From: Clostridiales bacterium DTU074
GTDB lineage: Bacteria; Bacillota; Clostridia; Caldicoprobacterales; Caldicoprobacteraceae
Reading direction: 5' to 3'
NCBI GenBank assembly: GCA_001513075.1
Contig: LFSE01000004.1
Location: forward strand, 4,214 to 66,942
Length of the DNA stretch: 62,729 bases
Each line of letters opens with the position of its first letter. The stretch's first letter is position 1. Below the pieces are notes generated by a model. That model worked only from the letters and a program-made list of their open reading frames with translations, made no database searches and was not told the origin of the DNA. Position numbers and translations under genes: made by a program. This document shows, piece by piece, positions 1 through 62,729 of the stretch.

Positions 1-2
1 CT

Positions 3-3000
3 ATGATTGAACTGTACAGGAATCATGTGCTGGTATGTGGAGGCGGTGGATGTCAATCCTCCGGCTGCCAGAGTATCCGGGATCGGCTTGTCAAAAGAAT
101 AAAGGATAAGGGGATGGAAGAAGAAATAAAGGTAATTCTTACCGGCTGTATGGGCCCCTGTTCCCTGGGCCCCATGATGATAGTGTACCCTGAGGGAGTA
201 TTCTACTGCAAGCTCATTCCTGCATTTGTGGATGATATAGTAGAAAAGCATTTATATCAAGGTGTACCTGTAGAGGATTTTTTTTACAGGGATCCGTATA
301 CCGGTGAAGCGATGGCAACCGTTCATGAGATTCCCTTTTTCACCCGGCAAAGAAAAATAGCCCTGAGAAATGTTGGTATGATAGATCCATTGAATATAGA
401 TGAGTATATCGCATTCAACGGATATTTTGCCCTGGGGAAGGTACTCACCCAGCTTACTCCCAGGAAAACAATCGAAATCATAAAAGAATCCGGCTTGAGG
501 GGAAGGGGCGGGGCGGGATTCCCCACCGGACTTAAATGGGAATTTACTGCCGAAGCCCGGGGCTTTCCCAAATATGTGGTTTGTAATGCCGACGAGGGAG
601 ACCCGGGGGCTTTCATGGACAGAAGCATTATAGAAGGAGATCCCCATACGCTGATTGAAGGCATGGCCATAGCCGGATATGCCGTGGGTGCAAACCAGGG
701 ATATGTGTATATTCGGGCCGAGTATCCGATGGCGGTAAAACATCTTGAAAATGCAATAAAACAGGCAAGGGAGTACGGCTTGCTTGGCTCAGATATATTG
801 GGTACCGGCTTTGATTTTGATTTGGAGATCCGGGTGGGTGCCGGAGCATTTGTGTGCGGCGAAGAGACGGCGCTTCTGGCTTCGGTGGAAGGCCGGCGGG
901 GCGAGCCAAGGCCCAAACCCCCATTTCCTGCAAATCAGGGATTATGGAACAAACCCACGCTTCTGAACAATGTTGAGACATATGCCAACGTGCCCGCCAT
1001 AATCCTGGAAGGCCCAGAATGGTTCAGAAACATAGGAACCGAAAAAAGTCCGGGGACCAAAGTGTTCGCTCTTGCAGGTCAGGTGGAGAATACCGGTTTG
1101 GTGGAAGTGCCCATGGGGACACCGCTTGGTGACATCATATTCGACATCGGCGGTGGAATTATAGATAAAAAGGATTTCAAGGGTGCCCAAACTGGCGGTC
1201 CATCCGGAGGCTGCATTCCCGCCGACGGTTTAAATGTGCCGGTGGACTATGAATCCCTAAGGGACTGGGGAACCATAATGGGCTCCGGTGGCCTCATAGT
1301 TATGGATGAAAACACATGTATGGTAGACCTGGCTAAATTTTTCCTGGAGTTTTGCCAGGATGAGTCCTGCGGTAAGTGTGCTCCCTGCCGCCTGGGTACA
1401 AAAAGGATGCTGGAGATACTGCAGAGGATTAGTGAAGGGAAGGGCCGGGAAAGCGATATTGAGAAGCTTATCGAGCTCGGCCAGGATATTATGGACACCG
1501 CACTGTGCGGTTTGGGGCAGACTGCTCCAAATCCGGTGCTCAACACCATTCGGTATTTCAGGCATGAGTATGAAGAGCATATCAAGAAAAAATATTGCAG
1601 GGCTTCAGTATGTGCATCCCTTTTCAATGCGCCGTGTCAGAATGCCTGTCCTGCAGGAGTGGATGTACCTCAATATATAGAGTATATCCAGAGGGGCATG
1701 TATATGGAAGCGGTAAATTGCATTCGGGAGATGAATCCGTTCCCATCGGTGTGCGGCCGGGTTTGCACCCATCCCTGTGAGGCAAGGTGCAGGAGAGCCC
1801 AGTTGGATGAGCCTATGGCCATCCGCAGTTTAAAGCGGTTTGCAGGGGATTATGAGCTTGAACATGCCGATGCCTTTTACTTTGATTTTGAAAGGGAAAG
1901 AAAAGCCAAAAAAGGTAAGAAGGTGGCGGTTATAGGCGGAGGACCTGCCGGTCTTACGACAGCTTACTATCTGTCCATATGGGGATACGATGTCACTGTA
2001 TTCGAAGCTTCGCAAAGGTTGGGCGGTATGTTGAATTATGCCATTCCTCCCTATCGTCTGCCCAATGATGTACTGCATAAGGAGATTGACATCATACTCA
2101 GGTCAGGCATTAATGTGATTACCGGTGTAAAGGTAGGAGTCGATGTAAGCCTTGATGAAATAAGGAGGAACTTTGATGCCGTGTTCATGGGAATAGGTAC
2201 CCAGCAGCCCGTAAAGCTGGGGGTGAAGGGGGAAGACGCCGAGGGAGTAATGACTGCATTGGAGTTTTTGCGGATGATAAATGAAGGGAAAATACCGGAT
2301 ATCGGGAAGAAGGTTGTGGTTGTCGGAGGCGGGAGTACTGCCTTTGATGCAGCCCGATCGGCTGTAAGGCTGGGTGCCGAGGAAGTGGCCATCCTCTATA
2401 GGAGGAGCAGGTGGGATATGCCGGCACTGCCCGAAGAAAAGGTACATGCTGCCGAAGAGGGGGTTAAGATCTTCGACTACATTGCACCCCTGGAGGTTAT
2501 AACCGATCAGTACGGCAAAATGGAAGGGCTGCGTTGTATACGTATGGCGAAGGGCGAATTTGATAATACTGCCAGGCGAAAACCGGTGCCCATAGAGGGT
2601 TCCGAATTTCGGATGGATGCGGATACGTTGCTCATAGCCATAGGCGCCCAAGGAGAAGTGGAAGACTTCAAGGGTATAAAAACCACCCGCTGGAAGACAT
2701 TTGAGGTTAATCCGGAAAGCTTTGAAACTTCCCTAAAAGGCGTGTTTGCCGGTGGAGATTGTGTACGCGGACCCGACACTGTTATACAGTCCATAGCTGA
2801 TGGTCGGAAAGCAGCTTTAGCCATTGATCGCTATTTGGGGGGCAATCAAATGGAGGTTGAAGAAGCACGCAAAGAAAGAAAGCGGCAGTACTATGCCTCG
2901 ATTATTGAACACGAGCGGGCAAGGCTTAGAATACCCGAACTTGCTCCTGAAGAAAGGAAGAGAAACTTTAAAGAGATAGAATTGCCCTTCGACCAGGAAG

Positions 3001-3047
3001 CCTGTCGGCAGGAGGCACTTCGCTGCCTGCGTTGCGATGTGAAATGA
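3..3047 (+). CDS. hydB: NADH-dehydrogenase-like subunit of electron-bifurcating [FeFe] hydrogenase (HydB/NuoF), C-terminally fused to a GltD/NfnB-like flavoprotein
   Basis: The 1014-residue protein is the diaphorase subunit partnering the hydrogenase encoded next. Residues 1-95 are a thioredoxin-like [2Fe-2S] domain (C12, C17, C49, C53). Residues 120-340 form the NuoF FMN/NADH domain (GRGGAGFP at 167-174). An SLBB-like part follows, then a [4Fe-4S] site (C456, C459, C462, C502). From about residue 530 the usual ferredoxin tail of HydB is replaced by a complete GltD/NfnB-like half: cysteine clusters C537-C549 and C584-C596, a FAD Rossmann motif GGGPAG near 645, and a second nucleotide motif GGGSTAFDAA near 775. 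It ends with CLRC. Family knowledge: HydB takes electrons from NADH; the fused half resembles the NADPH-handling subunit of Nfn. The ATG lies two bases inside the window edge, so its RBS is not visible, but MIELYRNHVLVC is a normal HydB/NuoF N-terminus. The hydC-like subunit is probably upstream, outside the window. Confidence 0.88.
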   Translation: MIELYRNHVLVCGGGGCQSSGCQSIRDRLVKRIKDKGMEEEIKVILTGCMGPCSLGPMMIVYPEGVFYCKLIPAFVDDIVEKHLYQGVPVEDFFYRDPYTGEAMATVHEIPFFTRQRKIALRNVGMIDPLNIDEYIAFNGYFALGKVLTQLTPRKTIEIIKESGLRGRGGAGFPTGLKWEFTAEARGFPKYVVCNADEGDPGAFMDRSIIEGDPHTLIEGMAIAGYAVGANQGYVYIRAEYPMAVKHLENAIKQAREYGLLGSDILGTGFDFDLEIRVGAGAFVCGEETALLASVEGRRGEPRPKPPFPANQGLWNKPTLLNNVETYANVPAIILEGPEWFRNIGTEKSPGTKVFALAGQVENTGLVEVPMGTPLGDIIFDIGGGIIDKKDFKGAQTGGPSGGCIPADGLNVPVDYESLRDWGTIMGSGGLIVMDENTCMVDLAKFFLEFCQDESCGKCAPCRLGTKRMLEILQRISEGKGRESDIEKLIELGQDIMDTALCGLGQTAPNPVLNTIRYFRHEYEEHIKKKYCRASVCASLFNAPCQNACPAGVDVPQYIEYIQRGMYMEAVNCIREMNPFPSVCGRVCTHPCEARCRRAQLDEPMAIRSLKRFAGDYELEHADAFYFDFERERKAKKGKKVAVIGGGPAGLTTAYYLSIWGYDVTVFEASQRLGGMLNYAIPPYRLPNDVLHKEIDIILRSGINVITGVKVGVDVSLDEIRRNFDAVFMGIGTQQPVKLGVKGEDAEGVMTALEFLRMINEGKIPDIGKKVVVVGGGSTAFDAARSAVRLGAEEVAILYRRSRWDMPALPEEKVHAAEEGVKIFDYIAPLEVITDQYGKMEGLRCIRMAKGEFDNTARRKPVPIEGSEFRMDADTLLIAIGAQGEVEDFKGIKTTRWKTFEVNPESFETSLKGVFAGGDCVRGPDTVIQSIADGRKAALAIDRYLGGNQMEVEEARKERKRQYYASIIEHERARLRIPELAPEERKRNFKEIELPFDQEACRQEALRCLRCDVK

Positions 3048-3064
3048 GAGGGAGGGATTGAATC

Positions 3065-4822
3065 ATGCAGATAAAAATAAACGGAATGGTGTCCGAAGTA
3101 CAAGCCGGTATGACCATCCTTGAAGCTGCCAGGGAAATGGGAATCGATATCCCTACCCTTTGTTATCTTAAAGGGATCCATGAAGCTGGTGCCTGCCGCG
3201 TATGCGTGGTAGAAGTTAAGGGTGCCAGGACGTTGGTTCCTGCTTGTATTACCAAAGTAACGGATGGTATGGAGATCTTCACGCACACCGCAAGAGTAAG
3301 AAGGGCCAGGAGGACGGTAGTGGAACTTATGCTTTCCGATCATCCCGATGAATGCTTGACCTGTGGAAAGAACAATCAGTGTGAGCTGCAAAAACTGGCC
3401 AGGGCAATGAATATACAGGAGAGAAAGTATGAAGGTGAGTTTTCTCCAAGATTGACAGATGATGGCTCTCCGGCGGTGATAAGGGATTCAGGAAAATGTA
3501 TACTTTGCCGGCGATGCCTGAGCGTGTGCAGTCAAACTCAGGGTGTAAACGCCATTGCACCCATAGGCAGGGGATTTAAAACGGTTATTGCACCGGCGGC
3601 GAAGGAGCCTATAATCCAATCACCCTGTGTCCAGTGCGGTCAATGTATCAATGTTTGCCCGACGGGAGCCATTATGGAAAAAAGCGATGTAGCAAGAGTA
3701 TGGGAGGCGTTGGAGGATCCCCGAAAGCACGTTGTGGTTCAGGTTGCCCCGGCGGTAAGGATTGCATTGGGAGAGATTTTTGGTCTGGAACCCGGCACAT
3801 CCGTTACCTGGAAGATGGTTTCAGCATTGAAGAAGTTGGGCTTTGACAGGGTTTTTGATACCAATTTCAGTGCCGATTTAACCATAATGGAAGAGGGAAA
3901 CGAACTTTTACAAAGGCTTAATGAAGGCGGTAAGCTGCCGATGATTACCTCATGCAGTCCGGGCTGGATAAACTATCTGGAGTATTTCTTCCCGCAGCTT
4001 GTGGATCACCTGTCCACCTGTAAATCGCCCCAGCAGATGTTCGGAGCCATAATTAAGACTTATTATGCCGATAAGACCGGAATACCTGCGCGGAACATCT
4101 TTACGGTATCGGTCATGCCCTGTACCGCCAAAAAATATGAGAGCCAGCGGCCGGAGATGAATTCGAGCGGATACAAGGATGTTGATGCGGTGCTGACCAC
4201 AAGGGAATTGGGCGTTATGCTCAAGGAGGCGGGAATCGATCTGTTATCCTGTGAAGAAGAAACCTTCGATCAACCCTTTGGAGCCGGCAGTGGCGCAGGA
4301 GCTATATTTGGGAACACTGGTGGTGTGATGGAGGCCGCTCTGAGAACGGTGTATGAGATATTGACCGGGGAAGAACTGAAAAATTTGAGTTTCCATCAGG
4401 TAAGAGGCCTGACCGGTGTAAAAGAGGCAAGTGTTAAAATTGGCGACAGAGAGCTCTCAGTAGCGGTGGTACACGGCCTTGGAAATATAAGGGAAATACT
4501 GGATGATATTGACAGAGGAAAGAGCAGTTACCACTTTATTGAAGTCATGTGTTGTCCCGGAGGATGTATAGGCGGCGGCGGGCAGCCTGTATCCAGGGAT
4601 CCAAAGGTGAAGGAAAAGCGCATTGCTGGTTTGTATCGGGAGGATGAAGGGCTGCCGATACGAAAGTCCCACGAAAATCCATTCATACAGGAGCTGTATC
4701 GGGAATTCCTGGGCCGGCCCCTGGGACACAAATCCCATGAGCTGTTGCATACCCGATATAGGGACCGCAGAGTCAACGGCTTTTATTGGAATAAAGACAT
4801 TATAGCAGCTGGGAAGAGATAA
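3065..4822 (+). CDS. hydA: [FeFe] hydrogenase catalytic subunit (HydA/HndD type)
   Basis: Cytoplasmic 585-residue hydrogenase that forms or consumes H2. Domains in order: plant-type [2Fe-2S] (C33, C44, C47, C61); His-Cys3 [4Fe-4S] (H93, C97, C100, C106); a 2x[4Fe-4S] ferredoxin (C145, C148, C151, C155 and C188, C191, C194, C198); then the H-cluster domain. Motif L1 reads TSCSPGW (294-300), L2 MPCTAKKYE (350-358), and L3 MCCPGGC followed by IGGGGQP (494-507). The second Cys of the textbook L1 TSCCP is Ser here; I recall this variant from multimeric NAD(P)-linked enzymes. A short SSU-like C-terminal region follows. It lies 17 bp after hydB with RBS GAGGGAGG, so the two are co-transcribed, and a strong terminator follows. 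Together with hydB it suggests an HydABC-type bifurcating enzyme coupling H2 to ferredoxin and NAD(P)H. Confidence 0.95.
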   Translation: MQIKINGMVSEVQAGMTILEAAREMGIDIPTLCYLKGIHEAGACRVCVVEVKGARTLVPACITKVTDGMEIFTHTARVRRARRTVVELMLSDHPDECLTCGKNNQCELQKLARAMNIQERKYEGEFSPRLTDDGSPAVIRDSGKCILCRRCLSVCSQTQGVNAIAPIGRGFKTVIAPAAKEPIIQSPCVQCGQCINVCPTGAIMEKSDVARVWEALEDPRKHVVVQVAPAVRIALGEIFGLEPGTSVTWKMVSALKKLGFDRVFDTNFSADLTIMEEGNELLQRLNEGGKLPMITSCSPGWINYLEYFFPQLVDHLSTCKSPQQMFGAIIKTYYADKTGIPARNIFTVSVMPCTAKKYESQRPEMNSSGYKDVDAVLTTRELGVMLKEAGIDLLSCEEETFDQPFGAGSGAGAIFGNTGGVMEAALRTVYEILTGEELKNLSFHQVRGLTGVKEASVKIGDRELSVAVVHGLGNIREILDDIDRGKSSYHFIEVMCCPGGCIGGGGQPVSRDPKVKEKRIAGLYREDEGLPIRKSHENPFIQELYREFLGRPLGHKSHELLHTRYRDRRVNGFYWNKDIIAAGKR

Positions 4823-4841
4823 TACTGACCAGCTTGGGCTG

Positions 4842-4885
4842 ATAGATAGGCTGTACGCATATTGCGCAGCCTATCTATTATTTTT
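4842..4885 (+). terminator. Intrinsic terminator of the hydrogenase operon
   Basis: A 12-bp perfect stem (ATAGATAGGCTG with CAGCCTATCTAT, 4842-4853 and 4867-4878) with a 13-nt loop, followed by TATTTTT. It lies 20 bp after the hydA stop. The bases up to about 5043 hold no gene I can recognise. Confidence 0.85.
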
Positions 4886-5085
4886 ATGCCTGTTATACAG
4901 GGTACTGTATTCAGGAATAGATGCAGAAACTTCGTATCATCGTATCTGCACCTCCGCTTCAAACATATACGGCATCCAGGAACAGGTACAGCTAACCTGA
5001 TTCAGGGTACACAAAGTATAAAACAGCCAAGAATGGGGAATTATTGAAAAAAGAATGCCAGGTAACACCGGAGGAGTTTGAGGAT

Positions 5086-5349
5086 ATGAAAGTTGATGAA
5101 TTGTTAAAAGTATATGCAAGGGAAGGTAATGTAAAACTGGTTAAGCAATATATTGGAACCAGGAAAGCCATTATGGATCTTGCCGTTGATAAAGTGCGGG
5201 AGTTTATAGGGACAGCCGATGTGGGCCTGGATGCGGAAAGCAGGGATTTATTGGCAATTATGATTGCCCGGAGCATGGTGCAGAGTTTTTCACTGGGATA
5301 CGGGATAGGCAAAATCGAGGGCAAAACCGATAAGCAGATTTATTTGTAG
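5086..5349 (+). CDS. Small hypothetical protein (87 aa; 101 aa from an alternative TTG)
   Basis: I do not recognise this protein. It is a mixed, probably soluble helical protein: the N-terminal half is charged (KVDELLKVYAREGNVKLV) and the end is small-residue rich (LGYGIGKIEGKTDKQ). The start was chosen at ATG 5086 because GGAGGAG (5070-5076) sits about 9 bases upstream. The frame stays open to a TTG at 5044 preceded only by GGGG, so a 101-residue form is possible, and the GGAGG may simply encode Pro-Glu-Glu. It lies alone between the hydrogenase terminator and the promoter of the MASE3 phosphatase. Confidence 0.6.
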   Translation: MKVDELLKVYAREGNVKLVKQYIGTRKAIMDLAVDKVREFIGTADVGLDAESRDLLAIMIARSMVQSFSLGYGIGKIEGKTDKQIYL

Positions 5350-5389
5350 AAAAATGGTGAACCGACGGGAAAAAGATAAATGGCTTATA

Positions 5390-5418
5390 TGGACATTCGT
5401 CAAACTAGAGGGTATAAT
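5390..5418 (+). promoter_or_regulatory. Probable sigma-A promoter of the MASE3 phosphatase gene
   Basis: TGGACA (5390-5395), 17-bp spacer, TATAAT (5413-5418), about 100 bp ahead of the chosen start at 5516. One mismatch to the -35 consensus and a perfect -10. Confidence 0.6.
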
Positions 5419-5515
5419 AAAAATGAAGCTCTACAGGTGAGAAATTTCAATATTTTAATTTTTGGCACTAACCTGTCGTGTTTTGTTGAGTTCGGGTTTG
5501 GGGGCAGATTTGCAT

Positions 5516-7198
5516 ATGAGAGGCAGCACTGCAAAACTTTTGCGAAGAGAGATCATAATAATACTCTTTCTTGTACTGTTCTCCGCAACGTTGTTCTATT
5601 TATTCTCATGTTGCATATACCAGATTTTCCTGTCGGATTTTTTTTTAACGTGGCATATTTTCCTGGAATTTTCCAGTATAGTTATGTCATTTTGCGTATT
5701 TGCCATTACATACTATACATATGAAGAATCCAACCGATTAAGGTCCATAGTAATAGCTTCTACCTTTTTGGCCGTTTCCCTGCTGGATCTGTTCCATACT
5801 TTTTCGTATAAAGGGATGCCTGTCTTTTTAACAGAAGCGTCGGTGGACAAGGCAACTTCATTTTGGATCATCGCTCGTTTGACAATGGGCGTTGGCCTGT
5901 TTATTTCCATTTTAATACCGTCTGAAAAAAAGGTAAAGCGCAACCAGGAAGGGTTATGGGCGCTGATGACGCTCATCTATTCGGCTTACTGGCTGTTAAC
6001 CATAAGCTATCATATCGATTTGTATCCACCCCTGTTTATAGAAGGGAAGGGCCTGACCCCTCTTAAGATATATTTGGAGTATTTTATAATTTCTGTACAG
6101 ATTGTGACCGCCGTTTTGTTTTTCTCGGCCTATATAAAGAGCGATTGCGAAGACATCGGGTATATTCATATAGTCAGGTCTCTTATAATCAGCATTTTCA
6201 GCGAGATAGCCTTTACCCGGTACAATAATGTATATGACACCTACAACTTTCTGGGCCATATTTATAAGATCGTCGCATATTACATGCTTTTCAGAGCCTT
6301 ATTTGTACAGAATGTGCAAAAACCCTATCAAGATCTACACACGGCCGAGAGGAAGCTCAGCGTCTATGTGAATAATCTGGAACAGCTGGTTGCCCAGAGA
6401 ACGGCTGAAATAAGCGAGGCAAACAAGAATTTGTTGAGAAATCTTGACTATGCAAAGAATATTTTGCTAGCCCTATTGCCTACCAGCTTCCCTGTCGTAA
6501 AGGGCACCGAATTTGCGGCCAAATATATGCCGTGCGAGAAGGTGGGGGGCGATTTTTATAATGTATTTAAGCTGGATGAGCAAAATATCGGAATCCTTAT
6601 AGGAGATGTGGCCGGGCATGGGGTTTCGGCAGCCATGATCAATGTGTTCATAAACCAGAACATATTCTTTAAGAAGGAATATGATGACGGGAGGCAAAAG
6701 ATATTTACGCCCAGGGGAGTTTTAATGAACTGTTATCATAAATATAACGAAATGCCCTTTCCTGAAGAGGTTTATGTGGTCATGTTATACGGAATTTACA
6801 ATATTGCCACCGGGGAGCTGACATATGCATCGGCGGGCATGAATACCAATCCCCTGATCTTAAAGGGGGATGGACAGGTGTCAGTCCTTGAGGCTGACGG
6901 CTTCCCGATATGCAAATTCGGTTCTCACTATAAACCTTCTTATCAGAACAGGACGGCGCATTTAAATCCAGGCGATACCCTTATCCTCTATACTGATGGG
7001 CTTATCGAGCTTGATCCCAGGAGGCCGGACCGTTTTTCCCAGGAACAGCTTGTACAGTTTATAACCGGCCTTAAGGACATTACAGCCCAGGAAATATGCG
7101 ATGAAATCAGCGATGCCTACCATGCATTGAGGGGCGATGAAGAGATGACGGATGATGTAACGATTTTAGTAGTTAAGGCGGGCAAGGCTGATAAATAA
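5516..7198 (+). CDS. Membrane sensor (MASE3) coupled to a PP2C/SpoIIE-type serine phosphatase
   Basis: 560 residues. The first ~240 are a multi-pass hydrophobic sensor region containing DLFHTFSYKGMP, which resembles the MASE3 membrane sensor family. A coiled coil follows (residues ~290-325, ERKLSVYVNNLEQLVAQ onward), then a PP2C-like SpoIIE/RsbU catalytic domain with metal-binding motifs GGDFYN, GDVAGHG, YTDGLIE and TDDVTIL. By family it dephosphorylates an anti-anti-sigma-type or similar phosphoserine protein in response to a signal sensed in the membrane. No partner STAS or anti-sigma gene is adjacent. Start ATG 5516 is preferred over an in-frame TTG at 5462 because GGGGGCAG lies just upstream and MRGSTAKLLRRE gives a sensible positive-inside N-terminus. 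It sits between hydrogenase-related genes, but a functional link is only an inference. Confidence 0.85.
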   Translation: MRGSTAKLLRREIIIILFLVLFSATLFYLFSCCIYQIFLSDFFLTWHIFLEFSSIVMSFCVFAITYYTYEESNRLRSIVIASTFLAVSLLDLFHTFSYKGMPVFLTEASVDKATSFWIIARLTMGVGLFISILIPSEKKVKRNQEGLWALMTLIYSAYWLLTISYHIDLYPPLFIEGKGLTPLKIYLEYFIISVQIVTAVLFFSAYIKSDCEDIGYIHIVRSLIISIFSEIAFTRYNNVYDTYNFLGHIYKIVAYYMLFRALFVQNVQKPYQDLHTAERKLSVYVNNLEQLVAQRTAEISEANKNLLRNLDYAKNILLALLPTSFPVVKGTEFAAKYMPCEKVGGDFYNVFKLDEQNIGILIGDVAGHGVSAAMINVFINQNIFFKKEYDDGRQKIFTPRGVLMNCYHKYNEMPFPEEVYVVMLYGIYNIATGELTYASAGMNTNPLILKGDGQVSVLEADGFPICKFGSHYKPSYQNRTAHLNPGDTLILYTDGLIELDPRRPDRFSQEQLVQFITGLKDITAQEICDEISDAYHALRGDEEMTDDVTILVVKAGKADK

Positions 7199-7268
7199 GC
7201 TGATGAAAAGGCCTGGCCACCGGAGAGGGAAGTCTTTGGAAAGGAGGATAGACTTGTAGGGGTTTGAT

Positions 7269-7296
7269 TTGACAGTGCTGCAGCGATTGATAATAT
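7269..7296 (+). promoter_or_regulatory. Probable promoter of the ACT-ECF pair
   Basis: Consensus TTGACA (7269-7274), 16-bp spacer, TAATAT (7291-7296), about 27 bp ahead of the chosen TTG start at 7323. Confidence 0.5.
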
Positions 7297-7322
7297 GAGT
7301 AAGTTTATTGGAGGTATGGATA

Positions 7323-7583
7323 TTGGAGAAGAGGCTTGGAGTTATAGGGATTGTGGTGGACTGTCCTGAGAAAACCGGCACTCAGGTAAGCAAATACATA
7401 AGCGAGCATTCTTCAATTATAGTCGGGCGTATGGGCATTCCATACCGCCAGAGAAATGTGTCGGTGATCGCCCTTATAGTGGAGGGTACCACTGACGAGA
7501 TCGGTGCTCTCACAGGGAAGCTGGGCAATCTGGAGGGAGTTACCGTCAAAAGCGCTTTAACATCAAAAAAATTTATTGAGTAG
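7323..7583 (+). CDS. ACT-domain protein of the TM1266 'iron-only hydrogenase system regulator' family
   Basis: 86-residue single ACT-like (ferredoxin-fold) protein: beta strand KRLGVIGIVV, a helix following CPEKTGTQVSKYI, IIVGRMG, then the second strand VSVIALIVEGTTDEIGAL and the closing GVTVKSALTSK. Family knowledge: TM1266 homologues occur next to [FeFe] hydrogenase or maturase genes and are called putative regulators; their ligand is unknown. Finding it ~2.5 kb from hydA fits. A TTG at 7323 is chosen because GGAGG (7310-7314) is 8 bases upstream and the family typically starts close to xxRLGVIG. An earlier TTG at 7308 is in frame but overlaps that RBS. Confidence 0.78.
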   Translation: MEKRLGVIGIVVDCPEKTGTQVSKYISEHSSIIVGRMGIPYRQRNVSVIALIVEGTTDEIGALTGKLGNLEGVTVKSALTSKKFIE

Positions 7584-7598
7584 GGAGACGATGATATT

Positions 7599-8132
7599 AT
7601 GAACAAGACCGTTAATTTCATTGCCAGGACGGCAATTCTTTTGGCATTGGCCGTACTGTTTCAGTCTTTAAGGTTGTTTTTACCCATTCCTGCTGCCGTT
7701 GATCAGTATGTAGTGGGTTCTCTGGTCAATCTGTGTTTGATCGTTGCAGCGGTGATAACAGGTATTCAGGGGGGCTTAATTGTTGCTGTTCTGACACCGG
7801 TTATCGCTTTTTTGCAAAATGTACTGGCAAATCCCGTTTTAGTTCCCTTTGTAGCACTGGGAAATGCTACTATTGTGATAATAGTAGCACTGTTGTATGA
7901 CAGGAACAAGTATGTTTCTCTAATAGTGGGAGCCTTGTCTAAGTTTCTGGTGTTGTATCTTACGGTAGTACACTTTGCAATTCCCGTTCTGCTGGGAAAT
8001 ATACCGGCTCAGGCCAAGGAATTGATGTCCTTGCGCTTTAGCTGGCCCCAGCTGGTTACGGCCTTGGTGGGAGGCTGGCTGGCATTGATGGTATTGCCCT
8101 TGCTAAAGAGGGCATTGAAACCCTTATCGTAG
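7599..8132 (+). CDS. ECF-type transporter substrate-binding (S) component, integral membrane
   Basis: 177 residues with about five hydrophobic segments, beginning with a short positive N-terminus (MNKTVNFIART). Glycine-rich segments such as GSLVNLCLIVAAVITGIQGGLIVAVLTPVIAF (read here as two helices) and FVALGNATIVII match the S-component fold of energy-coupling factor vitamin and metal transporters. Such proteins bind a substrate and dock onto the shared EcfAAT module, which is not in this window. No binding-site signature lets me name the substrate. It lies 15 bp after the hydrogenase-type ACT protein and is probably co-transcribed, hinting at a cofactor or metal for the hydrogenase system (inference only). 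A convergent terminator follows. Confidence 0.7.
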   Translation: MNKTVNFIARTAILLALAVLFQSLRLFLPIPAAVDQYVVGSLVNLCLIVAAVITGIQGGLIVAVLTPVIAFLQNVLANPVLVPFVALGNATIVIIVALLYDRNKYVSLIVGALSKFLVLYLTVVHFAIPVLLGNIPAQAKELMSLRFSWPQLVTALVGGWLALMVLPLLKRALKPLS

Positions 8133-8174
8133 CCGGAATCTGGCTGGATGGGCGATTCTATAATACGATGAATG

Positions 8175-8200
8175 AAGGGCCTGATATTTCAGGCCCTTTC
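8175..8200 (+). terminator. Terminator between convergent genes
   Basis: Perfect 10-bp stem AAGGGCCTGA / TCAGGCCCTT (8175-8184, 8189-8198) with loop TATT. It lies between the ECF gene and the convergent gene ending at 8225. The T-tract is short, so efficiency is uncertain; the hairpin could serve both directions. Confidence 0.65.
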
Positions 8201-8224
8201 CTAATGAGCTGTTCTATAAATTCG

Positions 8225-9208
8225 TCAATCGGAAGATTGGGACAACAGCTTCATCAGCCCAAGTATCATTTCCAAGGTTTGATCTCGCTCCTTGTCTTCC
8301 GATGTTTGCTGTTTAATTGCTTTGGTTTTTTCTTTTTCTTCAGCCGGTGGCTGATCATTTTTCTCCTTCGGCTTTGTCTCGTGTCGGGAGGCGTCATCGT
8401 TCAAAGTATCACCTTTGCCCTGTCCTCTACCTATGAGAAAATCTGTCTCCTCCTGTACACCCTGGTCTGCCGGTTCCGAAGCTGGCTCCTTATCCCTCAG
8501 TGCTTCATTCAAATCCATTACCTGTGCAATTTGCAACAGCTTCTGCAACCTGTCAATTCTGTTTTGCTGTTGCAGGGGGATGATGGGTTTAACAATCCTG
8601 ATAATCTCGTTCATCTGCTCAATGGGATTGGGCTTATGCCCATCCATGAGTTTTAGATTGTTTGAGTATATTCTGTAGTTATTGCTCAACCTTTCCAGGG
8701 ATTCGTATATCTGAACGGTTTTGTCCACCACCGGACGCCTGTTTTCGGGGATGTAATCGGACAATACTTTAATAATACCTAGTCCCTTGTCATTCTGCTG
8801 TGAAAGCACCGGTGTCTGCTGCATTCGATATACTTGATAGCTGCCGTCCATTATTCGCTTCAGTAAATATATCACTTCCAGCATTCCTATAACGGAATAT
8901 ACCGCTTCCTGCTCCGGGCTATCCAGATAGGGGCTCACTGCAATCAGGATATCATGTATCTCGTAGTTAGCTATGGTCTGCTCAATGGATCGGTAGATAT
9001 CGTTCAGGTTACGGTTTTTTTGTTTTATATGTACTCCCGATGAGATAATGCTTATTGCAGCAAAAAGCAGAAATATAAATAGCGGGTTGTTATCAGCAGA
9101 TAAAAAGCCGGGGATATTTTCCCTGATTTCTGCAGTCTTGTCTATATCGCCACGGCTGTAAGGGGTCGCATCCAGGGGTATGGGTGTTATAGGCTGTCGA
9201 AATGCCAT
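8225..9208 (-). CDS. Unknown single-pass membrane protein with a charged C-terminal tail
   Basis: 327 residues, family not recognised. Residues 1-38 are polar with proline. One clear hydrophobic segment runs at about 42-60 (PLFIFLLFAAISIISSG). Residues 62-240 are a helical domain rich in I, L, Q and N, containing IPLQQQNRIDRLQKLLQIAQVM. From ~242 to ~310 the chain is low-complexity and charged (E, K, D, Q), ending in an amphipathic helix MILGLMKLLSQ. The start has RBS AGGAGGAA just upstream on the minus strand. It is divergent from the small gene at 9527, with which it may share function, but I cannot assign one. The length, simple-sequence tail and lack of motifs suggest a lineage-restricted protein. 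Confidence 0.6.
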   Translation of the reverse strand: MAFRQPITPIPLDATPYSRGDIDKTAEIRENIPGFLSADNNPLFIFLLFAAISIISSGVHIKQKNRNLNDIYRSIEQTIANYEIHDILIAVSPYLDSPEQEAVYSVIGMLEVIYLLKRIMDGSYQVYRMQQTPVLSQQNDKGLGIIKVLSDYIPENRRPVVDKTVQIYESLERLSNNYRIYSNNLKLMDGHKPNPIEQMNEIIRIVKPIIPLQQQNRIDRLQKLLQIAQVMDLNEALRDKEPASEPADQGVQEETDFLIGRGQGKGDTLNDDASRHETKPKEKNDQPPAEEKEKTKAIKQQTSEDKERDQTLEMILGLMKLLSQSSD

Positions 9209-9526
9209 AGAATTCCTCCTTGCTATTTGGGTTTATATCGCGGAAGTCAGTACAAGAAATATAAAGAAGAAAAACAGATGGTTCATTTCAAAATGCACAT
9301 TCCATATGAGGCTTAAAATCATAAAGAAAAACAATACGTTTGTGCCCTTGAACATTTCAATTGGCCTGTCAGACAGCATTTATACCTCACCATCCTATAT
9401 GTTCCTTTACCTATATTATGCGTTTAAAGCAAAAATGTGCACCCGTTATTCCAAAGGTGTCAGAATTGCATTTTCTGAATAGTATGTATTGAGACTATAT
9501 TATTTTGATTTTGAAGGGTGGTGCTA
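9209..9526. other. 318-bp AT-rich divergent intergenic region
   Basis: Lies between the starts of two divergent unknown genes. An open stretch on the plus strand (9180-9482) lacks an RBS and overlaps the upstream gene, so I do not call it. No clear paired promoter boxes, hairpin or riboswitch seen. Confidence 0.4.
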
Positions 9527-9754
9527 ATGGATATTAGGGATCAAGAGATAAAAAGGCTGATGCAGGCTTTTCAAAGCGTTCAGGGGAAATCGGAGGACGA
9601 GCTGATACGGGAATTGGTCGGCATGATCAAATCGGGAAGGGGAGGTATTACGCCCAAAAAAGCTGAAAGCATAATCAGAACCCTTGAACAGATGGTGAGT
9701 CCCAAGCAGAGAAGAATACTGGAAAAGTTGCTGAGAGAATTGTACAGGGGATAA
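9527..9754 (+). CDS. Small hypothetical protein (75 aa)
   Basis: Short, highly charged, all-helical-looking protein (MDIRDQEIKRLMQAF, then a central GRGGITPKKAESI, then two predicted helices ending LEKLLRELYRG). I do not recognise the family. Start ATG 9527 follows GAAGGGTGG; GTG codons at 9518 and 9521 are in frame but overlap this site. It lies upstream of the subtilase gene and divergent from the unknown membrane protein. The pattern Ile-Thr-Pro-Lys-Lys-Ala is reminiscent of a helix-capping turn but not diagnostic. Confidence 0.6.
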   Translation: MDIRDQEIKRLMQAFQSVQGKSEDELIRELVGMIKSGRGGITPKKAESIIRTLEQMVSPKQRRILEKLLRELYRG

Positions 9755-9837
9755 ATATTATATTATCCCAAACCCTTAACAACTTGCGTTGTGTATACAT
9801 AGAATGTATCAGACGCAGGTTGAAAGGGGGGAAACGC

Positions 9838-11091
9838 TTGAATATCCTAATCGGATTGATGCTGTTTCCGTTATTGGACAGATTCGCCAGGAGAGAAGGA
9901 AAGATAGATGAAAGGCTTATCAAGAAAACCCAGACTTTGGATTCGGCAGGCAAGCTTTCGGCTATCATTTTCTCCAAGGAAGAACAGGGAAGCATATGCA
10001 AGGAATGCCTGAAGGAAATGGGAGTAAACATTGTACATGAGTTCCCCTTTATCAATGCATATGCGGTTGAGGTTCCTGCTTCCATGTTGGGAGAGGTAGC
10101 CAGGATAGAGGCGATAGAATATATTTCCGATGATATTGAAACCAGCTCTCTTTTAGATATAGCCACCCAAGGGGTCGGTGCAAGAACTGCTAATAAGATG
10201 GGCTATACCGGCAAGGGAATAGGCATTGCGGTGCTGGATACCGGCATTTATCCCCATCCGGATCTGATAAGGCCAAAAAACCGAATTGTTGCCTTCAAGG
10301 ATTTTATAAATCAAAGGGAAGGGCCTTATGATGATAACGGGCACGGAACCTTTGTCGCCGGGGTAGCTGCCGGCAACGGGTATTCATCGGGCGGCAGATA
10401 TGCAGGGGTTGCACCGGAAGCAAATGTAATCGGAGTGAAGGTGATGACTAAAAACGGGGAAGGCAACGCGTCAAAGATAGTCGCCGGCATGCAGTGGGTA
10501 CTGGATCACAGGAACGATTATAACATACGGATTGCGTGTCTTTCCCTGGGTTCCCAATTGTTGGGATCTCTTAATAAGGATCCTCTTGTGGTGGCTTCCA
10601 ATGCATTGTGGGATCAGGGAATATTTGTTGTGGCTGCCGCAGGAAATGCAGGGCCGAAACAGGGAACAATTACAACACCCGGTGTATGTCCCAGTATAGT
10701 GACGGTTGGGGCGGTGGATGATAAACGAACCGTGGATCCAAGGGATGATGTTGTGGCCGATTTTTCCAGTCGGGGGCCGGTACGGGGCGGGCTGGCCAAA
10801 CCCGATGTGGTGGCTCCCGGGGTGGGAGTAATATCATTAAATACAGACCCGGACTATTCTAACGGTCCGAAGCTTTATTCTCTGGAAAAAGTATATGCTA
10901 CCATGTCGGGAACATCGGTGGCGGCTCCTGTGGTCGCCGGAATGGCAGCTCTCATACTGGAAAAAAACCCGTCTTATAAACCCGATGACATAAAAAGGCT
11001 GTTGTTAAAGCATACACGAAAGCTCGATGCCAATATATACGCCCAGGGAAAAGGGCTGGTGGATATGCAGAGGATATTAAATGAAATTTGA
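9838..11091 (+). CDS. S8 family subtilisin-like serine protease (AprX-like)
   Basis: 417 residues from TTG 9838, chosen for the RBS AAAGGGGGG about 8 bases upstream; the frame is open to 9784 but without an RBS. An N-terminal inhibitor-I9-like propeptide region (to ~105) precedes the catalytic domain. The triad is visible: Asp134 in AVLDTG, His169 in NGHGTFVAG, Ser360 in SGTSVAAP, with oxyanion Asn270 in AAAGNAGP. There is no convincing signal peptide; the short hydrophobic start LNILIGLMLFPLLDRF is weak, so it may be intracellular like AprX of Bacillus (about 440 aa). Cysteines are few. It is monocistronic, ending at a terminator. Role: proteolysis, substrate unknown. Confidence 0.9.
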   Translation: MNILIGLMLFPLLDRFARREGKIDERLIKKTQTLDSAGKLSAIIFSKEEQGSICKECLKEMGVNIVHEFPFINAYAVEVPASMLGEVARIEAIEYISDDIETSSLLDIATQGVGARTANKMGYTGKGIGIAVLDTGIYPHPDLIRPKNRIVAFKDFINQREGPYDDNGHGTFVAGVAAGNGYSSGGRYAGVAPEANVIGVKVMTKNGEGNASKIVAGMQWVLDHRNDYNIRIACLSLGSQLLGSLNKDPLVVASNALWDQGIFVVAAAGNAGPKQGTITTPGVCPSIVTVGAVDDKRTVDPRDDVVADFSSRGPVRGGLAKPDVVAPGVGVISLNTDPDYSNGPKLYSLEKVYATMSGTSVAAPVVAGMAALILEKNPSYKPDDIKRLLLKHTRKLDANIYAQGKGLVDMQRILNEI

Positions 11092-11115
11092 TTGTCCCGC
11101 GGAAGGGCTATGGAA

Positions 11116-11147
11116 ACCATGCATGCAGATATGCAGGTTTTTTTTTA
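11116..11147 (+). terminator. Terminator after the subtilase gene
   Basis: Stem ACC(A)TGCAT / ATGCAGGT with one bulged A and loop GCAGAT, followed directly by a nine-T run. Confidence 0.8.
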
Positions 11148-11217
11148 ATGTTGCCAATAACTAAGCTTAGTCGGCAGCAGTGATATGCCGGGATAAAAGT
11201 CAATGGGTTCTCTGCCA

Positions 11218-12357
11218 TTACAATCGGGTCAGCTGCTCCAATACTTTTATGCATATCTTTACCTCGTCCAGGGTGTTGAAGATGCCGGGGCTGAACCTGA
11301 CTGTTCCCTGTTTCAGCGTTCCTATGGTTTTGTGGGCCAGAGGGGCGCAGTGAATGGCTCCCCGGACCGCAATTCCATATTTTTTGTCCAACAGATTTGA
11401 TATATATGTAGAATCAAAGTCTTTGATATTGATGGATATAACCCCTATCCGCTCCTCCATCTTTGTGGGACCGTACACCTTAATGCCAGGTATATGCAGC
11501 AGGGCTTCCAGAAAAAATTTTTCAATCCGGCTGGTGCGGGACAGCAGCCTGTTCTGGCCGTTACGCAGTATAAAGTTAATGCCCGCGCCCAGCCCGGCGA
11601 TGCCGGGGGTGTTCATCGTGCCCGCTTCATAGCGATCAGGTAAAAAATCCGGTTGCTCAAGGCTTTCGGATTGGCTTCCCGTGCCACCCTCCTTCAGTTG
11701 ATTAAGCGTTACGTGAGGAGCTATGTATAACACACCTGTTCCCTGGGGGCCAAGCAGTCCTTTATGACCCGGCATGGCCATCATGTCCACCGGAAGTTGA
11801 GACAGGTCTATGGGTATTATGCCTGCGGTTTGCGCAGCGTCTACCAGGTAAAGGATTCCGTATTCCCTTGCTATTTTGCCTATTTCCCCTAATGGAACGA
11901 GGGTACCCGTTACGTTGGAGGCATGGGTGGTGACGATCAGCCTTGTATTGGATCGGATAGCCCTTCTTATATCATCGGGATCGATTCGTCCCTGACTGTC
12001 GGCCTTGACATATGTGGTGGCAACGTCCCATTTTTCAAGTTCTTTCAGGGGACGAGCCACAGAATTGTGTTCCATGGAAGTACTCACTACATGATCCCCG
12101 GGTCGGACGCAGCCTTTGATTGCCAGGTTCAGACTTTCGGTGGCATTCATGGTGAAGATCATCCGGAACGGATTTTCTATTGAGAAGAGCTGGCATAGCA
12201 TTTCCCGGGTGTACAACAGGATATTTCCCGCTTCGACGGCCATCCTGTGGCCCGAACGGCCGGGATTGGCACCGTATTTTCTCATACAACTTAAAACCGC
12301 CGCATAGACCGGTTCAGGCTTTGGCCACGAAGTTGCTGCGTTGTCCATGTATATCAT
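11218..12357 (-). CDS. Cysteine desulfurase-family aminotransferase class V (NifS-like)
   Basis: 379 residues, PLP-dependent. It starts with the family hallmark YMDNAATSWPKP. The PLP lysine is K199 in MPGHKGLLGPQG, and the cofactor-binding Asp and His lie in LVDAAQTAG and SMEHNS. A candidate catalytic cysteine is C337 in GAIHCAPLAH. Family knowledge: these enzymes convert cysteine to alanine plus persulfide for Fe-S, thiamine or tRNA thiolation; this short IHCAP subtype (often annotated 'cysteine desulfurase family protein') differs from IscS and NifS, so its sulfur acceptor is open. No iscU or nifU neighbour. RBS AAAGGAGGTCC sits just upstream of the ATG. It is transcribed alone, convergent with the subtilase gene. 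Confidence 0.85.
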   Translation of the reverse strand: MIYMDNAATSWPKPEPVYAAVLSCMRKYGANPGRSGHRMAVEAGNILLYTREMLCQLFSIENPFRMIFTMNATESLNLAIKGCVRPGDHVVSTSMEHNSVARPLKELEKWDVATTYVKADSQGRIDPDDIRRAIRSNTRLIVTTHASNVTGTLVPLGEIGKIAREYGILYLVDAAQTAGIIPIDLSQLPVDMMAMPGHKGLLGPQGTGVLYIAPHVTLNQLKEGGTGSQSESLEQPDFLPDRYEAGTMNTPGIAGLGAGINFILRNGQNRLLSRTSRIEKFFLEALLHIPGIKVYGPTKMEERIGVISINIKDFDSTYISNLLDKKYGIAVRGAIHCAPLAHKTIGTLKQGTVRFSPGIFNTLDEVKICIKVLEQLTRL

Positions 12358-12673
12358 GGGAGGACCTCCTTTTATATTTCCTGTTTGTACATGTAACTGG
12401 CATTATTTATCCGTAAAAAGGTGCTCTCATCATATTGAAGCCTTACGGTAGGGGGAGCCAGTATATCTATATGCGGTATAGAGGAATTGTTTGCTATTTT
12501 TTTAAAAAATACCTTCAGGAACAAAAAGTCATCTTATATGGCCTCCCGAGTGCTGCCTGAAGGTGAGGATGATAAACAAATGAAAAACTAATGTATACCA
12601 AAGCCCGTTGTATGTAGTATAATAGGAGAAAATGGTGAGGAAATCCGTCATAGCATATGGGAAAGGAGCAGAC
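12358..12673. other. 316-bp divergent intergenic region
   Basis: Separates the minus-strand desulfurase-like gene from nth. A TATAAT at 12618-12623 is a possible -10 for nth but no good -35 is visible at the right distance. The nth frame extends back to ATG 12632, which I reject for lack of an RBS. No RNA element recognised. Confidence 0.35.
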
Positions 12674-13360
12674 ATGCTGTCTATGGACAATGAAAAACAC
12701 AAAAGGATTCTTGATGAATTGGAAAGGCACTATAAAGGAGCCACTACCGCATTGAAATACAAGACCCCGTTTCAGCTGCTGGTAGCTACCATATTATCCG
12801 CCCAGTGCACCGATAAACAGGTGAACAGCATAACCTCCAAGCTGTTCCAGAAATACCCGGAGCCGGAGGATTTCGCCAGTCTGTCTCCCCAGGAGCTGGA
12901 GAAGGATATATACAGCTGCGGCTTTTACAGAAACAAAAGCAGGAATATAATCAGGACCAGTCGTATTATTTTAGAGAAATACGGGGGGCGGGTGCCTCAG
13001 AGTATTGAGGAGCTTCAGGAATTGCCGGGTGTGGGCAGGAAAACGGCAAATGTTGTTGCCAGCAATGCCTTCGGTATGGATGCTATAGCGGTGGATACCC
13101 ACGTGTTCCGAGTCTCCAATCGGTTGGGGCTGGCTGTCGCCAGGACTCCTGAGGAGACCGAAAGGCAGCTAATGAAGAACATACCGAAGAACAAATGGTC
13201 AAAAGCTCATCATTGGTTAATTCAGCACGGCAGAAAGGTGTGTACCGCCCGTAATCCCAAATGCGGCCAGTGCTTTCTTGCAGAGTATTGCGACTATTAC
13301 AATGGTTCCGAAGACCAGGAAAAATCGGAGAAAGCAATACAATCAACGATCGAAAAATAA
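12674..13360 (+). CDS. nth: Endonuclease III, DNA glycosylase/AP lyase
   Basis: 228 residues from ATG 12674 with RBS AAGGAG (12663-12668); typical Nth length is ~210. It removes oxidised pyrimidines and nicks abasic sites. Visible features: the helix-hairpin-helix LPGVGRKTANVV containing the catalytic Lys; the catalytic Asp in VDTHVFRVSNRLGL; and the [4Fe-4S] loop CTARNPKCGQCFLAEYC with C-x6-C-x2-C-x5-C spacing. A 20-residue polar tail extends past the cluster. It lies 22 bp before the malic enzyme gene, probably in one transcript. Confidence 0.95.
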   Translation: MLSMDNEKHKRILDELERHYKGATTALKYKTPFQLLVATILSAQCTDKQVNSITSKLFQKYPEPEDFASLSPQELEKDIYSCGFYRNKSRNIIRTSRIILEKYGGRVPQSIEELQELPGVGRKTANVVASNAFGMDAIAVDTHVFRVSNRLGLAVARTPEETERQLMKNIPKNKWSKAHHWLIQHGRKVCTARNPKCGQCFLAEYCDYYNGSEDQEKSEKAIQSTIEK

Positions 13361-13382
13361 ATGTCAGAAAGGGGATTGAAAG

Positions 13383-14555
13383 ATGGATATACAGCAGGAA
13401 TCATTAAAGCTTCACAAACAATGGAAGGGTAAAATAGAGGTGGTCAGCAGGGTAGAAGTTAAGGACAAAACCGATCTGTCCCTGGCCTACACACCTGGGG
13501 TGGCACAGCCCTGTTTGGCCATAAAGGAGGATGTAGATCTTTCGTATGAGTATACCAGAAGATGGAATTTGGTTGCCGTTATAACCGATGGAACGGCAGT
13601 TTTGGGTCTTGGTGATATAGGACCCGAAGCCGGTATGCCTGTAATGGAGGGAAAATGTGTACTTTTTAAGATGTTTGCTGATGTGGATGCCTTTCCTATA
13701 TGCATAAAGTCCAAGGATGTAGATGAGATAGTCAACACAATTAAGCTGATATCCGGCAGCTTTGGTGGTATTAACCTGGAGGATATTTCCGCCCCCAGGT
13801 GCTTTGAGATAGAAAGAAGGCTGAAGGCCGAATGTGATATACCCATATTCCATGATGACCAACACGGCACGGCAGTTGTAACCCTTGCGGCGTTGATAAA
13901 TGCGTTGAAAATCGTTAGGAAGGATTTAAGGGATATATCGGTTGTGGTGAATGGTTCGGGGGCAGCCGGAATAGCGGTTACCAGGCTGCTGCTGTCAGTG
14001 GGCCTTAGAGACGTTGTACTGTGCGACAGGACGGGAGCCATTTACGAGGGCAGGGACAATTTGAATCCTGAAAAAGCCGACATAGCCATGGTTACAAATC
14101 CGCAGCGAAAAAAGGGCTCGTTGGAGGAAGTAATTGCAGGCGCCGATGTATTTATTGGCCTGTCAGGGCCCGGTTTGCTTACCCGGGATATGGTGAGGAG
14201 CATGGCGAAAGATCCCGTGATATTTGCCATGGCCAACCCAGTTCCCGAGATTATGCCCCATGAGGCCAGGGAAGCGGGCGCGCGGGTTATCGGCACCGGT
14301 CGTTCGGATTTTCCCAACCAGATAAACAATGTACTGGCTTTCCCTGGAATTTTCAGGGGCGCTTTGGACGTACGTGCCCGGGATATAAATGATGAGATGA
14401 AAATAGCGGCGGCCCATGCCATAGCATCGCTGGTTGGCCCGGATGAATTAAATGAGGAATATATATTGCCTGCTCCTTTTGATGCCAGGGTGGGTAAGGC
14501 AGTTGCAGCCGCTGTAGCCAGGGCGGCCAGAGAATCGGGAGTCGCCAGGATATAA
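13383..14555 (+). CDS. NAD(P)-dependent malic enzyme (oxaloacetate-decarboxylating)
   Basis: 390 residues, the size of the short bacterial malic enzymes. It converts malate to pyruvate plus CO2 with reduction of NAD(P). Seen: the N-terminal malic domain with YTPGVAQPC (Tyr proton donor), ITDGTAVLGLGDIGPEAGMPVMEGK, the metal-binding FHDDQHGT, and the Rossmann motif NGSGAAGIAV followed by VLCDRTGAI. An acidic residue after the second beta strand (CDRTG) favours NAD over NADP, but weakly. RBS AAAGGGGATTG. The position between nth and an NADPH/ferredoxin enzyme operon (nfnAB) fits carbon flow and reductant supply in a fermenter. Confidence 0.93.
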   Translation: MDIQQESLKLHKQWKGKIEVVSRVEVKDKTDLSLAYTPGVAQPCLAIKEDVDLSYEYTRRWNLVAVITDGTAVLGLGDIGPEAGMPVMEGKCVLFKMFADVDAFPICIKSKDVDEIVNTIKLISGSFGGINLEDISAPRCFEIERRLKAECDIPIFHDDQHGTAVVTLAALINALKIVRKDLRDISVVVNGSGAAGIAVTRLLLSVGLRDVVLCDRTGAIYEGRDNLNPEKADIAMVTNPQRKKGSLEEVIAGADVFIGLSGPGLLTRDMVRSMAKDPVIFAMANPVPEIMPHEAREAGARVIGTGRSDFPNQINNVLAFPGIFRGALDVRARDINDEMKIAAAHAIASLVGPDELNEEYILPAPFDARVGKAVAAAVARAARESGVARI

Positions 14556-14666
14556 AATAATTGATTTTATTTTTACGCCCCCTGTGCTACAATTAATATA
14601 TATTGACATGTACAGTTTTGCTGAACATTTTTGTCGATTATTCCTTTCCGGATCCGTGAGGAGAAA

Positions 14667-15485
14667 GTGGATTTGAAGGTTTACGCATTGGTTGGTCAAA
14701 GCGGTACGGGAAAGAGCTATAAGGCCCATACGCTGGCCAGCGAAAAGGGAATTGAATATATTATCGATGATGGCCTGTTTATAAAGGGAAACAAAATTCT
14801 GGCGGGGATTTCGGCCAAAAAGGAGTCTACCAGGGTTGCTGCTGTACGAAGGGCTCTTTTTATCCATCCGGAACACGCCAGGGAAGTCAGGGAGGCTATC
14901 AGACAGTATAAGCCTGACTCCATATTAATCCTGGGAACATCAATCAGGATGATCGACAGAATAGTTTTCCGGCTGGGGTTACCTCCGGTTCAGGAAATTA
15001 TCAGAATTGAGGATATTTCCACCGGAGGCGAGATAAGAATGGCCCAAAGGTCCCGACATGAGCAGGGGAAGCACGTTATCCCCGTGCCTACCTTTGAGAT
15101 CCGCAAGGACTTTTCAGGATATTTCATCGATCCGCTTAAGATATTCAGGATAGCGGGTAAGGGGAAGAGGATTGAGGCACTGGAGAAAACGGTGGTGCGT
15201 CCTACCTACAGCTATATGGGAAGGTTCTACATTGCCGACACGGTCATTGAAGCCATTGCAGCCTACAACGCCCTTAAGGTGGAAGGGGTGTGCAGGGTTT
15301 TAAGTACCAGCGTAAAAAGCAGGGATGACGGGTTGTTCATATTCATGGACGTTGCCGTACGATTTGGATTCAGGATTCATGATGTGTTGGAAGCTGTACA
15401 GTCCAATATAGCCAAAGATGTGGACAGATTGACCGGTATGAACGTTATACAGATAAATCTTACCGCCAGGAGTTTGGTACTCTGA
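14667..15485 (+). CDS. P-loop ATPase with a C-terminal Asp23/Gls24-like domain
   Basis: 272 residues. The N-terminus carries Walker A GQSGTGKS, then DDGLFIKG and an ILILGTS strand typical of a P-loop fold. The C-terminal ~100 residues resemble the Asp23/Gls24 alkaline-shock fold: YIADTVIEAIAAYNAL, SSTSVKSRDDGLFIFMDVAV and HDVLEAVQSNIAKDVDRLTGMNVIQI (described by parts). Proteins of this architecture occur in Clostridia as uncharacterised ATPases; no function is established to my knowledge. Start GTG 14667 follows GAGGAG (14658-14663); TTG 14673 is an alternative and an upstream in-frame start at 14631 lacks an RBS. It precedes nfnAB by 41 bp. Confidence 0.7.
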   Translation: MDLKVYALVGQSGTGKSYKAHTLASEKGIEYIIDDGLFIKGNKILAGISAKKESTRVAAVRRALFIHPEHAREVREAIRQYKPDSILILGTSIRMIDRIVFRLGLPPVQEIIRIEDISTGGEIRMAQRSRHEQGKHVIPVPTFEIRKDFSGYFIDPLKIFRIAGKGKRIEALEKTVVRPTYSYMGRFYIADTVIEAIAAYNALKVEGVCRVLSTSVKSRDDGLFIFMDVAVRFGFRIHDVLEAVQSNIAKDVDRLTGMNVIQINLTARSLVL

Positions 15486-15525
15486 TGGATGGTAAAAAGG
15501 GCAGATGTTTTAGGAGGGGAACGAC

Positions 15526-16356
15526 ATGTATAGGATTGTTTATAAAGAAAAGCTGGCGCCGGGCATCTGGATGATGAAAATAATGGCTCCGCTTGTAGCG
15601 AGGAAGGCTGCGCCGGGGCAGTTTATCATCCTGCGTGTTGATGAGAGGGGTGAAAGGATCCCGCTGACCATTGCGGATTACGATCGGCAGGAAGGATGGA
15701 TAACCATAATATTTCAGGAGGTCGGGCTGACCACACGGCTTCTGGCTGGTCTGGATGAAGGGGACAATGTCCTTGATTTTGCAGGCCCACTGGGCAGGCC
15801 GTCGGAACTTGACGGTTTTAAACGGGTGCTGGGTATCGGCGGCGGTGTTGGCGTAGCGCCTTTATACCCCCAGATTAAATACCTCTGGGAAAATGGTTGT
15901 CATGTTGATGTTATTATTGGTGCCAGGAGCAGGGATTATCTTATTCTGGAAAAGGAAATGGGAGCTGTGTGTAATAATCTGTATATAACAACCGATGACG
16001 GTTCTTACGTAAGAAAGGGCTTTGTTTCGGATGTGCTGAAGGAGTTGCTGGAACGGGGAAACCGTTATGACAGGGTTATTGCCATCGGCCCTCTGATCAT
16101 GATGAAGGTGGTGTCACAGATTACCAGGGAATACGATGTACCAACTACGGTCAGCATGAACCCGGTTATGGTAGATGGTACGGGGATGTGCGGAGGATGC
16201 CGCGTTACCGTGGGAGGAGAAGTACGCTATGCCTGTGTCGACGGACCCGATTTTGACGGACATCTGGTGGATTTTGATGAGGCCATGAGAAGACAGCAGA
16301 TGTACAGGGAGGAAGAAGGACATATCTGCAGGGTAATGGGAATGGAGGGGGTATAA
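15526..16356 (+). CDS. nfnA: NADH-dependent ferredoxin:NADP+ oxidoreductase subunit alpha
   Basis: 276 residues, the FNR-like subunit of the Nfn transhydrogenase (also annotated sulfide dehydrogenase or dihydroorotate dehydrogenase electron transfer subunit). It binds FAD (RIPLTIADYD) and NAD(H) (GIGGGVGVAPLYP) and one [2Fe-2S] cluster through MCGGCRV and ACVDGPDFDGHLVD. In the cytosol NfnAB couples NADH and reduced ferredoxin to reduce two NADP+, or bifurcates in reverse. RBS TAGGAGGGGA. Its stop overlaps the next start by one base (TAATG), so translation is coupled. Together with the hydrogenase earlier in the window this indicates flavin-based electron bifurcation. Confidence 0.93.
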   Translation: MYRIVYKEKLAPGIWMMKIMAPLVARKAAPGQFIILRVDERGERIPLTIADYDRQEGWITIIFQEVGLTTRLLAGLDEGDNVLDFAGPLGRPSELDGFKRVLGIGGGVGVAPLYPQIKYLWENGCHVDVIIGARSRDYLILEKEMGAVCNNLYITTDDGSYVRKGFVSDVLKELLERGNRYDRVIAIGPLIMMKVVSQITREYDVPTTVSMNPVMVDGTGMCGGCRVTVGGEVRYACVDGPDFDGHLVDFDEAMRRQQMYREEEGHICRVMGMEGV

Positions 16357-17768
16357 TGGCTTTGATATTGAAGAAGATCCCCATGCGGGAACAGGATCCG
16401 CAGGTAAGGCGCAGCAATTTTAATGAGGTAGCCTTGGGGTATAGCCTGGAGGAGGCCATGAATGAGGCGCAACGATGCCTTAACTGTAAAAGGCCCCTTT
16501 GTGTGGAGGGATGTCCCGTGAATGTAAACATTCCTCAGTTTATACAGGCTATAGTTCAGGGAGACATTCAGCAGGCTTACAGCATTATATGCCGGACCAA
16601 TAACCTTCCGGCTATATGCGGGCGGGTTTGCCCTCAGGAAACCCAATGCGAGCAGAAATGCGTGCTGGGAAGGCGGGGCGAGCCGGTAGCCATAGGGCGG
16701 CTGGAACGGTTTGCGGCCGATTACTGCATAGAGCGGGGGATCGAGGAGGATGTTAATATACAGCCTAACGGGCGAAAGATTGCCGTTGTAGGTTCAGGCC
16801 CTGCCGGTCTTACGGCTGCGGCAGATCTGGCCAAGCTGGGTTATGAGGTAACTGTATTTGAAGCTTTCCATGAACCTGGAGGGGTTCTGATATACGGCAT
16901 ACCCGAGTTCAGGCTACCCAAATCCCTGGTTAAGAAGGAGATCGGGCTTTTAAAAAAGCTGGGCGTTAATTTCCAGACCAACGTTATTGTTGGTAAGACC
17001 GTTACAATTGACGAACTCCTGGATGAAGGATTCGAAGCCATATTCATCGGAAGCGGTGCGGGCTTGCCCAAGTTCATGGGTATACCCGGTGAGAACCTGT
17101 GCGGCGTATATTCCGCCAATGAATATTTGACCCGTATCAATCTGATGAAAGCCTTTGATTTTCCCAGCAGTCATACACCGGTAAAACGTGGACAAAGGGT
17201 GGCAGTTATCGGAGCTGGAAATGTGGCTATGGATGCTGCCCGATGCGCCGTCAGGCTGGGAGCCGGCGAGGTATACATTGTATACCGGCGTTCGGAAGCG
17301 GAAATGCCTGCGAGGCTTGAGGAGATACACCATGCTAAGGAAGAGGGCGTTATATTCGAACTATTGACCAATCCGGTTGAAATCATCGGAGAGGCCGGCT
17401 GGGTAAAAGGATTGAAATGCGTACGAATGGAGCTGGGAGAGCCGGATCAATCGGGCAGGAGAAGGCCGCTCCCAATAAAGGGTTCAGAATTTGTTATGGA
17501 TGTTGATATTGTCATAATGGCAATAGGAACCAGTCCCAATCCATTGATCGCATCTTCAACGCCTGACCTGGCGGTTGAAAGCTGGGGTGGGATCATAGTT
17601 GATGAGGAGACCGGAGCTAGCAGCAAGGAAGGAGTATATGCGGGAGGCGATGCCGTAACCGGTTCAGCCACCGTAATACTGGCCATGGGAGCTGGGAAAA
17701 GAGCAGCCAGGGCGATTCACGAAAAGCTGTCTCGGCAGAAAAAAGATGAACCGGTAGGGATTGAATAA
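16356..17768 (+). CDS. nfnB: NADH-dependent ferredoxin:NADP+ oxidoreductase subunit beta (GltD/GltA-like)
   Basis: 470 residues, usual for NfnB. N-terminal cysteine clusters CLNCKRPLCVEGCPVNVNIP and CGRVCPQETQCEQKC bind two [4Fe-4S] clusters; FAD site VGSGPAGLTAA near 145; NADP(H) Rossmann motif IGAGNVAMDAARCA near 288; GGDAVTG and ATVILAMGAGKRAA near the C-terminus. Its FAD is the bifurcating flavin in the family. A separate gene for 'homotetrameric NADPH glutamate synthase small subunit' is the usual mis-annotation; adjacency and overlap with nfnA argue for Nfn. The C-terminal half of HydB at the start of this window is a paralogue of this protein. Confidence 0.93.
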   Translation: MALILKKIPMREQDPQVRRSNFNEVALGYSLEEAMNEAQRCLNCKRPLCVEGCPVNVNIPQFIQAIVQGDIQQAYSIICRTNNLPAICGRVCPQETQCEQKCVLGRRGEPVAIGRLERFAADYCIERGIEEDVNIQPNGRKIAVVGSGPAGLTAAADLAKLGYEVTVFEAFHEPGGVLIYGIPEFRLPKSLVKKEIGLLKKLGVNFQTNVIVGKTVTIDELLDEGFEAIFIGSGAGLPKFMGIPGENLCGVYSANEYLTRINLMKAFDFPSSHTPVKRGQRVAVIGAGNVAMDAARCAVRLGAGEVYIVYRRSEAEMPARLEEIHHAKEEGVIFELLTNPVEIIGEAGWVKGLKCVRMELGEPDQSGRRRPLPIKGSEFVMDVDIVIMAIGTSPNPLIASSTPDLAVESWGGIIVDEETGASSKEGVYAGGDAVTGSATVILAMGAGKRAARAIHEKLSRQKKDEPVGIE

Positions 17769-17809
17769 AACAGGTTGACAGAGTTATTGGTCGGCAAAGG
17801 GGATAGGAT

Positions 17810-18682
17810 ATGGAGGTTACCGGATTAAGCGACGGTGTTTGCATAAAAGGAGTTAAGGATTTTTATCCAGAACATATATTTGAATGCGGACAGGCATTCA
17901 GATGGGACAGGGAGGGATCGGCATACATCGGAGTGGTTGGCAGCAGGGTTGTAGGCCTGCTCTTTGATGAAGGAAACATTGTTATAAACAATACGACCAA
18001 AGAGGAATATGAGCTGTTCTGGAAGTACTATTTTGATATGGATAGGGATTACGGTGAAATAAAGAGTATCCTGTCCCGGGATCCGGTGGTGAAAAAGGCT
18101 GCCAAGTTCGGATGGGGAATTCGGATTTTGAACCAGGATCCATGGGAGACTTTGATCTCCTTTATAATATCAGCCAACAACAATATATCCAGAATTAGGC
18201 GGATTATAAAAAACTTATCCCGAAGATACGGCAGCAGATTGGTGTGGAACGGCAGAGAATTTTTTTCATTTCCAGAATCCGACGCACTGGCCAATGCTTC
18301 CATCGATGAGCTGATTGATTGCGGCTGCGGCTACAGGGCTCGGTATATAAAGGAGACGGCCGGAATGGTATACCGGGGTGAGATTGATCTGAACGGTTTG
18401 AAGGATGTCCCGTATGCGCAGGCCCATAAAGAGCTTCTTGCCTGCCCCGGAGTCGGGCCGAAAGTAGCTGATTGTATTCTTTTGTTTTCCTGCGGGAAAG
18501 GGGAGGCCTTTCCCGTTGATGTATGGATAAAAAGGGTTATGCAGCATTTTTATCCCGGACATTCGGAATCAAGCAAGGATATCCGGCGATTTGTCGAAGA
18601 TAGGTTTGGCCGTCTTGCCGGTTTTGCCCAGCAATATCTGTACTATTATGCCCGGGATTGCCTGAGATTGTTTGACATATAA
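17810..18682 (+). CDS. 8-oxoguanine DNA glycosylase (Ogg1-like clostridial type)
   Basis: 290 residues. An N-terminal OGG_N-like beta domain (ECGQAFRWDREG, typical of bacterial Ogg1 homologues such as that of Clostridium acetobutylicum) precedes a HhH-GPD glycosylase domain. The hairpin motif CPGVGPKVADCILLF supplies the catalytic Lys (PKVADC) and PVDVWIKRVM holds the catalytic Asp. Excises oxidised guanine opposite C. There is no [4Fe-4S] loop at the C-terminus, separating it from Nth and AlkA-like enzymes. It follows nfnB by 41 bp. The stop codon lies within an unusual 12-bp tandem duplication. Confidence 0.85.
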   Translation: MEVTGLSDGVCIKGVKDFYPEHIFECGQAFRWDREGSAYIGVVGSRVVGLLFDEGNIVINNTTKEEYELFWKYYFDMDRDYGEIKSILSRDPVVKKAAKFGWGIRILNQDPWETLISFIISANNNISRIRRIIKNLSRRYGSRLVWNGREFFSFPESDALANASIDELIDCGCGYRARYIKETAGMVYRGEIDLNGLKDVPYAQAHKELLACPGVGPKVADCILLFSCGKGEAFPVDVWIKRVMQHFYPGHSESSKDIRRFVEDRFGRLAGFAQQYLYYYARDCLRLFDI

Positions 18683-18695
18683 TTTGACATATAAT
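18672..18695 (+). repeat. Tandem 12-bp duplication of TTGACATATAAT
   Basis: Two exact copies (18672-18683, 18684-18695), the first overlapping the ogg stop codon. Each unit is a consensus -35 box joined directly to a consensus -10 box. Within the pair no TTGACA has a TATAAT at 16-18 bp, though TTGTTT (18668-18673) to TATAAT (18690-18695) is 16 bp. Confidence 0.8.
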
Positions 18696-18712
18696 ATGTG
18701 GGGCTTGGGGTG

Positions 18713-18741
18713 TTGACACCTGAATATCCTTCTGGTAGACT
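18713..18741 (+). promoter_or_regulatory. Promoter of guaB
   Basis: TTGACA (18713-18718), 17-bp spacer, TAGACT (18736-18741), about 100 bp ahead of guaB. The short leader contains a small hairpin (GTTTCaaaaatatGAAAC) but no purine riboswitch core. Confidence 0.75.
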
Positions 18742-18823
18742 AGTTTTCAATCTTTATAGCCATAAATCGGCTGGTATGGCTTATCATTAAAGTGGTTTCA
18801 AAAATATGAAACGGTATAAATAA

Positions 18824-20305
<1,482 letters not shown>

Positions 20306-20384
20306 TTTTGTAATACTCATGCAGACAATCTCATTTCTCTTTCAAGCTGTTTACCGGACTATCAGTCTGAAACGGAGGATGTAA

Positions 20385-21236
20385 ATGCATTATATGGATA
20401 AAAGGGAACAGGCAGAATTAGATAGTAAGCTACGAGCTCTTAAGGATGTATTGTTGGGATTGGGCAGCGCAGCAGTGGCCTTTTCGGGAGGAGTGGACAG
20501 TACTCTTCTTTTGAAAGTGGCCCATGATGTTCTGGGTGATAATGTTATAGCGGTTACGGCGTCGTCTCCGGTCTCACCCGGTTGGGAGCTTGAACAAGCT
20601 TCTCTTCTTGCTAAAAAGATGGGAGTGCGCCATATTGTCATCCAATCAAAGGAGCTGGGCATGGAGGAATTTCAACGAAACGATAAAAATCGTTGCTATT
20701 ACTGCAAAAAGGAACGATTTAAAGGGATATGGGAAATAGCCAAAAGCAACGGTGTGGCCCACGTAATAGATGGTTCCAATTACGACGATCTGGGGGACTA
20801 CAGGCCGGGTATGGAGGCCGCAAAGGAGCTGGGGGTATTGAGCCCTATGATGGAGGTTAAGATGACCAAGTCCGATGTTCGCAGACTGTCCAGGATGCTT
20901 GCTCTTCCCACCTGGGACAAACCTGCATATGCCTGCCTTGCCTCCCGTATTCCCTATGGACAGGCTATAGATATTCAAAAACTCAACATGATTGAAAAGG
21001 CCGAGGAACTGCTGATGAACAAACTGGGGATCAGGCAGGTCAGGGTGCGCCATCACGGTGATACAGCCAGAATAGAGGTAGGCAGCGATGAAAGGGACAA
21101 ATTCTTTAATACCGAAATCATGGATTATGTTGCCCGAGAGTTAAAGAAGCTGGGTTTTACCTATGTTGCACTGGATTTATCGGGATATCGGCCGGGCAGT
21201 ATGAACGAGTCGCTGAAGCTGAAGGGAGAAATATAA
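20385..21236 (+). CDS. larE: Sulfur transferase for nickel-pincer nucleotide synthesis, LarE (three-cysteine type)
   Basis: 283 residues, PP-loop ATPase (FSGGVDSTLLLKV, residues 33-45). In nickel-pincer nucleotide (NPN) biosynthesis LarE adenylates the pyridinium carboxylate and inserts sulfur. It has C184 in YACLASRIPYG, the position of the sacrificial Cys of Lactobacillus LarE, and additionally C104 and C107 in RCYYCKKE. From the literature as I recall it, homologues with three such cysteines (Thermotoga type) carry a [4Fe-4S] cluster and can act catalytically. RBS GGAGG 6 bases ahead of ATG 20385. One base separates it from larB. No larA-type racemase lies in this window, so the NPN user is elsewhere. 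Confidence 0.9.
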   Translation: MHYMDKREQAELDSKLRALKDVLLGLGSAAVAFSGGVDSTLLLKVAHDVLGDNVIAVTASSPVSPGWELEQASLLAKKMGVRHIVIQSKELGMEEFQRNDKNRCYYCKKERFKGIWEIAKSNGVAHVIDGSNYDDLGDYRPGMEAAKELGVLSPMMEVKMTKSDVRRLSRMLALPTWDKPAYACLASRIPYGQAIDIQKLNMIEKAEELLMNKLGIRQVRVRHHGDTARIEVGSDERDKFFNTEIMDYVARELKKLGFTYVALDLSGYRPGSMNESLKLKGEI

Positions 21237-21237
21237 G

Positions 21238-21993
21238 ATGCAAGCTGATTACCTTAAGAATATCCTTGAGGACGTAAAAGCAGGGCGTCGGACTGTGGAT
21301 GAGGCCCTGGAAGATTTAAAATACCTGCCTTTTGAAGATCTGGGCTTTGCCAAGGTGGATCATCACCGGCAGCTCCGCAACGGTTATCCCGAGGTGATAT
21401 ACTGCCAGGGTAAAAGGCTCGACCACATACAGGCAATCGTTGAGCGAATGTTGGCTAGAGGGCAGGTAAATATATTGGCTACCAGGGCCAACAGAGCTGT
21501 ATATGAGGCTATCAAAAAAGTGGCTTCGGACGCCGAGTTTCATGAATTGGCCGGTATAGTGACGGTAAGAAGAGTTCAAATCCCACCCATGAAGGGCAAA
21601 ATAGCCGTGGTCTCCGCCGGAACAGCGGATCTACCGGTGGCTGAAGAGGCGGCCGTTACCGCCGAAGTGCTGGGAAACAAGGTGGAACGCGTGTACGATG
21701 TGGGAGTCGCGGGTATACACCGATTGATGGCAAAGGCCAGGATGCTGAATGAGGCCAACGTTATCATAGTTGTTGCCGGCATGGAGGGGGCGTTGGCCAG
21801 CGTTGTAGGCGGCCTTGTGGATAAACCGGTTATTGCCGTTCCGACCAGCGTTGGATATGGTGCCAATTTTGGCGGGCTTTCGGCTCTGTTGTGCATGCTC
21901 AACAGCTGTGCCAGCGGAGTTGCCGTGGTCAATATTGATAACGGCTTTGGTGCCGGTTATATGGCCAGCACAATTAATCGTTTAGCTCAATAA
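21238..21993 (+). CDS. larB: Pyridinium-3,5-biscarboxylic acid mononucleotide synthase, LarB
   Basis: 251 residues. LarB carboxylates and hydrolyses nicotinic acid adenine dinucleotide, the first step to the NPN cofactor. It is related to PurE in its C-terminal half, visible as KGKIAVVSAGTADLPVAEEAA, AGMEGALASVVGGLVDKPVIAVPTS-like strands and GYGANFGGLSALLCMLNSC (described by parts). N-terminal region LRNGYPEVIYCQGK is a family signature. It follows larE by one base, so translation is coupled. A terminator-like hairpin after it separates larEB from larC. Confidence 0.93.
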   Translation: MQADYLKNILEDVKAGRRTVDEALEDLKYLPFEDLGFAKVDHHRQLRNGYPEVIYCQGKRLDHIQAIVERMLARGQVNILATRANRAVYEAIKKVASDAEFHELAGIVTVRRVQIPPMKGKIAVVSAGTADLPVAEEAAVTAEVLGNKVERVYDVGVAGIHRLMAKARMLNEANVIIVVAGMEGALASVVGGLVDKPVIAVPTSVGYGANFGGLSALLCMLNSCASGVAVVNIDNGFGAGYMASTINRLAQ

Positions 21994-22008
21994 TAAAAGC
22001 ATTGGTGT

Positions 22009-22033
22009 GCCGAGGACTTCCTCGGTGTTTTTG
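22009..22033 (+). terminator. Terminator-like hairpin between larB and larC
   Basis: CCGAGG / CCTCGG (22010-22015, 22020-22025) with loop ACTT, followed by TGTTTTTG. The stem is short, so it may attenuate rather than stop transcription into larC. Confidence 0.6.
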
Positions 22034-22088
22034 TTTCTACTGCCGAATATTTGGTTTTATATTACGGCAAAAAACGGAGGGATATGAA

Positions 22089-22958
22089 GTGAGGATACTG
22101 TTTTTTGATTGTTTTTCAGGGATCAGCGGTGATATGGCTCTGGGAGCCCTGCTGGATCTGGGCCTGGATCAGCAGGCCTTGCTTAATGAGCTGAGCAAGT
22201 TGGGACTGAACGATGAGTATCGTATCGAAATAAAAAAGGGCACGAAAAAGGGAATTACCGGACTGGATGTTAATATAACGGTTATAAGTCATGTACATTC
22301 AAAAGATCATCTGCATGCCGGCGAAACAGACAAACACGCCGATGAAGAATGCTGCCATGATCATTCCCATCACCAGGATAATGTTCATCATGAATTCCAT
22401 CATCATGGTTCTTATCATCATTCCCATCATTCTTCCGGTCTGGAAAGAAATTTCGGCCAGATAAGAGAATTGGTAGAATCAAGCGGCTTGTCCCGCAATG
22501 TTAAGGACATTGCTTTGGAGATTTTTGAAAGGCTGGCCAGGGCTGAGGGCAAGATACATAATGTACCCTATGAAGAGGTTCATTTCCATGAAGTCGGTGC
22601 TGTGGATTCCATTATTGATATCGTGGGTACAGCTATATGCATTGATATGCTGAAACCCGACATTATAATGGCGTCACCGGTTCACCTGGGAGGGGGTTTT
22701 GTCAAATGCCAGCACGGCATATTTCCAGTTCCTGCTCCTGCTACCCTGGAACTTTTACAAGGCATTCCGGTTTACTCACGTGGCTTTATGGGCGAATTGG
22801 TCACTCCCACCGGAGCTGCCATCCTGTCCACACTGTGCAGTGATTTTGTGGACTTCCCATCCATGGTGGTTGAAAAGGTGGGATACGGCCTGGGCAAAAG
22901 AGATTATGAAATTCCCAACTGTTTAAGGGTATGCCTGGGTGAATCATCAAAAAAATAG
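22089..22958 (+). CDS. larC: LarC N-terminal part (LarC1), nickel-insertion protein
   Basis: 289 residues from GTG 22089 (RBS CGGAGG, 8-base spacing). LarC inserts Ni into the pincer nucleotide using CTP. The start RILFFDCFSGISGDMALGA is the family signature; EVHFHEVGAVDSIIDIVGTA and GELVTPTGAAIL follow. Between residues ~65 and ~115 there is a very His-rich insert (HSHH, HHEFHHHG, HHSHHSS, with about 20 His and a CC pair), a likely Ni reservoir. The frame ends at TAG 22956 immediately after seven A residues; the -1 frame continues into LarC2, so this is the 5' part of a recoded gene, as described for Lactobacillus plantarum larC. Confidence 0.9.
   Translation: MRILFFDCFSGISGDMALGALLDLGLDQQALLNELSKLGLNDEYRIEIKKGTKKGITGLDVNITVISHVHSKDHLHAGETDKHADEECCHDHSHHQDNVHHEFHHHGSYHHSHHSSGLERNFGQIRELVESSGLSRNVKDIALEIFERLARAEGKIHNVPYEEVHFHEVGAVDSIIDIVGTAICIDMLKPDIIMASPVHLGGGFVKCQHGIFPVPAPATLELLQGIPVYSRGFMGELVTPTGAAILSTLCSDFVDFPSMVVEKVGYGLGKRDYEIPNCLRVCLGESSKK
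22949..22955 (+). other. larC: Programmed -1 ribosomal frameshift site in larC
   Basis: Heptamer A AAA AAA in the 0 frame, followed directly by the LarC1 stop TAG. A -1 slip reads AAA ATA GCG TCC CCC GGG GAG GTT AAG and runs without a stop into the LarC2 frame. A GC-rich CCCCCGGGGAGG lies 6-17 bases downstream and could pause ribosomes; it also looks like a ribosome-binding site for GTG 22979. Confidence 0.75.
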
Positions 22959-22978
22959 CGTCCCCCGGGGAGGTTAAG

Positions 22979-23413
22979 GTGATCGAGACAAATATAGATG
23001 ATATGGGCGGAGAGCTTTTCGGCTATATCATGGATCGGCTGATGGAGAACAATGCCCTTGATGTATGGTACACGCCCATCTATATGAAAAAAAATCGTCC
23101 GGGCGTTATGATCAGCGTGCTGTGCAAGCCGGAGGATGAGGCTGTTCTAAAAGATATTCTTATTGGCGAAACTACCACCCTGGGGGTCAGAAGTTACGCT
23201 GCGTACAGGAATGTGCTGGACAGGCACTGGGAAAGGGTTTATACAAAATATGGCTGCATACGGATGAAGGTGGCCCGCAATGAAAGGGTATGCAAGGCAG
23301 CGCCCGAGTATGAGGATTGCAGGAAGGCTGCCGAGAAGTACGGCGTTCCGATAAGGGAGGTGTACGATGCAGCCAGGCTGGCCTATGAAAAGATGGGATG
23401 CGGAGGAGAGTAG
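22979..23413 (+). CDS. larC: LarC C-terminal part (LarC2)
   Basis: 144 residues when counted from GTG 22979. It opens with the conserved ETNIDDMGGELFGYIMDRL and contains DVWYTPIYMKKNRPGVMISVLC, the C-terminal half of LarC that in L. plantarum forms the Ni-binding, trimerising domain. It is in the -1 frame relative to LarC1 and is open from the slippery A-run, so the main active product is expected to be the LarC1-LarC2 fusion (about 440 aa). Independent initiation at GTG 22979 behind GGGGAGG is possible too and would make a free LarC2. It ends the lar cluster. Confidence 0.88.
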   Translation: MIETNIDDMGGELFGYIMDRLMENNALDVWYTPIYMKKNRPGVMISVLCKPEDEAVLKDILIGETTTLGVRSYAAYRNVLDRHWERVYTKYGCIRMKVARNERVCKAAPEYEDCRKAAEKYGVPIREVYDAARLAYEKMGCGGE

Positions 23414-23541
23414 TCCGGCGCCACGTTTATTTTTTCTGGTCTTGAGTGTTAAAGACTTTGCTTTTCCATAAAGGATAATCTCCATCTGCCAGTCCAAACA
23501 GGCACAATAAAAAGGAGATAAAAAATAATAGACGAAACACT
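23414..23541. other. Intergenic sequence upstream of the pur operator
   Basis: AT-rich stretch after larC with no open frame of note; begins the 413-bp gap to purE. A motif AAAAAGGAGATAAAAAATAATAG resembles an RBS but is followed by no frame. The remainder of the gap is described in the next entries. Confidence 0.4.
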
Positions 23542-23575
23542 CCGAACATTTTAAACAATAAATTAAATAATGTTC
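23542..23575 (+). promoter_or_regulatory. PurR-type operator (PurBox pair) of the purine operon
   Basis: CCGAACATT (23542-23550) and an inverted, weaker copy AATGTTC(AA) (23569-23575), 18 bases apart, ending 10 bases before the -35 box. The Bacillus PurR PurBox core is CCGAAC with two inverted boxes upstream of the promoter (about -81 to -29), and this site falls at roughly -79 to -46 from the expected transcription start. PurR would repress when PRPP is low. Confidence 0.6.
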
Positions 23576-23585
23576 AAATTTTTTG

Positions 23586-23614
23586 TTGACAAATCTTCCC
23601 GCCTCTGATAGGAT
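23586..23614 (+). promoter_or_regulatory. Promoter of the pur operon
   Basis: Perfect TTGACA (23586-23591), 17-bp spacer, TAGGAT (23609-23614). It gives a leader RNA of about 205 nt before purE. Confidence 0.75.
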
Positions 23615-23620
23615 AAAAGC

Positions 23621-23755
23621 ATAAAATACGGGCTTTGCTCTATAGCCGTCTGGTGTTATGTGTATGAAGGAAGATATGAAGATGCGGGGAAGCTTAAGCT
23701 GTGGGAAATTCAAATATATTGATGCTTGCGGTATCGTTAAAATACCTATACGGGT
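23621..23755 (+). promoter_or_regulatory. Structured leader RNA of the pur operon, class not recognised
   Basis: Between the promoter and the leader terminator. Small hairpins visible: ACGG(G)CT/AGCCGT (23627-23649 region), AGCTTAAGCT palindrome (~23691-23700) and GGTAT/ATACC (~23730-23745). I looked for guanine, ZTP, PRPP and THF riboswitch cores and did not find them. Layout (leader plus terminator) suggests attenuation. Confidence 0.4.
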
Positions 23756-23796
23756 GAAATCCGATTATTTAAAATAATCGGATTTCAGTTTTTTGA
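23756..23796 (+). terminator. Leader terminator (attenuator) ahead of purE
   Basis: Perfect 14-bp stem (23756-23769 with 23773-23786), loop TAA, followed by AGTTTTTTG. It lies downstream of the pur promoter and 31 bases before the purE start, so it must be conditionally bypassed for the operon to be expressed. Confidence 0.85.
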
Positions 23797-23826
23797 TAAA
23801 GAATTAAGGCAGATGGAGGTGTGGAA

Positions 23827-24324
23827 ATGCCGAAGGTTGGGATTGTAATGGGAAGCATATCCGACCTGGAGGTTGTAAAGAAAACCATACGGGTCCTGAA
23901 AGAGTTCGATATAGAGGTGGAGGTAAGGGTGCTGTCCGCCCATCGCACTCCCCATGAAGCGGCAGAGTATGCTCGGACCGCAGAGGAGAGAGGTTTAAAG
24001 GCAATTATAGCAGCAGCCGGCAAAGCTGCCCATCTGCCCGGGGTATTGGCGGCTTACACCGTTTTGCCGGTAATTGGTTTACCGGTAAAATCTTCCACTA
24101 TGGATGGACTGGATTCTCTTCTTTCAATAGTCCAGATGCCGGCCGGCATACCTGTGGCAACAGTGGCCGTTAATGGAAGTGAAAATGCCGCCCTGTTAGC
24201 TGTACACATATTAGCCGTAGCTTATCCTCATCTGGCAGAACGGCTTAAAGAATACAGAAAAGCCATGGCACAGCGTGTGTATCAGCAGGACAGCAAGCTG
24301 CAGGAGGAAGTATCCGGGATATGA
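23827..24324 (+). CDS. purE: N5-carboxyaminoimidazole ribonucleotide mutase (PurE, catalytic subunit)
   Basis: 165 residues from ATG 23827 (RBS GGAGG, 7 bases upstream; an in-frame GTG 23821 overlaps the RBS). Seen: [14 protein letters not shown] phosphate loop, [13 protein letters not shown] with the catalytic His, [17 protein letters not shown], and [30 protein letters not shown]. Class I PurE works with PurK (N5-CAIR route), but no purK is in this operon. First gene of purECFMNHD; it overlaps purC by 4 bp. Confidence 0.95.
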
Positions 24325-25031
24325 AAAAATTACTATTATTATATGAGGGAAAGGCAAAAAGGGTTTATTCAGTTGAAGATCCGGACCTTGTCATAGTGGA
24401 ATACAAAGACGACGCAACCGCCTTTAACGGTTTAAAGAGGGGAACCATTGCTGACAAAGGTATTGTAAACAACAAGGTGTCCAACCATCTGTTTCAATTG
24501 TTGGAAAGGGCAGGAGTACCAACCCATTATGTAAGGCAACTGAACGAGCGGGAGACGCTGGTAAGGAAGGTTGAGATTGTACCCGTTGAGGTCATTGTCC
24601 GCAATATTGCCGCCGGGAGCCTGTCAAAACGCCTTGGAATACCCGAAGGCACAAAATTGAAAAGCACGGTGCTTGAGTATTGCTACAAAAATGACAGATT
24701 AGGAGATCCGATGGTAAACGAATATCATATATATGCCATGGAGCTGGCCACTCGCGATGAGCTGTCCAGAATCTCGGACATGTCTTTTAAAGTAAATCAA
24801 ATACTGTCGGATTATCTGAAGGATGTAAATATTGAACTTATAGATTTTAAGCTGGAATTTGGGCGTTTTAAAGGGGAGATTATACTGGCCGATGAAATAT
24901 CGCCGGACACCTGCCGTTTCTGGGATTCGGCAACTGGTGAGAAGCTGGACAAGGACAGGTTCAGAAGGGATCTGGGGTATGTAGAGGAAGCCTATCGTGA
25001 AGTACTTAAACGCTTAACGGGAGAGAATTAA
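24321..25031 (+). CDS. purC: Phosphoribosylaminoimidazole-succinocarboxamide synthase
   Basis: 236 residues, normal length. Joins aspartate to CAIR with ATP to give SAICAR. Seen: [15 protein letters not shown] (ATP loop), [37 protein letters not shown], and [13 protein letters not shown] with [12 protein letters not shown] near the end. The ATGA overlap with purE implies translational coupling. Followed by purF after 28 bp. Confidence 0.97.
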
Positions 25032-25059
25032 GACAAAAAATGAGCAGAGGTTCGATAAT

Positions 25060-26451
25060 ATGAGCAAAACAGCTTTGATAGATTTGGATAAATTAAATGA
25101 GGAATGTGGTGTATTTGGAATATTTGCGAGGGATCAGCTGGATGTGGCCGAGATGACATACTACGGTCTTTATGCCCTTCAGCACAGGGGACAGGAGAGC
25201 GCCGGCATAGCCGTTGCTGACGGCAAAACGATAAGGTATTACAAGGCTAGAGGGCTGGTTCCTGAAATATTTGACCAAGATAAGCTGGAAGAATTGGAGG
25301 GCGGGAATATTGCTATAGGGCATGTCCGGTATCCCACCCACGGCGATACCAATATATTCAATGCCCAGCCCCTTGTTATAAGGTATAAGAAGGGTTATTT
25401 GGCTTTGGCCCACAACGGAAATCTGACAAATGCCGAGCGGCTTCGCTTGGAGCTGGAGGAGGATGGAGCAGTATTTCAAACCTCGGTGGACAGCGAGGTG
25501 ATTGCCAATCTGATTGCGCGGCAGATCGATCAGGGCTTGGAGCAGGCAATAAAAAATACTATATCCAGACTGAAGGGAGCCTATGCCCTGCTTTTGATGA
25601 CTGGGGATGCTCTCATTGCAGTACGGGATCCGTACGGGATGCGGCCTCTCGCATTGGGTAAAATCGATAACTCCTACGTTTTTGCCTCCGAATCATGCGC
25701 TTTTGATACGGTGGGCGCCGAGTTCATTAGGGATGTAAAACCGGGTGAAATTATAATAGTTACCAATGACGGGTTTGAGAGTATTCAGACCCCTGTTCCT
25801 TTAAAATCGGCTTTGTGCATATTTGAATTTGTATACTTTGCCAGGACCGATAGCGTCATAGACGGGGTAAGCGTATATGCTGCCAGAAAGGAGGCCGGTA
25901 AAATACTGGCATTGGAACAGCCGGTTGAGGCCGATCTGGTCATCGGAGTTCCGGATTCGGGAACCACTGCAGCTTTGGGATATGCGGAAGGTTCCGGTAT
26001 TCCGTTTGGTGAAGGTTTGATCAAAAATCGATATGTGGGCAGGACTTTTATACGACCCAGCCAGTCAGTCCGGGAGCAGGGGGTTCGAATCAAACTTAAC
26101 GCCCTGAAAAAGGTAGTCAGGGGTAAGCGGATTGTAATGATAGATGATTCAATTGTCAGGGGAACCACCAGCAAAAAGATTGTGGAGATGCTGCGGCTGG
26201 CGGGAGCAAGGGAAGTTCATATGCGGATCAGTTCGCCTCCGGTGCGCTTTCCATGCTATTTTGGCATTGATACGCCCAGCAAGGAGCAGCTGATCGGCGC
26301 TTCCTACAGCGTTGATGAGATATGCCGTATAATAGGGACCGATTCACTGGAGTATTTAAGCATGGAAGGCCTGCTAAAGACCGTGGAGGGAAGCGGCTGT
26401 GATTTTTGCCTGGGCTGTTTCAGTGGCCAATACCCCGTTGAGATAGAATGA
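25060..26451 (+). CDS. purF: Amidophosphoribosyltransferase (Bacillus-type, Fe-S containing)
   Basis: 463 residues. Commits PRPP and glutamine to phosphoribosylamine. A 15-residue propeptide precedes the nucleophile Cys16 in EECGVFGIF, so processing is expected. The glutaminase domain shows LQHRGQESAGI and HNGNLTNA. The PRPP motif VMIDDSIVRGTTSKK lies near 365. Cysteines in ALCIFEFVYFAR, RFPCYFG and GCDFCLGCF correspond to the [4Fe-4S] ligands of the B. subtilis enzyme, which confers oxygen sensitivity. Third gene in the operon. Confidence 0.97.
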   Translation: MSKTALIDLDKLNEECGVFGIFARDQLDVAEMTYYGLYALQHRGQESAGIAVADGKTIRYYKARGLVPEIFDQDKLEELEGGNIAIGHVRYPTHGDTNIFNAQPLVIRYKKGYLALAHNGNLTNAERLRLELEEDGAVFQTSVDSEVIANLIARQIDQGLEQAIKNTISRLKGAYALLLMTGDALIAVRDPYGMRPLALGKIDNSYVFASESCAFDTVGAEFIRDVKPGEIIIVTNDGFESIQTPVPLKSALCIFEFVYFARTDSVIDGVSVYAARKEAGKILALEQPVEADLVIGVPDSGTTAALGYAEGSGIPFGEGLIKNRYVGRTFIRPSQSVREQGVRIKLNALKKVVRGKRIVMIDDSIVRGTTSKKIVEMLRLAGAREVHMRISSPPVRFPCYFGIDTPSKEQLIGASYSVDEICRIIGTDSLEYLSMEGLLKTVEGSGCDFCLGCFSGQYPVEIE

Positions 26452-26500
26452 TGTACCTATGGGGCGGCGGATTTCCCATGGCGGAAAGGAGTGAAAGGAT

Positions 26501-27529
26501 ATGGGCTACACCTATAAGGAAGCCGGTGTGGACGTTGAGGCCGGATACAGGGCGGTCAGACTTATGAAGGAGTATGTAGAAAGAACATTCGACAAAAATG
26601 TGATTGGAGGAATTGGCAGATTCGGAGGCCTGTACTCCCTTGAACTGGAGGGAATAAGCCGACCGGTGCTGGTAGCCGGGACCGATGGAGTGGGTACAAA
26701 GCTCCAGCTGGCTTTTATAATGGATAAGCACGATACCGTGGGTCGGGATTGCGTGGCCATGTGCGTAAACGATGTGATATGCCAAGGAGCAAAACCCCTA
26801 TTTTTTTTGGATTATATAGCAACCGGCAAGCTGGAACCTGAAAAGGTGGCAGCAGTGGTAAAGGGCGTAGCAGAAGGCTGTCTTGAGGCTGGCTGTGCTT
26901 TGATAGGGGGAGAGACTGCTGAAATGCCGGGATTCTATAAACAGAATGAATATGATATTGCCGGCTTTGCGGTAGGAATTGTGGATCGGCACAGGATAAT
27001 AGACGGATCCAAAATAGCTGAAGGGGATGTTTTGGTAGGGCTGGCATCATCAGGTGTGCACAGCAACGGTTATTCTCTGGTCAGAAAATTGGTGCTTCAG
27101 GACAATGATCGCATAAATGAATGGAATGATTCCCTGGGATGTACCGTGGGAGAAGAGCTTCTTAAGCCGACGCGGATATACGTAAAAGGTGTTTTAAAGG
27201 CTATTGAAAGATATGACGTTAAGGGTATTGCCCATATAACAGGAGGAGGATTTATTGAAAATATACCCCGCATGCTGCCGGAAGGATTGACCGCTGAAAT
27301 AAGAATGGGAAGCTGGCCGGTACTGCCCGTTTTTGAATTGATCAAGGAATGGGGAAATATCGAAGACAGGGAAATGTTCAATACCTTTAACATGGGTATA
27401 GGGATGGTACTGGCGTGTAGCCCCGAACATGCTGAGGGTATGGTGGAGCTGTTCTGCCGGGAGGGGTATCCGGCATATCTGATCGGAAGGGTAAAGCAGG
27501 GACCCCGGGGGGTGGTGTTTGTCTCGTGA
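26501..27529 (+). CDS. purM: Phosphoribosylformylglycinamidine cyclo-ligase (AIR synthetase)
   Basis: 342 residues, usual size. Closes the imidazole ring of FGAM to form AIR with ATP. Begins [76 protein letters not shown] and [18 protein letters not shown] are all family motifs. RBS AAAGGAG upstream. Its stop overlaps the purN start by one base (TGATG). The preceding enzyme (PurLQS) is not encoded in this operon. Confidence 0.97.
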
Positions 27530-28146
27530 TGCGCATCGGAGTATTGATTTCGGGCAGCGGCACAAATTTGCAGGCCTTGATCGACAGCATCGAGTCGGGC
27601 GATATACCGGGTGAGATTGCGGTTGTCATTTCCAATCGTAGAACGGCTTATGGACTGGAGAGGGCCAGAATGCACGGAATACCGGCTAAATCCATATTGA
27701 GGAAGGATTACAACAGCGATCACGCCTTTAACATTGCCATATTGGAAACACTAAGACGTTACGATGTGGAGCTGGTGGTGCTGGCAGGCTATTTAAGCAT
27801 ATTGTCTCCCGATGTGGTTAAAGCCTATCCCAACCGTATCATAAACATTCATCCCTCCCTTATTCCCGCTTTCTGTGGAAAGGGATATTACGGTGAAAGG
27901 GTTCACAGGGCTGTGCTGGATTACGGTGTCAAGGTAACGGGTGCCACCGTGCATTTTGTGGATGAAGGAACCGATACGGGACCAATCATACTTCAGCAAG
28001 CAGTTATGGTCATGGATGATGATGATGTCCATTCACTAGCCCAAAGGGTCCTTGAGGTGGAACACCGCCTGCTGTGCAGGGCTGTAAAGCTGTTTATAGA
28101 AGGTAAGTTAACAGTGCAGGGAAGAAAGGTAATCATCAAAGAATAA
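27529..28146 (+). CDS. purN: Phosphoribosylglycinamide formyltransferase (folate dependent)
   Basis: 205 residues. Transfers the formyl group from 10-formyl-THF to GAR. Seen: VLISGSGTNLQALID phosphate loop, the catalytic Asn-His-Asp set in INIHPSLIPAF and DEGTDTGPII, and VLAGYLSILSP. The CGKGYYGERVH insert after HPSLIPAF is common in clostridial enzymes. ATG 27529 is used; GTG 27526 is directly upstream in frame. No RBS is needed given the overlap with purM. Confidence 0.95.
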   Translation: MRIGVLISGSGTNLQALIDSIESGDIPGEIAVVISNRRTAYGLERARMHGIPAKSILRKDYNSDHAFNIAILETLRRYDVELVVLAGYLSILSPDVVKAYPNRIINIHPSLIPAFCGKGYYGERVHRAVLDYGVKVTGATVHFVDEGTDTGPIILQQAVMVMDDDDVHSLAQRVLEVEHRLLCRAVKLFIEGKLTVQGRKVIIKE

Positions 28147-28244
28147 CAATTATGTCAGCCATGATATGCTTCTTGATATATAGATTACAGTATCCTGTAT
28201 GGAAGAATGGGATAAATAAAAAATAAAGAGGAGTGGGACGACAC

Positions 28245-29792
28245 ATGAAGAGGCGGGCAATTATCAGCGTATCGGATAAGACCGGCATAGTTGAGTTTGC
28301 CGGGAAGCTAAATTGTATGGGTGTAGAGATCATATCAACCGGGGGAACGGCCAGGATTCTCAGAGAAGCCGGCATTCCCGTAACTGGTGTAAGCAGTATC
28401 ACCGGTTTTCCCGAATGCCTTGATGGACGGGTAAAAACGCTGCACCCTGCCATTCATGCCGGTATACTGGCTGTCAGGGGTAACGCTGATCATATGAAGC
28501 AGCTGGGAGAATTGGGGATAAGGTCGATTGATTTTGTTGTAATAAATCTGTATCCGTTTAAACAGACGATTCTGAAAGAAGACGCAGAGCTCCGGGAAGC
28601 TATAGAGAACATCGATATAGGTGGTCCGACCTTGCTCAGAGCGGCTGCAAAGAATTATCAGGATGTTGTGGTTATCGTCGACCCGGCGGATTATGATTTG
28701 GTATTGAATGAGCTGGAAGCTAACCGGGAGGTTTCATACAGCACAAAATTCAGGCTTGCGACCAAGGTGTTTGAACACACCGCCCATTACGATGCTTTGA
28801 TAGCCGAATATCTGAGAAAACAGAATGGCGGAGATCTGTTCCCCGACGTGATAACCCTTACCTATGAGAAGGTCCAGGATCTTCGATATGGAGAAAATCC
28901 CCATCAACGGGCTGTGTTTTACCGGGAAGTCATGCCCGTCCCGGGCAGCCTTGTTGGAGCTCGACAGCTTCATGGAAAGGAGCTCTCATTCAACAACATA
29001 AACGATACAAACGGAGCTTTGGATCTCCTGCGGGAGTTTGATGAGCCAACGGTGGTGGCGGTAAAGCATGCCAACCCGTGCGGTGTGGCCAGTGCTTCAT
29101 CCATATATGACGCGTATATGAAGGCTTATGAGGCGGATCCGGTATCAATCTTCGGCGGGATTGTCGTGGCCAACCGTGAGATTGATGCCCCAACGGCGGA
29201 GGAGATAAACAAGATCTTCATTGAAATTGTGGTGGCTCCTTCCTATACGGAAGAGGCTTTGGATATACTGAAAAGAAAGAAAAACATTCGGATCCTGCTG
29301 CTTGAGGACATAGCTCCCAAACTGCCTGACGGTCTTCTGGATACCAAGAAGGTGCTGGGAGGACTGCTTGTGCAGGAGATCGACAGGCAGCTGATTCCCG
29401 ATATGTCCCAGCTTAAAGTTGTTACTGAGAAAAAGCCGAATCAGAATGAAATGGAGGATCTGATATTTGCCTGGAAGGTGGTCAAGCATACCAAGTCCAA
29501 TGGCATAGCCATTGCTAAGGATAAGCAGTCCCTGGGCATAGGGCCAGGGCAGGTAAACAGAATCTGGGCGGTCGAGCATGCTATACAAAGGAGCGGGGAC
29601 AAGGTCAGGGGTGCGGTTCTGGCTTCCGATGCTTTCTTCCCCTTTTCCGACTGTGTTGAGGCAGCGGCAAAAGCCGGGATTTCGGCCATTATTCAGCCGG
29701 GGGGTTCAATCAGGGATCAGGAATCAATCGATGCCTGCAATAAGCACGGTATCTCCATGATATTCACCGGTATGCGTCACTTTAAACATTAA
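28245..29792 (+). CDS. purH: Bifunctional AICAR transformylase/IMP cyclohydrolase
   Basis: 515 residues from ATG 28245 with RBS AGAGGAG. The N-terminal MGS-like IMP cyclohydrolase domain ([48 protein letters not shown]) is followed by the transformylase domain ([24 protein letters not shown] with the catalytic Lys-His, [18 protein letters not shown] and [15 protein letters not shown]). Makes IMP, the substrate of GuaB encoded 8 kb upstream. A ~100-bp gap after purN has no clear terminator. Confidence 0.97.
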
Positions 29793-29854
29793 TCAATGTT
29801 GAATTGTTTGGTATAAAGAGATATGCAGATATAGGCTGACAGGGAGGGAAAGCA

Positions 29855-31114
29855 ATGAAGATACTGGTTGTTGGAGGGGGCGGGCGCGAACATGCACTTG
29901 TATGGAAGATCAGTCAGAGTCCCAGAGTGAAAAAGATATATTGTGCTCCGGGGAACGGCGGCATATCCGAATTGGCGGAGTGCGTCGATATTGCGGCTGC
30001 CGATGTAGACGGGATGGTAAGGTTTGCAAAGGAAAGTAACATTGACCTAACGGTGGTGGCACCGGAGGATCCCCTGGCCCTGGGTATGGTGGATGCGCTG
30101 GAGGATGCGGGGCTGAAGGCCTTTGGGCCAAAAAGGGATGCGGCTGTTATCGAGAGCAGCAAGGTGTTTGCCAAAAATCTCATGAAAAAATATGGGATCC
30201 CCACTGCGGAATACCGGATTTTTGATGATTATCTGAAAGCCCTTGGGTATGCGGAAGAAGCCTATTATCCCATCGTAATAAAAGCCGAGGGGCTGGCTCT
30301 GGGCAAGGGGGTCATTATAGCCAACGACATCAATGAAGCCAATAAGACCTTGAAATCCATGATGTTGGATAACGTTTTTGGCCAGGCCGGCCGGAGGGTG
30401 GTCATTGAGGAATATCTGACCGGTTCCGAGGTTACCGTGATGGTATTTACCGACGGAAAAAATTTTGTCCCAATGGTGAGTGCCCAGGATCACAAACGGG
30501 TATATGACGATGATAAAGGGCCAAATACCGGGGGAATGGGTGCATTTTCACCAAGCCGGATGTATACGCCGGCTATTGCAAGACAGGTGGAGGAGACAAT
30601 AATAAAGCCGACGGTAAAAGCCATGGCCGATGAGGGACGGTCCTTCAAAGGCGTGCTTTATTTCGGACTGATGCTGACCGATCAAGGGCCAAAGGTGCTG
30701 GAATACAATGCCAGATTTGGGGATCCGGAAACCCAGGTGGTGCTGCCCCGTTTAAAGACTGATATTGTTGATGTATTCGAAGCTGTTGTGGAGGAAAGGC
30801 TGGAGCGGATGGACATCCGATGGGATGACGGAGCAGCTGTGTGTGTGATTCTGGCCTCGGGGGGCTATCCGGGAGCGTATAAAAGGGGGTATCCGATAAC
30901 CGGCCTAGAGAGCCTTCTTGAGGATCCCCGGGTGACGGTGTTTCATTCGGGTACCCGTAAGGAAGGAAGGGAATACTATACAAACGGAGGCAGGGTTTTG
31001 GGAGTAACCGCTGTAGCCCCCGAATTGGGCTCGGCCATAGACAGGGTATATGAAAGCGTAAGGAAAATACATTTTCAGGATATGCATTACCGGAGGGATA
31101 TAGGCAGGAAGTAA
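29855..31114 (+). CDS. purD: Phosphoribosylamine-glycine ligase (GAR synthetase)
   Basis: 419 residues, ATP-grasp enzyme joining glycine to phosphoribosylamine. Seen: VVGGGGREHALVWKI at the N-terminus, KAEGLALGKGVIIAN (ATP loop), EEYLTGSEVTVMVFTDGKNF, DHKRVYDDDKGPNTGGMGAFSP and YNARFGDPETQVVLPRL. RBS AGGGAGGGAAAG. Last gene of the pur operon: its stop codon lies in the loop of the terminator that follows. Confidence 0.97.
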   Translation: MKILVVGGGGREHALVWKISQSPRVKKIYCAPGNGGISELAECVDIAAADVDGMVRFAKESNIDLTVVAPEDPLALGMVDALEDAGLKAFGPKRDAAVIESSKVFAKNLMKKYGIPTAEYRIFDDYLKALGYAEEAYYPIVIKAEGLALGKGVIIANDINEANKTLKSMMLDNVFGQAGRRVVIEEYLTGSEVTVMVFTDGKNFVPMVSAQDHKRVYDDDKGPNTGGMGAFSPSRMYTPAIARQVEETIIKPTVKAMADEGRSFKGVLYFGLMLTDQGPKVLEYNARFGDPETQVVLPRLKTDIVDVFEAVVEERLERMDIRWDDGAAVCVILASGGYPGAYKRGYPITGLESLLEDPRVTVFHSGTRKEGREYYTNGGRVLGVTAVAPELGSAIDRVYESVRKIHFQDMHYRRDIGRK

Positions 31115-31131
31115 TTCCTGCCTTGATTTTT
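31103..31131 (+). terminator. Terminator of the pur operon
   Basis: Perfect 8-bp stem GGCAGGAA / TTCCTGCC (31103-31110, 31115-31122) with the purD stop in the GTAA loop, followed by TTGATTTTT. Confidence 0.8.
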
Positions 31132-31267
31132 GCAGTTTTAGATGCTTCCGGGCATCTGTGCATATCTTTCGTGTTATTATTGGTGTATAATTGATACAGG
31201 GGGTATTTTACAACTGCCGATGAATTATTCCTCTGATTGATTCTGAAAGGAATAGGAGGGTATCTGG

Positions 31268-32278
31268 ATGATAAATGATATTGGCAAGTATCTAACAACG
31301 TATAAGCTGGGAAAGCCTGTTTTAGCAGGTACAGGAAAACCAGGAACTTTTGATAGCATGGCAGTAGACTGTCCATTTGTATTTTTTCATCAAAACCGGT
31401 TTTACATGTTATATGTAGGTTTTGATGGGATTGGCTACCAGACCGGACTGGCGGTAAGCGATGATTTGTTACACTGGCAGCGCAAAGGCATAATACTAAA
31501 AAGACAAGAGCATGTGGGCTGGGATCGTGTAGGTGCTGCAGGTACATGGATCCTTAAAAATACGAATAATTTATTTGAATTGCCAACTTTGAGGAAAGTA
31601 GATGGGAAATACTGGATGGTGTATCATTCATATCCGGAAGCGGGATACGAAAATGGAGCAGCTCAGATGGGCTTAGCCTGGACTGATGATGAAAATTTGA
31701 TGGAATGGCAAAGATTGCCTGAGCCCATTTTTTCCTGGAAGGACGGCGATGACTGGGATAGGGGCGGTTTATATAAAGCCTGCTTTATAGAACATGAAGG
31801 TATTTATTATATGTTTTATAATGCCAAAAATGATACTTATGGACCATGGGTGGAACAAACCGGGATCGCGATATCGAAGGATATGATTCATTGGGAGCGA
31901 TATAAGGGCAATCCTGTGTTGAGAGTCAGGGAAGGTACATGGGAAAGCAAATTCTGTTCCGATCCATGCGTTTATAGGGATGGCGACCTATGGGTAATGT
32001 TTTATTTTGGATTTGACGGCAAACATGCCCAGGATGGAATTGCCTTCTCTAAAGATTTATTCCATTGGGAGAAAAATCCTGAGCCAATTCTGCGATACGG
32101 AAAACCCGGTGAATTGGATGAAATACATGCCCATAAGCCGTCTGTGATCTATCACGATGGTGTTTTGTATCATTTTTACTGTGCCTGCAGAAAATATCGT
32201 GAGGGAGATCCGGCCGAGAATTTGGGAGATGAGTTTCGCTGTATTACAGTAGCTACTTCGGAAAAAGTATCTTATTGA
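31268..32278 (+). CDS. Putative five-bladed beta-propeller glycosidase (GH43/GH130/GH32-like)
   Basis: 336 residues without signal peptide, so cytoplasmic. Repeated blade ends LHWQRKGIIL, MEWQRLPEPIF, IHWERYKGNPVL and FHWEKNPEPIL, spaced 60-90 residues, mark a propeller of the GH43/GH130/GH32 superfamily. Acidic candidates sit in DSMAVDCPF, DDWDRGGLY, SDPCVYRDGD and DEIHAHKPS. Acts on some oligosaccharide or phosphorylase substrate; I cannot choose the family. Start ATG 31268 has RBS AATAGGAGGG. It is somewhat richer in A/T than its neighbours. No sugar transporter is adjacent, though a nagA-like gene follows one gene later. Confidence 0.65.
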   Translation: MINDIGKYLTTYKLGKPVLAGTGKPGTFDSMAVDCPFVFFHQNRFYMLYVGFDGIGYQTGLAVSDDLLHWQRKGIILKRQEHVGWDRVGAAGTWILKNTNNLFELPTLRKVDGKYWMVYHSYPEAGYENGAAQMGLAWTDDENLMEWQRLPEPIFSWKDGDDWDRGGLYKACFIEHEGIYYMFYNAKNDTYGPWVEQTGIAISKDMIHWERYKGNPVLRVREGTWESKFCSDPCVYRDGDLWVMFYFGFDGKHAQDGIAFSKDLFHWEKNPEPILRYGKPGELDEIHAHKPSVIYHDGVLYHFYCACRKYREGDPAENLGDEFRCITVATSEKVSY

Positions 32279-32345
32279 TTATTATTCAACTTTTTCTAAA
32301 AAGCAAATACTTATATAAAGTTCTACATATACGGAGGCCTTGGCC

Positions 32346-32876
32346 ATGAAACAGGGATATGTACAGGTATATACAGGAGACGGCAAGGGTAAAACCACCG
32401 CTGCCTTGGGATTGGGCCTTAGGGCGGTGGGGAGAGGTTTAAAGGTATTGATGATCCAGTTTTTGAAAGGAACCGAGACCGGTGAGCTGGAAGCGGTTAA
32501 GAAGCTGGCCCCTGACTTTCATATTATCCGGTTTGCTGAGACCGAGAAGTTCTTTTGGGAATTGAACGATGAGGAAAAGACACGGCTTAGGGACAAAACC
32601 CAGCAGGAGATGAAAAGGCTGGAGGAATTTTTGAAGGATAATTCTTATCATATACTAATCCTGGATGAAATCATGGCAGCCATTCACGGAGGCCTGGTGA
32701 GCGTTGAACAGGTATGCAGAATAATCGATCGAAAGCCAAAAGGCATGGAATTGATATTGACAGGACGCAGGGTACCTGACAAGATCGCCGACAGGGCTGA
32801 TTTGATCACTGAGATGAGGCCGATCAGGCATTATATGGACAAAGGTGTTCCGGCAAGGCCGGGAATTGAATATTAG
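32346..32876 (+). CDS. cobO: Cob(I)yrinic acid a,c-diamide adenosyltransferase (CobO/BtuR type)
   Basis: 176 residues from ATG 32346 (RBS CGGAGG). P-loop GDGKGKTTAALGLGLRAVGRG, with VLMIQFLKG, ILILDEIMAA and LTGRR as in CobA/BtuR. It attaches the adenosyl group to cobalamin precursors or salvaged corrinoid. No other cobalamin gene is in the window, suggesting salvage or a scattered pathway. It could be transcribed with the following nagA-like gene (54-bp gap). Confidence 0.93.
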   Translation: MKQGYVQVYTGDGKGKTTAALGLGLRAVGRGLKVLMIQFLKGTETGELEAVKKLAPDFHIIRFAETEKFFWELNDEEKTRLRDKTQQEMKRLEEFLKDNSYHILILDEIMAAIHGGLVSVEQVCRIIDRKPKGMELILTGRRVPDKIADRADLITEMRPIRHYMDKGVPARPGIEY

Positions 32877-32930
32877 GTGAGGACAAGTTGAATTGCTTGA
32901 ATTCAATTATGGGAAAAAGGGGAGATATGC

Positions 32931-34118
32931 GTGAACCGGATATTGATCTGCAACGGAAGGATTGTTACGCCTTACCGTATAATTGACAAAGGCAGTGTTT
33001 TGGTGGAGGACGGCAGGATTATACATGTTGGTGCCGGCAGGGTTGATGTTGCGGAATGTATGGAGATAGATGCAAAGGGATGTTACGTATCTCCGGGCTT
33101 TATCGATATTCACACCCACGGAGGCGGGGGCTATGATTTTATGGATGGAACCGTGGATGCGTATATAAAGGCGGCACAGGAACACGCACGGCATGGCACC
33201 ACCGCCATAGTTCCCACAACGGTAACCAGCAGCCTGGAGGTGTTGAAGGAGACCTTTGCTGTATACCGACAGGCAAAGAGTGTTAATAAGAAAGGAGCCG
33301 TCTTTTTAGGCCTGCATTTGGAAGGCCCCTATATAAGTATGGAGCAGAGGGGTGCCTTGGATCCTCGCTATATTCGCAATCCAAACCGGGATGAGTATCG
33401 GGAGATTTTAAGCTGGTCGGATGATGTGGCGCGCTGGACCGCGGCTCCGGAACTGGAAGGGGCGCTGGAATTCGGCAGGTTTTTAAAAGAAAGGGGTATT
33501 CTGCCTTCCATAGGCCATACCGACGCAACCTACGAAGATACCATCCTGGCTTTTGAAAACGGGTATACTCATGTGACCCATCTGTATTCCGCCATGTCGG
33601 GAGTAAGGCGAATCAATGCATACCGCTATGCCGGTGTAATTGAGAGTGCCTTTCTGATTAACGGGATGACCGTTGAGATCATTGCCGATGGCGCCCATCT
33701 GCCTGCCAGCCTGCTTAAGCTCATATATAAGATAAAGGGACCGGAGAATATTGCCCTTGTAACTGATTCAATGAGGGCTGCCGGCATGCCCGAGGGTGAG
33801 TATTTGCTGGGCGGCGTTAAAGAAGGGCAAAGGGTAATAGTGGAGGATGGGGTGGCCAAGCTGCCGGATCGCACCGCCTTTGCAGGGAGCGTTGCCACGG
33901 CCGATCGGCTGATCAGAACGATGATGAATTTGGCGCAGGTACCTTTGATGGAAGCCGTTCAAATGATGACTATAACACCTGCCAGAATCATGAAAGTGGA
34001 TCACAGAAAAGGCAGCATAGCTGCCGGTAAGGATGCGGATCTGGTTATATTCGATGATGATATAAACATTCATGCTACAATGGTGGAGGGGGAGATGGTG
34101 TACAGGGCGCAAAGCTAA
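32931..34118 (+). CDS. nagA: N-acetylglucosamine-6-phosphate deacetylase-like amidohydrolase
   Basis: 395 residues from GTG 32931, RBS AAAAAGGGGAG. NagA deacetylates GlcNAc-6-P for cell-wall recycling or chitin sugars. The barrel metal motifs are visible: IDIHTHGGGGYDFMDG, the Glu in HLEGPYIS, His in GHTDATYED and HLYSAMSG, and the catalytic Asp in VTDSMRAAG. At the substrate-binding HLFNAM of typical NagA this protein has HLYSAM, so Asn is replaced by Ser; substrate range may differ. No nagB in the window. Confidence 0.85.
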   Translation: MNRILICNGRIVTPYRIIDKGSVLVEDGRIIHVGAGRVDVAECMEIDAKGCYVSPGFIDIHTHGGGGYDFMDGTVDAYIKAAQEHARHGTTAIVPTTVTSSLEVLKETFAVYRQAKSVNKKGAVFLGLHLEGPYISMEQRGALDPRYIRNPNRDEYREILSWSDDVARWTAAPELEGALEFGRFLKERGILPSIGHTDATYEDTILAFENGYTHVTHLYSAMSGVRRINAYRYAGVIESAFLINGMTVEIIADGAHLPASLLKLIYKIKGPENIALVTDSMRAAGMPEGEYLLGGVKEGQRVIVEDGVAKLPDRTAFAGSVATADRLIRTMMNLAQVPLMEAVQMMTITPARIMKVDHRKGSIAAGKDADLVIFDDDINIHATMVEGEMVYRAQS

Positions 34119-34143
34119 CCATCAGCATACCTGTGCTCGCGTT

Positions 34144-35529
34144 TTAGGAAACGGCTTCTTCCCCTTTTGATTTATTCTGTTGTTCTAATTCCTGCCATTT
34201 AATATCGGCAATGGTTTTCCAATTGCTGGCTATTTCTTCGATTCTATCCTTTGTGTTACCGTGCAGTATTGCTTCGGCACCCTGGTGGGTTCCGGCAGCT
34301 CCCGATTCCGCTATTATATTTCTCAGTGCTTGAGGCACGTCGATGAGGGGGCACGGCCTTAAAAGGTTGTGGCTGAAAGGCTGTCTTTTCTGATATGCGG
34401 CAAACAGGGGAGAACTCAAAATCTGTTTCAATGACTTGCCTTTTATGTTGTCAGCCGCAAAGTGGACGAAGGCACAGGGCTCAACGTCTCCGGCAGCATT
34501 TATATGGAAATAATATTTTCCCCCTGCGATGCATCCCTGGGTCATCTGTCCGTCATTCCAGAAATCGATTATTTGTATTGGTTTGTTGGTCCGAATATAG
34601 CGCACTCTGTCGATAAGCCAGGCCCTTTGTTCGGGCTTTAGGACAAGGGAAAAATCCGGCTTGCGTCCTATGGGCATATAATGGAAGGACCAGCCGTATA
34701 GAGCGCCCTTATCTATCATGGTGTCTATGAATTCATCTGAAAATACCTCACGGTAATTCTGGCTGGTTACGGTAAGGCTGATGCCAAATATGACGCCATG
34801 TTTCTTGAGATGGTCCATGGCTGTCAGTATTCTGTCATAAACTCCGATACCCCGCCTGCCGTCCGTGAATTCCCGCCCTCCCTCCAGGCTGATGGCAGGG
34901 GTTATATTGCCTAACTGCTGCATCTTTTCGGCGGTGATGTAATCAATTAATGTGCCGTTGGTATATATCATGAAAGCCGCATCATCATGTTTTTTGCACA
35001 GTTGGAGAAGGTGAGGCCACATAAGGGGTTCTCCGCCTGACATTACGAAAAAATAGATGCCCAGCTCTTTGGCTTCGGTTATTATTCTGTCGACTTCTTC
35101 AAAGCTTAAGCTTTGGTGGCTTACATAGGCACCGGCCCAGCAGCCTTTGCATTTGAGGTTGCAGCTGCTTGTAGGATCAATCAGGATGGTATAGGGTATG
35201 CTGTATCCAAATTCCTGTGAAAGCTTGACGTGTTTGGGTATACCCATCAGGCTTGCGTGTATAAAAAGATTTACCAGAAAGCGTTGCTGTACGCTTTCAT
35301 TTATCTCTGTCAGGATGCGGTTGAAATAAATTTTCATAACCGGGCTGGTTTCGAACAGCAGCTTTAACTGCTGTATCAGCTGACGGTGACGGGGCGCTAT
35401 CGGCGCCCTGGACAAAAGATCAAGGGCTCGCGGGACGTTGGATAGGGGGTCCTGCTTTAAATAATTGAGCAGTTGACTGAAGATTTTTTCACCAAGGTAT
35501 TGTTTGGCAATTCTGAAACTGGATAACAT
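34144..35529 (-). CDS. Radical SAM protein with SPASM-like C-terminus, function unknown
   Basis: 461 residues. A ~110-residue helical N-terminal region precedes the radical SAM barrel, whose cluster motif is CNLKCKGC (C123, C127, C130), followed by VMSGGEPLMWPHLL. A C-terminal cysteine set (GCIAGGKYYFHINAAG, DVEPCAFVHFA, LRPCPLIDVPQAL) resembles a SPASM auxiliary cluster region. The sequence after the motif, CWAGAYVSHQSLSFEEV, recalls a clostridial family annotated only as 'radical SAM protein'. The minus-strand start follows AAGGAGCAGG. It lies 109 bp downstream of dapB, perhaps in the lysine-regulated transcript, but nothing in it points to lysine metabolism. Confidence 0.75.
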   Translation of the reverse strand: MLSSFRIAKQYLGEKIFSQLLNYLKQDPLSNVPRALDLLSRAPIAPRHRQLIQQLKLLFETSPVMKIYFNRILTEINESVQQRFLVNLFIHASLMGIPKHVKLSQEFGYSIPYTILIDPTSSCNLKCKGCWAGAYVSHQSLSFEEVDRIITEAKELGIYFFVMSGGEPLMWPHLLQLCKKHDDAAFMIYTNGTLIDYITAEKMQQLGNITPAISLEGGREFTDGRRGIGVYDRILTAMDHLKKHGVIFGISLTVTSQNYREVFSDEFIDTMIDKGALYGWSFHYMPIGRKPDFSLVLKPEQRAWLIDRVRYIRTNKPIQIIDFWNDGQMTQGCIAGGKYYFHINAAGDVEPCAFVHFAADNIKGKSLKQILSSPLFAAYQKRQPFSHNLLRPCPLIDVPQALRNIIAESGAAGTHQGAEAILHGNTKDRIEEIASNWKTIADIKWQELEQQNKSKGEEAVS

Positions 35530-35620
35530 AAGAAGCCTGCTCCTTCCATAATATTGGTATTACTTAATATGATTGCCAAAAAACTGAAAATTATTTCGGA
35601 AGGAGCAAGCTTCTTAAATC

Positions 35621-35652
35621 TTACAGTTCAAAGGAATATTACAGTTCAAAGG
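35621..35652 (-). repeat. 18-bp-period tandem duplication at the dapB 3' end
   Basis: TTACAGTTCAAAGG occurs at 35621-35634 and again at 35639-35652. The second copy holds the last codons and stop of dapB; the first repeats FEL-stop just beyond it. Confidence 0.75.
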
Positions 35653-36859
35653 CCATCATAAGGGCTTCCAGGGCTTTCTTTTCCTCCTGATGATCAATGA
35701 TAAATGAAACTTTGGTTTCGGACGTGGTTATTGCCTTGATGTTGATGTTTTGCTCGGCCATAACGGTAAATATCCTGGCCGCTATGCCCGGCTGATATTC
35801 CATTCCCGTACCTTCAACCGACAATTTAACTATTTGGCCGTTCGTGCTCATGCTTATGGTGGGGAAAGATGTCTGGAGCTCGTTTATCACCGTTAATGCC
35901 CTTTGGAGATCCTTCCGGGGCAGAGAAAAGGAAATATTCACCATTTTATCTGCAGGTGCGGTCTGGCTTATCATATCCACGTTTATATTTTCCTTTGCCA
36001 GCGCCTGGAATACCCGGGCCACCGCATTGCTGTCATGGGGTATGTTATTGACGGTGACCAGCGCGTCCTTATTGCTGGAGCTGATATTGGTGACGGCTGA
36101 CTGCTGGGTCAACATATCCTTCATGCCGTACAGCCCCGGCGGTTTGGTGACGATGTATTTGCAAGCCCTTAGAGCACCTAAAGCGAATATCTGCCTGGAG
36201 AAGGCCGTATGAGTTATCTTAAGGACCTCATCATCACCGGCGAATAGTATCGTATGTTCACCCGGCATAGTACCGCCCCGGATGGCATGTATACCTATCT
36301 CCGATTTAGAGCGTTTATCATGTTTTGAATGCCTGCCGTAGACGTAGTTTTTCGAATAAAGCAGCGTCTCGTTAATTGCATCTGCAAGGGCATAGGCGGT
36401 GCCGCTTGGCGAATCCAGCTTTTGATTGTGGTGCTGTTCAATGATCTCTATGTCAAATAAATTGCCCAGAGCCGATGCGGCATTTCTTGCCAGCTCCAGC
36501 ATTACGTTAACTCCCAGGGACATATTGGCCGATTGAAAAACAGAAATGCTGTGAGAAGCCTTTGCTATTAAGTCCAAATCGTCCTTGGAAAAACCGGTAG
36601 TAGCAATGACAAGCGGAATATTTCTGTTTACTGCATAATCCAGCATATTGGGAAGGGCAGCAGGTACTGAGAAATCCACAATGACATCCGCATCTTCACT
36701 GCATTCTTCAAGGGAGCCGTATGTAGGAAAGGGATTGCTTTTTTTGTCGGAGAATTTGTCGATACCTGCAACCACATGTATGGTTGGGTCTGAAGCAGCC
36801 GCTGCCGCAACTGCCTGACCCATTCTTCCATTGCAACCGTGTATTATAATTCTTATCAT
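35639..36859 (-). CDS. dapB: 4-hydroxy-tetrahydrodipicolinate reductase with C-terminal tandem ACT domains
   Basis: 406 residues against the usual ~250. Residues 1-250 are a complete DapB: HGCNGRMGQ nucleotide motif, ATTGF, the catalytic HH-containing EQHHNQKLDSPSGTA (141-154) and IRGGTMPGEHT. After a short linker, residues ~265-335 and ~342-406 form two ACT domains closely resembling the regulatory pair of aspartokinase (NINVDMISQTA, VNISFSLPRKDLQRAL, GIAARIFTVMAEQNINIKAITTSETKVSFIID, described by parts). DapB reduces HTPA in the diaminopimelate/lysine route; the fused ACT pair predicts allosteric control by an amino acid, likely lysine or threonine. The gene follows dapA and asd on a lysine-riboswitch transcript. 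I see no frameshift: one frame runs through the junction. Confidence 0.9.
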   Translation of the reverse strand: MIRIIIHGCNGRMGQAVAAAAASDPTIHVVAGIDKFSDKKSNPFPTYGSLEECSEDADVIVDFSVPAALPNMLDYAVNRNIPLVIATTGFSKDDLDLIAKASHSISVFQSANMSLGVNVMLELARNAASALGNLFDIEIIEQHHNQKLDSPSGTAYALADAINETLLYSKNYVYGRHSKHDKRSKSEIGIHAIRGGTMPGEHTILFAGDDEVLKITHTAFSRQIFALGALRACKYIVTKPPGLYGMKDMLTQQSAVTNISSSNKDALVTVNNIPHDSNAVARVFQALAKENINVDMISQTAPADKMVNISFSLPRKDLQRALTVINELQTSFPTISMSTNGQIVKLSVEGTGMEYQPGIAARIFTVMAEQNINIKAITTSETKVSFIIDHQEEKKALEALMMAFEL

Positions 36860-36885
36860 CAGCTGTTTTTCACTCCGTTTCCTGC

Positions 36886-37782
36886 TTACTTATTTTGCTC
36901 CTGTATTTCAAGGCCGTACTCAATCATCCGCTGTTTCAACACTTCCAAATTGGATTCTGACATATCGGTTAAGGGCATGCGAAGCTTGCCCACATTCATT
37001 CCCATCAGGTTCATGGCGGTTTTGACGGGGATTGGGTTAACCTCCAAAAACAGCGCTTCAATCAGAGGAAAGAGCTTAAACTGGAGTTTCCGGCTTCCTT
37101 CGATATCGCCGTTTAAGAACTTGGCTACCATGTCGTGGGTATCCCGGGGGGCGATGTTGGCTACCACCGAGATAACCCCCTTGCCGCCTACCGATAACAG
37201 GGGTACTACCATGTCGTCATTTCCCGAGTAGATATCAAGAGCCCCCTCGCACAAGCGGGCCATGTTAACCACCTGGGCTATATCCCCGCTGGCCTCCTTT
37301 ATGCCTACGATGTTGTCGATCTTTGATAGTTCCTTTAAGGTGGCCGGGGTTACGTTCAAACCGGTTCTGGAAGGAACGTTGTAAATTATAATGGGAATAT
37401 GGACCGCATCAGCTATGGCCGCATAGTGCTTAATCAAGCCCTTTTGTGTAGTTTTATTATAATAGGGGGTGACAATGAGCAGGGCATCGGCTCCCAACCT
37501 TTCGGCTTCCTTTGAATCTTCAATGACGGCAGCAGTGTTATATCCCCCCGTTCCGGCTATGACCGGCACCCTTTTTGCAGCCTTTTCAACGGTGAAGCCT
37601 ATGACCGAATATCTCTCCTCCTTGGTCATTGTGGGAGGTTCTCCGGTTGTACCGCAGGCAAGCAATGCGTCAGTGCCTTCCTGGATCTGGAACTGGATAA
37701 GCCTGGCCAGGGATTCAAAATTTATGCCATCTTCGGTAAAAGGAGTAACCATGGCAACACAGGAACCCGTAAAGACACTCAT
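36886..37782 (-). CDS. dapA: 4-hydroxy-tetrahydrodipicolinate synthase
   Basis: 298 residues from the ATG at 37782, RBS AAGGAG; a GTG at 37794 overlaps that site. Condenses pyruvate with aspartate semialdehyde, the branch point to diaminopimelate and lysine. Seen: [51 protein letters not shown] (catalytic Tyr) and [12 protein letters not shown] with the Schiff-base Lys. Gap of 26 bp to dapB and 34 bp from asd. Confidence 0.97.
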
Positions 37783-37816
37783 CTTTTTTATCACTCCTTA
37801 AGAAAATTTAGACAGA

Positions 37817-38836
37817 TTAACGGTTAAGCCGGCCGTTCTCCCAGTATTCGATCAGCTTTTGTGCTATTTGAACGGTATTTGTAGCGGCGCCCTTGCGTAT
37901 ATTATCTGCCACTACCCACAGGTTTACACCGCTGGCAACACTGTCATCCCTTCGGATACGACCAACAAATACCTCATCCCTGTTTTCGGCATATATCGGC
38001 ATAGGGTATTCGTTGTTCTTAGGATTATCCACCACAATTATACCGGGGGAATTTGCCAGCACTTCCCTGAGTTCATTTAAGTCAAAGCCCCTTTCAAACT
38101 CTACATTGATGGATTCAGAATGGCCGTGGAAAACCGGGACACGTACCGTGGTTGCGGTGATCTTAAGGCTGTGGTCGCCCAATATCTTCTGCGTTTCCTG
38201 AATCATCTTCATTTCCTCTTTGGTGTATCCGTTGTCAAGGAAATCATCTATATGAGGGATACAGTTGGCGAAAATGGGATGGGGGAATTTTAGCAGGGTC
38301 GTTTTCCCCTGTATTCCATTTTGAAGATCCAGATAGCCATTTAAACCTGCCCCTGATACGGCCTGATATGTGGAGTATACAATTCGCTTTATTTTATAGC
38401 GCCGGTGCAACGGATTCAATACCACAACCGCCTGAATGGTGGAACAGTTGGGATTCGCAATTATTCCCTTGTGTTTCAGAATTTCATCGGGATTGACCTC
38501 CGGAACCACCAGAGGTACCTCATCGTCCATCCTCCAGGCGCTGCTATTATCTATAACGACGATACCTTTCGAAGCCGCTATCGGAGCGTACTTTCTGCTG
38601 ACGCTTGCGCCGGCCGAGAACAGGGCGATGTCGATTTCTTTATCATCAAAGCAGGTCTCGGTAAGCTCAAGTATGGTATATTCCTTTCCCATAAATTCCA
38701 AAGTTTTCCCGGCAGAACGGGCCGATGCGAACAGATAACAATTTGACAAAGGCAGCTGTCTTTCCTCCAAAACCTCCAAAAATTTACGGCCTACCATTCC
38801 GGTTGCTCCAACAATGGCTATATTGTACTTTTTCAT
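37817..38836 (-). CDS. asd: Aspartate-semialdehyde dehydrogenase
   Basis: 339 residues from the ATG at 38836 with RBS GGGAGG (an in-frame GTG at 38851 is part of the RBS). Reduces aspartyl phosphate to aspartate semialdehyde with NADPH. Seen: IVGATGMVGRKFLEVLEER, SAGASVSRKYAP, the nucleophile Cys in IANPNCSTIQAVVVLNPLH and VRVPVFHGHSESINVEFE. First gene of the asd-dapA-dapB operon behind the L-box leader. The upstream kinase gene lysC is not in this window. Confidence 0.97.
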   Translation of the reverse strand: MKKYNIAIVGATGMVGRKFLEVLEERQLPLSNCYLFASARSAGKTLEFMGKEYTILELTETCFDDKEIDIALFSAGASVSRKYAPIAASKGIVVIDNSSAWRMDDEVPLVVPEVNPDEILKHKGIIANPNCSTIQAVVVLNPLHRRYKIKRIVYSTYQAVSGAGLNGYLDLQNGIQGKTTLLKFPHPIFANCIPHIDDFLDNGYTKEEMKMIQETQKILGDHSLKITATTVRVPVFHGHSESINVEFERGFDLNELREVLANSPGIIVVDNPKNNEYPMPIYAENRDEVFVGRIRRDDSVASGVNLWVVADNIRKGAATNTVQIAQKLIEYWENGRLNR

Positions 38837-38944
38837 GGCGTTTCCTCCCACATAATATTATGAATTATCATAATCCGATCAAGGTCAAACCGGCCCAATA
38901 CCATCATATGCGGATATTCAGCGGTTGTGACTTTATCGGTTAAC

Positions 38945-38978
38945 ACAAATAAAGCAGCTGATGGAAACCAGCCGCTTT
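38945..38978 (-). terminator. Terminator of the lysine riboswitch
   Basis: On the minus strand AAAGCGGCTG / CAGCTGCTTT (38969-38978 with 38951-38960) with one G-U pair and an 8-nt loop, followed by ATTTGTGTT. It sits between the L-box aptamer and asd, the expected expression platform. Confidence 0.75.
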
Positions 38979-39039
38979 CGTACCACAAATAAGGAATACC
39001 ATTGCAGTCAAAGAGAGAACTGCATGTTGCCTGCGATGC

Positions 39040-39215
39040 GAAAGCAGTTAGCGCTCCACCATTCATGAATGGTGACAGTCCCAGGGCTGTTAACCCTGAG
39101 CCCAGGACATGGACGACGGGACATCTCATATCCTTCGGCACCTTTTCCTTTCAGCGGCTTTCATCAAATCCCGTTTTCTCCAGCGTCTTACTCATAAAAG
39201 GTGCACCTCTAAACT
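39040..39215 (-). promoter_or_regulatory. Lysine riboswitch (L-box) controlling asd-dapA-dapB
   Basis: Read on the minus strand, the leader holds the conserved L-box segments in order: AGAGGTGC, GAGTA, TGGAGAAA, GCTGAAAGG, GTGCCGAAGG, GGGACTGTCA and TGGAGCGCTA, matching the Bacillus lysC leader in order and spacing. Lysine binding is known to favour the terminator just downstream, shutting off lysine synthesis. Confidence 0.93.
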
Positions 39216-39238
39216 GCTCTATGCTATTTATTTTTTTA

Positions 39239-39267
39239 ATAATAACATTGATTATTTTAAATGTCAA
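39239..39267 (-). promoter_or_regulatory. Promoter of the lysine-riboswitch operon
   Basis: Minus strand TTGACA (complement of 39262-39267), 17-bp spacer, TATTAT (complement of 39239-39244). The -35 box is part of the palindrome TGTCAAACATTTTTGACA (39262-39279), whose other arm is a plus-strand TTGACA. Confidence 0.8.
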
Positions 39268-39429
39268 ACATTTTTGACAGCCTCTTTTTGCTGTCGCTAA
39301 ATGTATATCACGACAAAACTGAGATAGGTATAAAAATACATTTATGAAACCAAAAAATAGAAGAAAAGAGTATCCTTCTGTGATATCATAGTAATAAGCA
39401 AGCAAAAACAACGGAAAGGGGTTATTTTT

Positions 39430-40770
39430 GTGGATTTACAGGAATTGAAAAAAAGACTTCTTGATTGCATTGATAAAAGAAGCGATGAAATAGCTGAACT
39501 GGGCAGACGAATATATGATAATCCTGAGACAGGCTATAAAGAATTTAAAACTGCAAATATGGTTGCTGATAAATTTCGCCAGCTTGGTGTGAATTTTGCT
39601 CAGCTGGAAGATATACCGGGATTAAAAATGACAATAGACACCGGCAGAGAAGGCCCCGGTCTGGCCGTATTGGGGGAACTTGATGCCATTGTATGCCGGG
39701 AGCATCCCCATAGCGACAGGAAAACCGGTGCAGTGCATGCTTGCGGTCACAATGCACAGATAGCGGCAATGATCGGTACCGCAATGGCCATACTTGATTC
39801 TGAGGCAGCGGACAAATTATCCGGGAAAATTCATTTTATAGCCGTTCCCGCCGAAGAATATATAGAGATTGCATATAGAATGGAATTAAGGAAGAATAAA
39901 ATAATTAAGTATCTGGGAGGGAAGCCCGAACTGCTTTACAGGGGTTGGTTTGATGATGTGGATTTATGTATAAAGATACATTCGGGCGGGAAGAAGAAAA
40001 TGTCACCGGGATATAAGACCCAGAACGGCTGTATTGTAAAGAGAATACGGTACATAGGAAGAGCTGCCCATGCAGGAGGAAGCCCGCATAGCGGGATAAA
40101 CGCTTTATATGCTGCCAATATAGGGCTTATGGCAATTAATTCTATCAGAGAAACCTTCAAAGAGTCGGACTATATTAGGGTTCATCCGATAATTACAAAG
40201 GGTGGCGATGTGGTAAATGTCATCCCCAGCGATGTGCGGATAGAGACCTATATAAGGGGGAAAACCATCCAAGCCATTGAAGAGGCCAATCGCAAGGTCG
40301 ACAGGGCGCTGGTAGGAGGAGCAATTGCCTTGGGCGCACAGGTGGAGATAGAAGATATACCGGGATATTTTCCCTGCTACAATGATACAAATTTGCAGAG
40401 ACTTGCGAGAAAGGTAATGGTTGAATTGTCAAATGAGGATGAAGTAGAAAAAATTGGTGAATATCATGGGACCGGCTCAACGGATATGGGTGACTTATCA
40501 ACGCTGATGCCGGTTCTTGAAGCCATGGTCGGCGGTGTGAAAGGCGGGCACTCCCAGGATTATGAGATAACCGATCCGCATAATCTGTATATAATGGGGA
40601 CAAAGTTATTGGCCTGTTTAACAGCCGAGCTGCTATATGATGATGCAGCAAAGGCAAAGGAAATTGTCAGAAATTATGTGCCATTATTTAAATCGAAGGA
40701 AGAATATTTTAAATATGTGGATGGACTGTTCCGAAAGAGAATTTACAATGAAGGGGATATCTTTAAATGA
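39430..40770 (+). CDS. M20 family amidohydrolase/peptidase (AbgB-like)
   Basis: 446 residues from GTG 39430, RBS AAAGGGG. Zinc amidase fold: LGELDAIVC (metal Asp), HACGHNAQIAAMIG (metal His), the catalytic Glu pair in VPAEEYIE, a dimerisation domain RAAHAGGSPHSGINALYA, and GTGSTDMGDLSTLMP. The motif set and length resemble aminobenzoyl-glutamate hydrolase and peptidase M20D proteins, which cleave N-acyl amino acids. Substrate not fixed. It is divergent from the lysine operon and shares its promoter region. Confidence 0.85.
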   Translation: MDLQELKKRLLDCIDKRSDEIAELGRRIYDNPETGYKEFKTANMVADKFRQLGVNFAQLEDIPGLKMTIDTGREGPGLAVLGELDAIVCREHPHSDRKTGAVHACGHNAQIAAMIGTAMAILDSEAADKLSGKIHFIAVPAEEYIEIAYRMELRKNKIIKYLGGKPELLYRGWFDDVDLCIKIHSGGKKKMSPGYKTQNGCIVKRIRYIGRAAHAGGSPHSGINALYAANIGLMAINSIRETFKESDYIRVHPIITKGGDVVNVIPSDVRIETYIRGKTIQAIEEANRKVDRALVGGAIALGAQVEIEDIPGYFPCYNDTNLQRLARKVMVELSNEDEVEKIGEYHGTGSTDMGDLSTLMPVLEAMVGGVKGGHSQDYEITDPHNLYIMGTKLLACLTAELLYDDAAKAKEIVRNYVPLFKSKEEYFKYVDGLFRKRIYNEGDIFK

Positions 40771-41048
40771 TTGGATGATGCTTCCGTTACAGGATGCAGC
40801 GGACGATTTTATAGGGAAAAACATGCCAAAGAAAACTTGACACATACAGGTAAAGCACTTTCTTGATTTTAACGGATACATATGCTAGGATTAAATTAGA
40901 AAATGTCCATAAATATTTGACATTATGTGCTTTGGTTCGTCATTTAGGGTAGGTCACAGTTATTTGAAGCATATTATGGAAGCGCCTTGCGAAAAGGTTT
41001 AGAGGCTGTTAACGAACCGATAATTATACTGCAAAAGGAGGAAGTATA
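40771..41048. other. 278-bp intergenic region
   Basis: Between the M20 gene and the alcohol dehydrogenase gene. Contains the RBS AAAGGAGGAAG at its end but no clear terminator, promoter pair or RNA motif that I can support. Confidence 0.4.
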
Positions 41049-42221
41049 ATGGAAAATTTTGTATTCCATAGTCCCACAAAAATTATATTCGGAAAAGATA
41101 CCGAATACCAGGTAGGCAGCGAAACCCGAAATTACAGTAAAAAAATTCTTTTCCACTACGGCGGTGGCAGCATAAAGCGCATAGGACTTTATGACAAGGT
41201 GGTCAGGTCTCTTAATGAGGCCGGCGTGGAATTTATAGAGCTTCCCGGAGCCCAGCCCAATCCCCGTCTAAGCCTGGTTAAAGAAGGGATTGATATCTGC
41301 AGGAAAAACAATATTGATTTCATTTTAGCGGTAGGTGGCGGAAGCGCCATTGACTCAGCCAAAGCAATTGCTGTGGGCGTGCCCTATGAAGGCGATGTCT
41401 GGGATTTCTATAGTGGGAAGGTCATCCCGGAAAAAGCTCTTCCGGTGGGCGTTGTTCTTACCATACCCGCTGCCGGCAGTGAAGCCAGCAAGAGTTCGGT
41501 TATAACCAACGAGGATGGCTGGTATAAAAGAGGGCTGAATGTTGATATTATCCGTCCTAGGTTTGCAATAATGAATCCCGAGATTACATATACGCTTCCT
41601 CCGTATCAAACCGCATGTGGAGCGGCCGACATCATGGCCCATGTAATGGAGCGTTATTTTACCCATCAAAAGGATGTCGATTTCACTGACAGATTGTGCG
41701 AAGCCACGTTAAGGACAATTATAAAAAATGTCCCGATAGCGCTTAAGGAGCCGGAGAATTATGAAGCAAGGGCCGAGATCATGTGGGCAAGCACCATTGC
41801 ACACAACGATCTGCTAAGCACCGGCAGGATTGGGGATTGGGCGTCCCATGCCATTGAGCATGAATTGAGCGGCATCTATGATGTGGCTCATGGTGCAGGC
41901 TTGGCAGTGGTATTCCCTGCCTGGATGAAATATGTATATAAACACAATATTGACAGATTTGTACAGTTTGCAGCAAGGGTATGGGATGTGGAGATCGATT
42001 TTGCATGTCCCGAAAGAACGGCCCTTGAAGGTATAAACCGGCTTAGCCAGTTCTTTGTAAGCATTGGTTTGCCCGTTACGCTGGAAGGATTGGAAATCCC
42101 TGAAGACAGGCTTGAGGAAATGGCCGATAAGTGTACCAATTACGGCAGCAAGCAAATTGGAAGTTTCGTTAAGCTGGGGCGTGAAGATGTGCTCAATATA
42201 CTCAAGCTTGCAGCGAAATAA
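41049..42221 (+). CDS. Iron-containing alcohol dehydrogenase (NAD(P)-dependent butanol-dehydrogenase type)
   Basis: 390 residues, BdhA/YqhD-type group III alcohol dehydrogenase. Reduces aldehydes to alcohols, a fermentation end step. Seen: YSKKILFHYGGGSIKRIGLYD, LAVGGGSAIDSAKAIA (nucleotide loop) and the iron ligands in CGAADIMAHVMERYF (Asp, His) and in DWASHAIEHELSG and DVAHGAGLAVV (His, His). Starts MENFVFHSPTKIIFG; RBS AAAGGAGGAAG. Single gene followed by a perfect hairpin. Confidence 0.93.
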   Translation: MENFVFHSPTKIIFGKDTEYQVGSETRNYSKKILFHYGGGSIKRIGLYDKVVRSLNEAGVEFIELPGAQPNPRLSLVKEGIDICRKNNIDFILAVGGGSAIDSAKAIAVGVPYEGDVWDFYSGKVIPEKALPVGVVLTIPAAGSEASKSSVITNEDGWYKRGLNVDIIRPRFAIMNPEITYTLPPYQTACGAADIMAHVMERYFTHQKDVDFTDRLCEATLRTIIKNVPIALKEPENYEARAEIMWASTIAHNDLLSTGRIGDWASHAIEHELSGIYDVAHGAGLAVVFPAWMKYVYKHNIDRFVQFAARVWDVEIDFACPERTALEGINRLSQFFVSIGLPVTLEGLEIPEDRLEEMADKCTNYGSKQIGSFVKLGREDVLNILKLAAK

Positions 42222-42248
42222 TTTTATACATGGTTGATGAAATGAGTC

Positions 42249-42279
42249 AGGGGCAACATTTTACAAAAATGTTGCCCCT
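42249..42279 (+). terminator. Perfect inverted repeat after the alcohol dehydrogenase gene
   Basis: AGGGGCAACATTTT / AAAATGTTGCCCCT, 14 bp with a 3-nt loop. There is no U-tract after it on the plus strand (AAATATATGG), so it may act as an RNA stabiliser or factor-assisted stop rather than a standard terminator. Confidence 0.5.
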
Positions 42280-42325
42280 AAATATATGGCAGACATATAA
42301 GCTGTAAATGAGCGGAGGAGTGGTT

Positions 42326-43480
42326 ATGAGATTGGAGGATGAAATTCTGGCCCTAAGGGAGCAATTGATACACCACAGAAGATATCTGCACAAGTATCCG
42401 GAAACGGATTTTGATGTTGAAGGAACCAGGAACTATATCGTGAATCAGTTAAGGGAATTCGGTTTTGAAGAAATCAGCATATTGGCGCAAAACGGTGTCA
42501 AGGCGGTTATGAGGAGCGGCAAAGCCGGTAAAACCCTTGCCTTCAGAGCCGACATGGATGCTTTGCCCATTCAAGAAGAAACGGGGGTCGAGTACGCATC
42601 TTTGAATAACGGGTTTATGCATTCATGCGGGCATGACGGTCATATGGCTGTTCTGCTGGGGCTCGCCGAATGGTTGGCAAAAAAGCGGGACTTCATTAAG
42701 GGGAATGTGGTTTTAATATTTCAACCTGCTGAAGAAACCGTTGGTGGAGCTCTTCCGATGATAAAGGAGGGTGTATTGGAGGATCCGAAGGTTGACGCCA
42801 TATTCGGTTTGCATCTTTTGCCCGATATTCCCCAGGGAAAGGTGGTAATTAAACCGGGAGTGGTAATGGCTCAGACATGCGAGTTCGACATCGAGATCAC
42901 AGGCCGGTCGGCCCACGGGGCAACCCCCCATAAGGGCATAGACGCTCTTATGGCTTCATGCCATTTCGTAAACCTGCTCCAAGGCGTTTTAACCCGTTGT
43001 CTTCCTCCCGGCGAGAAAGCCGTAGTAACCATCGGAAGGATGGAAGCCGGAGATAAAAGAAATATAATAGCTGGGAAGGCAAAGCTGGAGGGGACCATCC
43101 GCACCTATGATGATAAGGTTTACGAAAGGATCAAAGCAAATATTAAAAAGCTGCTGCAGGGGCTGGAACTGAGCCATGGTATCCAAGGCCAATACCGGGA
43201 AGTGGTGTATTATCCTGTCGTAAACAACGATGTTCGGCTGACCGGCCGGGTAACAGCCTTGATGGAGCCGGATATATTTGCTGACATTGACCCCCTTATG
43301 ATAGCCGAAGATTTCTCATATTATCAGCAAAGGGTACCGGGGACGTTTATGTTTCTTGGCTGCAGAAATATGGAGAAAGGCTTTACCTATCCTCTTCACA
43401 GCAGCAGATTCAATTTTGATGAAGAGGTACTTCTCCTTGGTCTCCAGATATATGCAGATATAATAAAAGCCCATGGTTGA
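42326..43480 (+). CDS. M20 family N-acyl-L-amino acid amidohydrolase
   Basis: 384 residues from ATG 42326 (RBS GGAGGAG; the in-frame ATG 42308 overlaps it). Seen: FRADMDALPIQEETGVEYAS, FMHSCGHDGHMAVLLGLAEW (metal ligands), FQPAEETVGGALPMI (catalytic Glu), GRSAHGATPHKGIDAL dimerisation motif, and MIAEDFSYYQQRVPGTFMFLG near the end. Matches amidohydrolases annotated as hippurate or N-acetyldiaminopimelate deacetylases. Given the lysine genes nearby the latter is tempting but unsupported. Different subfamily from the M20 gene at 39430. Confidence 0.88.
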   Translation: MRLEDEILALREQLIHHRRYLHKYPETDFDVEGTRNYIVNQLREFGFEEISILAQNGVKAVMRSGKAGKTLAFRADMDALPIQEETGVEYASLNNGFMHSCGHDGHMAVLLGLAEWLAKKRDFIKGNVVLIFQPAEETVGGALPMIKEGVLEDPKVDAIFGLHLLPDIPQGKVVIKPGVVMAQTCEFDIEITGRSAHGATPHKGIDALMASCHFVNLLQGVLTRCLPPGEKAVVTIGRMEAGDKRNIIAGKAKLEGTIRTYDDKVYERIKANIKKLLQGLELSHGIQGQYREVVYYPVVNNDVRLTGRVTALMEPDIFADIDPLMIAEDFSYYQQRVPGTFMFLGCRNMEKGFTYPLHSSRFNFDEEVLLLGLQIYADIIKAHG

Positions 43481-43597
43481 GCCGGGCTTTTGCACAACAT
43501 TATAGAAATTACCTTGCGGGGAGATATAAAGACCGTTGACCGAGCGGAGCACATCAGGAAACAATGTTCGGGCCAAGCGAGTTTTGTTTAAAATTTA

Positions 43598-43626
43598 TTG
43601 AACAAATACCGATTTCTTGTTACAAT
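43598..43626 (+). promoter_or_regulatory. Promoter of the YesL-like gene
   Basis: TTGAAC (43598-43603), 17-bp spacer, TACAAT (43621-43626), 38 bp ahead of the start at 43665. Confidence 0.7.
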
Positions 43627-43664
43627 GGAATACGAGAAAATAGTTTATCGAAAGGACTGTTGGT

Positions 43665-44468
43665 ATGTTTGGCGGTTTATTCAACCGAATGTATTATGGA
43701 AATCCAAATAAACCGGATTTAAAATATGAAGATCTCAAGAAAAAGCGGTTTAAACTGTTTTTTACCGTCCTTCAGGTCAGATTTTGGAAGCTGATACAGC
43801 TGAATCTCATGTATTCAGTATTTTGGCTTCCCGCTTTCATATGGGTATATATTCAATCCCTGGTAACGGCCGAGACGGGGGAGCCTATAACTCTGGTATT
43901 CTTTTTGGTATTGCTTCCATGCCTGCTTTTTGCCGGCCCTGCCACTGCCGGAGTAACCTATGTGATTCGCAACTGGGCAAGGGATGAACACGCATGGGTG
44001 TTCAGCGATTTTAAGGATGCCTGGAAGATGAACTGGAAGGAAAGCCTATTGATTATGTTGATCAACGGCCTGGTACTGATGCTATTCTATGTGGCTGTTA
44101 CCTTCTATCGGGCCATGGCAATGAACAGTATATTCTATTTTGTCCTGTATTATTTCATGCTGCTCATAGGGCTTGTATATGCGATGATGAACATATACAT
44201 CTTCCCATTGCTTGTAACCTATAAATTGACAATAAGGCAGATTTACCGGAACGCATTAATCTTTACTTTGGCCAAATTGCCCCATACTTTTGCCATATTC
44301 GTGCTCATGGTGGCATTGTTTATAGCAAGTGCCTGGTATATTCTTCCCGTATTTGTGGTGGGCCTGACTTTTCCGATGCTTATAGGCGTTTCGCTTGCCA
44401 ACTGGGTATTTGACAAGTACATGAATCCTAAGCTGGATGGAGTGGAAGGAGAAGGCAAGGAGAGTTGA
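43665..44468 (+). CDS. DUF624 (YesL-like) integral membrane protein
   Basis: 267 residues with about five hydrophobic segments: LIQLNLMYSVFWLPAFIWVY, LVFFLVLLPCLLFAGPATAG, LLIMLINGLVLMLFYVAV, FVLYYFMLLIGLVYAMMNIY and HTFAIFVLMVALFIASAWYI. GPATAGVTYVIRNWARDEHAW is the DUF624 signature. Family members such as YesL sit beside sugar-uptake genes in other Firmicutes; no biochemical role is known. Start follows AAAGGACTG. It has its own promoter and here neighbours a methyltransferase rather than sugar genes. Confidence 0.8.
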   Translation: MFGGLFNRMYYGNPNKPDLKYEDLKKKRFKLFFTVLQVRFWKLIQLNLMYSVFWLPAFIWVYIQSLVTAETGEPITLVFFLVLLPCLLFAGPATAGVTYVIRNWARDEHAWVFSDFKDAWKMNWKESLLIMLINGLVLMLFYVAVTFYRAMAMNSIFYFVLYYFMLLIGLVYAMMNIYIFPLLVTYKLTIRQIYRNALIFTLAKLPHTFAIFVLMVALFIASAWYILPVFVVGLTFPMLIGVSLANWVFDKYMNPKLDGVEGEGKES

Positions 44469-44536
44469 GCTAAGAGTATTCGCAGCTGTCGTTTTATATT
44501 ATCCCGGTATGGGAGAATATGTATTAAAAGGAGAAG

Positions 44537-45280
44537 ATGGAGATATATAACAATTTTGCTTACATCTATGATGCCCTTATGGAGGATGTTGATTATCCCG
44601 GCTGGGTGGACTATATTGAACGGATATTGAAGAGATATGGGGTAAAGCCTGCACGAATTGTTGATCTGGCCTGTGGTACCGGAAACATAACCATACTGCT
44701 GAAGGAAAGGGGATACCACGTAATAGGAGTTGACCAATCCGAGGATATGCTGTCGGTTGCCAAAGAAAAGGCTGCCAAAAAGGGCATGGATATCCCCTTC
44801 ATATATCAGGATATGAGGTTTTTGGAACTTCATGGTCCGGTTGATGCTATTACCTGTATATGCGATGGTATAAACTATATTTTGTCCTTTAGAGACCTGA
44901 ATATGGTCTTCCGGGGTGTGTACCGTTATCTGAATCCGAACGGGGTATTCATATTTGATATAAGCTCCTACTATAAGCTTTCGTCAATTCTCGGGAATAA
45001 TATCATGGTGGAAACGGACGAGAGAATAAGTTATATATGGCTGAATTATTTTGACAGGCGGACCAGCATATGTGAGATGAGTCTGTCATTTTTCATTAAG
45101 GAAGGAAATTATTACAGGAGATTTGATGAAATCCATTACCAGCGGGCCTATAGAATGGAAGAGATTGTACAGCGATTGAAGAAAAACGGCTTTAAGGATA
45201 TTGGCGTATATCAGCCTTTTACATTTGAAACACCGAAAAAGAAGGCTGAACGCATTTTTTTTGCAGCCCGGAAGGTTTGA
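44537..45280 (+). CDS. Class I SAM-dependent methyltransferase
   Basis: 247 residues. SAM motif I VDLACGTGNITILLKERGYH, acidic loop IGVDQSEDMLSVAKEKA, IYQDMRFLELHGPVDAI, CDGINYI and a later YLNPNGVFIFDISSYY are typical of Methyltransf_25-like enzymes with a YdaC/TylM-like C-terminal region. Substrate unknown; proteins with this size and architecture are widespread in Clostridia beside hslO or membrane genes. RBS AAAAGGAG, ATG 44537. Confidence 0.85.
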   Translation: MEIYNNFAYIYDALMEDVDYPGWVDYIERILKRYGVKPARIVDLACGTGNITILLKERGYHVIGVDQSEDMLSVAKEKAAKKGMDIPFIYQDMRFLELHGPVDAITCICDGINYILSFRDLNMVFRGVYRYLNPNGVFIFDISSYYKLSSILGNNIMVETDERISYIWLNYFDRRTSICEMSLSFFIKEGNYYRRFDEIHYQRAYRMEEIVQRLKKNGFKDIGVYQPFTFETPKKKAERIFFAARKV

Positions 45281-45338
45281 ATAGCGGAATATTTGTTTAG
45301 ATAAAACTAAGCGATCAAAAAACGGGAGTGAATACTGG

Positions 45339-46253
45339 ATGAAGGACTATGTAGTGAGGGTTACAGCTGGAGATGGTGCTATCCGGGCTTTTGCAGCCAG
45401 GGTTACTAACCTTGTAAATGAAGCTCAAAAGCTGCATGGTCTGCACCCTGTAGCGGCTGCCGCCCTGGGGCGTTCTATGGCTGCTGCAGCAATGATGGCA
45501 GTTGACATGAAGGGAGAGAAGGATGTTCTTTCACTGATAGTTAAGGGCGATGGACCATTGGGCAGTGTTATAGTGGTGGCCAATCCCAATGGTGATATTA
45601 AGGGTTACGTTGGGAAGCCGGCGCTGGATTTGCCCCTCAACGAGTTTAATAAGCTTGACGTATCAGCTGCCGTTGGCAGGAATGGAAAGATCACAGTTAT
45701 AAAGGATCTGGGGCTTAAGGACCCATATGTTGGGCAGACTAAACTGGTATCCGGGGAAATTGCTGAAGATGTGGCGTATTATTTAACGGTGTCGGAACAG
45801 CAGCCCTCAGCGGTGGCTTTGGGTGTGCTGGTCAACCCTGATTATTCGATAGAAGCCGCAGGCGGCTATATAATCCAGGCTATGCCGGATGCACCCGATA
45901 ATATAATTGATGAGATAGAGAACAAGATCAGCAAGATGGAGCCGATTTCAAAGCTGTTTGAAAGGGGAAAGAAGCCTGAAGAGGTGCTCTACGATATTCT
46001 TGGCAACCTGGGCATGAAAGAAAACGCCCGGGTGGGTATAAGATTCAAATGCGATTGCAACAGGGAACGCCTGCGAAGGGTTTTGCTGGGGATGCAGGAT
46101 GATGAGCTTATCGATATTATCAAAACCGACGGAAAAGCCGAGTTGGTATGCCATTACTGCAATAAAAGGTATTTATTCGGGCTTGATGAGCTGAAACAGC
46201 TGTTGGAGGAAAAGAAAAGAATAGAAGAAAATTATTCGGCTGATGCTGATTGA
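45339..46253 (+). CDS. hslO: Redox-regulated chaperone Hsp33
   Basis: 304 residues. Holdase chaperone activated by oxidation. DYVVRVTAGDGAIRAFAA start, GDGPLGSVIVVANPNGDIKGYV, and SVSEQ-like TVSEQQPSAVALGVLV belong to the substrate-binding core. The zinc/redox switch CDC (FKCDCNRERL) and CHYC (LVCHYCNKRY) near the C-terminus carries the four switch cysteines. RBS ACGGGAGTG. Single gene with its own short upstream region. Confidence 0.95.
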   Translation: MKDYVVRVTAGDGAIRAFAARVTNLVNEAQKLHGLHPVAAAALGRSMAAAAMMAVDMKGEKDVLSLIVKGDGPLGSVIVVANPNGDIKGYVGKPALDLPLNEFNKLDVSAAVGRNGKITVIKDLGLKDPYVGQTKLVSGEIAEDVAYYLTVSEQQPSAVALGVLVNPDYSIEAAGGYIIQAMPDAPDNIIDEIENKISKMEPISKLFERGKKPEEVLYDILGNLGMKENARVGIRFKCDCNRERLRRVLLGMQDDELIDIIKTDGKAELVCHYCNKRYLFGLDELKQLLEEKKRIEENYSADAD

Positions 46254-46346
46254 ATCTTACTGTAAAAAAATAGCTGCTTTTATAGAGGTTTTTTTGAATA
46301 TGTGCTATAATGAAAACCATAAAAATAGTATAGTTAGGAGAGGAAT

Positions 46347-48092
46347 ATGGCCAAAGAGGTGTGTGTAAAGTCCAAAAACAAGGTTGTTCCCTTTGATCAA
46401 AACGGTCAGTTTTATTATAAAAAAGCAAGGAAGTACATGGAGAGCAACAATTATATAAATGCCCTCAGCTTTTATCGCAAGGCTGTGGAAAAAGATCCCG
46501 AGAATCTGGAATACAGATTGGATTTGGCTGAAGTTTTTACCGAAATGGGCTACTATGAGGAATCCAATCTGATACTTTTTTCGGTGTTGCAAAAGGATGA
46601 AAGCAGGGCTGATTGCTATTTCTGTTTGGGATGCAATTTTCTGGGGCTGCAGGAATATGAAAAGGCCCACGAATGCTTTGAAAGATATATTCACATGGAG
46701 CCGGACGGTATATACTCGGATGAGGTCCGGGAATTGCTGGACATTCTTGAGAGTCACGAGTTTTACATTGACGGGGGAACGGATGTTTTAAATCCGGCGA
46801 AGGAGAAACTCTACAGGATGGCAAACAAGGGAAAGGATTTTTTGGATGCGGGGGACTACAAAAATGCCATCCAGTGTCTGGAAACTGTTGTGATGAAAGA
46901 TCCGTCCCTGATATTTGCAAAGAATAATCTTGCTTTGGCCTACTTCTGTGTTGGGAATCTGGACAAAGCCATCGACACATGCAATGAGGTATTAAAGACT
47001 TACCCCCAGAACATCCATGCCAACTGTAATATAGCTATATTTTTGCATGAAAAGGGATGTATCGAGGAGAGTGAAAGGCATATTGAAACCGTCATTGGAA
47101 TGCAGTTGAACGATCCGGAAGAAATTCATAAGATTGCGGTTACCCTCTGCGAATTAAAAAAGCACAGGGAAGCCAACAACCTTCTCAGGCGGCTGCTTTT
47201 GTTTAAACCTTATGACGTTAAAATACTGCACTATATTGCGGTCTCATATTTCAACATCCAGAAGTTCAATGAAGCGCTCAGGTACTGGAATAAGATTGAC
47301 AAGATAGTGCCCAACAATACCATAAGCAGCTTTTATAAAAGGTTAACCCGGGCAATTATGATGAAGGAAAGGGAATTTAGCGAGATTCCCTATCATTTCC
47401 AGGTGCCTTATGAGGAGGGTATCTACCGCATCAAGAAGATAAATGATCTGCTCAAGCTCCCCGAAAAGGCTTTAAAGGAGAGATGGGAGACGGGGGATGA
47501 ACTTATGGCCTTGCTGGGATGGGGGCTTGGTTTGAATGATATTTCTGTAAAAAAAGCCATCCTCAACGTTATTGCTTCCTTTGGGGACCATAAAGCTGAA
47601 AACTTTTTAAGAGAGTTTCTGCTTAAGAAAAGCGTGGAGGATGAATTAAAAAAGGAAGCCCTGGCCCTGCTTAAGCAAATGAATGCGGCTGAGCCGTACA
47701 TTGCATATATGAATAACAATATAGTAGAGATTAGGGTGGATATTTTGGAAAGAATATCGGCCGGCGAGCTTCCACGGATATTTTACAGTGTAGTTGAGGT
47801 AGCAACCCAAAAGATGAAAAACCGGTATAAAGAGGGATATGAGCTGACCATTCGGGAAATATGGGAGAAGTTTGTCAGGGCAGCATTGACAAAAAAGCTG
47901 CCAAGGATTAGGAAGGCTGAAGCATGGGCTGCTGCACTTGAATTATACTATTGCATTAAGTCGAATATTGAGATCGATAAGAGGGCCCTTGCAGAATATT
48001 ACGGGGTTGCATATTCAACGCTGCTAAACAATTGCAAGTATATAAGTTATGTCATTTTGGAGGACAAATATAAAAAATATAACTTATATTAA
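46347..48092 (+). CDS. Tetratricopeptide-repeat protein with uncharacterised C-terminal region
   Basis: 581 residues. Residues ~25-350 contain at least six helix-turn-helix TPR-like units, e.g. YYKKARKYMESNNYINALSF, YRLDLAEVFTEMGYYEES, FLDAGDYKNAIQCLETVV, LALAYFCVGNLDKAIDTC and NEALRYWNKIDKIVPNN. Residues ~380-581 are helical with no family I know; the end AEYYGVAYSTLLNNCKYISYV looks HTH-like. Predicted cytoplasmic scaffold. TPR proteins are often annotated only by repeat. RBS AGGAGAGG. Ends at a bidirectional terminator. Confidence 0.8.
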   Translation: MAKEVCVKSKNKVVPFDQNGQFYYKKARKYMESNNYINALSFYRKAVEKDPENLEYRLDLAEVFTEMGYYEESNLILFSVLQKDESRADCYFCLGCNFLGLQEYEKAHECFERYIHMEPDGIYSDEVRELLDILESHEFYIDGGTDVLNPAKEKLYRMANKGKDFLDAGDYKNAIQCLETVVMKDPSLIFAKNNLALAYFCVGNLDKAIDTCNEVLKTYPQNIHANCNIAIFLHEKGCIEESERHIETVIGMQLNDPEEIHKIAVTLCELKKHREANNLLRRLLLFKPYDVKILHYIAVSYFNIQKFNEALRYWNKIDKIVPNNTISSFYKRLTRAIMMKEREFSEIPYHFQVPYEEGIYRIKKINDLLKLPEKALKERWETGDELMALLGWGLGLNDISVKKAILNVIASFGDHKAENFLREFLLKKSVEDELKKEALALLKQMNAAEPYIAYMNNNIVEIRVDILERISAGELPRIFYSVVEVATQKMKNRYKEGYELTIREIWEKFVRAALTKKLPRIRKAEAWAAALELYYCIKSNIEIDKRALAEYYGVAYSTLLNNCKYISYVILEDKYKKYNLY

Positions 48093-48126
48093 AAGGCTGC
48101 TGATATTATGTACCAGCAGCCTTTTC
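48091..48126. terminator. Bidirectional terminator between the TPR gene and the convergent lipoprotein gene
   Basis: AAAAGGCTGCTG / CAGCAGCCTTTT, 12-bp perfect stem (48091-48102, 48114-48125) with an 11-nt loop. A/T arms give a U-tract in both directions. Confidence 0.85.
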
Positions 48127-48175
48127 TTAAATATCATAAATTTAGGGGAAGATCGAGTGCTGTAGCCACATTGGA

Positions 48176-48535
48176 TTATTCGGTTGTGGTCTCATCGTTG
48201 GCTGTTTCTTCTGTATTGCTTTCATCGGATGTCTCCTGCTCAGCTTCTTCAGCTTCACCGGACTCCTGACTGTCCTCGTTGGTTTCGCTTTCCGAGACTT
48301 CCTCGGAGGTTTCTTCAGAAGACTCTTCGGAAGTGTCTTCGGACGCTTCGGTGTCTGATGATTCCTCTGTTTCGATCGATTCCTCGGTATCAGTATGCTC
48401 CTCGGTGCCAGCCGCATCTTCGGTTTGCGTGGATTCTTCAGGAGTTGTTGTTGATTCCTTCTGGCATCCGGTGAAAGCTACCAATACTAAAAGGAACATT
48501 GCTGTCAACAGTATTGCGACCAACTTTTTCGTCAT
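48176..48535 (-). CDS. Small acidic Ser/Thr/Glu-rich lipoprotein
   Basis: 119 residues. An N-terminal signal with lipobox (KLVAILLTAMFLLVLVAFTGC) predicts lipid attachment at Cys. The mature part is nearly pure low-complexity sequence built from Glu, Ser, Thr, Asp with repeats such as ETEESSDTEASEDTSEESSEETSE, giving a strongly negative tether. Function unknown; a linker-only surface lipoprotein. The minus-strand RBS AAGGAGG precedes a GTG (48538) then this ATG; I use the ATG. Codon repetition GAA/TCC makes replication slippage and length variation likely. Confidence 0.75.
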   Translation of the reverse strand: MTKKLVAILLTAMFLLVLVAFTGCQKESTTTPEESTQTEDAAGTEEHTDTEESIETEESSDTEASEDTSEESSEETSEEVSESETNEDSQESGEAEEAEQETSDESNTEETANDETTTE

Positions 48536-48660
48536 CACGAACCCACCTCCTTATGTAAATTTTACTATCTTGACCAATCCAGAGGAAATTATAAAGATTA
48601 TATTTGAATAAATGATGAACAAATTGTAAATTGAGTGTAAATATTTTGCATTATTTGGCC

Positions 48661-48689
48661 TTAACAAATTCCCGGTAAAATGATATTAT
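48661..48689 (+). promoter_or_regulatory. Promoter of the DUF3006-like gene
   Basis: TTAACA (48661-48666), 17-bp spacer, TATTAT (48684-48689). The -10 box overlaps an in-frame ATG at 48688, so translation must begin at 48715. Confidence 0.65.
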
Positions 48690-48714
48690 GGAATATGAGA
48701 GGAGGATAGCCGGT

Positions 48715-48909
48715 ATGCGATGGAATGCGGTAATAAAAATGATTGCACACCAGCAGGCAGTCATCGGATTTGATGACGACAGCGATGATGTTGTTATACC
48801 GGTAAAGTATTTGCCGTACGGATGTCGTGTTGGCGATGTTATTCAGATTGATATATCTTTCAGTCCGTACGATACCCTGAGCCGTTTGCGGGAAAAGATC
48901 AATAATTAA
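48715..48909 (+). CDS. DUF3006-like small protein (64 aa)
   Basis: Short protein ending with VIPVKYLPYGCRVGDVIQIDIS, which fits the DUF3006 beta barrel (an acidic IGFDDDSDD before a proline-initiated strand then GDVI). Family function unknown; members sit in diverse contexts. Start ATG 48715 behind GAGAGGAGG (48697-48705). An ATG at 48688 would sit inside the predicted -10 box. Next gene begins 69 bp later. Confidence 0.65.
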   Translation: MRWNAVIKMIAHQQAVIGFDDDSDDVVIPVKYLPYGCRVGDVIQIDISFSPYDTLSRLREKINN

Positions 48910-48978
48910 ATTAATGGGGAATGATCTTGAATGCCTCCGAATAAGTTTAATATGAGATAATGGTTATTCGGAAGGCGG

Positions 48979-50028
48979 ATGTGGTTTTTGAAGAACCGAG
49001 AGGGTATAATTCCGGCAATAAAGATCGCTTTTGCATATATAGGTACGGTTATAGGAGCCGGTTTTGCGTCGGGGCAGGAAATACTGCGCTTTTTTAGCGT
49101 ATACGGAGCATATTCCATATGGCCTATACTGATTGCAACCTTTTTGTTCATGTTTATCGGGACGAGAATATTAAAGCTTGGATTTAGGATTAATTCCCGT
49201 TCATATAAAGATGCTGTAAAACAGATTTTTGGCATCACCTATCCTCTTGTCAGCGCATATATAGCTGTATCCATGGTACTGATTGGCGGAGCCATGTTAG
49301 CCGGTTCCGGCGCATTATTTGAAGAATATGCGGGTATTCCCTTCTGGATCGGAGCCGGTGTAACGGCTGTGGTGGGCCTGGCAGTAGTCTTGTTTGGTAT
49401 AAGGGGGATACTGATCGTCAATACCTGGATAGTTCCCCTGATGCTGATCTTTGGCCTTTTTATTTTTGGATGTACCCTGCAGGGAAGTGGGTTTAAGCAG
49501 GAGGTTACGCCGGTATACAATGCTAATCCTATTGCTCTGATCAGAAGCGGGGTGCTGTACGCCGCATTTAACCTGATTCTGTCCGTCGGAGTCTTATCCT
49601 CTGTAGCTTCAAAAGTGAAGCAGCTCCGGACCTTATTTATAGGAGGGATTTTAGGCGGGGGTATACTGGGAATAATGCTATTTATCGGTGATTACTCCTT
49701 GAGAGGCCAGGGACCCGGCATTTTTGATTTTGAGGTGCCGATGCTGTATATAATCCGTCATTTGGGTCCCGCTTTTTCAGGTTTTTATGTTGCTGCTACC
49801 TGGGGCGCCATATTTACCACCTTAATTGCCAATCTTTTTTCCGTGTCTTCTGTCATTCATGATGCTTTCAATATATCGGTGTGTACGTCATCCATTCTGG
49901 TAACCTGCTTGTGTTTTGCCATTTCCTTTATGGGCTTTTCCCAAATCATCGCATGGTTTTATCCCCTGTTAGGGGTGCTTGGATTTGCACTAATCATTAT
50001 CATGTTATTTTCCGGTTCAAAATACTGA
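48979..50028 (+). CDS. YkvI-like integral membrane carrier
   Basis: 349 residues with about nine or ten hydrophobic segments. The first holds AFAYIGTVIGAGFASGQEILRFFSVYG, the signature of the YkvI/LeuT-fold family seen in Firmicutes. Substrate is unproven; the family is distantly related to amino-acid and APC-type transporters. Start ATG 48979 follows CGGAAGG. It is convergent with the tRNA nucleotidyltransferase gene with only six bases between, so no terminator space is visible. Confidence 0.75.
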   Translation: MWFLKNREGIIPAIKIAFAYIGTVIGAGFASGQEILRFFSVYGAYSIWPILIATFLFMFIGTRILKLGFRINSRSYKDAVKQIFGITYPLVSAYIAVSMVLIGGAMLAGSGALFEEYAGIPFWIGAGVTAVVGLAVVLFGIRGILIVNTWIVPLMLIFGLFIFGCTLQGSGFKQEVTPVYNANPIALIRSGVLYAAFNLILSVGVLSSVASKVKQLRTLFIGGILGGGILGIMLFIGDYSLRGQGPGIFDFEVPMLYIIRHLGPAFSGFYVAATWGAIFTTLIANLFSVSSVIHDAFNISVCTSSILVTCLCFAISFMGFSQIIAWFYPLLGVLGFALIIIMLFSGSKY

Positions 50029-50034
50029 TATTTT

Positions 50035-51414
50035 CTATGTTTGATTGCGTTTGCCGAAAGCCGCTTTTAGTCTGGACAAAAGCAGTTGTTTGTCATTGCA
50101 TTCAGGCTCCATAAGCACCCATTCATAGGCTTGACGCAGGGCTTTGCCGACAATTTGCCTGTCTTTAATGCCTATTCCGGCATTCAGCACATCATTTCCG
50201 TTTATGGCCATTTGGGACATGGCAACCGGGTCACCTCTTGAAATGATTTCTTTAGCCATATGCTTATAGCGGTATATGCCATTTGCTTCCTCTTGTCGAT
50301 CAGCAGCCAATAGATATGTCTGTTGAAGTTCCAGAAATCTATAGCTATCCTCCGGACCCAGTTGGCCCATGATTTTTCTCAATCTATAGGCCGCATCGGC
50401 CTGGTTCAGATCGAGGGGCAACGGATCTGCGGATACCAGGGACAATATCCTGCGTATGGTTGTCCTGTCATAGCGCAACCGCCTCAGGGAAAGTTCAACC
50501 GTTTCGGCACAGCCGTCGGCAGCCTTTAGCTTATTAAGCCCGATCATACCGGAGCATAACAATTGGTCGATCTGGCATGGATAGTGCAACACAGCCAGCC
50601 GGAGCACAATGTCGCTCCTGCACAGGTTTACCGCTTTGAAGACAAGCCGGCGTGGATCCGGACCTGACCATGACGGCAGTGCGGAAGAGCCAAAACATTT
50701 AGCTAGATCGGGCAAAAGAATATCAAATATTCCAAGGTTGCAAAGCGTAATGAGGTGATGATACGGTTCCGATGCCAGCAGGATTCTGTTAAGCTCATCC
50801 CTTATCCTTTCGGCTGATATCCGGGATAGCAAGTGGCCATGTGTTTTTGCCGCTTCCATCGTCTGATGCTCCAGTTGGAAGCTGAGCTCGGCACAAAAGC
50901 GAATACCGCGCAGAATGCGGAGGGGGTCCTCAGAAAAACGCTTATCCGGCCTGCCCACCGTCCGAATTATTTTTCTTGCTATATCGTCAACTCCGCCGAA
51001 GGGGTCTATGAGTGACGGGGTCAAATAGGGATTGTATGCCATGGCATTGACGGTAAAATCCCGCCTTGACAGGTCGGCCACTATATCCGACAGAAAAACA
51101 ACCCGCTTTGGATGCCGGAAATCGAGATATTCTTCCTCTCCCCGATATGTGGTCACCTGAACCTGCCTGCCGTTCATTACTACTATTACGGTGCCGTATT
51201 TTTTCCCGACTGGAATGGTACGAGTATGGGAAAACAGCCTTTCTATCTCATCCGGACGAAGGGAAGTGGCAACGTCCCAGTCGGTTACCGACCTGCCCAG
51301 TATGGTGTCCCTGACTGCACCGCCCACTATGTAAGCCTGCCCGCCGTGTTCCATTATCCGGGTCAGTATGGCGTCAACTTCCTTCGGGACCGAGAGACTT
51401 ATTTTTCCTTTCAT
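50035..51414 (-). CDS. CCA tRNA nucleotidyltransferase/poly(A) polymerase family protein
   Basis: 459 residues. Class II nucleotidyltransferase head: IVGGAVRDTILGRSVTDWDVAT with the DxD metal pair, followed by GTVIVVMNGRQVQVTTYR, RRDFTVNAMAY and RFSEDPLRILRGIRFC. The family adds CCA to tRNA 3' ends or poly(A) tails. The middle contains VLRLAVLHYP rather than an intact HD phosphohydrolase site, so an HD activity is unlikely. Minus-strand start overlaps the stop of the SpoIID-like gene by 4 bp (ATGA), suggesting translational coupling. Confidence 0.9.
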   Translation of the reverse strand: MKGKISLSVPKEVDAILTRIMEHGGQAYIVGGAVRDTILGRSVTDWDVATSLRPDEIERLFSHTRTIPVGKKYGTVIVVMNGRQVQVTTYRGEEEYLDFRHPKRVVFLSDIVADLSRRDFTVNAMAYNPYLTPSLIDPFGGVDDIARKIIRTVGRPDKRFSEDPLRILRGIRFCAELSFQLEHQTMEAAKTHGHLLSRISAERIRDELNRILLASEPYHHLITLCNLGIFDILLPDLAKCFGSSALPSWSGPDPRRLVFKAVNLCRSDIVLRLAVLHYPCQIDQLLCSGMIGLNKLKAADGCAETVELSLRRLRYDRTTIRRILSLVSADPLPLDLNQADAAYRLRKIMGQLGPEDSYRFLELQQTYLLAADRQEEANGIYRYKHMAKEIISRGDPVAMSQMAINGNDVLNAGIGIKDRQIVGKALRQAYEWVLMEPECNDKQLLLSRLKAAFGKRNQT

Positions 51415-53612
51415 GATGATCCTTCCCTTTTGTAATCGTATATATTTCGGAGTTCAGTTCCGGGGTAATAATGCATTATAATCTGTTCATAGGAATAACC
51501 CATCAGGGAAAGGCCGTAAGCTCCGTACTGGCTCATGCCCACCCCGTGGCCGTATCCGCCCCCTGATATGGTTATATCGGTGATAGTGCCTTCACTGTCC
51601 CTGTCAAGGTCAATATATGCAAAAGCACTGGGAAGGATGGGAAAATTCTCCCTTGCTGAGCCGTCAAAGCAATGCAATATTATGGGTTTGCCCCCGTCAA
51701 GATAGTTGACAGGACGCAATTCCTGGCGTACATTATATTCTTTGATAACCTTGAACGTACCGTGGGTGGTGGTGATGTCCAGCTCCATGATATTTCCGCC
51801 CTGCCCCCGACGTGCCACCTGTATATTCAGAAGTTGACCTGTTTCTTCCGGGATGCTTTCCTGGACAAACGTACCATCATCCTTTTTCGTTAAGACAAAA
51901 TAGGGATCGGCCTGTTGAATGCGGTGGAGATTGTTTCGGATAATGGCTTCCAGTTCCTCCCGCTTCAATGTAACCCACCACCTGAAATAGGGTGAGAAGC
52001 GATCGTACCCGTCCAATTCCCATTGAGCAATAAAAGCCCGAAAATTTTCTTCATTATGAAGATCGGGTATATTGCTTGGGAATTGGGGTTTTGAAACCAG
52101 ATAGGGAATTTCTTTCGGTGGGAAGTTATGGTTCTTATCGCTCCATACTTCATGAAAGTTGGCGGTATAGCCGCAGGAAGTTGAAAAAAATCTGGCATCT
52201 ATCACCTGTCCTTCAAAAAAGGCGGCCAGGCCGTAGGTTTCGTTTACTGCCTGCACTGAAATGGATTGTTCCGATATTGAATTATATACCTGGCTGGCCG
52301 TACTGTCATCCACATGAGCTCCGTAAGCAGCATATCCTTCGGAAGCAAAACAGCGGACTGCATATGAGCGGGCGGCAACCGCCTGGGCTTTCAGAGCTTC
52401 CAAACCAAATTTGATCGGCATTTCGCTCGGAACCACCGAATACAGATATTCCTCCAGGTTTACTTCATTGATCAGAATCAAACCATTGCCATCGTATGAT
52501 ACTTCCATGGTTCCCCGGTATGGAGCGGAGGATGGAGTATTGCCGGTACCGTCCTGTTTGTTTGCAACTCTAAGCATGCCCTGCCCTGATGGGCGTATGT
52601 ACCACCTGTCGGGGGAGGACTCTAATTGCCGTCCATTGTGGTAAAGAATCATTCCGCCTTCCGAAGCTTTTATTGTTAAAATATCCTTTGCCGAAAACGA
52701 AAATGAAGCATTGCTCACATGTGTTTCGGCAGTGAAGCCGGTATCACAGGTGAAAATCAATTGGTCGTGGATAATGGCGCTGTTATCCCGGTTTCGTATA
52801 AGCACCCTTATTCCGTCTTTCGGGACGATTGGGTCCTGAGCTATGAGAGCCCGGCCCTTTCCATCATTGCCACAATAAAGGGTGGAATCGGTGGATCCTA
52901 CCAATACGGCCATACTGCCCCGAAATGCAGGAGTGCCATCCTGCATTTTGTAAACCGGAAGTTGATTGTCCACCGGGATTTTGCCCAGCAGTCTATCCTC
53001 GATATATGATTCCCTGCGTGAAGCCGCCATTACCTTGGACAGCTTCATGGCTTTCAGAGGTTGGATATCAACCAGCTGGTTTTCAACCAGAATTATATCC
53101 GATGGAACCAGGTGGTGGATCATATCCGACGGCAGCGTGCGGCTGCAGAGAATGTGATCGCCTGCAACATCCAGCAGGAGCTGGTCTTGGGCTATTCCGT
53201 CTTCACTCCTGATGAGGGGGATTGCCGCCGGTATATGCACTACAGTGGGAAGGGCTTCTATAAGCCATCCCTTTGCAGTTTTTTCCAGTGTTATGGGTAC
53301 GGTAATGGAACTCTGCTTTAAGTAAAGCGTTATCCATGGGCGGTACGTGTCCTTTGCAACGGCCTTTGTTTCATTTATCTTAAAGCCGGTAAACGGCTTT
53401 TGATTTAAGGCCAGTTTTATAAAGGGATGCTCTTGGTCCACATGCTTATCCAGGTATGAATACAGCCTGTCGTCGGTGGATGTTATAAGGTTATCGAGAA
53501 AAAGCTTTACGCTTTTTTCAGGCGGCGTTATATAAAGCATGCGATATAGCGATAATATCACTGCCGCCAGCAGTATAAGAACCGCAGCAAAACCTAACCA
53601 TTTCTTTCTCAT
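51411..53612 (-). CDS. SpoIID/LytB-domain protein, membrane anchored, oversized
   Basis: 733 residues, about twice the usual SpoIID length (~340). N-terminal anchor KKWLGFAAVLILLAAVILSLY, then an NTF2-like segment (~40-110) and a long beta-rich region of unknown fold (~115-370). The SpoIID/LytB core is at about 375-720: YSVVPSEMPIKFGLEALKAQAVAARSYAV, FFSTSCGYTANFHEVWSD and GGGYGHGVGMSQYGAYGLSLMGYSYEQI, where Glu in PSEMP is the expected catalytic residue. Family knowledge: lytic transglycosylases acting on denuded glycan at the engulfing septum or in wall turnover. Located extracytoplasmically. RBS AGGATGCG region is weak. Confidence 0.88.
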   Translation of the reverse strand: MRKKWLGFAAVLILLAAVILSLYRMLYITPPEKSVKLFLDNLITSTDDRLYSYLDKHVDQEHPFIKLALNQKPFTGFKINETKAVAKDTYRPWITLYLKQSSITVPITLEKTAKGWLIEALPTVVHIPAAIPLIRSEDGIAQDQLLLDVAGDHILCSRTLPSDMIHHLVPSDIILVENQLVDIQPLKAMKLSKVMAASRRESYIEDRLLGKIPVDNQLPVYKMQDGTPAFRGSMAVLVGSTDSTLYCGNDGKGRALIAQDPIVPKDGIRVLIRNRDNSAIIHDQLIFTCDTGFTAETHVSNASFSFSAKDILTIKASEGGMILYHNGRQLESSPDRWYIRPSGQGMLRVANKQDGTGNTPSSAPYRGTMEVSYDGNGLILINEVNLEEYLYSVVPSEMPIKFGLEALKAQAVAARSYAVRCFASEGYAAYGAHVDDSTASQVYNSISEQSISVQAVNETYGLAAFFEGQVIDARFFSTSCGYTANFHEVWSDKNHNFPPKEIPYLVSKPQFPSNIPDLHNEENFRAFIAQWELDGYDRFSPYFRWWVTLKREELEAIIRNNLHRIQQADPYFVLTKKDDGTFVQESIPEETGQLLNIQVARRGQGGNIMELDITTTHGTFKVIKEYNVRQELRPVNYLDGGKPIILHCFDGSARENFPILPSAFAYIDLDRDSEGTITDITISGGGYGHGVGMSQYGAYGLSLMGYSYEQIIMHYYPGTELRNIYDYKREGSS

Positions 53613-53767
53613 GAACGCATCCTCCCGTACAATACAGGCTGCTTTCTATTCTAGCATAATCTGGCTGATATTTCAGCCATAACATATAATACCAGTAAAT
53701 TTTATTTTATGTTTATGGAAATAGGAAAACATTCATGGTAAAATAAAAAAAGATAGGGGGTCTTTCT

Positions 53768-55609
53768 GTGAAAAGAGTTATTTCCATATTTCCAATTATG
53801 TTGGTTATTGTATTGCTTGCTGCACTAACAGTATATGCAGATACACCAATTAAGTATTCGATAAGTGATTGGCATATTCATGCCATCGTAAATCTGGACG
53901 GGTCAATGGAGGTAAAGGAGTATATCACATATGAAATTTCACAGGAACACGAAGGCCTGGTGCGAAGAGATATAGATATATCACGGGCCTCTTATATGGA
54001 AGAGCTGAAGGTATTTGAGGTTACCGAAGCAGATCCGGAGGACATAACCAAATCGAAGGTTGAACCTTATACGCCTGTGGACAAGTCTGAAGAGCTTGGC
54101 GAAGGGACGTATATGCTGAAAGCCGGCTCCAATGCCGATGAAATCCAGGAAGTGTATATATATATTCCTGAGGATGTGCGGGAGAGGACCTTCGTTTTGA
54201 GCTACAAGCTTCTGGATTTCGCATTTGTATACAACGATACGGCGGCCATTTTTTGGAGTCCGGTTATGCCGGGCTATGGAAACGGTATTGAAAGCATCGA
54301 CATGAGGCTGACTTTTTCAAAAAGGGTTGGGATTGAGACCATACATTCCTTTGTATACGGCGCTTTGGATGGGGCGAGTCAGGTGCTGGAAGACGGTACC
54401 ATAAATATAACCGGGTATAAGGTGCAGCCCGAGGAATTTATGGATATTACCGTGTTGTTCCCCAAATCCGCTGTAAATGAAGGACGGAAGCTGATCAACA
54501 ATGATGTGATGCAGAAGGTGCTTGAAGAAGAACAGACAAAGATGGAGGAAATGGAGTTATTAAGGGAAAAGAGGGAGCAGGAACGGCGCTTTCGCACCAC
54601 CGTTGCTATAGTAGTTGGTGCTGCCGCTTTACTGGTTGTTGGGCTTTGCGGCTGTTTGTTGTTTATAAGACAGCGACGCATCAGGAAGGATAAGGAAAAG
54701 GCTGAAGAGGTTTCCGAACCCATCCCGTCCCGACACGAGCCTTCAAATAAGGGCAGACAATTACTGCACGAAATAGGAAACAGATCCAGGGATGGGTTGA
54801 ATCGGATTACGGCGAAACTGTCGAATAAAAAGGAAAAAATGGTGTTTGATGATCTGCCGGCTGACTATTATACTCCCGCAGAATTGAGCGTTTTGCTGCA
54901 TCGGAGAAGAATAAAGGCCGGGGATGTCATAGCCACGCTAATGGATTTGGTGCGAAAGGGATATGTGGATTTGAAGACTGTTGAAACAGATGGTGCCAAG
55001 CATTACGTTTTCAAACTGAAGGATTTTGAACCCAACAGTCTCAAAGCCCATGAGGAATACCTGGTGAATTGGTTTTTCAAGGATATCGGGGATGGGACTG
55101 AAGTTACTTCCCAGGCTATAAAGCAGGCTGCATGGGCGTCCGATGCTGCCGGAGTGTTTAGCACCAAGTTTATAATATGGAAGAAACTGGTTTTAAATCA
55201 GGCCCAACGTTGGAGATTCTATGAGAGTGAATCGGTTTTATGGTGGCATAAAAGAACGGAATTTGGAAACAAGCATTACAAAGACTGGAGGGACTTCAGG
55301 GAGTTTTTGAAAGCTGCGAGTAATGAAGTAAATAGTATACCCCTCGGCAAATGGGAGAGGTATTTGGTTTACGCCTTTCCCCTGGGGATAGCCGGCCGGC
55401 TTGCACAAGCGCTGGAAATGGTATTGAACAACGACACGGCTGATGATGATCAATTGACCATCCTCGCCGGTTCAAACTTTACTGCATTTGGCGAATGGCT
55501 TGATCTGGTTAACAGTTTTGGTTTTCTTCGCAGCGCAACAACCAGGTTAATGAAGCGCATATCCTCTGTTTATCAGATGACAGTTAACAAAAGGGATAGA
55601 ACCATGTAG
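53768..55609 (+). CDS. DUF2207 family membrane protein
   Basis: 613 residues from GTG 53768. N-terminal signal peptide ends near TVYADTP. Extracytoplasmic domain ~25-265 carries the DUF2207 sequence features (HAIVNLDGSMEVKEYITYE; SYKLLDFAFVYNDTAAIFWSPVMPGYG). One membrane helix at ~280-300 (VAIVVGAAALLVVGLCGCLLFI) is followed by a basic stop and a cytoplasmic part with a winged-helix-like YYTPAELSVLLHRRRIKAGDVIATLMDLVRKGYVDL. Role unknown; family members are common in Gram-positive bacteria. Monocistronic, ending at a clear terminator. Confidence 0.8.
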   Translation: MKRVISIFPIMLVIVLLAALTVYADTPIKYSISDWHIHAIVNLDGSMEVKEYITYEISQEHEGLVRRDIDISRASYMEELKVFEVTEADPEDITKSKVEPYTPVDKSEELGEGTYMLKAGSNADEIQEVYIYIPEDVRERTFVLSYKLLDFAFVYNDTAAIFWSPVMPGYGNGIESIDMRLTFSKRVGIETIHSFVYGALDGASQVLEDGTINITGYKVQPEEFMDITVLFPKSAVNEGRKLINNDVMQKVLEEEQTKMEEMELLREKREQERRFRTTVAIVVGAAALLVVGLCGCLLFIRQRRIRKDKEKAEEVSEPIPSRHEPSNKGRQLLHEIGNRSRDGLNRITAKLSNKKEKMVFDDLPADYYTPAELSVLLHRRRIKAGDVIATLMDLVRKGYVDLKTVETDGAKHYVFKLKDFEPNSLKAHEEYLVNWFFKDIGDGTEVTSQAIKQAAWASDAAGVFSTKFIIWKKLVLNQAQRWRFYESESVLWWHKRTEFGNKHYKDWRDFREFLKAASNEVNSIPLGKWERYLVYAFPLGIAGRLAQALEMVLNNDTADDDQLTILAGSNFTAFGEWLDLVNSFGFLRSATTRLMKRISSVYQMTVNKRDRTM

Positions 55610-55649
55610 ATGTGTTTATATTATAATAATTAATATATTGCATTTGTTT

Positions 55650-55680
55650 CTCCCGTCAAACAACGGGAGTTTTTGTTTTT
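55650..55680 (+). terminator. Terminator after the DUF2207 gene
   Basis: CTCCCGT / ACGGGAG stem with CAAACA loop, followed by TTTTTGTTTTT. Confidence 0.9.
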
Positions 55681-55995
55681 GTATCATAATTTACAATTCG
55701 TGTTTTATTGTTTATAATTTCAATAAAATGGATCTGATTCAAAAACTACGATATAATATTTTTTAAGCAACAGCTGATAGTTCAGCTTTATACTATCAGA
55801 TTACCAATCAAACCATCTCTTGTATATAAACTGCCCGCTTTCAAAATCAACACCAAATCTGCGGGCGGCACAACTTAATAAGGTGGTTTTTTGGACATAT
55901 CATCAGGGTCACCGTTTTCCAAAATTTATTGTAGCTAGAGGAATGACTGTGCGTTGCGATAAACCGGTTTGTTTTATGATTGGAGAGTGGTCCAT
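55681..55995. other. 315-bp leader of the ABC export operon
   Basis: Contains the possible promoter listed next, an 8-bp inverted repeat CTGATAGT / ACTATCAG (55774-55781, 55792-55799) and a GCCCGC / GCGGGC repeat near 55830-55865. These could be operator or RNA structure; no known riboswitch core is recognisable. Confidence 0.4.
55691..55718 (+). promoter_or_regulatory. Possible promoter of the ABC export operon
   Basis: TTACAA (55691-55696), 16-bp spacer, TATAAT (55713-55718), about 280 bp before the ATPase start. A second TATAAT lies at 55752-55757 with no good -35. Confidence 0.4.
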
Positions 55996-56934
55996 GTGAA
56001 GATGGTCAAAATTGCCGGATTGACAAAAAAATATGGAGATACTGTTGCTGTTGACAATATCAGCCTTGAAATTGAGGAGGGTGAAATATTCGGACTGCTG
56101 GGGCCGAATGGAGCGGGGAAGAGTACGACAATCAATATGATAACAGGGCTTTTGTCCATGGATAAGGGCAATATTTGGGTAATGGGTAAGGATATCAGGG
56201 TCAATTCCAATGAGATAAAGAAAAATATAGGCATAGTGCCTCAGGATATTGCGATATATGAAGATTTGACCAGCCTTGAAAATGTTATGTTTTTTGCAAG
56301 CCTTTATGGTTTGAGGGGAAGTGAGCTTAAAAAGCGTGCAGAAGAAGCTCTGGAATTTGCCGGACTGGCAGAGCACAGCAAAATCTTTCCCAGAAAGTTT
56401 TCCGGAGGAATGAAAAGAAGACTAAATATTGCATGTGCAATAGCCCACAGGCCTAAACTGATAATAATGGATGAACCAACCGTAGGTATAGATACTCAGT
56501 CACGAAATCACATACTTCAGTCGGTAAAGGCGCTGAATGAGATGGGCAGCACCATAATCTATACCAGCCATTACATGGAGGAGGTAGAGGAGATATGTAC
56601 AAGGGTGGCGATAATGGACTACGGTAAAATAATTGCTGAAGGCACGGTGAAAGAGCTTATGTCAATGATAGACGATCAAAATTCTCTATGGATATCCATA
56701 TTAACAGGAGCTGACAGGATTAGCGAGGCCGAGATTAAGGAGATTGATGGTGTAATAAGCGTTGAGGTTGATGAGTCCACCGTCAAAATCAACAGTTCAG
56801 GTGATATTTACAATCTTGACAGGATTATCCTCTACCTTACGGAAAGGGGCGTATCAATCAGGAACATTGAGAACAAAACTCCCAATCTTGAAACGGTGTT
56901 CCTCACTCTCACCGGCAGAAAGCTTCGGGACTGA
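55996..56934 (+). CDS. ABC transporter ATP-binding protein (ABC-2 type export system)
   Basis: 312 residues from GTG 55996 (GGAGAG about 9 bases upstream; the frame is open from 55969). Walker A GPNGAGKSTTI, Q-loop VPQDIAIYEDLTSLENV, signature FSGGMKRRLNIACAIA, Walker B LIIMDEPTVGID and the H-loop in YTSHYMEEVEEIC. The C-terminal ~80 residues (SIRNIENKTPNLETVFLTLTG at the end) match the DrrA/CcmA-like exporters. Energises export of a drug, lipid or polysaccharide; the two permeases follow. Confidence 0.9.
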   Translation: MKMVKIAGLTKKYGDTVAVDNISLEIEEGEIFGLLGPNGAGKSTTINMITGLLSMDKGNIWVMGKDIRVNSNEIKKNIGIVPQDIAIYEDLTSLENVMFFASLYGLRGSELKKRAEEALEFAGLAEHSKIFPRKFSGGMKRRLNIACAIAHRPKLIIMDEPTVGIDTQSRNHILQSVKALNEMGSTIIYTSHYMEEVEEICTRVAIMDYGKIIAEGTVKELMSMIDDQNSLWISILTGADRISEAEIKEIDGVISVEVDESTVKINSSGDIYNLDRIILYLTERGVSIRNIENKTPNLETVFLTLTGRKLRD

Positions 56935-56972
56935 TACCAGGCTTGCAAAGATGTATTTCGGGAGGCCATGAA

Positions 56973-58106
56973 ATGAAAAATATTGGTCCGATATACAAAA
57001 AAGAGCTTAAGCAAAACCTGCGTGAGAAAAATGCCAATATCATGATGATTTTATTTCCTATAGCTTTGATACTGATTCTGGGTACTGCCCTGTCATCCAT
57101 GTTTAGCACTACCAGCATAGAATTGGATGGGGTAAAAGTTCTGTATACCAAACCGGGAGATTTTCAGCTTGAGCAAGCCTTCAACAGCTTTATGGAACAG
57201 GGAAGCAAAATGGGTATAGAGTTTGAAGAGATTAATGATGTTAACGCTGGGGTTGAGAGGGTAAAACGGGCAGAATATTCATGTTATGTGCTGTTTGAAG
57301 ATGATCCCCGGGTGATCAGGCTGTACAAAAATGACAGATACCGTTTTGAAGCAAGTCTTGTGGAAGCTATGCTTTATGCCTTTGCAGAAAGATACAGTGC
57401 GATTGCAGAGGTGGTCAGGTAAAACCCTGCTGTTCTGGCCAATATAATGGAGAAGCCCGGCAAAGAATTCTATCAGATAACGACCATAGATGGGAAACGA
57501 AAACCAAACTCAACCGATTATTATTCCGTAACCGTTCTCACAATGATAATCATGTACTCTTCCATTACCGGGCTGTCAAGCATCAGGAAGGAGAAAAATC
57601 TGAAAACCGGGAACCGAATATTATGCAGCCCTGTAAAAAAACATGAAATCCTGATTGGAAAGGTGATGGGCTGTATAGTGGTAACCGTGATACAGGCTTT
57701 AACGGTGCTTTTGTTCAGCAAACTTGTTCTAAACGCTTATTGGGGAACCAATATTGGGGCTATAATGGGCATTATTGTCTCAGAAGCGGTAATGACGGTT
57801 AGCCTTGGAACATGTATTGGCTTTATAACAAAGAATGAAGGGCTGTCCGTGGGGATAATAAATGTAGTGATTCCTGTAATAGTAATGCTGGGAGGAGGAT
57901 ATGTCCCTGTAGATGTAATGGGAGAATTTTTCCGGAAGCTGTCTGTAATTTCTCCTGTTAAATGGGCGAATCAGGCTATTTTCAACGTCATATACAATAG
58001 CGATTTGTCATATGTGCCGGTGAGTATTGCAATTAATCTTATGGTTGCAGCTTTACTAATTACAGTTTCATCGATAGCATACAAAAAAGAGGGTGTCCAA
58101 AATTGA
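56973..58106 (+). pseudogene. ABC-2 permease interrupted by an in-frame stop
   Basis: From ATG 56973 (RBS GGGAGG) the frame reads 149 codons of an ABC-2 permease: KELKQNLREKNANIMMILFPIALILIL (first membrane segment) and an extracytoplasmic-like domain ending AEVVR. A TAA follows at 57420-57422, and the same frame goes on from AAC with NPAVLANIMEKPG and the rest of the fold, including YSSITGLSSIRKEKNLKTGNRILCSP and VIPVIVMLGGGYVP, to 58106. The uninterrupted length would be about 377 residues, the same as the next permease (381). No RBS precedes ATG 57447, so the second part is not an independent gene. This is one substitution from intact (Lys, Gln or Glu codon to TAA). Frame, length and neighbours argue for a nonsense mutation, sequencing error or readthrough. 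Confidence 0.75.
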
Positions 58107-59248
58107 GAAATATTTTTCTGCTGACGGCCAATATACTAAAAGTCACTTTTAGAAAGAAATCAAGCTTTATTGTGTATTTTGTATTGCCTCTGCTGGGATT
58201 GTTTATATCTATGGCAATGCATTCGAGCACCGGGACAAGATCATTAAATGTTGGTATAATTAATAAGGATAACGGGATTTTTTCCGACGATATGATAGAT
58301 TCCCTCAGGTATATAGAGGATTTCGATTTAACACACACCGAACCCAATTCATTTGAAAATCTCCTTCTGGATGACAGGCTTGATTGCGTTGTGATTTTTC
58401 CGGCAGATTATACTGAGAGCTTCCTGAGCGGAAAGCCGGCGAAAATTGAAATTGTTACGTTGAAAGGAAAGGATACGACAATATGGTTGGAGAATTATAT
58501 AAGGCTGTATGCTGAGAATGTCTATATCCTTGTCCAGGCATCGGGGGGTAGGAAGGAAGTTTTTGACAAACTGTATCAGGGATACAAAGAACAAAAACTG
58601 AATCTGGAAGCAGAAAGAGTTGTCGATCAGGCAAAAGACAGATCCATTGCATTTCAAAGCCTGGGATTTCTTTTGATGTTTGTTATGATTGGAACGGGTA
58701 ATACTGCCGAGATCATACTTAAAGAAAAACGGGACAGGACATATTTCAGAATATGTTCTGCACCTGTAAAACCGGGAGAATATGTTCTGAGCAACGCTGT
58801 GACCAATATTATTATTGTGCTTGTACAGATATGCGCATTGATTTTTGTGATGAGATGGGTATTTAAAATCAACACATACGTTGCTGACTGGCAAATGCTA
58901 GTTATACTTGGGTATTTCGGCCTGATAGCTGTAGCTATAGGCATGGTAATAGTAGCCTTTGCTGGTTCATCATATGAGGCAGGAGCTGCTTCTACCCTTG
59001 TGATCGTTCCGACATGCATGCTGGGCGGCTGTTTCTGGCCGGCCGAGTTAATGCCCGATATGATGCAGAAAGCATCCTATTTTGTACCCCAGCGGTGGGC
59101 GCTGGATGCGATTCAGGCCCTGCAGAGGGGTGCAGATTTTAGTGATGTAGTTGGTAATTTAGCTGTGCTGCTTGCATTTGCAGCGGCCCTCTTCGCGATA
59201 TCTGCCTACAGATTCAGGGTGGCCGATAATTTGGGCAGATTTGTGTGA
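58103..59248 (+). CDS. ABC-2 type transporter permease
   Basis: 381 residues from TTG 58103, overlapping the previous frame's stop by 4 bp. One N-terminal segment (KSSFIVYFVLPLLGLFISMAM), a ~150-residue external domain, then five membrane segments in the C-terminal half (FQSLGFLLMFVMIGTGNTAEI, NIIIVLVQICALIFVMRWVF, MLVILGYFGLIAVAIGMVIVAF, ASTLVIVPTCMLGGCFWP and LAVLLAFAAALFAISAYRF). This is the DrrB/YhgE-like architecture. The pattern SAPVKPGEYVLSNAV parallels SPVKKHEILIGKVMG of the broken paralogue, showing they are a pair. Confidence 0.88.
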   Translation: MRNIFLLTANILKVTFRKKSSFIVYFVLPLLGLFISMAMHSSTGTRSLNVGIINKDNGIFSDDMIDSLRYIEDFDLTHTEPNSFENLLLDDRLDCVVIFPADYTESFLSGKPAKIEIVTLKGKDTTIWLENYIRLYAENVYILVQASGGRKEVFDKLYQGYKEQKLNLEAERVVDQAKDRSIAFQSLGFLLMFVMIGTGNTAEIILKEKRDRTYFRICSAPVKPGEYVLSNAVTNIIIVLVQICALIFVMRWVFKINTYVADWQMLVILGYFGLIAVAIGMVIVAFAGSSYEAGAASTLVIVPTCMLGGCFWPAELMPDMMQKASYFVPQRWALDAIQALQRGADFSDVVGNLAVLLAFAAALFAISAYRFRVADNLGRFV

Positions 59249-59350
59249 TAATATGGTATATGTTGCTAAAATACCGCTCTGATAAACGCAGTATCCATCT
59301 TTAAAAAATTGCACAGAGCCTTGAAATGAATGGCAAAGAGGGTGTTTTAT

Positions 59351-60688
59351 ATGAGTAAATTGATTTTTCCTGAGAATTTCATATGGGGAGTTGCTACCGC
59401 ATCCTATCAGATTGAGGGGTCGGTAGCCGATGATGGGCGGGGTGAGTCCATCTGGGACCGCTTCAGCCACACACCCGGCAAGATTTTAAACGGAGATACC
59501 GGGGATGTTGCCTGCGACCATTACCGTCGCTATAAACAGGACGTACAGCTGATGAAGGAGCTGGGCATTAAAGGATACAGGTTTTCGGTAGCGTGGCCTC
59601 GGATATATCCCCAGGGCAGGGGACAGATTAATCGAAAGGGAATTGATTTCTACAGTTCGCTGGTGGATGAGCTGTTAAACTCTGGAATTGAACCTGCTGT
59701 TACCCTTTATCACTGGGATCTGCCTCAGGCCCTTCAGGACCTGGGCGGCTGGGCAAATAGGGATGTGGCCGATTATTTTGCCGAATACGCATTCAAGATG
59801 TACGATGTTCTGGGTGATCGGGTAAAGAAATGGATCACTCACAACGAACCGTGGGTGGTGGCTTTCCTGGGAAATGCCTTCGGGGTACATGCTCCGGGGT
59901 ATAAGGATTACGCACTTGCTGTAAATGTCAGCCACAATCTTATCTTATCCCATGCCAAAGCGGTGCAGGCTTTCCGGCAATCGGGGATTAAGGACGGTCA
60001 GATAGGCATAACCCTTAATTTATCACCGGTTTATCCGGCTTCAGACAAGGCTGAAGATATGGAAGCGGTGCAGCTTCTGGATGGGTGTCAGAATCGATGG
60101 TTTTTGGATCCGGTTGTTTATGGAGCGTATCCCGAAGATATACTGGCCTTATATCGGGAAAAATTCAATGCTCCTGTGATAAAGGACGGGGATATGGAGT
60201 TTATAGCCCAACAGCCGGTAGATTTTATTGGTGTAAACTATTATAGCAGGGCTGTTGTGAAAAAAGGACGAGAAACCAATATTGAGCACGTGCGTCCCGA
60301 AGGAGTTTATACCGAAATGGATTGGGAGGTTTATCCGGAAGGGCTATATGACCTTCTGATCAGGCTTCATAAAGATTACAATGCACCTGTTATATATATC
60401 ACCGAAAACGGAGCTGCATTTAAGGATGATAAAATCGTGGATGACATGGTAGATGATCAGGAAAGGCTGGATTACCTGAAAAGCCATTTTGAAGCGGCTC
60501 ACAAAGCCATCCAGGACGGGGTAAAGCTCAAGGGCTATTATGTATGGTCTTTTATGGATAATTTTGAGTGGTCTTACGGATACAGCAAGCGTTTTGGGAT
60601 AGTATATGTGGACTACGATACGATGAGGAGAACCCCTAAGAAGAGTGCGTTGTGGTATCGTGATGTCATAGAAAACAACAGCCTTTGA
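59351..60688 (+). CDS. bglA: Family GH1 beta-glucosidase
   Basis: 445 residues from ATG 59351 (RBS AAAGAGGG; an in-frame ATG at 59330 precedes the RBS). Retaining beta-glucosidase with (beta/alpha)8 barrel. The acid/base Glu166 is in THNEPW and the nucleophile Glu352 in YITENGAA. ATASYQIEG near the start, HYRRYKQDVQLMKELGIKGYRFSVAWPRI and WSFMDNFEWSYGYSKRFGIVYVDYDT are family motifs; no signal peptide, so intracellular. Cleaves cellobiose and other aryl or disaccharide glucosides. No phospho-sugar loop for 6-phospho-glucosidases is evident. It has no adjacent transporter. Confidence 0.95.
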   Translation: MSKLIFPENFIWGVATASYQIEGSVADDGRGESIWDRFSHTPGKILNGDTGDVACDHYRRYKQDVQLMKELGIKGYRFSVAWPRIYPQGRGQINRKGIDFYSSLVDELLNSGIEPAVTLYHWDLPQALQDLGGWANRDVADYFAEYAFKMYDVLGDRVKKWITHNEPWVVAFLGNAFGVHAPGYKDYALAVNVSHNLILSHAKAVQAFRQSGIKDGQIGITLNLSPVYPASDKAEDMEAVQLLDGCQNRWFLDPVVYGAYPEDILALYREKFNAPVIKDGDMEFIAQQPVDFIGVNYYSRAVVKKGRETNIEHVRPEGVYTEMDWEVYPEGLYDLLIRLHKDYNAPVIYITENGAAFKDDKIVDDMVDDQERLDYLKSHFEAAHKAIQDGVKLKGYYVWSFMDNFEWSYGYSKRFGIVYVDYDTMRRTPKKSALWYRDVIENNSL

Positions 60689-60705
60689 ATATTCCCAAAA
60701 AATAT

Positions 60706-60734
60706 TTGCAATGGAAGCCATTTTATGGTATACT
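60706..60734 (+). promoter_or_regulatory. Promoter of the c-di-AMP riboswitch leader
   Basis: TTGCAA (60706-60711), 17-bp spacer, TATACT (60729-60734), about 75 bp ahead of the aptamer. Confidence 0.65.
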
Positions 60735-60811
60735 CAACCTAGCCATTTAATGAATTTGGCTTGATTTTAAAATCTGCCATAATTTGAACTGAATAGATAT
60801 AAAGCTTTTCA

Positions 60812-60955
60812 ATCTTAAGCGCTGAATTCTTTTTTAAAAGAAGCGGGGGAACCAATTATTGGGGTGAATCGCCTTTGGTTGCAAGCATATGACCAAAGGT
60901 GTAGGGCTATACCCTTCGGCCCGAATCCGTCAGCTAACTCCGTAAGCGTGGCAAG
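60812..60955 (+). promoter_or_regulatory. Cyclic-di-AMP riboswitch (ydaO/yuaA class)
   Basis: The conserved segments are present in order: CGCTGAATTC, GAAGCGGGGGAACCA, TTGGGGTGAATCG, a central stem GGTTGCAAGC...ACCAAAGG, GTAGGGCTATACCCTTCGGCCCGAATCCGTCAGCTAACTC (described in parts) and CGTAAGCG. c-di-AMP binding is known to stop transcription in the Bacillus ydaO leader, and the terminator that follows fits that design. It precedes the opp genes. Confidence 0.93.
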
Positions 60956-60964
60956 GGGAGGTTG

Positions 60965-61016
60965 ATAGCTTTGGTGTTGCTGTTCAAAAGCTATGGGTCT
61001 CCCATGGCTTTTTGAA
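60965..61016 (+). terminator. Riboswitch terminator and candidate antiterminator
   Basis: Terminator AAAAGCTATGGG / CCCATGGCTTTT (60986-60997, 61001-61012) with TCT loop and one U-G pair, then TTTTTG. ATAGCTTT at 60965-60972 can pair with AAAGCTAT in the terminator's left arm, giving the antiterminator. Confidence 0.75.
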
Positions 61017-61017
61017 T

Positions 61018-61367
61018 TTATCCGGCAGGATTTCCGGGAAATATACTATATAATGCATATTTTCTTATTATTGGCGCAAGCCAATCATTTCCGTAATTAA
61101 CTGCTGAATATCATTAAAAAACAATAGCCGAACAATGTATTGTTTATGAACAGCATACTCCGACATCGGGATTTTCCTGTGGATGGGTATTGCCGGCAGT
61201 AAAAACAACCTCCGCCTACTCAGCCTGGCTAATAGTTTAATTATAAATAATTCATATAGTAAATATATACGTATGAGAATTACATTTTGTTGATTTTCAA
61301 ACAATTTGTGGACAGAAGAACCGGGCGTAGAATGCAGCAACTATATTCCGTAAGGAGGGAGATTTGG
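61018..61367. other. 350-bp region between the riboswitch terminator and oppD
   Basis: AT-rich, no gene I would call. An open minus-strand stretch (61068-61340) has no RBS or domain. A weak -35/-10-like pair TTAATT and TAAATA spaced by 17 bp occurs near 61235-61265 but is unconvincing. The only strong signal is the RBS AAGGAGGG before oppD. Confidence 0.4.
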
Positions 61368-62336
61368 TTGAAGCAGGAAATACTCAGAGTAAAGGATTTA
61401 GCCGTTCATTTTCACCTGGAAAAACGGGTGATTCCGGCCGTTGACGGCATTAGCTTTTCGGTGTCTAAAGGGGAGACTTTGGGTATAGTTGGTGAATCAG
61501 GATGCGGTAAGAGCGTGACCGCCCTTTCGATAATGGGATTGTTGCCCTGTCCTCCGGCTAAAATAGCGGGGGGTGAGATCTGGTTCAAGGGAGAAAATCT
61601 CCTTGAAAAGACCGAACAGGAGATGAGAAGGATTCGGGGCAATGATATATCCATGATATTTCAAGAGCCCATGACATCCCTAAATCCGGTATTCACTGTC
61701 GGGTACCAGGTCTCAGAAGTAATCATGCGGCACAAGAATTTACCAAAGAAGGAAGCCTTGGCAGAAGCTGTGGAAATGCTAAAACTGGTCAAGATCCCCC
61801 TTCCTGAAAGGATAATAAAGCAATACCCCCATCATTTAAGCGGTGGAATGAGGCAAAGGGTTATGATTGCAATGGCTTTGGCGTGCAAGCCAGAACTGCT
61901 GATTGCCGACGAACCTACCACTGCCCTTGATGTGACCATTGAGGCCCAGATACTTGAATTGATAAGGGAACTTAAGGAAAAAATGGATTCTGCCGTTATC
62001 ATGATAACCCATGACTTGGGGGTGGTAGCGGAAATTGCCGATAAGGTTGCCGTAATGTATGCAGGCAGGATTGTCGAATACGCGGATGTTAATACCATTT
62101 TTAATGAGCCTAAACACCCTTATACAAGAGGCTTGCTTGAAGCCGTTCCTGACATTGCCATGTCCCGGGGACAAAGGTTAAAGGAAATAAAAGGTATGGT
62201 ACCGTCCCCCGATGAGATAAAGGAAGGCTGTAGGTTTAAAACCAGATGCGAGTGTGTCAGAGGCGAATGCCTGATTGAAGAGCCAAATCTAATACTGAAT
62301 GGATCCAGCCTGGTACGTTGCTGGAATTTTGCATAA
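61368..62336 (+). CDS. oppD: Oligopeptide/dipeptide ABC transporter ATP-binding protein OppD
   Basis: 322 residues from TTG 61368 (RBS TAAGGAGGG). Walker [19 protein letters not shown]-loop [14 protein letters not shown], signature [15 protein letters not shown], Walker [14 protein letters not shown]-loop MITHDLGVV. The C-terminal oligo_HPY region has [13 protein letters not shown] and cysteines [14 protein letters not shown], a typical 4Fe-4S-like or zinc knuckle of OppD/DppD. Cytoplasmic energy subunit of peptide uptake. Starts the operon that probably continues with oppF and permeases after the window. Confidence 0.92.
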
Positions 62337-62416
62337 ACCATACGAAGATTGGTGCTACGAATTAAAACAATGCTTTTGCTGAAAAAAGAGATCAGAGAGA
62401 TGATGGAGGTGTGGAT

Positions 62417-62729
62417 GTGGCAGCGGAAATTTTAGCGGTCAAGGGATTAAAAAAGTATTTTCCATTTAAGAAGGACTGGTTTGGCAGGAGTATAGAATAC
62501 GTAAGAGCGGTTGACGGGATAGATTTTCATATCGGCTATGGAGAAACTTTGGGCCTGGTAGGCGAAAGCGGGTGCGGCAAATCTACCACCGGGCGTACCA
62601 TTATGCGATTGCTGGAGCCGACAGAAGGTGAGATATTATTTGAAGGCCAGAACATAACCCTACTAGGGAAAAAACAGCTTAGACAGGTTTATAAGGGCAT
62701 GCAGCTTATATTTCAGGATCCCTTTGCAT
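62417..62729 (+). CDS. oppF: Oligopeptide ABC transporter ATP-binding protein OppF (5' part, runs off the window)
   Basis: The first 104 residues are present. [28 protein letters not shown] is the OppF/DppF N-terminus (the KKYFPF and [11 protein letters not shown] motifs). Walker [11 protein letters not shown], then [24 protein letters not shown] and the start of the Q-loop IFQDPFA at the edge. Start GTG 62417 follows GGAGG; the GTG at 62411 is too close to it. Second ATPase of the transporter. The rest is outside the window, so only the N-terminal half is seen. Confidence 0.9.

Follow-up and report, generated by a model that had tools for sequence, protein, structure and literature searches.

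A dihydrodipicolinate reductase fused to an aspartokinase-type ACT pair, and ACT pairs encoded beside dapB, in Clostridia

Descriptions of feedback in the lysine branch usually place it at aspartokinase and DapA and, in Gram-positives, at a riboswitch. To our knowledge, DapB is generally treated as an unregulated step. ACT domains are found fused to metabolic enzymes such as 3PGDH, threonine deaminase and phenylalanine hydroxylase. The protein described here likewise has a regulatory ACT-type module on an enzyme, but those enzymes use ACT types of their own, whereas here the double-ACT module of aspartokinase is placed on another enzyme of its own pathway. In acetohydroxyacid synthase, the catalytic gene is followed by the gene of a small ACT regulatory subunit, IlvN/IlvH. 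This arrangement offers a possible functional model for the stand-alone ACT pairs reported below, although enzyme and ACT family differ.

The regulatory subunit of class II (alpha2beta2) aspartokinases, such as LysC beta of C. glutamicum (2dtj/3aaw), shares with the present ACT pair its fold (1.2–1.7 Å), its length, the TSE motif and the equivalent of Gln298. It differs in that the pair studied here is joined to DapB or encoded behind it rather than belonging to a kinase, has lost the DKPG loop of the first ACT domain (ACT1), and, in the fusions, carries E349, E354, K375 and T382 in the second (ACT2). Furthermore, the protein shares with DapB (4-hydroxy-tetrahydrodipicolinate reductase, TIGR00036) the full length of the catalytic protein, its motifs and its fold; the solved DapBs matched end near residue 252, where the ACT pair begins, and none is reported with such a pair.

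The fusion gene and its operon

The window, a stretch of 62,729 nucleotides from Clostridiales bacterium DTU074 (contig LFSE01000004.1), contains a gene in which a complete DapB continues into an ACT pair (Table 1). Pfam detects DapB_N (residues 2–113), DapB_C (116–250) and two copies of ACT_9 (8e-31). Both DapB domains (PF01113 and PF05173) are thus present, and the NCBIfam dapB model TIGR00036 scores 215 bits over residues 1–250, above its curated cut-off of 122. NCBIfam aspartate kinase models match residues 248–406 (PRK06635.1-4, 126 bits); the best of them cover only about 246–406, residues 1–252 being DapB, and the catalytic domain of the amino-acid kinases is absent from the protein. 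The nucleotide-binding motif GxxGxMG is intact (GCNGRMG), as is the active-site motif HHxxKxDxPSGTA, which reads HHNQKLDSPSGTA / HHNQKLDSPSGTAY, and the core of the DapB motifs is invariant across 22 fusions. The DapB part is full-length with motifs and fold kept, and is predicted to be catalytic.

Table 1. Features of the fusion gene and its operon, in window coordinates
Feature	Position	Strand	Remarks
DapB-ACT-ACT fusion gene	35639–36859	(-)	Uninterrupted ORF, 406 aa; profile matches and model
DapB part, residues 1–252	36104–36859	(-)	Profiles, motifs, fold (Z 30 to 5us6/1arz)
Aspartokinase-type ACT pair, residues 253–406	35642–36103	(-)	Profiles and fold
Gln299	35963–35965	(-)	Equivalent of C. 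glutamicum aspartokinase Gln298
Thr379-Ser380-Glu381	35717–35725	(-)	Equals C. glutamicum T380-S381-E382 (T344/S345 region of E. coli AKIII)
dapA	36886–37794	(-)	Same operon as the fusion
asd	37817–38851	(-)	Same operon as the fusion
Lysine riboswitch heading the operon	39041–39219	(-)	116 bits

An AlphaFold2 model of the fusion reached a pLDDT of 86 and a pTM of 0.65, the latter leaving the angle between the DapB and ACT parts uncertain. Modelled residues 1–252 match the DapB fold, while residues 253–406 superpose on 2re1, 3aaw, 3s1t and 2zho at 1.2–1.7 Å (1.2 Å over 148 residues for 2re1, 1.6 Å over 154 for 3aaw) and have, in this predicted structure, the double-ACT fold of an aspartokinase regulatory subunit. 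The last DapB helix spans residues 246–253 and the first ACT strand starts at 258, hence there is practically no linker. Reading frame, Pfam, NCBIfam and model together confirm the complete DapB running into an aspartokinase-like ACT pair that the preliminary description had proposed. The interval it gave for this finding, 35639–36070, is indeed the ACT-pair end of the reading frame, but the pair starts slightly upstream, at about 36103.

The operon order is asd-dapA-dapB, with the fusion gene last, and the RNA leader mentioned in the preliminary description proved to be a lysine riboswitch (Table 1). Lysine riboswitches were present in 10 of 13 sampled loci with dapB-ACT or dapB-kinase arrangements. 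Directly downstream of the fusion lies a gene for a Radical SAM/SPASM protein (34144–35529, minus strand) without a match at NCBIfam cut-offs; it was rejected as a member of the system, as among the loci compared it adjoins the fusion only within the genus. Separate from the fusion, the window also holds a c-di-AMP riboswitch (RF00379, 97 bits, 60810–60963, plus strand). In another fusion genome (G009, locus L050), two purine riboswitches (2128–2227 and 2917–3017) lie about 800 bases apart downstream of the fusion.

Distribution and history of the ACT pair

A survey for the DapB-ACT-ACT architecture showed it to be recurrent. Among 30 genomes of the window's order, 23 carry the fusion, five have a DapB without the pair and two, which are less complete, yielded no DapB. 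The fusion is present in a one-contig genome of 3.1 Mb from the same order and in the isolate Caldicoprobacter algeriensis; together with the count of 23 in 30, these rule out an assembly artefact or chance fusion. It also occurs in other families (genomes G047, G063, G064 and G090), in one further Clostridia MAG and in three MAGs labelled Spirochaete. A wide occurrence in Spirochaetes was not supported: within one order the fusion was found in one of 197 genomes, the query itself, which points to transfer or misbinning. A literature search covering little of the subscription literature returned no report of an allosteric DapB with an ACT pair. One genome (G028) holds two copies of the fusion (L019 and G028:C24:11324-12451). 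Two faecal contigs labelled ‘Bacteriophage sp.’ (MT835629 and MT836485) match dapB and the ACT pair, and are probably bacterial DNA inside virus preparations.

The preliminary description had noticed the pair on DapB but missed a wider arrangement in which it is a separate gene beside dapB. A class-wide ACT-pair search of 392 genomes, with kinase-linked cases excluded, found at least 45 Clostridia genomes with a short stand-alone ACT-pair reading frame. From the search with the ACT pair only, 40 stand-alone loci were taken irrespective of their neighbours, and 37 of these lie directly behind dapB in the order (asd-)dapA-dapB-ACT; the other three follow a dapB-linked aspartokinase. Across all 58 stand-alone cases, a median of 28 nt separates the dapB stop from the first modelled ACT residue; as some of the 58 were found via DapB, the 40 loci are the unbiased sample. 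Outside the class, both checked genomes of one family (f161) have a separate ACT pair behind dapB. Three stand-alone pairs of other families had no dapB within the fetched stretch, and both of those that were read (L226, 3005–3481; L227, 2738–3292) have the canonical DKPG loop, with neither dapB nor an aspartokinase in the fetched stretch.

Still other Clostridia have a full aspartokinase at the same place, mostly after a dapH-like reading frame. The gap between dapB and the aspartokinase in L042–L044, L165 and L169 holds a reading frame of roughly 730 bp, which on a reading of its sequence looks like a tetrahydrodipicolinate N-acetyltransferase (dapH). In family f54 (L165, 3091–4806; L169, 2326–4020; L170, 2180–3896), an intact aspartokinase is directly followed by a second ACT pair, which stands alone and belongs to the lineage of that kinase; it may be a beta subunit derived from gene duplication and not from an internal start.

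Fused ACT pairs formed one group in the ACT tree (SH-aLRT 92–95). In the DapB tree, a single clade of fused DapBs was rejected (p-AU 0.001), and pair-less DapBs (G008, G012, G020 and G023) nest among fused ones, suggesting that the pair was long kept and cleanly lost several times. One Clostridia MAG (L085) has a DapB that is placed with those accompanied by stand-alone pairs; this is probably an independent second fusion, although the long branch makes the placement unsure. Both trees are compatible with a history of repeated loss and transfer, together with at least one probable second fusion (L085). The fusions of family f2 (L017, L022, L023, L024 and L027) have a strongly diverged ACT pair, with a branch of 1.7.

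When DapG kinases served as outgroup, fused, dapB-linked and LysC-type pairs came together in a group that left out the stand-alone pairs; with these kinases and long-branch rows removed, one side of the tree united fused and stand-alone pairs (support 88). An AU test did not reject a grouping of fused pairs with dapB-linked kinases (p 0.29). The branching varies with the outgroup, and a simple route from kinase to stand-alone to fused pair is one possible order of events. In outline, the ACT pair would trace back to the regulatory portion of an aspartokinase of class II type, a kinase whose gene ends the dap operon in related Clostridia. The pair would have been kept without the kinase, retained as a separate reading frame behind dapB in many lineages and fused in that of the window.

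Residues of the effector site

In C. glutamicum aspartokinase, the exchange Q298G causes deregulation, and the T380, S381 and E382 region is among the listed resistance or deregulating positions (review PMC10464499). The window protein has both the TSE motif and the Gln298 equivalent. Q299 is kept in 23 of 25 fusions, and T379, S380 and E381 are nearly invariant in fusions outside family f2 (T379 and S380 invariant in A1); in f2, TSE has become TSN or TSS with loss of the Glu. The DKPG loop of ACT1 (Asp274, Gly277, Ala279) was not found in the window protein, which has HDSN and Val280. Indeed, the loop (D274-K-P-G277-x-A279) is gone, with loss of Gly277, in fused pairs, stand-alone pairs and the pairs of dapB-linked kinases, whereas all 11 LysC-type kinases of these bacteria retain its Pro, Gly and Ala.

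Other positions are conserved in the fusions, namely E349 (23/25), E354 (23/25), K375 (20/25) and T382 (19/20 outside f2). In ACT2 these lie where strand 1 ends, in the loop after it and around strand 2, all of them ligand-binding elements of ACT domains. Stand-alone pairs, too, often have K375; E349, E354 and T382 are specific to fusions. The ACT part evolves under purifying selection, its dN/dS ranging from 0.05 to 0.25 in the eight scorable pairs of nine.

Judged from these residues, the effector site seems to have been kept but re-specified. Given the loss of the Gly277/Ala279 loop and the changed pocket residues of ACT2, this pair and class II aspartokinases may bind different ligands; threonine binding as in those kinases is unlikely, and lysine or DAP would be likely ligands.

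The ACT pair as a candidate regulator of DapB

The ACT pair is probably a feedback-regulatory, effector-binding module of DapB, acting in cis in the fusion and, where it is encoded separately, as a partner subunit. Linkage of dapB and the ACT pair is conserved in many families, for which regulation of DapB is the simplest interpretation, and the fusion together with the separate sensor gene behind dapB suggests that DapB owns a feedback sensor. Lysine feedback on DapB, as the preliminary description had it, is plausible. The pair is attached to the last helix of the nucleotide-binding domain. ACT pairs of neighbouring subunits would dimerise, and the end product of the branch, most likely lysine or meso-DAP, would bind at the ACT-ACT interface, shifting the position of the nucleotide-binding domain and lowering activity. 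This route via the ACT dimer interface is suggested by the attachment point and by the way aspartokinase employs such pairs. Together with the riboswitch, this would place the pathway under control at the level of the transcript as well as the enzyme. More tentatively, the kinase-less ACT pair found in many Clostridia and in at least one lineage besides may be a dedicated DapB subunit responding to an effector other than that of aspartokinase, such as meso-DAP. Against a regulator count the five genomes of the same order with a pair-less DapB, the loss of the DKPG loop throughout the dapB-linked group and the divergence of family f2, in which the Glu of TSE is gone.

The loss of the ACT1 effector loop, the altered ACT2 pocket and the dispensability of the pair, which sister genomes have lost, would fit an effector-free module that merely assembles or stabilises DapB through ACT dimerisation. 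This is unlikely, however, given that T379, S380, mostly E381 and Gln299 stay conserved, and that new conserved charged residues (E349, E354, K375) have appeared at ligand-binding elements. A functionless relic of a once-useful regulatory half is the least probable explanation: it agrees with the repeated loss within the order and the strong divergence of f2, but not with the low dN/dS of the ACT part, its invariant motif residues and its upkeep in many families.

The pair could also act in trans on aspartokinase like a free class II beta subunit, with DapB as a carrier or tether, as class II aspartokinases use such a pair as beta subunit and family f54 has an aspartokinase and an extra ACT pair in tandem. 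The check for separate aspartokinases with ACT pairs called for in the preliminary description found two complete ones in the source genome, a DapG-type (PRK08210, 595 bits) and a YclM-type (PRK09034, 556 bits), which rules out the fusion pair as the genome's sole aspartokinase regulatory domain; the fused pair is nearest to a third type, PRK06635. Genomes with stand-alone pairs may have only a YclM-type kinase (e.g. G053, G151 and G273) or only a LysC-type (e.g. G044, G205 and G223), and fusion genomes have DapG with YclM, DapG with LysC-type, or DapG alone (G009 and G018). There is thus no constant kinase for the pair to act on, and nearly all sampled stand-alone pairs (37/40) follow dapB instead of an aspartokinase gene. 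The aspartokinase type varies, and what stays the same is DapB, as neighbour or as fusion partner; this favours a regulator of DapB and makes a trans-acting beta subunit quite improbable. Within the order, a LysC-type kinase is present in all five pair-less genomes and in seven of the 23 fusion genomes (Fisher p 0.008, uncorrected for relatedness), and the association of this kinase with absence of the pair is only suggestive.

The kinase-linked, stand-alone, fused and lost states all exist in living relatives, hence the step is directly testable, and family f2 (TSN/TSS) provides a natural contrast for effector comparison. The locus clearly shows a regulatory module that has passed from one enzyme of a pathway to another. 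If the pair does regulate DapB, this enzyme would be a point of control in the synthesis of lysine and peptidoglycan precursors, which would matter for lysine production strains and for DapB as a drug target, and would supply a missing layer of control for lysine and cell-wall DAP in these bacteria, including the cellulose-degrading Acetivibrio and Ruminiclostridium.
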